Below the pieces are notes generated by a model, which saw only the letters and a program-made list of their open reading frames with translations, searched no databases and was not told where the DNA came from. A stretch of 31,719 nucleotides of DNA from a virus, in IMG/VR virus record IMGVR_UViG_3300046733_000115, positions 1-31,719 of that record. The stretch is one strand, 5' to 3'. Both the position numbers and the translations under genes were made by a program. Of this stretch, positions 1 through 31,719 are shown piece by piece (the stretch's first letter is position 1; each line of letters starts with the position of its first letter).

Positions 1-2
1 CG

Positions 3-236
3 GCTAGTTACCTAGATGGTTCTCCAGAGGCAGAGGAGAAGATAAAGAAGGCAGAGACTAAAGACCTAGCTAACCTGGCGGTAGCACAGGAGAAGCTACA
101 TAGAACCTTTGATAATGTGACAGGTAATAACATTCAGAAGATAGAGGTTAGACACATAACAACCCCAGAGGAGGCCATGAGTCTCATAGATTCGCTGCCA
201 GAGGCAGAAGTAATAGATATAGTAGAAGATGGCTAG
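3..236 (+). CDS. C-terminal fragment of an unknown protein (possible small terminase subunit)
   Basis: An open frame runs from the window edge to a TAG at 234-236, giving 77 visible residues; the start lies outside. The visible part is rich in Glu, Lys and Ala. It has a charged, probably helical stretch (residues 9-37) and ends in an acidic tail (...IVEDG). It overlaps the next gene by 8 bases, which suggests translational coupling. Lying just upstream of the large terminase, a small terminase subunit is a reasonable guess from phage gene order, but no DNA-binding motif is visible in this fragment, so function is inference only. Confidence 0.55.
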   Translation, partial: ASYLDGSPEAEEKIKKAETKDLANLAVAQEKLHRTFDNVTGNNIQKIEVRHITTPEEAMSLIDSLPEAEVIDIVEDG

Positions 237-483
237 GTCACTAATAGACGGAAGCTATGATCCCATCTACGATCAGGTTCGTGGCATACTGGGGGAGCAT
301 TTCGAGAACTACTGCTTCATTGTAATGGATGACCAGGGTGAACTATTTTATGACTACAACCACTTGCCAGCAGGTAGAATGCTTTTGCGTGAGATGCAAT
401 TGGAGATCAGCGATGATAATATAGAGATTGAGTGGGAGTTTGGGAGTGACCTAGATGAATTAGATGATGATGCAGTGGACTAA
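229..483 (+). CDS. Small acidic hypothetical protein upstream of terminase
   Basis: This 84-residue protein starts with an ATG overlapping the end of the preceding gene and runs 20 bases into the large terminase gene. It is strongly acidic, with a C-terminal run of Asp and Glu (residues 68-84), and has aromatic residues in the middle (FENYCFIVMDD). I see no signal peptide, membrane segment or metal site. I do not recognise the family. The tight overlaps on both sides place it in the packaging operon; an accessory role in packaging is only inferred from position. Confidence 0.7.
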   Translation: MARSLIDGSYDPIYDQVRGILGEHFENYCFIVMDDQGELFYDYNHLPAGRMLLREMQLEISDDNIEIEWEFGSDLDELDDDAVD

Positions 484-2101
484 GCACCCTACGATACCTA
501 CGCCCGACAAGGGCAGGCTAAAGGCTCTATTGGAATACAAGGGGGCGCAGGCTGTCTATGATATATGGAAGGCGCGTGAGGATGCTATTAAGCTAACTAT
601 AGACGATCCCCTGCGTCATGGGGTTAACTTAGTTAGCTGGGATAGGATTAGGTGGGCATTGTCTGAGTATAATGAGGTCTTGGTTCTTGGTGGTAACCGT
701 GGTGCTAAGACTACAGGTATGGCTAAGATATTTATGGAGTCCATTACCAAGCACATGGATGGACACGTAGTATTGTTCTCACAGAACGCTGACACGTCCG
801 TAAAGGTTCAGCAGGCTGCCATGTGGGAGTTTATGCCCAGGGAGTTTAAACGTAAGACTAAGGGCATCGAGGGCTACATTAACTACTCTATGCAGAATGG
901 TTTCACTGGTCAGTCTTTTATTTTCCCAGATACCAGGACTCGTGTGGACTTCAAGACCTATACGCAGTTTAGTAATAACCATACCATCTTGGAGGGTTTT
1001 GAGTTTGGGTTTCCCAATCTAGGCAACCACCCTGAGAATGTAGGTATTGGTAATGATGAGTATCTAGGGGACTCTACGCTTATCAACACACAGCGTTTCC
1101 GTCTAGCTACTAGGGACTCCAAGCTAGTCACAGGGTTTACCCCTATTGATGGCTACACAGAACTCATAGCTGACTACCTAAGAGATGCAGAGATTCTAGA
1201 GACTAAACACGCAGAGCTACTAGATGAGCCTGTAGCTGTTAAGCAGTATAGTGTAAACAGGGATGCCGGCATTGTGTATCTGCACACAGACGAGAACCCC
1301 TTTGGTGGCTACGATCGTATAGCTAAAGACTTAAAGGGCAGACCTAGGGAAGAGATATTAACTCGTGCTTACGGAGTTCCTGTTAAGTCTATGACTACCC
1401 TGTTCCCGTTATTTAGCACTAAGGTTCATGTAACAGACGAACTGCCTACAATTACCAAGGAAACCCACACTGTATACCAGGTAGTTGACCCTGCTGGTGC
1501 TAGGAACTATGTGGCTATATGGGCTGCGGTAGACAAGCAAGGGTTTATTACTATCCTACGTGAGTGGCCTGACAGAGACAGCTATGGAGAATGGGCATTG
1601 TCTGGTGATCCTAAGTGGAGGTTTGGTCCAGCAGCTAAGAAGATGGGACACGACATCCAGGCATATATAGAAGAGTTCAGGGATATAGAGAGCGACTTGG
1701 GAGTAGAGGTGTTTGAGCGTATAGGTGACTCTCGTTTCTTTGCAAGAGAGAATGAGGACAACACAGATCTGTTTGAAAGCTTTGCTTCTAAGGGAATGTT
1801 CTTTATACCCTCAAGCGGAGCAGACATTGAGACGGGGCTGTCTGGTTTAGACGAATGGATGCTATACAATCCTAGCGCAGAGGTAGATGATGCTAATAAG
1901 CCAATACTCAAAATACACTCATCCTGTGGCAATTTAATACAAAGTTTAATTAACTGGGGACATAAAGGAAAGATAGATGAACCATTGAAAGACTGGATTG
2001 ACCTTCTGCGTTATCTACGCATGGCAAATGATGGCTATGGTCCAGACTATGTTTCTGACACTTCTATGAACACAACAAGAAAATCCGAGGGAGGATACTA
2101 A
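464..2101 (+). CDS. terL: Terminase large subunit (packaging ATPase and nuclease)
   Basis: This is the motor protein that translocates DNA into the prohead and cuts the concatemer. The 545 residues are a normal family length. The ATPase half shows a Walker A, GGNRGAKTT (residues 76-84), a probable Walker B/catalytic pair D198-E199, and a coupling motif TGFTP (223-227). The nuclease half shows the three acidic positions of the RNase H-like fold: D342 in VDPAG, D422 in GDSR, and D513 in KDWIDLL. Three consecutive ATGs at 464, 467 and 470 make the exact start uncertain; the first is given. It ends one base into the next gene. Identity is well supported; the packaging strategy (cos or headful) cannot be read from it. 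Confidence 0.95.
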   Translation: MMMQWTKHPTIPTPDKGRLKALLEYKGAQAVYDIWKAREDAIKLTIDDPLRHGVNLVSWDRIRWALSEYNEVLVLGGNRGAKTTGMAKIFMESITKHMDGHVVLFSQNADTSVKVQQAAMWEFMPREFKRKTKGIEGYINYSMQNGFTGQSFIFPDTRTRVDFKTYTQFSNNHTILEGFEFGFPNLGNHPENVGIGNDEYLGDSTLINTQRFRLATRDSKLVTGFTPIDGYTELIADYLRDAEILETKHAELLDEPVAVKQYSVNRDAGIVYLHTDENPFGGYDRIAKDLKGRPREEILTRAYGVPVKSMTTLFPLFSTKVHVTDELPTITKETHTVYQVVDPAGARNYVAIWAAVDKQGFITILREWPDRDSYGEWALSGDPKWRFGPAAKKMGHDIQAYIEEFRDIESDLGVEVFERIGDSRFFARENEDNTDLFESFASKGMFFIPSSGADIETGLSGLDEWMLYNPSAEVDDANKPILKIHSSCGNLIQSLINWGHKGKIDEPLKDWIDLLRYLRMANDGYGPDYVSDTSMNTTRKSEGGY

Positions 2102-2505
2102 TGGCGAAGAAAAGATTATTCCAAATAGCAAAGGAATGTGGAGTTCCTTTTGAAGAGGCTCTAGAGCTGGCGTTTCAGCATCTAGAAGAAGACATGATTA
2201 CAGGCTCAAAGCATTTAACATGGATTAACGAAAAGGGGCAGGAGATATTAGATGATGTCATACCTATGCCCGATGTTTCAGCCGACAAAGAAGATGAGGA
2301 GCCAAACAGATTAATATACAGGGGGAAAGTTTTAAGGGAATGTCCGAACCCTATGTATGTTGCCGTTCACCACCGAGAACGCTTCTGCAAAGTTAACGTA
2401 AAGATTACCCGAAGGATGCAAGGACAGCTAATCGGGAAGATGATTTATTTTGAAGAAATTAAGAATGGAGACATAACCAGCTATCATTGGATAAAAAAGA
2501 TTTGA
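2101..2505 (+). CDS. Small protein with HTH / IF2-N-like N-terminus
   Basis: The 134-residue protein starts at an ATG sharing one base with the terminase stop (TAATG), with a GGGAGGA Shine-Dalgarno just upstream. Residues 1-50 (KRLFQIAKECGVPFEEAL and on to EILDDVI) look like the short helical IF2 N-terminal-like module: a helix, the 'AKECGVP' turn, and a second helix. Residues 70-134 form a separate basic domain (RLIYRGKVLREC..., CKVNVKITRRMQGQLIGKMI) that may be a small beta fold. It lies between terminase and portal. A nucleic-acid-binding role in packaging is possible but not shown. The family is not recognised with certainty. Confidence 0.75.
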   Translation: MAKKRLFQIAKECGVPFEEALELAFQHLEEDMITGSKHLTWINEKGQEILDDVIPMPDVSADKEDEEPNRLIYRGKVLRECPNPMYVAVHHRERFCKVNVKITRRMQGQLIGKMIYFEEIKNGDITSYHWIKKI

Positions 2506-2531
2506 TAGATATGATAAACTAATAAATACCA

Positions 2532-4622
2532 ATGTTAAGCGATAAAATTTCCGAGGAACTAACTTACGTCGGCAAAGAACCAAGTGTTCAGGCTCTGCGT
2601 CAAGCATACAATCAAACCGTAAATGAGCTAGACTCTTATTTCGATCTATGTCGTAGTAGTTACGACGACAGACGTAATTGGTGGCCAGGCAAGAGCCGTG
2701 ACCTGCGTAAGCATGGCTCAGACGCTTTCCCGTGGGAGGGTGCAGCGGACATGGAGTCCCACGTCATAGATGAGCGTGTTACCAAGTTGGTATCATTGTT
2801 TATTTCTTCAATGAAGCGGGCTAACGTCAGGGCTTACCCTGTAGAGATGGGAGACATTGCCCGTTCTAAGATAGTATCTAACTTCCTCAAGTGGATGGTA
2901 TCTAGTGGTTACATCCCTCGCTTTGCTCAGGAGATGGAGCTAGGAGCCAACTATATGTTGGAACGTGGTTTATTAATTACTTACGTAGGATGGCACAGGG
3001 AAGACCGACGCTTCCTCCAGAAGCTAGACATTGATCAGATTGCTCAAATGTCCCCAGAGCTTGCTGCTATTATCTTAGAAGGCAATGATGACGATCAAAT
3101 CATCCAGCTTATAAAAACAACTTTTGACGGTGTAACTGACCGTAAAGCCAAGAGAGCACTCAAAGAAATACGTAAAAGCGGAGTCACGGAGCTTCCGGTA
3201 GTGCGCCGTCAAATTGATGTTCCAGATGTAAAGACACTAGCACCTGATGGAGACTTCATGTTCCCAGCTTATGTCACCGATCCTCAACGCTCACCATATT
3301 GCTTCTGGCGCACATACTACACAGCTCAAGAACTAGAAAACAAAGTTGTTACCGACGGATGGGACGAAGACTTTGTAGACTACATGATCGAGCATTACCG
3401 TGGAGTAAACATTGATTCTATTGAGCGCGAGCAGGAAGGTCGTCGTTCTATCAGTCTTACAGATTCTGCATACGAGGCTGATGAACTTATCGAGATTGTC
3501 CATTGCTATCAACGCTTAGTTGACTCAGAGGACAGCTGTGAGGGCATCTATGAAACCGTCATGCACAAAGACTTTGATGGTAACGAAGGACTAGGAGTTC
3601 CAAGCTACGCTAAGTTTAGCCTCATGAATGGCTACGAGGACTACCCAGTTGTAGTTACAAAGCTATCAGAGGACAGCAAGCGTTTGTATGATACGCAGAC
3701 TATACCTGATGTATTACGTGGCATTCAGCAGCAAGTAAAGGTAGAGCGCGACTCTCGCATTGACCGCAACAGTCTGGCTACCCTTCCACCAATTATGCAC
3801 CCTGTAGGTAATGCACCTAAAGACTGGGGACCCGGTAGATATATACCATACCGACGCAAGGGCGAGTTTGAGTTTGGTCCTACCCCAAACTTTAATCAAG
3901 GTTCTTTAGAAATGGAACAAACTATGGAGCGACAAGCCAACGCATTAGTGGGGTTAGATTATGAAGACCCCATGAGCCAAATGCGTAGGCAGTTCCTAGT
4001 AGACAAGTTCTTAGCTCACTGCGCTAATGTTTTAAAGCTAGCATATCGCTGCTTCCAAAGATTTGGACCAGACAGTATCTTCTTTAGAGTTACGGGTAGT
4101 CCAGACCCTCAGGTCTTCGACAAGGGTAATCCAGACGAAAACTTTGACATCTTAATTGATTATGATGTGTTAAACTCTGACCCAGAGGCTCAAGAAAATA
4201 AACTAAACCAGTTGGTTTCATTGACTCAGTTAGACATGAACGGCAGGATCAGCATTGATCGTCTGCTTGAGGTAGCCGCTAGTAGCATTGATCCAACCCT
4301 TGCAGACGCAGTATTGCAACCAGTAGAGGAAGCTCAAGAGCAAATTGTTAAGCAAGTTACAGATGACTTGACAAAAATCTTTGCAGGCATTGAAATGCCG
4401 GCTCGTCCAAATGGTGGTCAGATTGCAATGCAAGTTATTGAGCAATATGCGTCTCAGCCAGATGTAGCACAAAGAATAGAACAAGATGAAGCATTCCGAG
4501 CTAGAATGGAGAAATACCAAGGTCAGTATATGTTTGCTATGCAGCAAATGGAGAATGCCCAGATTGGTAGAATTGGCACAAACCCCGCTCAAATGGGTGA
4601 CGTGGATACTCAAAGCATCTAG
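2532..4622 (+). CDS. Portal protein (head-tail connector dodecamer)
   Basis: At 696 residues this is the size of podovirus-type portal proteins, and it lies between terminase and scaffold/capsid as expected. The portal forms the ring at one capsid vertex through which DNA passes and docks terminase. Visible features are an N-terminal aromatic/charged region (RRNWWPGKSRDLRKHGSDAFPWEGA, residues about 47-71), a long mixed alpha/beta core, and a C-terminal helical extension (after about residue 560) rich in Gln and Glu that ends in MQQMENAQIGRIG, which would suit the barrel of long portals. There is no single diagnostic motif. The call rests on length, position and overall resemblance. Confidence 0.85.
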   Translation: MLSDKISEELTYVGKEPSVQALRQAYNQTVNELDSYFDLCRSSYDDRRNWWPGKSRDLRKHGSDAFPWEGAADMESHVIDERVTKLVSLFISSMKRANVRAYPVEMGDIARSKIVSNFLKWMVSSGYIPRFAQEMELGANYMLERGLLITYVGWHREDRRFLQKLDIDQIAQMSPELAAIILEGNDDDQIIQLIKTTFDGVTDRKAKRALKEIRKSGVTELPVVRRQIDVPDVKTLAPDGDFMFPAYVTDPQRSPYCFWRTYYTAQELENKVVTDGWDEDFVDYMIEHYRGVNIDSIEREQEGRRSISLTDSAYEADELIEIVHCYQRLVDSEDSCEGIYETVMHKDFDGNEGLGVPSYAKFSLMNGYEDYPVVVTKLSEDSKRLYDTQTIPDVLRGIQQQVKVERDSRIDRNSLATLPPIMHPVGNAPKDWGPGRYIPYRRKGEFEFGPTPNFNQGSLEMEQTMERQANALVGLDYEDPMSQMRRQFLVDKFLAHCANVLKLAYRCFQRFGPDSIFFRVTGSPDPQVFDKGNPDENFDILIDYDVLNSDPEAQENKLNQLVSLTQLDMNGRISIDRLLEVAASSIDPTLADAVLQPVEEAQEQIVKQVTDDLTKIFAGIEMPARPNGGQIAMQVIEQYASQPDVAQRIEQDEAFRARMEKYQGQYMFAMQQMENAQIGRIGTNPAQMGDVDTQSI

Positions 4623-4653
4623 CATTTGTTTATTATTCTTAAACTATAACGCA

Positions 4654-5181
4654 ATGGCGGATAATAAAACACCTACCGAGTTTGCAAATCGCAGACTTCA
4701 GGAGCAAAGATCGCGTAATTACTACGATATGTTGTCTTTGAACGAGGGCAACCTACCAGGTGTTTACGAGGACAGTAAGGGCAATCGCACAATAGGCATT
4801 GGATTTAATCTTGAAGATGCTGGTAACCGTAATTTCTTAAAGCAACAGGGTATTGATATAAACGAATTGTTTGCGGGTCGAGAGCTATCGGATAGAGAAA
4901 CAAAAACTCTTTATAACCATAGCCTAACCCAAGCATTCAATGATGCACAGCAGTATGATCCTGGCTTTGCTCAAAGACCTGAAGCGGTTAAGATGACGCT
5001 CGTTGACATGGCATTTAACTTGGGTTTAACTAAACTTAACAAGTTTGAGAAAATGAAGGAAGGTTTAATGAACAACGACTATCAGACCGCCGCAGACGAG
5101 ATGGTTAATAGCCTTTGGTATAATCAAGTTAAGTCTCGTGGACCAAGAATGGTTAACGTAATGCGTTCTGCAGCTAGATAA
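4654..5181 (+). CDS. T4-type lysozyme (glycoside hydrolase 24-like)
   Basis: The enzyme cleaves the glycan backbone of peptidoglycan. From the ATG at 4654 it is 175 residues. The T4 lysozyme catalytic triad spacing is preserved: E31 in LNEGN, D40 in YEDSKG and T46 in NRTIGIGF, that is Glu-9-Asp-6-Thr, matching T4 E11/D20/T26. The C-terminal half has the usual helical core (KMTLVDMAFNLG, residues about 112-123). I prefer 4654 over an upstream in-frame start at 4486 because the extra 56 residues overlap the portal gene and do not belong to the family. There is no signal peptide. It lies inside the head module, between portal and scaffold, and away from the membrane proteins at 10.7-11.4 kb, so it may act as a virion-borne lysozyme rather than a classical endolysin. 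Confidence 0.88.
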   Translation: MADNKTPTEFANRRLQEQRSRNYYDMLSLNEGNLPGVYEDSKGNRTIGIGFNLEDAGNRNFLKQQGIDINELFAGRELSDRETKTLYNHSLTQAFNDAQQYDPGFAQRPEAVKMTLVDMAFNLGLTKLNKFEKMKEGLMNNDYQTAADEMVNSLWYNQVKSRGPRMVNVMRSAAR

Positions 5182-5184
5182 TTT

Positions 5185-5400
5185 ATGGAAGAAGATATTC
5201 AGACCCTCGCTAACTACGAAGCCTTTGCTCGTTTTATTTATTCTATTGAAGCAGCGCGTGAAGAAGTTATTGCCGACATGGCAAACTCATCAACGGAAGT
5301 AATACAGCAATTGAGTGGCCGTATTCTAGCCTATGATGACATCCTAAAGATGGTAAACTGGGACGATCTTCGTGCTCGTCATAGCCAGCAACTTGCATAG
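5185..5400 (+). CDS. Small conserved head-module protein
   Basis: This 71-residue acidic, probably all-helical protein starts 3 bases after the lysozyme stop. The helix FARFIYSIEAAREEVIADMA is followed by the segment LSGRILAYDDILKMVNWDDLRARH, which recalls short proteins found next to portal or scaffold genes in podovirus-like genomes. I know of no assigned function. The tight spacing puts it in the head-assembly operon, so a role in capsid assembly is the natural guess. There are no cysteines, membrane segments or metal-binding motifs. Confidence 0.75.
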   Translation: MEEDIQTLANYEAFARFIYSIEAAREEVIADMANSSTEVIQQLSGRILAYDDILKMVNWDDLRARHSQQLA

Positions 5401-5441
5401 GATGTTACAATGAATTTATCGCAATCATCCAGCGTATACGG

Positions 5442-6554
5442 ATGGACGAAATTATGACAGAAGATCACTCAAGCGACATCGCCGAGTCGTTAACAAATTC
5501 GGTGGCAACAAACATATCAGTGTCCGAGCTTGCCGCTCGACGCTTAGGTGCTAGCCAAGCATCCGAACCAACGGAGGAAGTCGAACAGACTGAAGAAGTT
5601 GTCGAGGAAGCGGAAGTTGCATCAGATGAATTGGAAGAAACAGAGGAAGTTGTAGAGGAATCAGAAGAGAGTTCTGAAACCGAAGCAGAGTCTGAAGTGC
5701 CTTCTGAAGACGTTCTTTCACAGATTGACCTCGATGAAATGTCGGAAGATGACCTTAGCGAGCTTGGTAAGAAGCTTGGCAGTAAAGCTGTTGAACGGTT
5801 TGGAAAACTAACCGCACAACGCAAAGCTGCTGAAGAAGAATTACAAAAGCTACGTTCAAGCATAGAAGCAAATTCTGCCAATCCACTTAAAGGAAATCAG
5901 CCAATTAAAAATAATCCCTATGGTAACATTGATACCCTAGAAGGAATTAAAAATAAAGCTGACGAAATAAATGGGATTGTAGAGTGGGCTGAAGATGTAT
6001 TGTTCAATGCTGATGGTTATGGTCCCGACGACGTAGTAACTGAAGTTGAAGGCAAGGAATTAACCAAGGCTGATATACGCAAGAGCTTGCTCAATGCACG
6101 TAAAAGCCGCGATAAGTTCCTTCCCGCACAACTAAATGTTTTGCAAGCCAGAGAGCAAGGCTATCAACTCAAAGGTGCTTTTGAACAAAAAGCACAAGAA
6201 GAATTGTCCTGGCTACAAGGTGAAGACAATGATACTCGTAGGCAATTTGAAGCTATGGTAAATGATCCACGCTTTGCCGAACTAGAGGGTGCAGTTGCAC
6301 CTGAAATTTCAGCACAGCTTTCATATATCATGGCTCACGCTGCTAACAGTTTGTATGGTCGCAAGCCAGTTACAGAATCCAAACAATCCGCTAGATTGAA
6401 TCCACCAAAGCAACCAACTGGTGCAGGTGCTCAATCAGAACGGAAGGTAGATTCTAGGGTCAAGAAAGTAAACGAATATAAAAATCAATTCAGTAAAACA
6501 GGCAGCAAGAGTGATTTTGTAACTCTCAGAACCCTACAATTACAAAACCGATAA
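5442..6554 (+). CDS. Scaffold / capsid assembly protein
   Basis: The protein has 370 residues and lies immediately upstream of the major capsid gene. The N-terminal third is an extremely acidic low-complexity region (residues about 44-90, repeated EE(V/A)VEE-type units), followed by predicted helix/coiled coil (LTAQRKAAEEELQKLRSS, about 122-139), a central helical part and a basic Lys/Arg-rich C-terminus (from about 315). An acidic N-terminus and a basic C-terminal capsid-binding tail are typical of T7 gp9-type scaffolds. It would direct prohead assembly and then leave. An in-frame ATG at 5454 could also be the start. The call is by architecture and position. Confidence 0.85.
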   Translation: MDEIMTEDHSSDIAESLTNSVATNISVSELAARRLGASQASEPTEEVEQTEEVVEEAEVASDELEETEEVVEESEESSETEAESEVPSEDVLSQIDLDEMSEDDLSELGKKLGSKAVERFGKLTAQRKAAEEELQKLRSSIEANSANPLKGNQPIKNNPYGNIDTLEGIKNKADEINGIVEWAEDVLFNADGYGPDDVVTEVEGKELTKADIRKSLLNARKSRDKFLPAQLNVLQAREQGYQLKGAFEQKAQEELSWLQGEDNDTRRQFEAMVNDPRFAELEGAVAPEISAQLSYIMAHAANSLYGRKPVTESKQSARLNPPKQPTGAGAQSERKVDSRVKKVNEYKNQFSKTGSKSDFVTLRTLQLQNR

Positions 6555-6565
6555 ATTAATATACA

Positions 6566-7561
6566 ATGTCATTTACAAATACATTTGATACTACAAATAC
6601 AGGGTCGGCTGTTTCTAACCGCGAAGACTTGACTGATGTCTTGACTATCCTCGCTCCAGAAGAAACTCCAATCCTCTCGTCCGCCGATAAGAAAAAAGCT
6701 TCCTCAACATTCGTTGAATGGACAGTTGACAGTCTTGCGGCTCCTAGCACTGCCGGTATTTCCGAAGGTGCTGATGTCACAGCTTTCACTGACCAGTTCG
6801 CTGGCCGTGCAAAGCTTGGTAACCGCGTTCAAAAGTTCCGCCGTGACTACATGGTATCCGATATGCAAGAAGCTGTCGATTCCGTAGGTCCTGCTAAGAT
6901 TGCCCAGGCTGAAGCTAAAGCTATCCGTGAGCTAAAGCGCGACATTGAAGCAACTCTTGCTTCTGCTAACACTCAAGCTACTGAAAACGGTGCTGGCACA
7001 GCCAACGCTCTTGGTGGTCTTGGTGATTGGATTCAAAATGCTGCTGGTTCTGCTAATGTTCCTGCTGCGTTCCAAACACCTGCCGCAAGTATTGTTGATG
7101 CTGGTGCTACTCTTAGCGAGAGCGAGTTCAACGGCCTAATCACTTCTATCTTCGGAGTTACTGGTTCAACCAATAATCTTATGCTTATTGCTGACACCAC
7201 TCTTCGTTCAGACATCAGTGACTTCGCTCGCACAACTGCTTCTGCTACAGACAATGTTCGCTCTGTGAACTACGACGGTAACAGCGGTGAAATCAAGCTA
7301 TCCGTTGATCTCTATCAAAGTGATCATGGTATCGTATCCATCGTTAACGGTAACCCAGACTGTATGCCAACTCAAGGCGGCACAGCAGGCATGATGGGCT
7401 ACTTGGTTAACCCTGAGTACTATGGTGTCCACGAACTCATCCCAATGGGAAGCACACGTCTTCCTAATCTTGGTGGTGGCGAACGTGGTTTCGTTGATTG
7501 CGCTTTGACCCTCGGTGTATACCACCCTGGTGCTCACGGTAAGATCGTTGATCCTTCATAA
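6566..7561 (+). CDS. Major capsid protein, SU10/DUF5309-like HK97 fold
   Basis: The protein has 331 residues, follows the scaffold gene and resembles the SU10-type (DUF5309) major capsid family. It has an N-terminal arm with the TPILSSADKKKASSTFVEW region (about residues 38-56), a FRRDYMVSDMQEAVDSVG segment (about 92-109), a long helix of charged residues (about 110-135, the spine-helix position), a Gly/Ala-rich middle, and the C-terminal stretch GVHELIPMGSTRLPNLGGGERG (about 292-313). It uses a restricted, regular codon set compared with neighbouring genes, as expected for the most abundant virion protein. The gene has no clear Shine-Dalgarno sequence; an AT-rich leader precedes the ATG. Confidence 0.9.
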   Translation: MSFTNTFDTTNTGSAVSNREDLTDVLTILAPEETPILSSADKKKASSTFVEWTVDSLAAPSTAGISEGADVTAFTDQFAGRAKLGNRVQKFRRDYMVSDMQEAVDSVGPAKIAQAEAKAIRELKRDIEATLASANTQATENGAGTANALGGLGDWIQNAAGSANVPAAFQTPAASIVDAGATLSESEFNGLITSIFGVTGSTNNLMLIADTTLRSDISDFARTTASATDNVRSVNYDGNSGEIKLSVDLYQSDHGIVSIVNGNPDCMPTQGGTAGMMGYLVNPEYYGVHELIPMGSTRLPNLGGGERGFVDCALTLGVYHPGAHGKIVDPS

Positions 7562-7583
7562 TTAACCAAGGAGATATAATACT

Positions 7584-8042
7584 ATGGCTAAATTAACCGT
7601 AAATGAAGCAAGTGGTGATTTCACTCACGTACTTGTTCTATCCGCTCAAGACATCGTTAACGCAAGCACTAATCAAACTGTCTGGGGACAAATCCCAGCC
7701 GGTGGTGCAGTTGACGTTGCCTTCGCTGTTGAGTCTGTAGCTCTTGTTGGAGCTTCTGACATCACCCTTGAAGTTGGTACTGGAACTGACGACGACACAC
7801 TTATCGATAGCTTCGACATCGACGCTAACGCGGGTGCTACTGCATACAACACTGGAACAGACTTCATTCAAGCTAATGGAGACACAACAGTTAAAGCAGG
7901 AGCTTCTCCTGTTGCTGGTTCTGGTGGTGCTGCTGCAACCAATCTTATCTACAAGTTTGGTGGTACAGTTGCTAACCTTACTGCTGGTGAAGTTATCATT
8001 GGTGTTCGTGTATTCGACCCAATCCGCTTCTCTGCAAGCTAA
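7584..8042 (+). CDS. Probable capsid decoration / head-stabilising protein
   Basis: This 152-residue protein follows the major capsid gene and has the best Shine-Dalgarno in the late region (AAGGAG, 7569-7574). It is rich in Ala, Gly, Val and Thr with alternating polar and hydrophobic residues, suggesting a beta-sandwich, and lacks cysteine, Lys-rich tails or membrane segments. It shares the capsid gene's regular codon use, consistent with high expression, and it is the last gene before the terminator at 8056. Position and composition suit a capsid decoration protein; the sequence gives no direct proof. Confidence 0.75.
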   Translation: MAKLTVNEASGDFTHVLVLSAQDIVNASTNQTVWGQIPAGGAVDVAFAVESVALVGASDITLEVGTGTDDDTLIDSFDIDANAGATAYNTGTDFIQANGDTTVKAGASPVAGSGGAAATNLIYKFGGTVANLTAGEVIIGVRVFDPIRFSAS

Positions 8043-8055
8043 TTAAATACTGGTT

Positions 8056-8083
8056 GGGGGGGCGCAAGCCCCCCTGCCTTTTT
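8056..8083 (+). terminator. Intrinsic terminator after capsid genes
   Basis: A 7-bp perfect GC stem (8057-8063 with 8068-8074) is closed by a GCAA tetraloop and followed by TGCCTTTTT. It ends just before the next gene's ATG at 8087. It would end or reduce transcription after the major capsid and decoration genes, a common way to keep their mRNA more abundant than that of downstream genes. Confidence 0.92.
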
Positions 8084-8086
8084 AAT

Positions 8087-8395
8087 ATGGATATTATCAT
8101 TCCCAACATCAAGAAATACTCCGATGGAGAAATTGATCGAGCCTTTATGAAGGAGATCAAAACTGGTTTTAATCTGGAAAAACAGACTGAACAAAAGAGA
8201 GTTGCACAAGCAGCAAAAGAAGCAAAAGAACTAAGAGGAAAGACCCACCCGGTATTAGGTAAGCCAGTTGCTACTATGCCCGCGAGAGAGTTCTTCCGTC
8301 TTACAAAGAAGTATGGTCAAGAGACTGTGCATTCTAAAGAATTTTTAAAATACTACAACAAAAAGTTTCCTGAACTAAGCCCCAACAAAATATAA
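8087..8395 (+). CDS. Small basic hypothetical protein after the capsid terminator
   Basis: From ATG 8087 the protein has 102 residues. An alternative TTG start at 8054 would place the first codons inside the terminator hairpin, so 8087 is preferred. It is Lys-rich: a helical charged region (residues 15-50, KEIKTGFNLEKQ...KEAKELRG) is followed by KTHPVLGKPVATMPAREFFRLTKK and a YYNKKFPEL tail. I do not recognise a function. It overlaps the next gene by one base (TAATG), so it belongs to the connector operon and may be a minor structural or assembly protein. Confidence 0.75.
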   Translation: MDIIIPNIKKYSDGEIDRAFMKEIKTGFNLEKQTEQKRVAQAAKEAKELRGKTHPVLGKPVATMPAREFFRLTKKYGQETVHSKEFLKYYNKKFPELSPNKI

Positions 8396-9333
8396 TGCAG
8401 GACAGAACATATAGCGATTTATTATTTCTTATACAATCTTTAGTTGGTGGGGGTAACCTAACGACAGAAGAACAGGGATCAATAGATAGTTTTATTAACC
8501 GCAGGGCGCATGAAGCATTTCAGACTAGCCAAACTTGGCCTCGGTTTTTAGTAGGTTCAGAAAAACGTAATATTATCTCATATGTTCTTTCAGGGGCAAC
8601 TGGAAATGTTTCTGGCGCTAATGGAAACTATAGATTTATAGGTCTTAACGATGGGGACATAGGAACAGCTGGAACTAAGGTTTACGAAGACTCAAATCCA
8701 GCCGCTCCTGTAAATTTAATATACAAAAATAGCAGTAATGCTTGGATAGTAACCTATGCTGCTGCGTTTTCAATAAATTCCGATGGAACAATAGATATTA
8801 CTGACGCTGGAGCAACTCAATTTACAGAAGCAGATTCTATAAAAAAAGACAGAGTTGAAGATGTAGAAACCTGGACACCTAGTCAAACGTCAGAAGCTTT
8901 ATTAGTTGCTGCCAAAAATCTTATTCCTTATGCGGAAACAAATAAAACTAATATTGGAGAGTTTTTAAAGGTTTATCGCAAAAAAGCATTTCTTAATGAC
9001 TCAACCCTAGAGTATGATTTCTTTGTAGATTTTGACGGTGCTAATATTCTTAATATTACAAATACAACTGATAGTGCAGCTTTTGTTACTTACAAGAAAG
9101 AACTACCTCAGTATACAATCACTAGCATAGATATACCCAGTGAATGGTTTTTCTTTATAGCTCACGGGGCTTATGCCGACTTCCTTCGCATGGAAGGAAA
9201 GGTTGAGCAGAGCATGGCCGAAGAAGGTGTAGCTCAAGGTTATCTAGCACAAGAGCTAGAAAAAGTAGACAATATGTCTAACAATAATGTTTTTAGAAGG
9301 TTCTCAACTCATGGGACTAGACAATCAAGGTAA
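8395..9333 (+). CDS. Probable head-tail adaptor / tail-tubular-like connector protein
   Basis: The protein has 312 residues. The N-terminus (TYSDLLFLIQSLVG, then SIDSFINRRAHEAFQTSQTWPRFLV) is helical with the arrangement seen in podovirus adaptor proteins that attach to the portal: a helix pair, then 'W' and a beta region. The C-terminus (EWFFFIAHGAYADFLRMEGKVEQSMAEEGVAQGYLAQEL, about residues 242-280) is a helical bundle of the type that packs against portal clips. Position after capsid genes and length agree. It could be the ring between portal and tail. Confidence is moderate because there is no diagnostic motif. Confidence 0.65.
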   Translation: MQDRTYSDLLFLIQSLVGGGNLTTEEQGSIDSFINRRAHEAFQTSQTWPRFLVGSEKRNIISYVLSGATGNVSGANGNYRFIGLNDGDIGTAGTKVYEDSNPAAPVNLIYKNSSNAWIVTYAAAFSINSDGTIDITDAGATQFTEADSIKKDRVEDVETWTPSQTSEALLVAAKNLIPYAETNKTNIGEFLKVYRKKAFLNDSTLEYDFFVDFDGANILNITNTTDSAAFVTYKKELPQYTITSIDIPSEWFFFIAHGAYADFLRMEGKVEQSMAEEGVAQGYLAQELEKVDNMSNNNVFRRFSTHGTRQSR

Positions 9334-9342
9334 AATATAATT

Positions 9343-9597
9343 ATGGCAAGTTCAAGAAATAACGCACTGGAGTTTAGCTCCGTAGGTTCTATAGTTATCA
9401 ATGCAGCCGACGGTGCAACCGCCGGTTCTTTTGGTGCTATTCAGTTTCTGAAGGATTCAACTCTTTCAGGTCTGACTGCTACTAATGTTACTAATTCTGC
9501 CGATCTCCTTACAACTCTAGGGGCAGGCACAATTATCTATGGTAACTTTACTAGCGTTACCATTAGCGGTGGCTTAGTGCAACTACACAAGGTCTAG
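9343..9597 (+). CDS. Small putative virion protein
   Basis: This 84-residue protein is rich in Ser, Thr, Ala and Gly, with alternating residues suggesting an all-beta fold (IVINAADGATAGSFGAIQFL, TIIYGNFTSVTISGGLVQLHK). There is no signal peptide. It sits 9 bases after the adaptor gene and 1 base before the LamG-like gene. The composition fits a small structural or decoration protein on the tail or head. The family is not recognised; function is inferred from context only. Confidence 0.7.
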   Translation: MASSRNNALEFSSVGSIVINAADGATAGSFGAIQFLKDSTLSGLTATNVTNSADLLTTLGAGTIIYGNFTSVTISGGLVQLHKV

Positions 9598-9598
9598 T

Positions 9599-10432
9599 AT
9601 GCACGTTAGCCTTGATTCAGCCCTGGGTCGCCAGCGTCGGCTGAACTCAGTGGGCGAAAGTGCCTTGCAGATTGCTCCTAGTGCTACGGCGGCATACAGC
9701 CTCCGTAGTCTCACTGGCGGTGATCCCAGGGTTGTGCGTGTGCGTCGGGACACAAGTGGTGGCGCGGGAGATGATGATGAGCAAGACTTTACTGTTTCTG
9801 GTATATCTTCTGGTGCTTTAGTTAACTTTGTTGGTTCAGGCAATGATGGCTATGTAGATACTTGGTATGACCAGTCAGGTAACGGCAGAGATGCAATACA
9901 ACCAACTGCTACAAGTCAACCTAAGATTGTTAACGATGGTTCTTTATTGGCTGATGGTCTGACATTTAATGGAAGTCAGTCATTCGCTATGCCTTCTAGT
10001 ATTATTTCTAATATAAATTCTGTTTCGTGTTTTCTTGTATGCAAAGGGAGAAGTGGATTTAATTACGCTACTGCATTGTCAATTTCTAACGCAACGAACA
10101 TAAAACTTTCCTTAGCAACCGATACATTTGGTTCATTTTACAATTCATACGGATCTTCGTTTACAAGCCTCGGTACTCCTGATGACGCAAAACATTTAAT
10201 TTCCCTAGTAGTGGGGGATTCAGGTGCTGAATCATTCAAAGATAGTACTTTAAAGGGAACACTTGCTACTGCATCTGGCTATACGGCGTCAGCGTTTATT
10301 GGAAGCGACCCAAATTTAGGGACTTTTTGGGCATCGCAGATTGATGAAGTAATTATCTATGACTCCAACCAAAGCGCAAATCGAGTAGCCCTTGAAACTA
10401 ACATTCAAACCGCATATCCAACCCTACCATAA
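9599..10432 (+). CDS. Virion protein with LamG / arabinofuranosidase-B-like domain
   Basis: The 277-residue protein has an N-terminal module (AYSLRSLTGGDPRVVRVRRDTS, residues 32-53, then DEQDFTVSG) leading into VDTWYDQSGNGRDAIQP (86-102). This is the characteristic sequence of phage proteins with a concanavalin-like (LamG or AbfB catalytic-like) beta-sandwich. The C-terminal motif IDEVIIYDSNQSANRV completes the sandwich. Such domains bind glycans and occur on fibres and capsid decorations. The first 180 bases are visibly more GC-rich than neighbouring DNA, a possible sign of recent acquisition. It probably binds host surface or environmental polysaccharide. No catalytic residues can be confirmed. 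Confidence 0.75.
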   Translation: MHVSLDSALGRQRRLNSVGESALQIAPSATAAYSLRSLTGGDPRVVRVRRDTSGGAGDDDEQDFTVSGISSGALVNFVGSGNDGYVDTWYDQSGNGRDAIQPTATSQPKIVNDGSLLADGLTFNGSQSFAMPSSIISNINSVSCFLVCKGRSGFNYATALSISNATNIKLSLATDTFGSFYNSYGSSFTSLGTPDDAKHLISLVVGDSGAESFKDSTLKGTLATASGYTASAFIGSDPNLGTFWASQIDEVIIYDSNQSANRVALETNIQTAYPTLP

Positions 10433-10677
10433 TGCTTTATTTAATATACGCAAGCAAAGAAGCCGCCATTGAACGAGCCGACGAAGAAGGCAAGGAAATT
10501 GGCTATAGCTATTGGATCAATGGAATAGGCACACGTTGGCTTACCTACCCTGCTGAAACTGCTGATCATATGTGGGCATTGGACGTAACTGACTACGATC
10601 TGGACGAGTCCGAGGAATCATCGACAGTTGACCACTACGTACCCCTATCCCTACCCGACAAACACACCCCTACCTGA
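10432..10677 (+). CDS. Small acidic hypothetical protein
   Basis: The 81-residue protein begins at an ATG overlapping the previous stop (TAATG). It has an N-terminal beta/alpha segment (LYLIYASKEAAIERADEEGKE), a Trp-rich middle (YSYWINGIGTRWLTYPAE...MWALDV) and an acidic tail (DYDLDESEESSTVDHY). No membrane segment is seen. It lies between a glycan-binding structural protein and the small membrane proteins. The function is unknown. Confidence 0.7.
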   Translation: MLYLIYASKEAAIERADEEGKEIGYSYWINGIGTRWLTYPAETADHMWALDVTDYDLDESEESSTVDHYVPLSLPDKHTPT

Positions 10678-10695
10678 CCCTGAGGACTAAACGCT

Positions 10696-10860
10696 ATGCA
10701 AGATATTATCTACAGATCAACAATCGGAACAGGAGGCTTTATAGCTACCATTGAGCTATCTCCCGTGAACGAACTGCTTGGTTTCTGCGTGGGTCTATCG
10801 ACCTTCATCTATATGGCTGCATCCGCCATCAAGGTAATCAAAGAACTACTAAAGAAATAA
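10696..10860 (+). CDS. Small one-span membrane protein (holin-cassette candidate)
   Basis: This 54-residue frame runs from ATG 10696 to TAA 10858-10860, and the TAA overlaps the next ATG. The central stretch LLGFCVGLSTFIYMAASAIKVI (residues 27-48) is a likely membrane helix, followed by a positively charged end (KELLKK). Together with the next two overlapping genes, it forms a set of three small membrane proteins in the late operon, the usual setting of holins and spanin-like lysis proteins. Which one is the holin cannot be told from sequence. Confidence 0.7.
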   Translation: MQDIIYRSTIGTGGFIATIELSPVNELLGFCVGLSTFIYMAASAIKVIKELLKK

Positions 10861-11258
10861 TGACACCAGAACTACTAGCAATGCTTGGAGGAGGGATCAG
10901 TGGCTTCGTAATGAAGCTCATTGGCACACAGATGGAGAGTCAGGCTCGCCAGTTCGAGCGTATGATTACGTCCCAGCAAGCGGCAGATGCCTCAGCAGAT
11001 GCAGCGGCTAAACGTAATGGTGGTGTGTTGGTTCGTAGGTTCCTAGTAGTATCCACCGTCTTTGCCATTGTAATAGCCCCATTCGTCTTTGCGTGGACTG
11101 ACGTAGGGGTAACCATAGGTAGAGAGACAAACGGCTTTCTAGGGCTATTCAAGAGCCTGCAATGGGACACTGTGCAGGGCTTTGTTATTTTACCAGAAAT
11201 TAGGCAAACTGCCCTAGCCATCGTAGGCTTCTACTTTGGTTCATCACAAATTAAATGA
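10860..11258 (+). CDS. Membrane protein, holin candidate
   Basis: The 132-residue protein has an N-terminal Gly-rich hydrophobic segment (LLAMLGGGISGFVMKLIG, residues 5-22), a charged helical linker (QMESQARQFERMITSQQAADAS), a strong membrane helix (VRRFLVVSTVFAIVIAPFVFAW, about 58-79) and a C-terminal hydrophobic segment (ALAIVGFYFGSS, about 118-129). Two to three membrane spans with a short basic end suit a phage holin. It overlaps both neighbouring small membrane-protein genes by 1 and 4 bases, so the three are probably translated together. The lysozyme that would need it lies far upstream at 4654. Confidence 0.7.
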   Translation: MTPELLAMLGGGISGFVMKLIGTQMESQARQFERMITSQQAADASADAAAKRNGGVLVRRFLVVSTVFAIVIAPFVFAWTDVGVTIGRETNGFLGLFKSLQWDTVQGFVILPEIRQTALAIVGFYFGSSQIK

Positions 11259-11410
11259 ATGAAGTTTTACAAATCATCGCATCTCTCTGGCCTATCGGTA
11301 TTGGCGTTATTACGCTCATCATCGTGCTAGCCAGAATGCACTACAACATCGAAGCTCTTACAGAGAAAGTAAAAGTCCTGTTCGATTTTCACAACAAAAG
11401 AAACAAATAA
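11255..11410 (+). CDS. Small one-span membrane protein
   Basis: The ATG at 11255 overlaps the previous TGA (ATGA). The product has 51 residues: a short N-terminus, a membrane helix (IASLWPIGIGVITLIIVLA, residues 8-26), then a soluble charged tail that is probably coiled (MHYNIEALTEKVKVLFDFHNKRNK). This resembles the layout of small phage membrane proteins with one N-terminal span and a cytoplasmic coiled coil. It is probably part of the lysis/membrane cassette; it could be a holin partner or an i-spanin-like protein. Confidence 0.7.
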   Translation: MNEVLQIIASLWPIGIGVITLIIVLARMHYNIEALTEKVKVLFDFHNKRNK

Positions 11411-11414
11411 TATT

Positions 11415-11519
11415 ATGCCACAAGGAAAAGGAACATACGGAAGTAAGGTAGGTCGTCCATCTAAAGCTGCTAAGGCTAAGGGAGTAAAGAAAAAAGCTAT
11501 AAAAAGGAAGGGTAAATAA
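11415..11519 (+). CDS. Tiny Lys-rich protein (34 aa)
   Basis: The frame from ATG 11415 to TAA 11517-11519 encodes 34 residues beginning MPQGKGTYGSKVGRPSKAAK and ending in alternating Lys/Arg. The MPQGKGTYG(S)K-VGRP start recalls very short proteins found in the late regions of other marine phages. About half the residues are Lys, Arg or Gly, so it may bind nucleic acid. It is the first of seven tiny basic genes packed into 1.24 kb. The function is unknown. Confidence 0.7.
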   Translation: MPQGKGTYGSKVGRPSKAAKAKGVKKKAIKRKGK

Positions 11520-11520
11520 T

Positions 11521-11793
11521 ATGTTCATGCCAGCAAATCCATCAGATCCAAATGCAGAATTTACTAGACGCAATAATACAGAATGGGTAAAACGAAAAAT
11601 TATCAAACAAGATGGCACTAAAGGGTATTGCTCAGATCATAGGCAAGAGACTGATCCATCTTGTTGGCAAAAAAAGAGTTCTCGGCCGATGGGTGAACGC
11701 AGATCATACAATCCTGGTCGTAGGTTTGCAGGAGGAGCACCTCGGGTGGGAAATATGCACCGACCACACAGCTTCACTATTGGGCGTTTTTAA
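11521..11793 (+). CDS. Small basic protein with a cysteine pair (90 aa)
   Basis: The protein starts one base after the previous stop. It has a charged N-terminus (EFTRRNNTEWVKRKIIKQDG), two cysteines (C37 and C48, 10 residues between) in GYCSDH...DPSCW, and an Arg/Gly/Pro-rich tail (GRRFAGGAPRVGNMHRPHS). Another frame is open at 11612-11833, but this frame fits the spacing with its neighbours and is preferred. A Cys/His cluster (C37, H40, C48) could bind metal; unproven. Confidence 0.65.
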   Translation: MFMPANPSDPNAEFTRRNNTEWVKRKIIKQDGTKGYCSDHRQETDPSCWQKKSSRPMGERRSYNPGRRFAGGAPRVGNMHRPHSFTIGRF

Positions 11794-11795
11794 CC

Positions 11796-11912
11796 ATGAA
11801 CAGAAAAATACTCAGCGTCGCAAGAAAACTTGAGCAAGCATCTAAGGCTCACGCTGGGCAAGCAAAAGTTCTACGCAAAATTGTAAAATCTAAAATGTCT
11901 AAAAAGAAATAA
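11796..11912 (+). CDS. Tiny Lys-rich helical protein (38 aa)
   Basis: The frame from ATG 11796 to TAA 11910-11912 encodes MNRKILSVARKLEQASKAHA and continues as a basic helix ending KSKMSKKK. It is 2 bases from the previous gene. The pattern is an amphipathic basic helix with Ala and Leu on one face. No cysteine is present, unlike most of its neighbours. It is a real-gene candidate by packing and composition only; the function is unknown. Confidence 0.6.
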   Translation: MNRKILSVARKLEQASKAHAGQAKVLRKIVKSKMSKKK

Positions 11913-11923
11913 AGATAATTAAT

Positions 11924-12013
11924 ATGTATACTAGAAAACCAATAAATAAAGGTAAATCAGGAAAAGGTTCCTGTGGAGAAAGAAAAGGTTGCGGCTGTAA
12001 AGACAAAGGATAA
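11924..12013 (+). CDS. Tiny Cys/Gly/Lys protein (29 aa)
   Basis: The frame from ATG 11924 to TAA 12011-12013 encodes 29 residues. The second half, SCGERKGCGCKDKG, carries three cysteines (C17, C23, C25) among Gly and Lys. This spacing could bind a metal or form a disulfide, but it is too short to classify. Its stop overlaps the next gene's ATG by one base (TAATG), which argues that it is translated as part of the cassette. Confidence 0.6.
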   Translation: MYTRKPINKGKSGKGSCGERKGCGCKDKG

Positions 12014-12183
12014 TGCCAAAGAAAGCAAAGAGTGGAGGTAAGATATGCCCGGAAGGTAAAGCCTGGGCTAGACGTACGTTTGACACGTATCCGTCCGCCT
12101 ATGCGAATATGGCTGCATCCAAGTATTGCAAGAATCCTAACTATGCAAAGAAATCCAAGGGTGGTAAACGTAAAAGAAAGTAA
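12013..12183 (+). CDS. Small basic conserved protein, ICPEGKAWA motif (56 aa)
   Basis: The frame from ATG 12013, sharing a base with the previous TAA, to TAA 12181-12183 encodes 56 residues. The core KICPEGKAWARRTFDTYPSA followed by NMAASKYCKNPNYAK reads as a conserved, folded mini-domain with two cysteines (C12, C39) and Lys-rich ends. I have an impression of similar short proteins in other marine phages but cannot cite one. A different frame is open at 12032-12235, but the overlapping start/stop joints on both sides favour this one. Possible nucleic-acid or metal binding. Confidence 0.75.
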   Translation: MPKKAKSGGKICPEGKAWARRTFDTYPSAYANMAASKYCKNPNYAKKSKGGKRKRK

Positions 12184-12425
12184 TGGCTCAGTTAGAACAA
12201 TGGAGAAAACAGAACTGGGTAAGGATTGGAACTGATGGATCTATCAAAGGACCTTGCGGAACGTCGAAGGATAAGAAAAACCCTGACCGTTGCCTCCCTA
12301 AAAGAAAGGCTCTCAGTCTTACGAAATCGGAGAGAGCAAGCACAGCTAGAAAAAAGAAAGCAGCAGGAGCCAAAGGAAAAACAGTCGTAGCAAATACACC
12401 CAGAGCAAAGGTAAGAACTAAATGA
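12183..12425 (+). CDS. Small basic protein, DUF5872-like (80 aa)
   Basis: The ATG at 12183 overlaps the previous TAA. The N-terminal LEQWRKQNWVRIGTDGSIKG (residues 4-23), then PCGTSKDKKNPDRCLPKRKA with C25 and C37, then LTKSERASTARKKK and a KGKTVVANTPRAK end, resemble the short 'WVRIG...CG...RCLP..KA..L(T/S)K.ER...ARKK' proteins I associate with DUF5872. The biochemical function of that family is not known to me. It overlaps the next gene by 4 bases. Confidence 0.8.
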   Translation: MAQLEQWRKQNWVRIGTDGSIKGPCGTSKDKKNPDRCLPKRKALSLTKSERASTARKKKAAGAKGKTVVANTPRAKVRTK

Positions 12426-12658
12426 GGAAGGAACACAAAAGTAAAAAGGGAGGACTCACGGCGGCTGGTCGTGCTCACTTCAAGCGCAAGACTGGTGCTA
12501 ACCTCAAGCCCCCTGTTACTGAATCTAATCCAAAAGGCAAGAAGCTAGCTAGAAAGAAATCATTTTGTGCCAGGATGTCTGGCGTTAAGGGTCCAATGAA
12601 GGACGAGAAGGGAAGACCAACACGCAAGGCACTTGCATTGAAGCGTTGGAAATGTTAA
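12422..12658 (+). CDS. Small basic protein, DUF6321-like (78 aa)
   Basis: The ATG at 12422 overlaps the previous TGA/TAA junction by 4 bases. GGLTAAGRAHFKRKTGANLK (residues 10-29), PPVTE, then KKSFCARMSGVKGPM (45-59) and a KALALKRWKC end are highly regular and resemble a widespread phage family (I believe DUF6321) of unknown function. There are two cysteines (C49 and the terminal C78). This is the last of the seven-gene cassette, 13 bases before the fibre gene. Confidence 0.8.
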   Translation: MRKEHKSKKGGLTAAGRAHFKRKTGANLKPPVTESNPKGKKLARKKSFCARMSGVKGPMKDEKGRPTRKALALKRWKC

Positions 12659-12671
12659 TTTATAAATAACT

Positions 12672-13940
12672 ATGGCTAGTACAACTGTAAACTTTAATTT
12701 AAAAACCGCTGGTTACGCTAACTACGCTAATCAGACGTTAACCTTTACCCTTCTTAGTGCGGGTGCTGAGGCATCCTCTGGAACTCAAGACTATGTTGTC
12801 TTACCTGGGACTGTAACAGCAACAAGTGATGCTAATGGTGACGGGAGTGTAAGTCTATTCAGGAATGGTAAATCTGGCATTGATAGTGTTTATGAGGTAG
12901 TTTTTCCAAATAGAGAACGAGCTAAATTTATTATACCTGCAGGAAGTTCTACGATAGAACTTGCTACACTTATAGTAGATAACGTGCCGAGTGGGTCTTC
13001 TACACAACAAAGTTCTGTTTATGATAAAGCTATTCAAAGAGCTAACCATACTGGAACGCAGACCATAAGCACTATATCTGATGCCGGAACAATAGCTTCC
13101 CAAAACTCTAATGCAGTTAACATTGATGGTGGGGCTATTGATGGAGCCGTGATTGGTGCTAACTCCGCAGCTGCTGGAACATTTGCTGCCCTAACATCTG
13201 CTGCCCTAACATCTACCTCAATAAGTGTATCAGATGGAGATATTACTAATGTTGGTGACATTAACTGTGACACAATTTCTTCTGATGATGCCTCAACTGG
13301 GCTAAATGTTGTTTTTGATGGAACTGACACTGGGGATAACAAAATTACTCTTACGGACAATCTTGCTAATGCTTTAGATATTACTGAGTCTACAAATAGT
13401 TATTTAAAGTTTACCACCACTAACAGCGGAGAAAAGGTAGTAATTAGCAAAGACTTAGACATATCTGGTACAACTACGGCTGCTGCTGTTACTGGAACTA
13501 CTATTACTGCTAGCACTAAGTTTGCGGGAGCCATTGATGGAACAGTTGGTGCTACTACCCCTGCTGCCGTTACAGGAACTAATGTATTAGCTACTACGAC
13601 GTTAGGCTATAAGGCTGGTAGTGGTGGAACTGTTACTCAAGGAACAAGCAAAACTACTGCCGTTACCCTTAATAAAATAAACGGTGAAATTGTAATGAAT
13701 GCCGAAGCGTTGGCGGATGATGCTACTGCTGCATTTACATTGACTAACAGCACAATAGCTGCAACAGATGTTGTTATTGTTAATGTTGCTAGTGGTGTTG
13801 CGGTAGCTGGATCATATCAAGTTACTGTAGGAGCCGTAGCTGCAGGTAGCTGTAGCATAAGTGTTTTAAATGTAAGCGGAGCTTCTAGGACCGACACTAT
13901 TAAACTTAACTTTGCAGTAATTAAAGCAGTCGCATCATAA
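12672..13940 (+). CDS. Tail fibre-like protein, Ala/Gly/Thr repeat-rich
   Basis: The protein has 422 residues. The N-terminal domain (1-110) is beta-rich (TTVNFNLKTAGYANYANQTL) and may attach to the virion. The motif ANHTGTQTISTISDAGTIAS (about 124-143) is a recurring phage fibre element. The rest is a Ser/Thr/Ala/Gly-rich shaft (ISVSDGDITNVGDINCDTIS, TTAAAVTGTTITAST) and a C-terminal domain (from about 345: NAEALADDATAAFTLTNSTI...) seen at the tip of trimeric fibres. A 15-bp tandem repeat codes for AALTS twice. It probably takes part in host recognition. The start has only an AT-rich leader. Confidence 0.8.
   Translation: MASTTVNFNLKTAGYANYANQTLTFTLLSAGAEASSGTQDYVVLPGTVTATSDANGDGSVSLFRNGKSGIDSVYEVVFPNRERAKFIIPAGSSTIELATLIVDNVPSGSSTQQSSVYDKAIQRANHTGTQTISTISDAGTIASQNSNAVNIDGGAIDGAVIGANSAAAGTFAALTSAALTSTSISVSDGDITNVGDINCDTISSDDASTGLNVVFDGTDTGDNKITLTDNLANALDITESTNSYLKFTTTNSGEKVVISKDLDISGTTTAAAVTGTTITASTKFAGAIDGTVGATTPAAVTGTNVLATTTLGYKAGSGGTVTQGTSKTTAVTLNKINGEIVMNAEALADDATAAFTLTNSTIAATDVVIVNVASGVAVAGSYQVTVGAVAAGSCSISVLNVSGASRTDTIKLNFAVIKAVAS
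13185..13214 (+). repeat. 15-bp perfect tandem repeat in the fibre gene
   Basis: GCTGCCCTAACATCT occurs twice in direct tandem, adding AALTS-AALTS to the fibre shaft. It keeps frame, so copy number can vary without breaking the gene and could change shaft length. Confidence 0.9.
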
Positions 13941-16048
13941 TGGCAGTATATCACAGAACTCAAAGGCTTCAAATCTACGGAAATAAACCCGAGGTTGAAC
14001 AACTATTTGGCAATCGTTACCGAATGACCGTTCGTTGCATAGCCAAGAATGATACTGAGGCTTGGTACGACAAAAACAAAGATCAGATATTTGCCAACTT
14101 TGGAACATTGTATGATGCTGAAATGTCTATTGACGGCATTCCTTCTCGCACCGGGGAGGCTTATAGCAATATGGCTCTAGTTAAGAACGAGGCATCTTAT
14201 ACGCAAACGGGGGAGTATGTTATTTTATTTACATATGAAACTCTTACAGACCAATTCGTACAAAACGTAGCCGACAAGGTAGACTTTGAGATTAATGGTT
14301 TAATGCGGATTACTAGATCGGTCGTAGCATTGAATGGATCAGAATATTCTAAAGAAGTTGGTACTGGTTCATCCATAACAAGCGTGGGTCATGGAGCATC
14401 AACAGACCAACCAGTAACTCTTTACTTGTCTCGCGCCCTAGAAACTTCCAAAAGAGATTACGAGGTTGGTTACGTAGAAGTAGTTGAAACCTGGCTTCAG
14501 GCAGGAATCCTTAACAGGGGAACTGTGGACATGGATGATGGTTCATTGCAACAACGGGTTACTAGTTACTTGGCAGTCGAGCCAACAGCTCTTGGCATTG
14601 TTACTAGAAGAGACACAGGATCATTTGAGGGTTTATCCACTTTTACCGTTACTGAAATTTTAGATTCAACTGGCTCTGCTTTATCATCAACTGAACCAAA
14701 TTTAGTAAAAACAACATCAAGCATTTCAAGTTTTTCTGTACCTGGCCTTGTTAGTCTAAGAGAAAACGCAAACACAGAATTTACTACGGAGACCGATGGC
14801 ACTATTCTGGGAAATAATTATATTAATTTTTCTTTTGATCTAAGGGGTCCAATTGACGTTTCTTGTCCTACTCAAACACTAGAGTATTTGCAAACCGAAA
14901 AAGAAATACAAAGTGCTGATTACAGGTTAGGTAGTGCAACTGGTCTGTGGAGTCCAGGAAGCTGGGCTAGTTCTAGAATTACCGGAATTGATAAAAAAAA
15001 TAAACCGTTCAGCGTATCAAAGGCATATAGAGGGTACAGAGCACCAGAAAATTTAATAAGGTTTGAGGAAGACCCTGTGACTGGAAGTAAATTTGCTTCA
15101 GGATTAGAGCGATATATCTCGTCTCCTCGATCATTAAGTAATGCTAGTTCAACTGGGAGGAGAATGACTGTTTTTATAGATGGTTATCAAATGGCTAATA
15201 AAATTCCACCAATCATTGAAATAGGGGGAGGTCCAGAAAACCCTGTAGGAAAAAAATATGTAACCAACATTACAATTCAACCAGATTTTAAAGATATAGA
15301 TGGAGTCGTATATTATAGGAAAACAGTAACGGTTAAAGATGTAAAGGGAGATGCTGTAGATGACGCTTCTAGTGGGGATTCGACGGACAATAAGCTAGCC
15401 AGTTATACCGCTGATGCCGTAACTGCAGTTAGCAATATTACTGGAGGAAGCACAACAGCCCGGACGTTAGAACTAGACGCAAGTTTATATTCTGAAGAAG
15501 ATGATTACTACCAAGGGGCATTGCTTGAAGTGTATGCTAGAGATTTAAATAGTACTAATGCCTTTAAAGATCTTCAAAGATTTATGGTTAGTGGCTATAA
15601 CCCAGAAAGCAATAAAATTTTGCTAGTTAACAATCTTAATGACAATCAGGCGGCAGGTCGTTACAGGTCAGGGACAGAATCTGATATTACTAACTATGAT
15701 TTTGCTAGAATAAGACTGTCTAGATACGACGTAAATGGAACTGTAGTACATAACAAGAGAGCGACCAGCAGCTACCGTAGCATTACAGTTACGGGAGAGT
15801 TTACGCCATTTAAACAACAGCGACTAGAATATGATGGATCAGTCCCCCCCCTCAACTACAATATTGATTATTCAGGATGGTCATTAAGAGTTGGTATCCA
15901 TGATTTTCCAATAATAGTTCTTGTCGCAGATAGGAGGACCAAGAGTAATATTTTTCGGATTGCTACCACCAGTCTTTCTCTCGCAATAAATGCGGGTGAT
16001 ACTTTTACATTAATACCGCCCGTAACATACACTTGGCCTACCCTTTAA
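13940..16048 (+). CDS. Large tail/structural protein of unknown family (702 aa)
   Basis: The ATG overlaps the fibre stop (TAATG). The first 130 residues (LQIYGNKPEVEQLFGNRYRM, AYSNMALVKNEASYTQTGEY, VILFTYETLTDQFVQ) look like a compact alpha/beta domain; the rest is mainly beta with Ser/Thr-rich linkers (ITGGSTTARTLELDASLYSEED) and a C-terminal beta domain. No enzymatic motif, signal peptide or membrane helix is seen. Position between fibre and internal proteins suits a tail hub, nozzle or fibre-attachment protein, but I cannot choose among these. Confidence 0.7.
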   Translation: MAVYHRTQRLQIYGNKPEVEQLFGNRYRMTVRCIAKNDTEAWYDKNKDQIFANFGTLYDAEMSIDGIPSRTGEAYSNMALVKNEASYTQTGEYVILFTYETLTDQFVQNVADKVDFEINGLMRITRSVVALNGSEYSKEVGTGSSITSVGHGASTDQPVTLYLSRALETSKRDYEVGYVEVVETWLQAGILNRGTVDMDDGSLQQRVTSYLAVEPTALGIVTRRDTGSFEGLSTFTVTEILDSTGSALSSTEPNLVKTTSSISSFSVPGLVSLRENANTEFTTETDGTILGNNYINFSFDLRGPIDVSCPTQTLEYLQTEKEIQSADYRLGSATGLWSPGSWASSRITGIDKKNKPFSVSKAYRGYRAPENLIRFEEDPVTGSKFASGLERYISSPRSLSNASSTGRRMTVFIDGYQMANKIPPIIEIGGGPENPVGKKYVTNITIQPDFKDIDGVVYYRKTVTVKDVKGDAVDDASSGDSTDNKLASYTADAVTAVSNITGGSTTARTLELDASLYSEEDDYYQGALLEVYARDLNSTNAFKDLQRFMVSGYNPESNKILLVNNLNDNQAAGRYRSGTESDITNYDFARIRLSRYDVNGTVVHNKRATSSYRSITVTGEFTPFKQQRLEYDGSVPPLNYNIDYSGWSLRVGIHDFPIIVLVADRRTKSNIFRIATTSLSLAINAGDTFTLIPPVTYTWPTL

Positions 16049-16049
16049 T

Positions 16050-16496
16050 ATGCCAGTAACTGACAAACAAAGATTTTTTCATAATGCCGCGAAAGAAGGT
16101 GAACGCTTGGATCAGCAAGCAAGAGAAAGAAATGCACACGATCGACAACGAAGACGACAAGAGGATCGAGATTTCGATAACTCCATAGGTGAAATTGAGG
16201 ACAGGTACAAAGAAGCTATAAATAACGCAACTGACACGAGAGATAAACGTGACTTAAGAAAAGAGCGAGATCAAGTAATTAGAGACGCGAACGAGAGAAG
16301 GGAAAAACAGGATAATCCAACAAACAGAAATACAACTACCGACGATGACTCTACAGACACTACTGGCAGTTATCCAGAGAATGGAGCTGATGGATCACCG
16401 GGCGGTGGCGAAGAGTCTGGAACTTTTACCTTAGACATAGTCAAAAGCGACAACACGGCTGGAACAGCAACCTTTAGTGGAAGCGGAGTAAACTAA
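16050..16496 (+). CDS. Charged coiled-coil protein with acidic/Gly tail
   Basis: The 148-residue protein has a very charged N-terminal two-thirds (residues 10-95, rich in Arg, Glu, Asp, Gln: RNAHDRQRRRQEDRDFDNSI, RDKRDLRKERDQVIRDANER), probably one long helix. A Thr/Asp/Gly-rich low-complexity linker and a short beta segment (SGTFTLDIVKSDNTAGTATF) follow. It sits 1 base after the 702-residue tail protein gene and 1 base before the next. The layout (long helix, linker, small beta end) suggests a structural or chaperone role for the tail. The family is not recognised. Confidence 0.65.
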   Translation: MPVTDKQRFFHNAAKEGERLDQQARERNAHDRQRRRQEDRDFDNSIGEIEDRYKEAINNATDTRDKRDLRKERDQVIRDANERREKQDNPTNRNTTTDDDSTDTTGSYPENGADGSPGGGEESGTFTLDIVKSDNTAGTATFSGSGVN

Positions 16497-16497
16497 T

Positions 16498-17148
16498 ATG
16501 CCCAATGCCATCCTAAGAGCAGGTCCATTCGCAAGTTCATCCGACTCATTTTTAAACGAGCAAGACCCACTTATTGTTGGTAGCTTTGCTAATGTCAGTG
16601 TTTATCCAGTTAATTGTGCTAATACAACTTCTTCATCAGCTTGGCCTTGGAGGTATAACGACGTTCTTAGTAAAACTTTAACTACACATACTGGGTGTGA
16701 ATCTACTCCAGGTGGAGATTCACCTACTGAAAGTTCGGCAACCTCTAATTCTGGATCAGTAAAAACCGCCACTGGTAATTTTTCTGCAAGCAATTCGGCA
16801 AGTTCTAATCGAGGGACTACAATAGTAACAGGGTTAAGCTTTGCTTATCAAGCAACGCAAAGTTTTCAAATTAAAATAACTTACAATGGTTTAGCTTCAG
16901 CTAGTGCTGGTCAGGTAATTGACACATCTAGCAATATACAATTTCTTGACAACACGACTGGAGAGAACTTTAACGGTTTTCCTAGTTTAAGTGGCTCGTT
17001 AACTAAGACGCTGCCCGCATCTGTTGTTCCTGCTTATTATTCTGTTACATTAGAAGTGAGTATTGTCATTGAGTTCCCTGACGATATTTGCATACCAAAC
17101 ACTGGAAGTGCCAATGCCTCTGCGACTTTAGGTCTTGAATTTTTATAA
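16498..17148 (+). CDS. Putative beta-rich virion protein
   Basis: The 216-residue protein is very rich in Ser, Thr, Asn and Ala with alternating hydrophobics in the C-terminal half (FQIKITYNGLASASAGQV, YYSVTLEVSIVIEFPDDICI), so probably all beta. There are three cysteines (C40, C67 and one near the C-terminus). No signal peptide or catalytic motif is visible. It is the last gene before the candidate internal promoter at 17151. A minor tail or fibre component is likely from context; the family is unknown. Confidence 0.65.
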   Translation: MPNAILRAGPFASSSDSFLNEQDPLIVGSFANVSVYPVNCANTTSSSAWPWRYNDVLSKTLTTHTGCESTPGGDSPTESSATSNSGSVKTATGNFSASNSASSNRGTTIVTGLSFAYQATQSFQIKITYNGLASASAGQVIDTSSNIQFLDNTTGENFNGFPSLSGSLTKTLPASVVPAYYSVTLEVSIVIEFPDDICIPNTGSANASATLGLEFL

Positions 17149-17150
17149 CA

Positions 17151-17192
17151 ACTAACCCCTTACCCCCTATGGTATAATAGGACTAACCCCTT
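17151..17192 (+). promoter_or_regulatory. Candidate internal late promoter (extended -10) between 11-bp direct repeats
   Basis: TGGTATAAT (17170-17178) is a perfect extended -10 (TGnTATAAT). It lies between two copies of ACTAACCCCTT (17151-17161 and 17182-17192) whose starts are 31 bases apart, about three helical turns, so proteins bound to both would sit on the same face of DNA. No good -35 is visible, as often with extended -10 promoters. It would transcribe the three internal-virion-protein candidates. The repeats may be an operator or activator site; that is inference. Confidence 0.5.
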
Positions 17193-17197
17193 CATTT

Positions 17198-17229
17198 AAA
17201 ACATTAAAACATTAAAACATTAAAACATT
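17198..17229 (+). repeat. Four perfect 8-bp tandem repeats abutting a start codon
   Basis: AAAACATT is repeated four times without interruption, and the last copy directly touches the ATG at 17230. There is no Shine-Dalgarno sequence here, so the unstructured A-rich leader itself may promote ribosome loading. Copy number could vary by slippage and tune expression. Confidence 0.95.
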
Positions 17230-18009
17230 ATGGCACTTAGAGTTGGACAATCAGCAGAAGCAGATCGCTACAGACCTGGAGGAAGAAATTATCGTGGTCC
17301 CGTCTTTGGACAACAACAGCAATCTTCGCCGCTTGAACTAAAATATTCTATTCCAACGGGTGGATTCATGGGGCAAAACCAAATAGGGGGACAGTCTAGA
17401 ATTAATGTATATAGAAGACCTGAACCCGAACTTACCCCTGAGGAGCTTGAGGAACAACAGTTTAAAGAAAGAGCAGAGCGATACCAGCGAGATGCGGCTG
17501 AATTTCAATTAGCTCAAAGAGAAGCTGAGTTAGAGCAATCAAGGCGTGATCGACAAATTCAAGAAAACAGAGATCGTAATGCTGCTCGCCAAATTGCAAA
17601 TAGAACTTATATGCTTGATGGAAGACCAGTTAGTGCTGAAGAAATGAAAGCTGCCTCTGGCAGATATTTGCCAAATTATACAACTCTACCAGAGGTAACT
17701 CCCGAACAACAAAGGGCAAATTCTTTACAGCAATCTTTAAGTCAATTTATACAAAACCCAATGCAATTTTTATTGGGAGGCGGTCAAAATGTAGGAGAAT
17801 TGTTTAATTATATAAGTCAAGCAAATCAACTGTACGGTCTTACTGGGCAAGAAGGTAGTTTTATGGACTCTCTTTTTGGTCAATCTAGGCCAATACCAGT
17901 TAGCAGCCAGGGCAATAGAGTTGGCTCTTCAATGAATCAGGCAACTGTGCCCAACAAAAATATGTCACAGGAGCCACCCCGCAGGGCATACACATATTAT
18001 GGCTATTAA
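17230..18009 (+). CDS. Gln/Arg-rich internal virion protein candidate
   Basis: The protein has 259 residues. The Gly/Gln-rich N-terminus (GPVFGQQQQSSPLE) is followed by a long charged helix (residues about 65-125: LTPEELEEQQFKERAERYQR, QREAELEQSRRDRQIQENRD) and a Gln/Asn-rich C-terminal half. No cysteine or membrane segment is present. It is the first of three genes overlapping end to end (11-base overlap with the next), downstream of the candidate promoter. Podovirus ejection proteins are usually encoded in such a block before the end of the late region, so an internal-core or ejection role is plausible but unproven. Confidence 0.65.
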   Translation: MALRVGQSAEADRYRPGGRNYRGPVFGQQQQSSPLELKYSIPTGGFMGQNQIGGQSRINVYRRPEPELTPEELEEQQFKERAERYQRDAAEFQLAQREAELEQSRRDRQIQENRDRNAARQIANRTYMLDGRPVSAEEMKAASGRYLPNYTTLPEVTPEQQRANSLQQSLSQFIQNPMQFLLGGGQNVGELFNYISQANQLYGLTGQEGSFMDSLFGQSRPIPVSSQGNRVGSSMNQATVPNKNMSQEPPRRAYTYYGY

Positions 18010-19582
18010 CTACAATCCATTTTCACAATTCAACGTCGAGCCTTCGTCGTTTAGTTTACCCGCAGGTATGACTATGAACCAAGCGGCTACTACGAACGCC
18101 ATGATGCAACCAGTTTCTCTGCTAGGTCAGCAGAGCTTTGGTGCGCCTCAGCAAGCCTTTCAGTTTGAAGAAGAAGAAGAAGATTCGTTCGGGGAGAGCT
18201 TGCTGGCTGGGCTAACCTTTTTAGGCACTGCTTTGACTAGGGGTCCTGGTAAAATTGTTCCGTCTTCTGGTGGATCACTTGCTCCGACTGGACAAATTGT
18301 GCCGTCTTTTAGTAGACCAATGATAAATGTAACTGGATCTGTTCCACAATTATCTCTACCTGGTTCAACGGCAGCCCCTGCTGTTCTTGGTGGAGCATCT
18401 AAGTTGGCTCGGTTTGGATCACCTGGAAGTTTGTTATACGGAGGTGCTGATTTATTAACCGAGTTAATTACAGGAAGAGGTTTATCAGAGAGAATTGGAG
18501 AAGGTGTTGGGGGAGCAGTAGGAAACTTCTTGTTTCCTGGAGCACAGGAATTACCAGCCTTTACTAATGCAGGAACACTGGCAGAATTAGCTGAAATGTC
18601 TGCTCCTGTTGATCGAGACAGAGATCCTATACGAGCAACCTACCAATTAGGGCCTGACTATAACAATGAAACTATAATGGAGCGTGAAAGCGGAGAAATA
18701 TTTGCTCCAAGTGCAAGTCAGCTAGAAGCATTTATGGATGGAATGGAAGCTGCATCTCAACCTACAGCTACGGGTCTTGGCCTTGGAGGCAGTGAGGGCG
18801 TTGTATTTGGTGGAGGTCGAGCACCTATGACTCAAGCAGAAACAAGGGCTATGCTTCAAGAACGCTTTGGAGCACCTACCATATCTGAAATACAAAACCT
18901 TCCTAGCGGTCAAGGTATGGGAATGATGACAGATGCACAGGGCCGCATGATCTCACCAGGAGATAGCAGAACTGCATTCGATCAATTATCTCAAGATAGA
19001 ATTGATAGGCTAGAAGCTCGACCAGACTTCATGACTGCATATAGTGAACAAGAACTTAGGGACATTGCGGAAGCTGGTCAAACCGAGGGTTCAGTCAGAG
19101 GCGGTGAAATGTCTTTTGAAGAAGCTCGTAAGTTTGTTCCAAAGGGAGCTAGGGAAACTACAAAATCATATAACGAGCGGATCAAAGCATTTCAAGCTCA
19201 ACAGAACAGCGTTATAAATAAGCTCAAGGAAGAATACGAAGAGTATAGGGTTGCTGGTCAAGGTATAAACAATGAAAGATTAGAGGCTTTAGCGGCTCAA
19301 TATCAACAAACTGAACCCGAAAAGTATAGAGAGACTCTTCAAGTTGCTCAAGAGATGCTGCGAAGGGGCACTCTTCAGGATGAAATGCAAGCAGCCATGT
19401 ATGTTGTTGATATAATGGGAGGAAAGGTTTCTGATATATTTAACCCAGACAGACCAATTTCTGTTGACGTTGACAATATTCCTAGCGGAGCTAAAGAACA
19501 GTTGATAAGCGACCCATCGTTAAGAGATTTGTTTGATGCTAAATACGGAACAGGCGCAGCTGATAAAGTTTTAGGTAATTAA
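17999..19582 (+). CDS. Internal virion (ejection) protein candidate, NPFxxFN N-terminus
   Basis: The protein has 527 residues. The N-terminus carries NPFSQFN (residues 6-12), then an acidic run (FEEEEED, 56-62) followed by a Gly/Leu-rich hydrophobic segment (SFGESLLAGLTFLGTALTRG). The next gene has the same order of elements. A second amphipathic Gly-rich part (LLYGGADLLTELITGRGLSE, then GVGGAVGNFLFPGA) lies at about 145-182. The C-terminal half is helical and charged (EEARKFVPKGARETTKSYNE, KLKEEYEEYRV). Overlap by 11 bases upstream and 1 base downstream indicates co-translation. It suits a protein that leaves the virion and contacts membrane; there is no direct proof. Confidence 0.7.
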   Translation: MAINYNPFSQFNVEPSSFSLPAGMTMNQAATTNAMMQPVSLLGQQSFGAPQQAFQFEEEEEDSFGESLLAGLTFLGTALTRGPGKIVPSSGGSLAPTGQIVPSFSRPMINVTGSVPQLSLPGSTAAPAVLGGASKLARFGSPGSLLYGGADLLTELITGRGLSERIGEGVGGAVGNFLFPGAQELPAFTNAGTLAELAEMSAPVDRDRDPIRATYQLGPDYNNETIMERESGEIFAPSASQLEAFMDGMEAASQPTATGLGLGGSEGVVFGGGRAPMTQAETRAMLQERFGAPTISEIQNLPSGQGMGMMTDAQGRMISPGDSRTAFDQLSQDRIDRLEARPDFMTAYSEQELRDIAEAGQTEGSVRGGEMSFEEARKFVPKGARETTKSYNERIKAFQAQQNSVINKLKEEYEEYRVAGQGINNERLEALAAQYQQTEPEKYRETLQVAQEMLRRGTLQDEMQAAMYVVDIMGGKVSDIFNPDRPISVDVDNIPSGAKEQLISDPSLRDLFDAKYGTGAADKVLGN

Positions 19583-22500
19583 TGGCAAATCCATTCGACA
19601 GGTTTGATACTGTTCAAAATCCTTACAGCGGGTTCAATTCTATGCAGAATCCATTCGACAGGTTCGATGCTCCGCAGAATCCGTTTGATGCGTTTGACGA
19701 CGACGAAGAAGAAGAGGGTCCTGGCATTGGTCAAGTTGCTTCTGGGCTATTGGCTGAAATTGCTATAGCAGAATCATTGAAGTATAAGGCCGCTAAGACT
19801 GGGGCGAAGCGAGGTCCTTATGGAGCTTTCCAAGGTTACATTGCGGGTGGCATTGGGGGTGGCATTACAGGAAGTATTGCTGCACAAAAACTTGAAGGTA
19901 GGGATGATATATCTTGGGGTCGCGTAGTTGCTGACTCCCTAATAAACTTAATCCCAGGTGGTTTAGGAAAGGCTAAGTCAGGATCAAAGGTAATACCTAG
20001 ACTGGCAAAAGGAGCGGCTATTAGGGGGACAGAGGGTGCTGTTATAGCTACGTTAGGAGGTCAAGTAGAGAAGGGTATAGAGGAGGGAGAACGACTAACC
20101 CTAGACGAAGTATCTACACTAGCAGGAACGGGCTTTGGCTTGGGCTTAGGATTGGGAGTCGCAGGAGAAGTCCTGAAGAAGTCTTACAGCAAGTTTGCTG
20201 GTAAGAGCGATAGCTTCCTCAACAAGGCTTACAATGATGGAGATCCAGAAGCTACGGCATTCGTTGAATCTGTCGCTGGCGAAAACCCTACAGGCAGGGG
20301 CATGAGGTATCTTAAAATGCTAGGTGCTAAGTTGTCACCTGCTACTACCCTAGGAAGGCAGGTCAATGAAGAAACAAATTCTGCAATATCAAAGGCTAGA
20401 GCTAGACTAGACACCGCCTCAACTGTCCGGGATCAAATCAACAAGCAGACCAAGGATTTCACTCAAGATCAAAGAGATCAACTGGATGATTATATATTCA
20501 ACAAGACAAGTGATATTATTCCAGAGGCTCAAGGATTAAAGCCAATTCTAGTTGAGGCAAGAGAGTTAATTAACGAGTATCAGAATACAATATATAACTT
20601 ATACAAAGAGGGGCGCATTGATTTGAACGATTATGTAGCTGCTAAAATAAACAAGAGCATTAAATCAAAGGATTACTTTACCCGGGAGTATCGGTTCTAT
20701 GAAGACCCCAGCTATACTCCAAGTCCTGAGGTAACTAATAAGCTAAAAAGCAGGTTGTCCAAGGACGGAATGGATGATGAGTCCATTAATGTATTTATTC
20801 GTGGCTTAGATGAACATAAAAAAAGACAAGATACTGTTGGACTAATGAACCACATAGCTGGTGCTAGCAGCGGTAGTACGAAAGTGTTTAAGAAGCGAAA
20901 GTTAGACGAATCTCCAGAACTAAGAGAATACCTAGGAGAGTATACCGAAGCTGGTGAACGTATGTTTGGGACTATTTCTAGACTGGGCAAAATAGCAGCT
21001 CAAGAGGAATCAAACAAATCAATTACAGAGCAAATAGTTAAGAATAACTTAGGTCGAGTTGTAAACTCTGCGTCCGAGGACACGGGCGATCTAGTTCCTC
21101 TAAGTATACGAGGCAAACAACAAACCGTAGGAGACTCTTTAGTTGTAAGAAACGAAAAGGTAAACAAGTATCAAGCCCCAGACGGCAACAGGTTTGATAC
21201 TATTAAGGAAGCCACGGACGCTGGTTACAAAAAACAGCAACTAAAGAAAATAAACAGGCAGGCTATAAAGGTTCGTCAACCAGGTCAATCGGTGTATGTT
21301 CCTGAAGAAGTGAACGAAGCTCTTAACCAATACTTTGCGACAGGGAGCCAAAGGGATGGCACTTCCATGGTAGAGTCTGTTCTTGGTAAAGTATTATCTA
21401 CGACAACCGCTGGGGCTAAGTTTGTCAGAGTGCCGCTCAACGCCGCTTCTTACCCCGTTCAGTTTATTGGTAACGGTGTTATGGTAGCGGGACAAGGGAT
21501 GAATCCGTTTAATGGATGGAAGCGAGGCTTTGGCATTGCGCTCAACGAAATAAATAACAAGGGCATAGCTAAAGGTAAATATTCTCTAAAAGAAATTAAC
21601 CGATTGAAAGAGCTAGACCTAATAGACCAAGGTGTTGTCGCTGGCGACATAAGGGACGGATTTAAAAACGGAGTTCTACCTAAAGCGTTCAGTAAGGTAA
21701 CAGATTTTTTTGGTAAAGCATACAATGTATTTGATACCGCACAGCGCATCTCCGTATTCGAGAACTACAAGGGTTTCCTTAAAAACAACATCCCAAAGGA
21801 ACAGTTTAATAAACTTACAACTAAACAAAAAGAAGACATGGCTGCCTTCTTGACCAACTCTACATACCAGAACTACGGTCGTATCAATAAGAACCTGAGG
21901 AGCATGTCGAGATACGGCATACTAAATGAGTTCGCTGCTTTTAACATTGAGCAAACTAGGACTCTGTACAACCAGGGCCGCATGGCTAAGTCAATGTTGG
22001 ATGGATCCTTCTCCGACGAAATGGAGAAGGCTTACGGGGTAACGCTAAACAAGGATGCAATGAGGGGAGAAGGTTTAAAGCGTGTTGCAGCACTGTCGGG
22101 AGTATTGACCCTTGGGTCTGCGGGAGTATCGCAGCTTAATAAAATGGGTGGAGTAGACGATGATGATGAGAAATTCCTCAGGGACTTTGGCTTGGCTAAA
22201 TGGGAAGAGGATCAGAGTTTACATATTAGGAGAGACGGAAATAAACTTTCTTTAGCAAACATGAGCTATCAAATACCTTCGGCTGAACTAACATCTATTG
22301 TTGAAGCAGGGTTACGGGGTGATGACTTTGAGTCTGCTGCTGGAAATATTGTTGATTCAGCTTGGGGTAAGTTTGGTGGAGATCTAACCATCAATCTGAA
22401 GAACATAGTTTCTGCTGTGACCAATACAGACCTAAGAACAGGCAAAGAGCTTGTCAATGAACCTGATGGCATGAGGAAGAACCTTGGTCTAGTTAAGTAT

Positions 22501-23109
22501 TACTTTGCTGAAAACTTTACGCCGGGGACAGTCAGGGATTTACAATCTTTAGACAAAAGAACTTCCGTAGAAAATACGCTTAGGTATACACTAGGTTATC
22601 GCTCAAGGAACACGACTATTGACGAGGGCATTGGATACAAGCTTAGAGACTTAGAGAGTTCCTTGACGAACATACGATCATCCTATTCTGGAGACACCAA
22701 AAAGATGGACTCCGTGGAAGATGCTTACAATAAAAACAACGCGGTGTATCTGAGGAACATGGAGGTTCTTGTGGACTTCGCGAGTCAAGCCAAAGACTTT
22801 GGCGCAAGGAATCCAGACTCTGGTCTAACGGATGAGAAGATAGATAGTTTAATGCAAAAAGCTGGATTTAATAAAACCCAAAGAGACGGGGCAATGTCTG
22901 GGGTTATTACCGATATGCCAATATTTGTAGCTTCGGGTGCGAGGAAGAAGGAAGATAAGATAAATCGTTACATTGAGCTAGGATTGAAGATGAGTCCACA
23001 GACACTTACTACCATGCTTCAAAGAGACTTCGACGATAAGAAGATTAAGAGAGCCGACGTGCGCAGGATTATGATAGGCGTAGAAGCCAACAAGGTCTTT
23101 GGACAATAA
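19582..23109 (+). CDS. Largest internal virion (ejection) protein candidate, NPFD repeats
   Basis: The protein has 1175 residues, the longest in the window. The N-terminus has four 10-residue repeats of the form NP(F/Y)xxF(D/N)xxQ starting at N3, N13, N23 and N33, then an acidic run (residues 39-45), then glycine-zipper-like hydrophobic stretches (GGIGGGITGSIAA, about 88-100; TGFGLGLGLGVAGEV, about 182-196). These could insert in the host inner membrane. The rest is long helical regions with many Lys, Asp and Asn, including KFLRDFGLAKWEEDQSLHI at about 868-886. Size, position at the end of the late block and membrane-prone segments match podovirus core proteins that form the DNA ejection channel. 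No lytic transglycosylase motif is evident. Confidence 0.75.
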   Translation: MANPFDRFDTVQNPYSGFNSMQNPFDRFDAPQNPFDAFDDDEEEEGPGIGQVASGLLAEIAIAESLKYKAAKTGAKRGPYGAFQGYIAGGIGGGITGSIAAQKLEGRDDISWGRVVADSLINLIPGGLGKAKSGSKVIPRLAKGAAIRGTEGAVIATLGGQVEKGIEEGERLTLDEVSTLAGTGFGLGLGLGVAGEVLKKSYSKFAGKSDSFLNKAYNDGDPEATAFVESVAGENPTGRGMRYLKMLGAKLSPATTLGRQVNEETNSAISKARARLDTASTVRDQINKQTKDFTQDQRDQLDDYIFNKTSDIIPEAQGLKPILVEARELINEYQNTIYNLYKEGRIDLNDYVAAKINKSIKSKDYFTREYRFYEDPSYTPSPEVTNKLKSRLSKDGMDDESINVFIRGLDEHKKRQDTVGLMNHIAGASSGSTKVFKKRKLDESPELREYLGEYTEAGERMFGTISRLGKIAAQEESNKSITEQIVKNNLGRVVNSASEDTGDLVPLSIRGKQQTVGDSLVVRNEKVNKYQAPDGNRFDTIKEATDAGYKKQQLKKINRQAIKVRQPGQSVYVPEEVNEALNQYFATGSQRDGTSMVESVLGKVLSTTTAGAKFVRVPLNAASYPVQFIGNGVMVAGQGMNPFNGWKRGFGIALNEINNKGIAKGKYSLKEINRLKELDLIDQGVVAGDIRDGFKNGVLPKAFSKVTDFFGKAYNVFDTAQRISVFENYKGFLKNNIPKEQFNKLTTKQKEDMAAFLTNSTYQNYGRINKNLRSMSRYGILNEFAAFNIEQTRTLYNQGRMAKSMLDGSFSDEMEKAYGVTLNKDAMRGEGLKRVAALSGVLTLGSAGVSQLNKMGGVDDDDEKFLRDFGLAKWEEDQSLHIRRDGNKLSLANMSYQIPSAELTSIVEAGLRGDDFESAAGNIVDSAWGKFGGDLTINLKNIVSAVTNTDLRTGKELVNEPDGMRKNLGLVKYYFAENFTPGTVRDLQSLDKRTSVENTLRYTLGYRSRNTTIDEGIGYKLRDLESSLTNIRSSYSGDTKKMDSVEDAYNKNNAVYLRNMEVLVDFASQAKDFGARNPDSGLTDEKIDSLMQKAGFNKTQRDGAMSGVITDMPIFVASGARKKEDKINRYIELGLKMSPQTLTTMLQRDFDDKKIKRADVRRIMIGVEANKVFGQ

Positions 23110-23133
23110 AAAAGCCCCCCAGTTACCTGGAGG
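23108..23133 (-). terminator. Leftward intrinsic terminator where the two gene blocks converge
   Basis: Read on the minus strand, CCTCCAG (23133-23127) pairs with CTGGGGG (one U-G wobble) around a GTAA tetraloop, followed by C and six Ts (23113-23108). On the plus strand the same hairpin has a mismatch and no T run, so it works leftward. The T run overlaps the stop codon of the large internal protein gene. Confidence 0.85.
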
Positions 23134-23253
23134 ACCTTAGTTTGTTAGCTTCGTGGTTTGGAAGGGCTGGCTAACGGCAACCCCGTATTAGGCTGAATAG
23201 ACCTTTCCGGAGCACTCACGACTTACTCTTTTGCAGCTGAGACACTAACAAAG
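23134..23253 (-). other. Non-coding 3' region with alternative pairings before the terminator
   Basis: There is no convincing ORF in these 120 bases. On the minus strand TTTGTTAG (near 23250) can pair over a long distance with CTAACAAA (23148-23141). The same CTAAC stretch can instead pair with a nearer GTTAGC (23175-23170). Two mutually exclusive helices just before an intrinsic terminator resemble a structured RNA or attenuator, but could be chance. It could be the 3' part of the leftward mRNA or a small RNA released from it. Confidence 0.35.
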
Positions 23254-23451
23254 TTATTCTCGCTCCTCTGCGTTAGACAGGAGGCGATGCTGGAGCATAT
23301 TAACTTTATTCTTCAAGTTATCTATGTCCTTGTTTAAAGTTTCATTCTGTTTGGTCAGAGCTTCACACGATCTAGTCATGGCCTCTAGCCCTTTAGATAG
23401 AATGTCTTCTGAGTTAATCTTGTAAACGGATTGGGTATTGGTTGTCTGCAT
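23254..23451 (-). CDS. Small coiled-coil protein at the end of the leftward operon
   Basis: The 65-residue protein has a heptad-like pattern through most of its length (LEAMTRSCEALTKQNETLNK then DIDNLKNKVNMLQHRLLSNA), predicting a coiled coil, with an acidic end (EERE). There is one cysteine (C29). Its start abuts the previous gene's stop. It is last in the leftward operon, followed by the structured region and terminator. The function is unknown. Confidence 0.65.
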   Translation of the reverse strand: MQTTNTQSVYKINSEDILSKGLEAMTRSCEALTKQNETLNKDIDNLKNKVNMLQHRLLSNAEERE

Positions 23452-23676
23452 TTATGTTATGTTGTGTGAAATTAGTTTCCATTGGTCAGCGTCTCTCTCT
23501 AGCCACTCAAACAGATATACAATATCCTCGCTGTCTAGTGGTTCGTCAGACTCAAGGTAGTATATACCTTTTATGTCTGGGCTTCTGCCTCCAGGCTTGT
23601 CGGCTTCAAACTCTACAGTAACATCAGTTGTGTCACCATAGATATTGTCCATTTGTATTTTATGTTCGTAGATCAT
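23452..23676 (-). CDS. Small acidic hypothetical protein
   Basis: This 74-residue protein is acidic and probably alpha/beta. The first half has TTDVTVEFEADKPGGRSPDI, a beta-hairpin-like stretch with a Gly-Gly-Arg turn, then IYYLESDEPLDSEDIVYLFE and WLERDADQWK. I recall small phage proteins with a similar 'TDVTV.F...PGGR.PDI' start but no function for them. It starts 2 bases after the metallophosphoesterase stop, so it is co-transcribed. Confidence 0.7.
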   Translation of the reverse strand: MIYEHKIQMDNIYGDTTDVTVEFEADKPGGRSPDIKGIYYLESDEPLDSEDIVYLFEWLERDADQWKLISHNIT

Positions 23677-23678
23677 AG

Positions 23679-24506
23679 TTAGATAAACATTGGTTCAAAG
23701 AAAGCAAGCTTAGGAGAGTAGACAACACCGCAACCCAGCACTGGTCGAGCAGCGTATATACGTCCGTAGTTCATGGCAGGGTGACTATGGTCTACACCAC
23801 AGCCTACGTTCATACCGAAGACAACACCGTCCTGGTTGGCGTGGTAGTTGATACCAGCCTGTGCGTGGAGGTGACCCATGACCAGAGACTTGAACTGAGC
23901 CTGAGCGTTCTTCAGGGCTGACATCTGTCCTCCCTTTTCTTTGTCTCCGTGTCTGTATATAACATTGTCAATCACTAGATCGGTAAACCTAGGATGTATT
24001 TCCCATCCGTCAAGTCCCCATAATGTTTTGAAGTTAAGTATTACCTCTGGTGGTAGTCCAACACTCTGAGCCTTACGCTCTGGTAGAGCGGAGTGATTAC
24101 CGATAAGGTAGTCTACCTCAGGGAACGCCTTGTGTAGTGCTCTGACCTGCTTAGAAGCCGCTACAAACTCGTCTGCTGCGCTAGGCATGGACGGGTCTTT
24201 CTCGTGGAAGCTGATAGCATTCCAGTCTACCAGGTCACCAATGTGAACAACACGTGTGCACTTGTGCTTGTGGAAGATAGAGATTAGGAAGTCAATGTAG
24301 CCGTGGTGCATGGCTGGGCAGTGAGTATCAGCTATGACGAGGACACGCTCGTTACCCTTGGCGGCAGGGACAGTAGCTTTGTATCGCCTAATCTTAGAAC
24401 GCACAGCTTCTGCGGTTGTATCATAGTCTTCAGCGATTTGATGGTAACTAAGACCTTCTAAGTAGAGGTCGTAGGCTTGCTTCTGAGTTAGGTGTTCTTG
24501 TGTCAT
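23679..24506 (-). CDS. Calcineurin-like metallophosphoesterase with N-terminal HTH
   Basis: The protein has 275 residues. Residues 10-43 (QAYDLYLEGLSYHQIAEDYD and following) form a helix-turn-helix like those of small sigma-type or terminase-type DNA-binding domains. From residue 54 it is a metallophosphoesterase: D60-x-H62 (IADTHCP), GD91xxD94 (IGDLVDW), G136-N-H138, RHGD (185-188) and GHLH (211-214). These give the two-metal site of the family. The GNH motif is followed by Ser rather than the usual Asp/Glu. It may cut nucleic acids or cyclic nucleotides; phage relatives are often found beside replication genes, as here beside DnaB. The HTH fusion suggests it acts on DNA. The substrate is unknown. 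Confidence 0.88.
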   Translation of the reverse strand: MTQEHLTQKQAYDLYLEGLSYHQIAEDYDTTAEAVRSKIRRYKATVPAAKGNERVLVIADTHCPAMHHGYIDFLISIFHKHKCTRVVHIGDLVDWNAISFHEKDPSMPSAADEFVAASKQVRALHKAFPEVDYLIGNHSALPERKAQSVGLPPEVILNFKTLWGLDGWEIHPRFTDLVIDNVIYRHGDKEKGGQMSALKNAQAQFKSLVMGHLHAQAGINYHANQDGVVFGMNVGCGVDHSHPAMNYGRIYAARPVLGCGVVYSPKLAFFEPMFI

Positions 24507-24530
24507 ATTTATGATAGTTAGTAGGATGGG

Positions 24531-25844
24531 TTAACTAAATCTGCCTATGCTGTTTTGAAAGACGAACTTGCCATACTGATCTCGCTCACCTTCACGTTGC
24601 TTTGCTATGTTGTATTTGATGCAAATGTGTGTGCCGTGGACGGGGTCGTTGTGGACTGTAGCTTCCTTTGTGTCTGAACCGTTAGGCCATAGCAAGAGAA
24701 TAATGTCTGCGTCGTTCTCGATGTCCCCGGAATCCTTCAAGTCGTATAGAGTAATGCCTGTCTCACGCTTGGCTCCCTCCCTGTTCACCTGCGCCAAGAG
24801 AATGACTGGTAGGTTTAGCTCCATAGCCATGAGCTTGATCTGGTGGCTAACCTCTGCGATTCCGTCGTGCTTCTTTAGCTTGGTGTTCCAAGGGACCAGC
24901 TGTAGGTAGTCAATGACTATCCATTCGATGTTGTGTTTACGCTTATACATACGAGCACGTGAACGCAGTTCGTCTATGTTTCTAACGTAGTGCTCTGTAA
25001 AGATGGGGGCGTTCTCTACTCTCTCAGTAGCATCCCACACTCTCCTTTGTTTCTCTGGGGATAGCACACCCTCTTGGAACTGGTTGAGGTTCACAGCAGA
25101 GCAGGTCTGTATCATGCGCTTTGCTAGGCTCTTAGCCTGCATCTCAAAGGAGAAGTATAAACCAGGCTTGTTGTGGGTCACGCCATTCTGCAAGGCTACG
25201 TTCAAGGCTATGCAGGTCTTACCGCAGGAGGTAGGAGCCGCAACAACCATTACCTCTCCGTTGGCTATGCCACCAGCACTGAGCTTATCGTCTAGCTGTT
25301 TGATCCTAGTTGGTAGGGCGAAGGTGCTGTAGGTTCCCTCTGCCATCTTCTTGAAGTCTTCACGTAGGGACTCAGCCGCTGATCTAATAGAGGGGTCATC
25401 AGCGGAGCCGTTGTCTAGTGTAGCAGTAACAGATCTCTCGATGTCGGCAATGATTACGTCCGGGTCTTGGTTCTCTGTAGCTGCTTCAATCGCGATGCGT
25501 GATGTGCGAATAATCTGACGTAACTTAGACTTCTCTTTTACAATCTTGGCATGGCTTACTATTTGAGTAGAGCTACTAGCCTGGCTCTGTAGGTGCATTA
25601 TGGTGCTCAGTCCACCTGCTTCCCTGTCTGTCCCCTCACGCTTTAACAACTCATCAAGTTCAAGCTCAGAGAACTCTTCACCCGAAGAGCACAGCTTGGC
25701 TATGCCCTTGAAAATTATCTTGTTGGCGTTGCTGTAGAAATCGTCTGCGTTGACGATGGTGCTGATGCTGTCGTAGGCAACATTGTCCAACAGGCAACAG
25801 GCCAGCAAAGCCTCTTCTGCTTCTAAGTTGTGAGGTTGTTCCAT
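24531..25844 (-). CDS. dnaB: Replicative DNA helicase, DnaB family
   Basis: The 437-residue protein has the full DnaB layout. The N-terminal helical domain (residues 1-105) begins with the typical PHNLEAEEALLACCLL start, followed by a linker and a RecA-like ATPase. The Walker A is APTSCGKT (203-210), with Cys where Met or Gly is common. SFEM (232-235) carries the catalytic Glu, Walker B is WIVIDYLQLV with D312, AQVNR (351-355) is motif H4, and DLKDSGDIENDADIILLL (368-385) precedes the C-terminal part. It unwinds DNA at the phage fork. No separate loader or primase is seen in the window. It starts at the stop of the preceding small gene (TAATG). Confidence 0.95.
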   Translation of the reverse strand: MEQPHNLEAEEALLACCLLDNVAYDSISTIVNADDFYSNANKIIFKGIAKLCSSGEEFSELELDELLKREGTDREAGGLSTIMHLQSQASSSTQIVSHAKIVKEKSKLRQIIRTSRIAIEAATENQDPDVIIADIERSVTATLDNGSADDPSIRSAAESLREDFKKMAEGTYSTFALPTRIKQLDDKLSAGGIANGEVMVVAAPTSCGKTCIALNVALQNGVTHNKPGLYFSFEMQAKSLAKRMIQTCSAVNLNQFQEGVLSPEKQRRVWDATERVENAPIFTEHYVRNIDELRSRARMYKRKHNIEWIVIDYLQLVPWNTKLKKHDGIAEVSHQIKLMAMELNLPVILLAQVNREGAKRETGITLYDLKDSGDIENDADIILLLWPNGSDTKEATVHNDPVHGTHICIKYNIAKQREGERDQYGKFVFQNSIGRFS

Positions 25845-26113
25845 TACTCTTTAATTAGTCCAGAAAGGATGCCGCGTCCAACGGTTTGTTTAGCTTCAGA
25901 ATAAAACTTGGCTATCGCTATGTGCTGATCCTGGGTATACTTGTCGTGGATCTCTTCAAGGATGTTTTCAGCACTCTGTAGGATAGCTTCTATCTCTTCT
26001 TCTTTTCCAACTATATCATTCATTGGCTCCAGTGCTTTGACTATCTGGTCCAAGAAGCGTTTGCGGGGACTCATGATGATGCGGAAGTGGTCTATGTAGT
26101 CTAGTTCTTGCAT
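25844..26113 (-). CDS. Small helical protein upstream of DnaB
   Basis: The 89-residue protein is almost all helix by composition. An N-terminal basic segment (FRIIMSPRKRFLDQIVKALE) is followed by an acidic coiled region (KEEEIEAILQSAENILEEIH) and a C-terminal helix (AIAKFYSEAKQTVGRGILSG). One-base overlap with dnaB (TAATG) suggests coupled translation. A helicase loader or accessory role is a guess from position; there is no ATPase motif, so it is not a DnaC-type loader. The family is not recognised. Confidence 0.7.
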   Translation of the reverse strand: MQELDYIDHFRIIMSPRKRFLDQIVKALEPMNDIVGKEEEIEAILQSAENILEEIHDKYTQDQHIAIAKFYSEAKQTVGRGILSGLIKE

Positions 26114-26115
26114 GG

Positions 26116-26526
26116 CTATGATTTGGTTAGTTCAAGTAGTTGGTTAGATTTATCAATCATTTCGGAGGCACGTTCGTTCATGTCTTGCACCCATCCTGGT
26201 TTATGTGAGATTGGCCTGTCATCAACGCAGTTGCCAAACATTTGAGAGTCCCGGAGAACCATTAGTCCTGTTATGGCGTGAGCTATGTGATGCTCCCCAG
26301 AGTCTGGGTCTAAGTCTTCGCCCTCATACCAAGCGGTCATGTGCCGCCATACAGCATTGTAGTAAACTGATGCCCTAACGCCAGCGTAACGCCAGTTGTA
26401 AGCACCATACTTCAAGTCTCCGTGTAATTTAACCAAGCCACATTCCATTAGAACTGGTGCTGGTAGACCAGACATTGGAGCCTTGCGCATACCAATCATG
26501 TCTTTGGGGTTTGTTTCTTTAATCAT
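26116..26526 (-). CDS. DUF5664-like protein (dATP/dGTP diphosphohydrolase family)
   Basis: From the ATG at 26526 it has 136 residues. A GTG at 26544 is in frame, but it lies inside the upstream terminator hairpin and would add only 6 residues, so 26526 is chosen. The sequence KETNPKDMIGMRKAPMS at the N-terminus, then KYGAYNWRYAGVRASVYYNA and RHMTAWYEGEDLDPDSGEHH (residues about 61-80 from this start) with a final IAHA motif, match the DUF5664 family, which is annotated as dATP/dGTP diphosphohydrolase in some phages. Such enzymes adjust nucleotide pools, in some phages for base-modified DNA. No PurZ is present here, so normal pool control is more likely. Activity is unverified. Confidence 0.75.
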   Translation of the reverse strand: MIKETNPKDMIGMRKAPMSGLPAPVLMECGLVKLHGDLKYGAYNWRYAGVRASVYYNAVWRHMTAWYEGEDLDPDSGEHHIAHAITGLMVLRDSQMFGNCVDDRPISHKPGWVQDMNERASEMIDKSNQLLELTKS

Positions 26527-26530
26527 AATG

Positions 26531-26562
26531 TAAGAAAGCCCCACCCCCGAAGGGGAAGGGCT
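26531..26562 (-). terminator. Intrinsic terminator inside the leftward replication operon
   Basis: On the minus strand a stem (26562-26558 with 26541-26537, then CCCC/GGGG with a small internal loop) is capped by a UUCG tetraloop and followed by TTTCTTAC. It lies between the SSB candidate and the DUF5664 gene. It may reduce transcription of downstream helicase and phosphoesterase genes relative to the SSB candidate. Its U tract is interrupted, so it could be partial. Confidence 0.65.
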
Positions 26563-26573
26563 ATCAGGTATGC

Positions 26574-27272
26574 CTAGAAGGGGTCGGCGACAACGGCTGG
26601 CTCTGAGTAAACTACTTCTGGCTCACTCTCTTCCTCTTCCTTGTCCTCTGTGGGCTTCTCTACCTTGAGGTAGGAGGACAAGTATTCTTGTAGTGTGCCA
26701 TCCATCTTGTCTGCCTGGAGTGCAGCTTCATTGGACAGTGTGTTAGATACAATGTTGAAGACTGGCTTGTTGAAGGTTACAGCACCCTTGCGGTCTTCGA
26801 CTGCATCGGTAACTGCTACTACAATGTCTCCTTCTAATTTGTTGGAGCCACCTGCCTTGTCCTCAAAGTCAATCCATGCGGTAAGAGCACAGCCCTTGAG
26901 CTGAAAGTTAACAAGCTCGTAACCCTCGCCAACCTTGGCCATAGCGTAGACAGACTTGGTGAACTTAACACCATGCACAGTCTTTACCTCAGACCAGATG
27001 CCGGAAGCAACGATGCCATCCTTGTTGCGGAGAGTAAGTTTGTCTCCTACGGTATACACTTCGTTAGCCCAGATTGCGCTGTTCTTCCTATCGTCCCATC
27101 CCTTGGCGGTAATGAGTTGATCGAGGATAATGAAACCCGTGTCTTGTGGTAGTGTTTTAGACTCTTGGGCTTCCTTATCGTAAAACTCCCATGCGGAAGC
27201 TTGTGTGTTCCATTGAAGGAACTTGGTGGCAGGGTTTGATGACCCCGTTGATCTTGGTTTTGTTCTTGACAT
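26574..27272 (-). CDS. Candidate single-stranded DNA-binding protein
   Basis: From ATG 27272 the protein is 232 residues. A TTG 18 codons earlier also gives an open frame, but the region SRTKPRSTGSSNPATKF is the natural start of the family. The main body is beta-rich (ATKFLQWNTQASAWEFYDKE, TVHGVKFTKSVYAMAKV, LVNFQLKGCALTAWIDF), as in an OB-fold-type protein. The C-terminus is a Glu-rich tail ending in ADPF, resembling the acidic SSB tail that recruits partner proteins. I recall similar sequences in other phages with this gene neighbourhood but no proof of ssDNA binding. It lies with helicase, exonuclease and HNH genes, which supports the call. Confidence 0.55.
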   Translation of the reverse strand: MSRTKPRSTGSSNPATKFLQWNTQASAWEFYDKEAQESKTLPQDTGFIILDQLITAKGWDDRKNSAIWANEVYTVGDKLTLRNKDGIVASGIWSEVKTVHGVKFTKSVYAMAKVGEGYELVNFQLKGCALTAWIDFEDKAGGSNKLEGDIVVAVTDAVEDRKGAVTFNKPVFNIVSNTLSNEAALQADKMDGTLQEYLSSYLKVEKPTEDKEEEESEPEVVYSEPAVVADPF

Positions 27273-27322
27273 AATGTTATTGGTTAGTGATGGGTTGATG
27301 TTGAAGGATTGTGAATAAGTAA

Positions 27323-27709
27323 TCAAGCTTTTTCTTTGTTTTTCTTTCGCTCTGCATTCTCTGCCTTGGTCTTAACAGCGTGGCACTCCACACAGATAGC
27401 CTGGAACCCACCTATCTCACAGAATAGTCTGCCTATGAGTGAGTCCCAGTTGTCAAAGCCAGTAACAGGGACGATGGGGTCAATGTGATCTGCTCTCATG
27501 TCTTTGGCAGGAAATAGTTCCCCGCAATCAGAGCACTTGTGCAACTTACACTTGCGCCCCGTTGCGGGGTTTACACCATCACGAACAAAGGCAGAGCGGA
27601 TAGCTTCATACTTAACAGGCCATTGAGCACGACGTAGTGCTGACATAATAAAGCTCCTGTAACGAGCCTTAGTCCATTGACCTGAGTTGTATGGCTTCTC
27701 TACTTTCAA
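27323..27709 (-). CDS. HNH endonuclease
   Basis: The 128-residue protein has an N-terminal helical basic region (TKARYRSFIMSALRRAQWP). A zinc-ribbon HNH follows: CSDCG (residues 59-63), DHIDPI (about 74-79, with the HNH His), FDNWDSLIGRL (about 85-95) and ICVECHAVKT (104-113). The two CxxC pairs and the His residues fit a zinc-bound HNH nuclease. It could be a free-standing homing-type or DNA-processing enzyme. Its start overlaps the methyltransferase stop by 4 bases. A phage HNH beside a methyltransferase may act in host DNA breakdown, but this is not shown. Confidence 0.85.
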   Translation of the reverse strand: MKVEKPYNSGQWTKARYRSFIMSALRRAQWPVKYEAIRSAFVRDGVNPATGRKCKLHKCSDCGELFPAKDMRADHIDPIVPVTGFDNWDSLIGRLFCEIGGFQAICVECHAVKTKAENAERKKNKEKA

Positions 27710-28863
27710 ATGAGTCTATTGATTAATGTTATAAATGCCTTGGCTGCGGTTTGAGGAACTACTCCGTTTCCCAAGAGCCTAAGTCTGTCCACCCTGCTGG
27801 AAGACCCATTAGGTGTTCGACCCAGTTTGGGTTTAGCTTCCCCCCTATTGATTGCCTCCCTTGCTGCTCCTCCAGGTTTCCCACATTCCGATTGACCAAG
27901 TTCTCCGTTATCGTTGCTGACATTGCAGTTGATGATCTTGGTGTTCCCCACGACCCTTGGCTCTTCCCATTCGTGTTGGGGTTCGCTTGGTCTTGCAGGC
28001 CATCGTGATGGTAAACCGCTCGTGGCAGTTGGTCCACTCTGCCCAGTGCTTTGCCGTCCCTCTCCGTGCTCATGCCCGCTGTGTCCTTCCAGTCCCTCGC
28101 TGATGCTGTTGGCCAGTTCTTCACTTCTTGGCATAGTGGTGGCTTCTGCCCCCCCGATGGATTCTTCTTTCTGGGTTTCTGAATGTTTGCTGTGTCCATC
28201 ACCGTTGGGGTTGACCAGTTCTTCACCTGTTCGGTTAGGCAACCCTCCACATACTTCCGTCCTATGCTCTCTCGGTAAGCCTTCCGCTTTTCCATTCCCT
28301 CTGGAGTTCTCTCTATGTCCATCGTTGTTGGAGTTTGCCATGATGAAGACTCGCTTTCGTTGGTGAGGCGCGCCGACTTCTTCCGCTGAGAATATTCCTG
28401 CCGTTGCTCGATAACCCAATCCTTCCAATGTTCTGAGGACATATTGGAGAACTGGTTCTCCGTCGGCTGTCTTGCAACTGAGGATTCCTTGTACGTTTTC
28501 GAGGAAAACAATTCTAGGTTGGCACTCTCTAATTCCGTCTGCGATGTAGGGGAAGAGGTGTCTGGGGTCTTCAGTAGCTTGACGCTTTCCAGCAGCTGAG
28601 AATGGCTGACACGGGAATCCTCCGGAAAGGATGTCCACGTATCCACGAAACTCTCCGTATGGGAAGGTTTTAACGTCCGTGAACACAGGTGCTGCATCCA
28701 ACTTTCCCGCTTCCATCTTTGCAACCAGGTTCGCGATAGGGAATCCTTCCCTCTCCACGTAAGCGACTTCTCGCAGAGTTGGGAGAACGCTTCTGAGTCC
28801 GAGACCAATGCCCTCGTATCCGGAGCATAAACTGAGATGTGTAATTGCCTTGGTAGTATCCAC
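27706..28863 (-). CDS. C5-cytosine DNA methyltransferase
   Basis: The 385-residue protein adds a methyl group to cytosine C5, using AdoMet. Motif I is LSLCSGYEGIGLGL (residues 10-23), motif IV GGFPCQPFS (81-89, catalytic Cys85), motif VI FLENV (E122), motif VIII QRKRVF (168-173), and motif X RLRLLGNGVVPQ (360-371). Residues 176-345 are the target-recognition region, unusually low-complexity (repeated N-x-N-D/G-G-H units). The start is a GTG that overlaps an ATG of a second frame (ATGTG); motif I begins at residue 10, so no later start is possible. It probably protects the phage DNA from host restriction. No cognate restriction enzyme is nearby except the HNH gene. Confidence 0.95.
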   Translation of the reverse strand: MDTTKAITHLSLCSGYEGIGLGLRSVLPTLREVAYVEREGFPIANLVAKMEAGKLDAAPVFTDVKTFPYGEFRGYVDILSGGFPCQPFSAAGKRQATEDPRHLFPYIADGIRECQPRIVFLENVQGILSCKTADGEPVLQYVLRTLEGLGYRATAGIFSAEEVGAPHQRKRVFIMANSNNDGHRENSRGNGKAEGLPREHRTEVCGGLPNRTGEELVNPNGDGHSKHSETQKEESIGGAEATTMPRSEELANSISEGLEGHSGHEHGEGRQSTGQSGPTATSGLPSRWPARPSEPQHEWEEPRVVGNTKIINCNVSNDNGELGQSECGKPGGAAREAINRGEAKPKLGRTPNGSSSRVDRLRLLGNGVVPQTAAKAFITLINRLI

Positions 28864-28865
28864 AT
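27759..28865 (-). CDS. Overlapping long ORF inside the methyltransferase (dual-coding candidate)
   Basis: A 368-codon frame runs through 1105 of the methyltransferase gene's bases in another frame on the same strand. It starts with ATG at 28865, whose last two bases begin the methyltransferase GTG, behind AAGGAAAG. The product is soluble and rich in Ser, Lys, Glu and Thr. It has four W-x-T-(P/A) units (W176 QTPTTMD, W217 STPTVMD, W251 PTASARD, W306 GTPRSS) and a C-terminal motif LNPNWVEHLMGLPAGWTDL (344-362). That motif resembles the 'NP.WVEWLMG.P.GWT' sequence I associate with phage methyltransferase ends. I believe similar alternative-frame proteins occur in phages but cannot cite one. It may also be an incidental open frame. 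Confidence 0.5.
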   Translation of the reverse strand: MWILPRQLHISVYAPDTRALVSDSEAFSQLCEKSLTWRGKDSLSRTWLQRWKRESWMQHLCSRTLKPSHTESFVDTWTSFPEDSRVSHSQLLESVKLLKTPDTSSPTSQTELESANLELFSSKTYKESSVARQPTENQFSNMSSEHWKDWVIEQRQEYSQRKKSARLTNESESSSWQTPTTMDIERTPEGMEKRKAYRESIGRKYVEGCLTEQVKNWSTPTVMDTANIQKPRKKNPSGGQKPPLCQEVKNWPTASARDWKDTAGMSTERDGKALGRVDQLPRAVYHHDGLQDQANPNTNGKSQGSWGTPRSSTAMSATITENLVNRNVGNLEEQQGRQSIGGKLNPNWVEHLMGLPAGWTDLGSWETE

Positions 28866-28878
28866 TGTATCTTTCCTT
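28865..28878 (-). promoter_or_regulatory. Shared ribosome-binding site with overlapping ATG/GTG starts
   Basis: AAGGAAAG (28878-28871 on the minus strand) lies with its AGGA core 8 bases before the ATG at 28865 and 10 bases before the GTG at 28863. Both distances allow initiation. The ATG of the alternative frame is the stronger start and is read first, while the methyltransferase depends on the GTG inside it. Confidence 0.7.
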
Positions 28879-29253
28879 TTATGATTGTTCTTCCATGTCT
28901 AGGACATAGCCGAGGGCTTCTCTGACAGTTTCAAATCCTTCCGCAACTCCTGTAAGTTGCTGACCAGTAGGGGAATAGATGGCAACGCATCTGTGCTCGT
29001 TCTTCGTGACCTCTCCCTTTGCCGCAAAGAAGCAGTAGGTATAGCCTTGGTTATCTATTAAATCTAAGAGATCGCTGTCGCAACGCGGAGTCCTTTGTTG
29101 CAATGCTCTGGTGATATCAGCCACTCTAACATAGGGATGTGGGCTGCCAACTTCTCCATACTGCAAACGCTGTAGTGATACATCGTCTACGTCTAGGGCA
29201 AAGACCTCCGTGTAGGGGTCGATCTGTTCGGTGCTTACTTTTATTTCATTCAT
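28879..29253 (-). CDS. Hypothetical protein upstream of the methyltransferase
   Basis: The 124-residue acidic protein has a mixed alpha/beta pattern: VFALDVDDVSLQRLQYGEVG, YVRVADITRALQQRTPRC, TYCFFAAKGEVTKNEHRC, and a C-terminal helix (ETVREALGYVLDMEEQS). Three cysteines are scattered (C58, C74, C89). No catalytic or DNA-binding motif is recognised. It ends 13 bases before the methyltransferase start, with that gene's Shine-Dalgarno in the gap, so the two are probably on one mRNA. Confidence 0.7.
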   Translation of the reverse strand: MNEIKVSTEQIDPYTEVFALDVDDVSLQRLQYGEVGSPHPYVRVADITRALQQRTPRCDSDLLDLIDNQGYTYCFFAAKGEVTKNEHRCVAIYSPTGQQLTGVAEGFETVREALGYVLDMEEQS

Positions 29254-29273
29254 TTTTATACTTGGTTTATGGT

Positions 29274-29507
29274 TTAAACTTCAACTCCACGCATTTGCAT
29301 GATAGAGATGAGAGCCTTTTTTCTAGTTATTCTTTTCTTTGCGTTCTCTTTCTTAAAAAAATCATTCATACGGGCAACATCTGGATCAACTGGTTCATTG
29401 AACAGTTCCTTGACCTTAACGCGTTCATCAAACGTCATATCCTTAAACTTCCTGTTGCGTAAAGCTTTGAGTTTTTCCGTGGCAGCTTTTTGTTTTTCTG
29501 ATCTCAT
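29274..29507 (-). CDS. Small basic hypothetical protein
   Basis: The 77-residue Lys/Arg-rich, probably helical protein reads RSEKQKAATEKLKALRNRKF, then DMTFDERVKVKELF and a basic end (KKENAKKRITRKKALISIMQ). There are no cysteines or membrane segments. Its composition suggests nucleic-acid binding. It lies between a coiled-coil gene and the 124-residue hypothetical, 2 bases from the former. The family is not recognised. Confidence 0.65.
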   Translation of the reverse strand: MRSEKQKAATEKLKALRNRKFKDMTFDERVKVKELFNEPVDPDVARMNDFFKKENAKKRITRKKALISIMQMRGVEV

Positions 29508-29509
29508 CT

Positions 29510-29740
29510 TTATACCCTTATGCTTAGGTTGGCAAGGGCTTCGTCTACACCCTCGATAAGTTCTTTGGCTGGTATCGCATTGACGGCCTCCAGTCTGTCC
29601 TTGAGGTCGTTCTTCTCCTGGGTCAGATCCTTGCGTTGCTCCGTCATTCTCTCGATGCGGTAGGAAAGAGCACGTGACTCTTGGCGTATCATGTCTATGC
29701 GCGTTTGTATGCGCTCGATGTTGTCTTGTTTTATATCCAT
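29510..29740 (-). CDS. Small coiled-coil protein
   Basis: The 76-residue protein has a strong heptad pattern over residues 5-55 (QDNIERIQTRIDMIRQESRA, then IERMTEQRKDLTQEKNDLKD) followed by an Ala/Ile/Glu-rich helical tail. It probably makes a dimeric coiled coil. It starts 1 base after the exonuclease stop, so translation is likely linked. It may be a partner or scaffold for replication enzymes; there is no direct evidence. Confidence 0.65.
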   Translation of the reverse strand: MDIKQDNIERIQTRIDMIRQESRALSYRIERMTEQRKDLTQEKNDLKDRLEAVNAIPAKELIEGVDEALANLSIRV

Positions 29741-29741
29741 T

Positions 29742-30497
29742 TTATTCTAGGGTTGGTATTGTTTTTACTATGTCTGTAATGAGATCGTTTTCTAGGAGTG
29801 CTTCCGGCAATGGTTTCCTCCATATGGTCACAGTATTTAGGCAAGCATAATACTGGTCAAGAGAAAAACCTTCCTTCTCGTAAATATTTTTAGCCTGGTC
29901 TGGAACACTCAGCTCAGGGTCTCCATACTTCTTAATAAGTTTCTCTGCTTTTACCTTGCCGATACCTTTCATGCCCTCGATGCAATCGGTGCTGTCACCC
30001 ATGAGTAGTTGCACTAGCCAGTTGTGATCCGCTTCCTCTTGGCTTACATAGGTAGGCCAGTCATCCTTGTCCCAGTTATAGTTCCACCCAGGCACAGACA
30101 ACATATCTTTATCTATGCTACATATAATAGGCTTCTCTATCTTTCCATTGGTAGCAATTATGCCCAGTAAATCATCAGCTTCTAGCTGGTCATGCTGATA
30201 CCACCGCTCCGCATACATCTCTTTTATAGCCTTGGTCAATGGGTCATACAATGGTGGCTTGGCTCCCCGGTTACCTTTATAACTGGGATAGAGTGTCTTA
30301 CGATAGTTGTTACGACCGGATACTACGAGGTAAAAATCAGATGCCCTGCATCCCATGACACATTGATCGATGGCTTGTCTACACATTGCCTTTAATGTGA
30401 TTAAACCTGTTCCCTCGGTCTCTGCTTTAGCGGCATGTTTATACAGTATAATTTCTACATCCAGCAGAGCAGTTTTCTTATCAGTTTTTTTATTCAT
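29742..30497 (-). CDS. 5'-3' exonuclease (FEN / T7 gp6-like)
   Basis: The 251-residue protein fits the phage flap/5' exonuclease family. The first metal-binding Asp is in LLDVEI (D13), and the helical-arch region has NYRKTLYPSYKGNR (64-77). The acidic cluster QLEADDLLG (104-112) and SIDKDM (127-132) supply the next metal ligands, and GDSTDCI (167-173) the last, followed by a helix-hairpin-helix KGIGKVKAEKLIKKYG (177-192) that binds the DNA backbone. It probably removes RNA primers and degrades host DNA. It is the first gene of a leftward operon, with candidate promoter elements directly upstream. Confidence 0.93.
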   Translation of the reverse strand: MNKKTDKKTALLDVEIILYKHAAKAETEGTGLITLKAMCRQAIDQCVMGCRASDFYLVVSGRNNYRKTLYPSYKGNRGAKPPLYDPLTKAIKEMYAERWYQHDQLEADDLLGIIATNGKIEKPIICSIDKDMLSVPGWNYNWDKDDWPTYVSQEEADHNWLVQLLMGDSTDCIEGMKGIGKVKAEKLIKKYGDPELSVPDQAKNIYEKEGFSLDQYYACLNTVTIWRKPLPEALLENDLITDIVKTIPTLE

Positions 30498-30502
30498 ATA
30501 AT

Positions 30503-30533
30503 AGTATAATGGATAAAATAATTATAGGGTCAA
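30503..30533 (-). promoter_or_regulatory. Candidate leftward promoter for the exonuclease operon
   Basis: On the minus strand TTGACC (30533-30528) and TATACT (30508-30503) are 19 bases apart, somewhat long. A second AT-rich box, TATAAT (30526-30521), lies between them but has no fitting -35. If the -10 is at 30503, transcription would begin close to the ATG at 30497, giving a nearly leaderless mRNA. There is no Shine-Dalgarno sequence before this ATG. Confidence 0.4.
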
Positions 30534-30817
30534 TGCTTTTTTTAGCCTCGTTCAAATTAGAGTTGCTTCTCGTTAGACATAGGTTCCCCATTACTGGTCA
30601 AACCTATGCCTGGTAGAGCCTCAAATTATGAGTGTCCCCGCCTTCAATAGTGCCCCGGATCGTCGCGCATGGTAGGTCCTGTATTACGCTAGCCGTGGCC
30701 GTTCCTGCATTGCTGCAAACCTTTTATACATAGCCGGGTTTCGGTCAAGCTATGCAACCACTTACTCAGACTTGGGGTCAGTGGTTCGTCCACCTGCCTT
30801 GCTCCGATATACTGTAA
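30534..30817 (-). other. Non-coding region rich in inverted repeats
   Basis: About 280 bases with no believable gene, more GC-rich in the middle than the flanks. Inverted repeats include CATAGGTT/AACCTATG (30578-30585 and 30601-30608), CATAGC/GCTATG (near 30730-30754) and AACCACT/AGTGGTT (near 30756-30786), plus a short TGCA/TGCA hairpin near 30707-30718. The density of perfect stems suggests a structured RNA, a replication origin or protein-binding sites. It lies between a terminator and the exonuclease promoter. I found no tRNA or known ribozyme signature. Confidence 0.4.
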
Positions 30818-30858
30818 AATAAAAAACCCCTCTTCCATGTAGTGCTGAAAGAGAGGTT
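30818..30858 (-). terminator. Strong leftward intrinsic terminator
   Basis: On the minus strand AACCTCTCTTTC (30858-30847) pairs with GGAAGAGGGGTT (30836-30825). This gives 12 pairs including two U-G wobbles around a 10-base loop, followed by TTTTTTATTTTA. On the plus strand the wobbles become A-C mismatches, so it works mainly leftward. It separates the regulator genes at 30.9-31.4 kb from the exonuclease operon. Confidence 0.88.
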
Positions 30859-30894
30859 TTAAAACGATCTGATCCGTCACTACACGGCATATAT
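30818..30894 (-). ncRNA. Candidate small RNA of about 77 nt with complementary hairpin loops
   Basis: A promoter-like pair (30901-30928) predicts a start near 30894. The RNA would contain a 4-bp hairpin (CCGT/ACGG, 30887-30874) with loop GUAGUG, then a 12-bp terminator hairpin (30858-30825) whose loop contains CACUAC. The two loops are exact complements over 6 bases (7 if the adjoining base is counted), so they could form a kissing interaction. No ORF fits. The ends are predicted, not observed. Confidence 0.4.
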
Positions 30895-30900
30895 AAAAAA

Positions 30901-30928
30901 CTAATATCCATTGTAAGTGACTTGTCAA
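30901..30928 (-). promoter_or_regulatory. Candidate leftward promoter overlapping a stop codon
   Basis: On the minus strand TTGACA (30928-30923), a perfect -35, is followed after 16 bases by TATTAG (30906-30901). The -35 overlaps the TGA stop of the 62-residue gene. It points into the hairpin and terminator just described, so its transcript would be short. Confidence 0.5.
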
Positions 30929-31113
30929 GTGTCTTTTATTTCCTCGATATTTAGAACCATTATTGATACGCCGCTACGCTTCAGCTTGTAGCCTTTACTC
31001 TTATTGCCTACGGCTAGATGCTTCAATGCCTCGTCTGCTGTATGAGCGTGCTTTATGGCTCCGCATTCGTTGGGCATATCTGTCCTAGTATATGAGATTC
31101 TGTAACAACTCAC
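30925..31113 (-). CDS. Small basic hypothetical protein, coupled to the HTH gene
   Basis: The 62-residue protein starts at a GTG overlapping the upstream TGA (GTGA). It has a mixed pattern: CYRISYTRTDMPNECGAIKH, an Ala-rich helix (HTADEALKHLAVGNKSKGYK) and a beta-like end (KRSGVSIMVLNIEEIKDT). Two cysteines (C3, C17). The family is not recognised. The 4-base overlap shows that it is in one operon with the HTH gene upstream. Confidence 0.65.
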   Translation of the reverse strand: MSCYRISYTRTDMPNECGAIKHAHTADEALKHLAVGNKSKGYKLKRSGVSIMVLNIEEIKDT

Positions 31114-31412
31114 TTACCTTTTGGAGTGTGATGGCCTTCTTTAATTAGCCACCTGCGAAAGCTTCCCCTGTTTGCACCGCCTCGATCTGCGGCCTCTGCT
31201 ATGGTGCAACCTGTTTCCTGCCAAATATTTAGCGACCGAGCCCTTACTTCGGAGGCTTCCTCGCTGGTCGATCTGCCGCTCGTGCAATGGTCTAGGATGT
31301 CCCCAGCTTTCATGAGCATCTCCATTTTATCCTTAAAGCCTTCCATACACCTAACCGCGCTTAGTTTTGATTCATCGGCTGAGCACATGTTAGATTCTGT
31401 GGCATCGCTCAT
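31110..31412 (-). CDS. HTH-containing putative regulator
   Basis: From ATG 31412 the protein has 100 residues. An in-frame GTG at 31460 would add 16 residues but sits against an inverted repeat (31460-31490), so the ATG is given; neither has a clear Shine-Dalgarno sequence. The C-terminal part, WQETGCTIAEAADRGGANRG followed by SFRRWLIKEG (about residues 64-93), is a helix-turn-helix with the usual turn glycine region and a basic recognition helix. It is probably a DNA-binding regulator of early genes. The palindrome just upstream is a natural candidate for its own operator. Confidence 0.7.
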   Translation of the reverse strand: MSDATESNMCSADESKLSAVRCMEGFKDKMEMLMKAGDILDHCTSGRSTSEEASEVRARSLNIWQETGCTIAEAADRGGANRGSFRRWLIKEGHHTPKGK

Positions 31413-31459
31413 TTTAAATTCTATTGTTGGGTTCAATTCTAATATATCTCCGTAATGCA

Positions 31460-31490
31460 CCTTCTAAGGGCTTCTAATGCCCCTAGAAGG
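31460..31490. repeat. 31-base inverted repeat upstream of the HTH gene
   Basis: CCTTCTAAGGGC and GCCCCTAGAAGG face each other across a 7-base spacer, with one mismatch in 12 positions (a G-U wobble on the minus-strand RNA). It may be an operator for the HTH protein. It could also act as a terminator on the plus strand, since CGTTTTG follows there. Confidence 0.75.
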
Positions 31491-31585
31491 CGTTTTGATT
31501 GTGGTTTGATGTTGCGACCCCATTTGCATCTAATATGAGCTTGTAGGGCGTGTGAGTGTCGATTCCTTGTGCAATGACTGGTGAT

Positions 31586-31719
31586 CTATCCGATTGCAAT
31601 GGCTAGCAGTATAAGTATTACGCCGCCCAGGATGCAAGCAAATAACATCATTGCTGCTTCCGCTTCTCTCTCACTATTTACAAGCTTGTGCTCACTTATG
31701 GTTTGCTTTGTTTTTTTCA
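31586..31719 (-). CDS. Small membrane protein, 5' end at window edge
   Basis: Minus-strand frame ending at TAG 31588-31586 and open to the window edge, 43 visible residues. The end of the frame reads KKTKQTISEHKLVNSEREAE then AAMMLFACILGGVILILLAI, so a charged cytoplasmic part is followed by one membrane helix ending at the C-terminus. The last two bases of the window (TG when read on the minus strand) would complete an ATG if the next base is A. A tail-anchored small membrane protein, possibly an early host-takeover protein; the family is not recognised. Confidence 0.5.
   Translation of the reverse strand, partial: KKTKQTISEHKLVNSEREAEAAMMLFACILGGVILILLAIAIG

Follow-up and report, generated by a model that had tools for sequence, protein, structure and literature searches.

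Overlapping same-strand phage genes sharing an ATGTG start may encode the catalytic and specificity subunits of a C5-cytosine DNA methyltransferase

Introduction

Multispecific C5 methyltransferases are known from Bacillus phages SPR, H2 and phi3T and carry a series of short target-recognition domains; they were reportedly described by Wilke et al. in 1988 (cited in PMC8936443). The small subunit of M.EcoHK31I is encoded within the large-subunit gene in another frame, and the small subunits of M.EcoHK31I and M.EaeI are short, at 176 aa. In M.EcoHK31I the large polypeptide contains motifs I-VIII and X and the small polypeptide motif IX, and M.AquI also consists of two polypeptides, the second being the distal variable region with motifs IX and X (PMC3404938). 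Out-of-frame HNH insertions in phage methylases were considered as a possible parallel and rejected as a different phenomenon, these being homing elements inside one gene (PMC11855218), and none of the papers available for searching was found to describe overlapping phage C5 methyltransferase genes. Here, we describe two complete overlapping genes that share a strand in a virus record of 31.7 kb, the whole of which was analysed and is referred to below as the window, which in our judgement quite probably encode together one two-subunit C5-cytosine methyltransferase of an orphan phage system.

Results

Both frames, and all features for which coordinates are given below, lie on the (-) strand of the window. 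Gene A (27706..28863; GTG start, 385 aa) encodes the predicted catalytic subunit of a C5-cytosine DNA methyltransferase, carrying motifs I-VIII and X, and gene B (27759..28865; ATG start, 368 aa) a proposed specificity subunit with cassettes and motif IX. B is read in the +1 frame relative to A and the two overlap by 1105 bases (27759-28863), from an ATGTG (28861..28865) in which the ATG of B and the GTG of A are offset by 2 nt, with AAGGAAAG (28871..28878) upstream as a likely ribosome-binding site common to both. The original prediction, made from the letters of the window alone, had proposed two such frames starting at ATGTG behind one AAGGAAAG, four W-x-T units in B and a motif at its C-terminus; the coordinates were confirmed, the units are WQTP at 176, WSTP at 217, WPTA at 251 and WGTP at 306, and the motif is LNPNWVEHLMGLPAGWT at B 344-360. 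It had also assigned all catalytic motifs to A, which held for I-VIII and X but not for IX, since no recognisable motif IX occurs in A and one was found in B. Promoter and terminator scans returned chance-level matches only. An HNH endonuclease gene (phrog_3106; window 27323-27709) lies downstream, its first 4 bases shared with the end of A, and in Phage C75C1 an 'endonuclease VII' gene is found close downstream of the methyltransferase, whilst no restriction partner was evident adjoining the A/B gene.

Three scans of viral contigs yielded well over a hundred homologous loci, most with ~35-98% identity in both frames. Stop codons were counted in 55 non-redundant full-length homologues, mostly metagenomic contigs and with the window among them, and compared with the number expected when synonymous codons were shuffled with the A protein fixed. 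In 52 of the 55, B ran uninterrupted as far as its own stop, close to where A ends, the other three having one stop each at A codon 106, whilst the third frame of the same homologues contained 10-30 stops. Across A codons 1-180 we observed three B stops against 151 expected, and across codons 181-330 two against 128. No such depletion was seen in ten other window genes (339 stops seen, 346 expected) or in 82 flanking genes (1516 seen, 1540 expected). The result was similar for the N-terminal half in 18 divergent lineages, again including the window, with 2 B stops seen against 55 expected and 16 of the 18 having none. Given that the homologues are related, the shuffle statistics are not independent draws; synonymous sites elsewhere were, though, far from frozen. 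The window by itself, in which ~2.8 (codons 1-180) and ~2.3 (codons 181-330) B stops are expected and none is seen, gives only a modest P of ~0.03 for each half of the gene, and taken alone would leave room for a B frame that owes its openness to chance or to a compositional bias in the methyltransferase frame. The homologue comparisons refute this explanation, to which we attach practically no credence, through the family-wide depletion of stops, the clean controls and the B-type codon substitution described below.

In four lineages B is interrupted at codon 106-112 by a TAA, each time followed by an in-frame ATG at TAAAAAATG (TAA then AAA ATG; L134:2562-2570, L138:2131-2139, L141:3320-3328 and L161:1475-1483, one of these being a Blastopirellula contig). 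Full-length B is therefore not universal, and the arrangement suggests, as far as can be read from the codons, a split B with reinitiation.

The start region is also shared widely, with the start context ATGTGGAT present at most homologous loci and an A-rich GAAAG or similar upstream of the start in most homologues. The start of A has moved in L001 (Phage C75C1), L060, L049, L076/L081, L160, L083 and L146, and that of B is retained in all of them as ATG (TTG in L076/L081), in the same place or within two codons; in L161 and L144 the start codon of B is GTG.

Substitution rates by codon position were determined for 26 disjoint pairs, taking the proportion of A-frame fourfold sites changed in flanking genes (20%, 1192/5914) as the reference rate. 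This proportion was 24% at A 368-385, past the end of B, and 29% at A 287-304, and fell to 1.3% (3/227) under motif IX of B, where the first position of A, equivalent to the third position of B, is free (0.213). Over A 10-175 fourfold change was 12% overall, with 7.4% at A 31-75 (40/540; p=3e-15 vs flanks) and 6.3% at A 136-165 (26/414; p=2e-14 vs flanks), and with little reduction at A 76-105 and 121-135, constraint on B being weak across A codons 76-135. For nine sequences of <72% nucleotide identity, amino-acid conservation of B was greater than in all 200 simulations of selection on A only at 31-75, at 136-165 and at the start, and was slightly above these simulations at 16-30, 121-135 and 166-180. 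On account of the fourfold-change rates and the simulation comparison, we infer that A is constrained at 1-180, 287-304 and 361-385, and that B is constrained at ~1-15, 31-75 and 136-165 and in the cassettes and motif IX. B residues 31-75 (28641..28775) form a predicted helical segment dual-coded with A, the helices coming from a low-confidence model, and residues 136-165 (28371..28460) a second segment with a predicted helix at 144-167 and a pLDDT of 73-80 at B 141-160. A separate observation concerns the A segment WPARPSEPQHEWEEPRVV (WPARP; 27952-28005), inside the cassette 3 region, where A-type selection is found amid disordered A sequence that is otherwise selected as B.

B is thus a real gene, both frames being coding and selected, albeit without proof at the protein level. 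The dual coding suggested by the original prediction is supported by stop depletion in the homologues together with codon-position selection, and the openness of B that it considered unlikely to be chance proved to be a family-wide property. It had named stops scattered through B in homologues, and third-position change ignoring B, as observations that would refute it; the frame is instead kept open, and third positions are strongly constrained by B.

The A protein matched PF00145 (E=1.3e-33), with the match ending at position 195 of the 324 in the profile, and phrog_363 (E=3e-51), and resembled M.HhaI by sequence and fold over motifs I-VIII only. The criterion of motifs I, IV, VI and VIII in one polypeptide was met, with GGFPCQPFS (IV, PCQ), LENV (VI, ENV) and HQRKR all present in A. 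Codons 1-180 (28324..28863), which encode this catalytic domain with motifs I-VIII and lie over the N-terminal half of B, were modelled by AF2 with a pLDDT of ~90 over most of their length. Motif X (RVDRLRLLGNGVVPQTAAKAF; A codons 357-385, 27709..27795) shows A-type selection past the end of B and forms a predicted helix with a pLDDT >90. Most of residues 1-180 and 369-385 were thus modelled with confidence, and nearly all of 185-364 scored below 50 except for scattered residues around 287-304; this predicted disorder coincides with the region where B carries the signal.

No motif IX was found in the polypeptide that carries I-VIII, a IX-type motif occurring in frame B at residues 344-362 (LNPNWVEHLMGLPAGWTDL; 27780..27836) with a core that is invariant in 35 homologues. 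B matched phrog_1008, 'DNA methyltransferase' (E=6e-17), as did 35/35 B proteins tested, E values for the relatives and the window ranging from 6e-17 to 4e-72. The family is tiled in order by the two proteins, B 74-362 aligning to positions 35-281 and A 350-382 to positions 287-319. Pfam and NCBIfam contained no family matching B, Pfam searches with the B frames of relatives gave nothing meaningful, a PDB profile search with B gave no significant match, and AF2 of B alone using 35 homologues was not folded (pLDDT 43). The identity of the motif comes from L151:602-1621, in which A terminates past the WPARP segment while frame B continues through IX into X. This fused IX-X region aligned to DRM2 C5 methyltransferases in the PDB (E=7e-4), GKLNPDWVEQLMGLPPGHTQ...RVDRLRLLGNGVV pairing with APLEPDEVEMLLGFPKNHTR...RTDRYKSLGNSFQ, and LNPxWVExLMGxPxGWT is therefore motif IX, absent from A.

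Anti-restriction proteins are often carried by phages, and B is conserved in its own right, as would be expected of a separate protein with no part in methyltransferase activity, such as an anti-restriction factor. Against this, B has the motif IX that A is without, it matches a family annotated as methyltransferase (phrog_1008), at the loci where both were found it is read +1 relative to a C5 methyltransferase, and it is fused to motif X in L151. We regard such a role as highly improbable, and the anti-restriction function for B alone raised in the original prediction finds no support from homology.

Along the DNA the motifs follow the canonical order (I-VIII, cassettes, IX, X), and a programmed +1 frameshift after motif VIII, passing from A into B, would join VIII to the cassettes and IX in one fused methyltransferase with no separate B protein; in L151 one shift would yield the full enzyme. 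However, nearly all homologues have motif X in frame A, which ends at a stop of its own, and two shifts would therefore be needed, the A frame remains open through the cassettes, the start codon of B is conserved independently of that of A, and the N-terminal half of B is constrained (A 31-75 and 136-165) and stop-free, which a shift does not require. A frameshift consequently appears improbable, if less so than an unrelated function, and two separately initiated proteins remain the preferred reading.

Between ~B 176 and motif IX, B consists of tandem W-x-T-P units, mostly of 30-50 aa. Nearly all B frames contain 1-7 of these, in a serial array between VIII and IX whose units are exchangeable and of the size of target-recognition domains, and which is coded in frame B and not in the polypeptide of the catalytic motifs. 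The four cassettes of the window are W176-N216 (WQTPTTMDIERTPEG...; 28218..28340), a member of a recurrent shuffled cassette family, W217-N250 (WSTPTVMDTANIQKP...; 28116..28217) in cassette cluster 5, which has 12 members at array positions 2-5, W251-S305 (WPTASARDWKDTAGM..., plus a trailing spacer; 27951..28115) in cluster 11 and W306-K343 (WGTPRSSTAMSATIT...; 27837..27950) in cluster 12, which has 8 members. From 94 distinct B frames we obtained 377 segments falling into 94 clusters and 88 different orders, some of the segments being the end of the N-terminal half of B and not cassettes. Within cassette clusters the change rates at the three B codon positions (B1/B2/B3) were.069/.054/.255, and 29% of fourfold sites were changed in B vs 3.8% in A. 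Although pairs within a cluster lack independence, the difference is large, and from these B-type rates it follows that the repeats are selected as B protein. The Asn/Ser/Gly-rich repeats of A are largely a by-product, or shadow, of the B cassettes, which reverses the suggestion, also made in the original prediction, that B might be a coincidence of those repeats. The cassettes look like target-recognition domains, an inference made in the absence of any experimentally known recognition function for W-x-T-P units.

Similar alternative frames in related phages, of which the original prediction had only an impression, do exist and are open in homologues. Motif IX was found in the +1 frame of A in Paenibacillus Fernvirus, Lacticaseibacillus phage R23.9, Synechococcus S-H1, Caudoviricetes ctgrD200 and a P. 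polymyxa plasmid, and the annotated methyltransferase CDS of Acinetobacter phage ABMM1 contains a B-type frame. For Paenibacillus phage Bloom both overlapping CDSs have been deposited (L192:1077-2132 and 1279-1983), as BLOOM_56 and BLOOM_57, and both are annotated 'DNA cytosine methyltransferase', whilst in Phage C75C1 A is annotated and B is not. Loci also occur in contigs assigned to bacterial genomes, e.g. Chitinophaga and Verrucomicrobiales, and in two bacterial contigs (L165 and L166) only the IX/X end was present, the catalytic part of A not being detected. Several of these phages have a shorter B that begins within A, and a full-length B with a shared start is, judging from the loci collected, a mark of the branch around this window.

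The shorter nested frames that are without this N-terminus (BLOOM_57, 234 aa), the splitting of B at TAAAAAATG in four lineages and the weak constraint on B between A codons 76 and 135 would all be compatible with a B of which the C-terminal half works, the N-terminal half being mainly a conduit for translation that has to remain open for ribosomes from the shared ATG to arrive at the cassettes and motif IX, or with reinitiation near codon 110. Such an arrangement, which is a variant of the two-subunit explanation and not exclusive of it, is possible but in our view rather unlikely, given that two N-terminal segments are conserved in B well beyond A-only expectation.

Discussion

The coding capacity of both frames, the selection acting on each, the division of the motifs between them and the shuffling of cassettes in frame B are direct results of the homologue comparisons. 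In the two-subunit enzyme that we favour, a single Shine-Dalgarno element would load ribosomes that start either at the ATG, giving B, or at the GTG two bases on, giving A. A would provide the SAM-binding catalytic core (I-VIII) and the motif X helix, separated by a long disordered stretch, and B would supply in trans a helical N-terminal half, possibly docking on A, W-x-T-P cassettes in series that serve as target-recognition domains, and a motif IX that holds the recognition region in the small domain. Frame B thus most likely codes for the missing target-recognition part of the enzyme, in line with the first of the roles suggested for it in the original prediction, target recognition, which the cassettes and motif IX in B support with the recognition function itself inferred. 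Phages would swap cassettes by recombination, and we propose that such exchange would therefore alter the methylated sites and allow host restriction systems to be escaped, the presumed use being to shield phage DNA from host restriction. Assembly of a heteromer, the cassettes as recognition domains and protection from restriction are all inferred, there being no protein or methylation data and no model of A with B.

If this is correct, many phage 'cytosine methyltransferase' annotations describe half an enzyme and omit the specificity subunit (Phage C75C1 is an example), and what looks like a recognition region in the annotated frame is largely a by-product, so that prediction of specificity must use frame B. 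The locus would also offer a testable example, unusual in its length, of dual coding on the same strand of a DNA virus, where any shuffling of cassettes has to leave both frames open. Its relatives would constitute a natural cassette library, and sequencing could connect the cassettes with methylated motifs. We lean towards the broader view that in a widespread phage family the specificity subunit is modular and lies hidden +1 to the catalytic frame, here with near-full overlap from a shared ATGTG, cassettes that recombine without closing either frame, and a helical domain at the N-terminus of that subunit whose bases also encode the catalytic motifs.

Amongst described enzymes, M.EcoHK31I (and M.EaeI) has the same split of motifs as A/B, I-VIII and X against IX, and in both M.EcoHK31I and A/B the polypeptide with IX is in another frame inside the large-subunit gene. 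That A/B works like M.EcoHK31I is the best reading by analogy, the sequences not having been compared. M.EcoHK31I and M.EaeI differ in belonging to restriction-modification systems with the target-recognition domain predicted in the large subunit, and B is unlike the EcoHK31I small subunit in being as long as A, starting with A at ATGTG and carrying cassettes. The Fernvirus B (PHROG 1008) is 234 aa and starts inside A, whereas the window B is full length, and the PHROG 1008 profile includes motif X, which in the window is in frame A. L151 resembles M.AquI in having IX and X together in the second polypeptide, but the M.AquI split runs along the chain, whilst A and B overlap over nearly their whole length with X in the catalytic subunit. 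Like A/B, the SPR, H2 and phi3T methyltransferases are orphan enzymes of phages with short units arranged in series, but there the array is in the frame and polypeptide of the catalytic motifs, whereas here it is in the other frame with recognition only inferred. What is new here is the full-length overlap from a shared ATGTG, the dual-coded N-terminal half of B and the shuffling of cassettes in a hidden frame.
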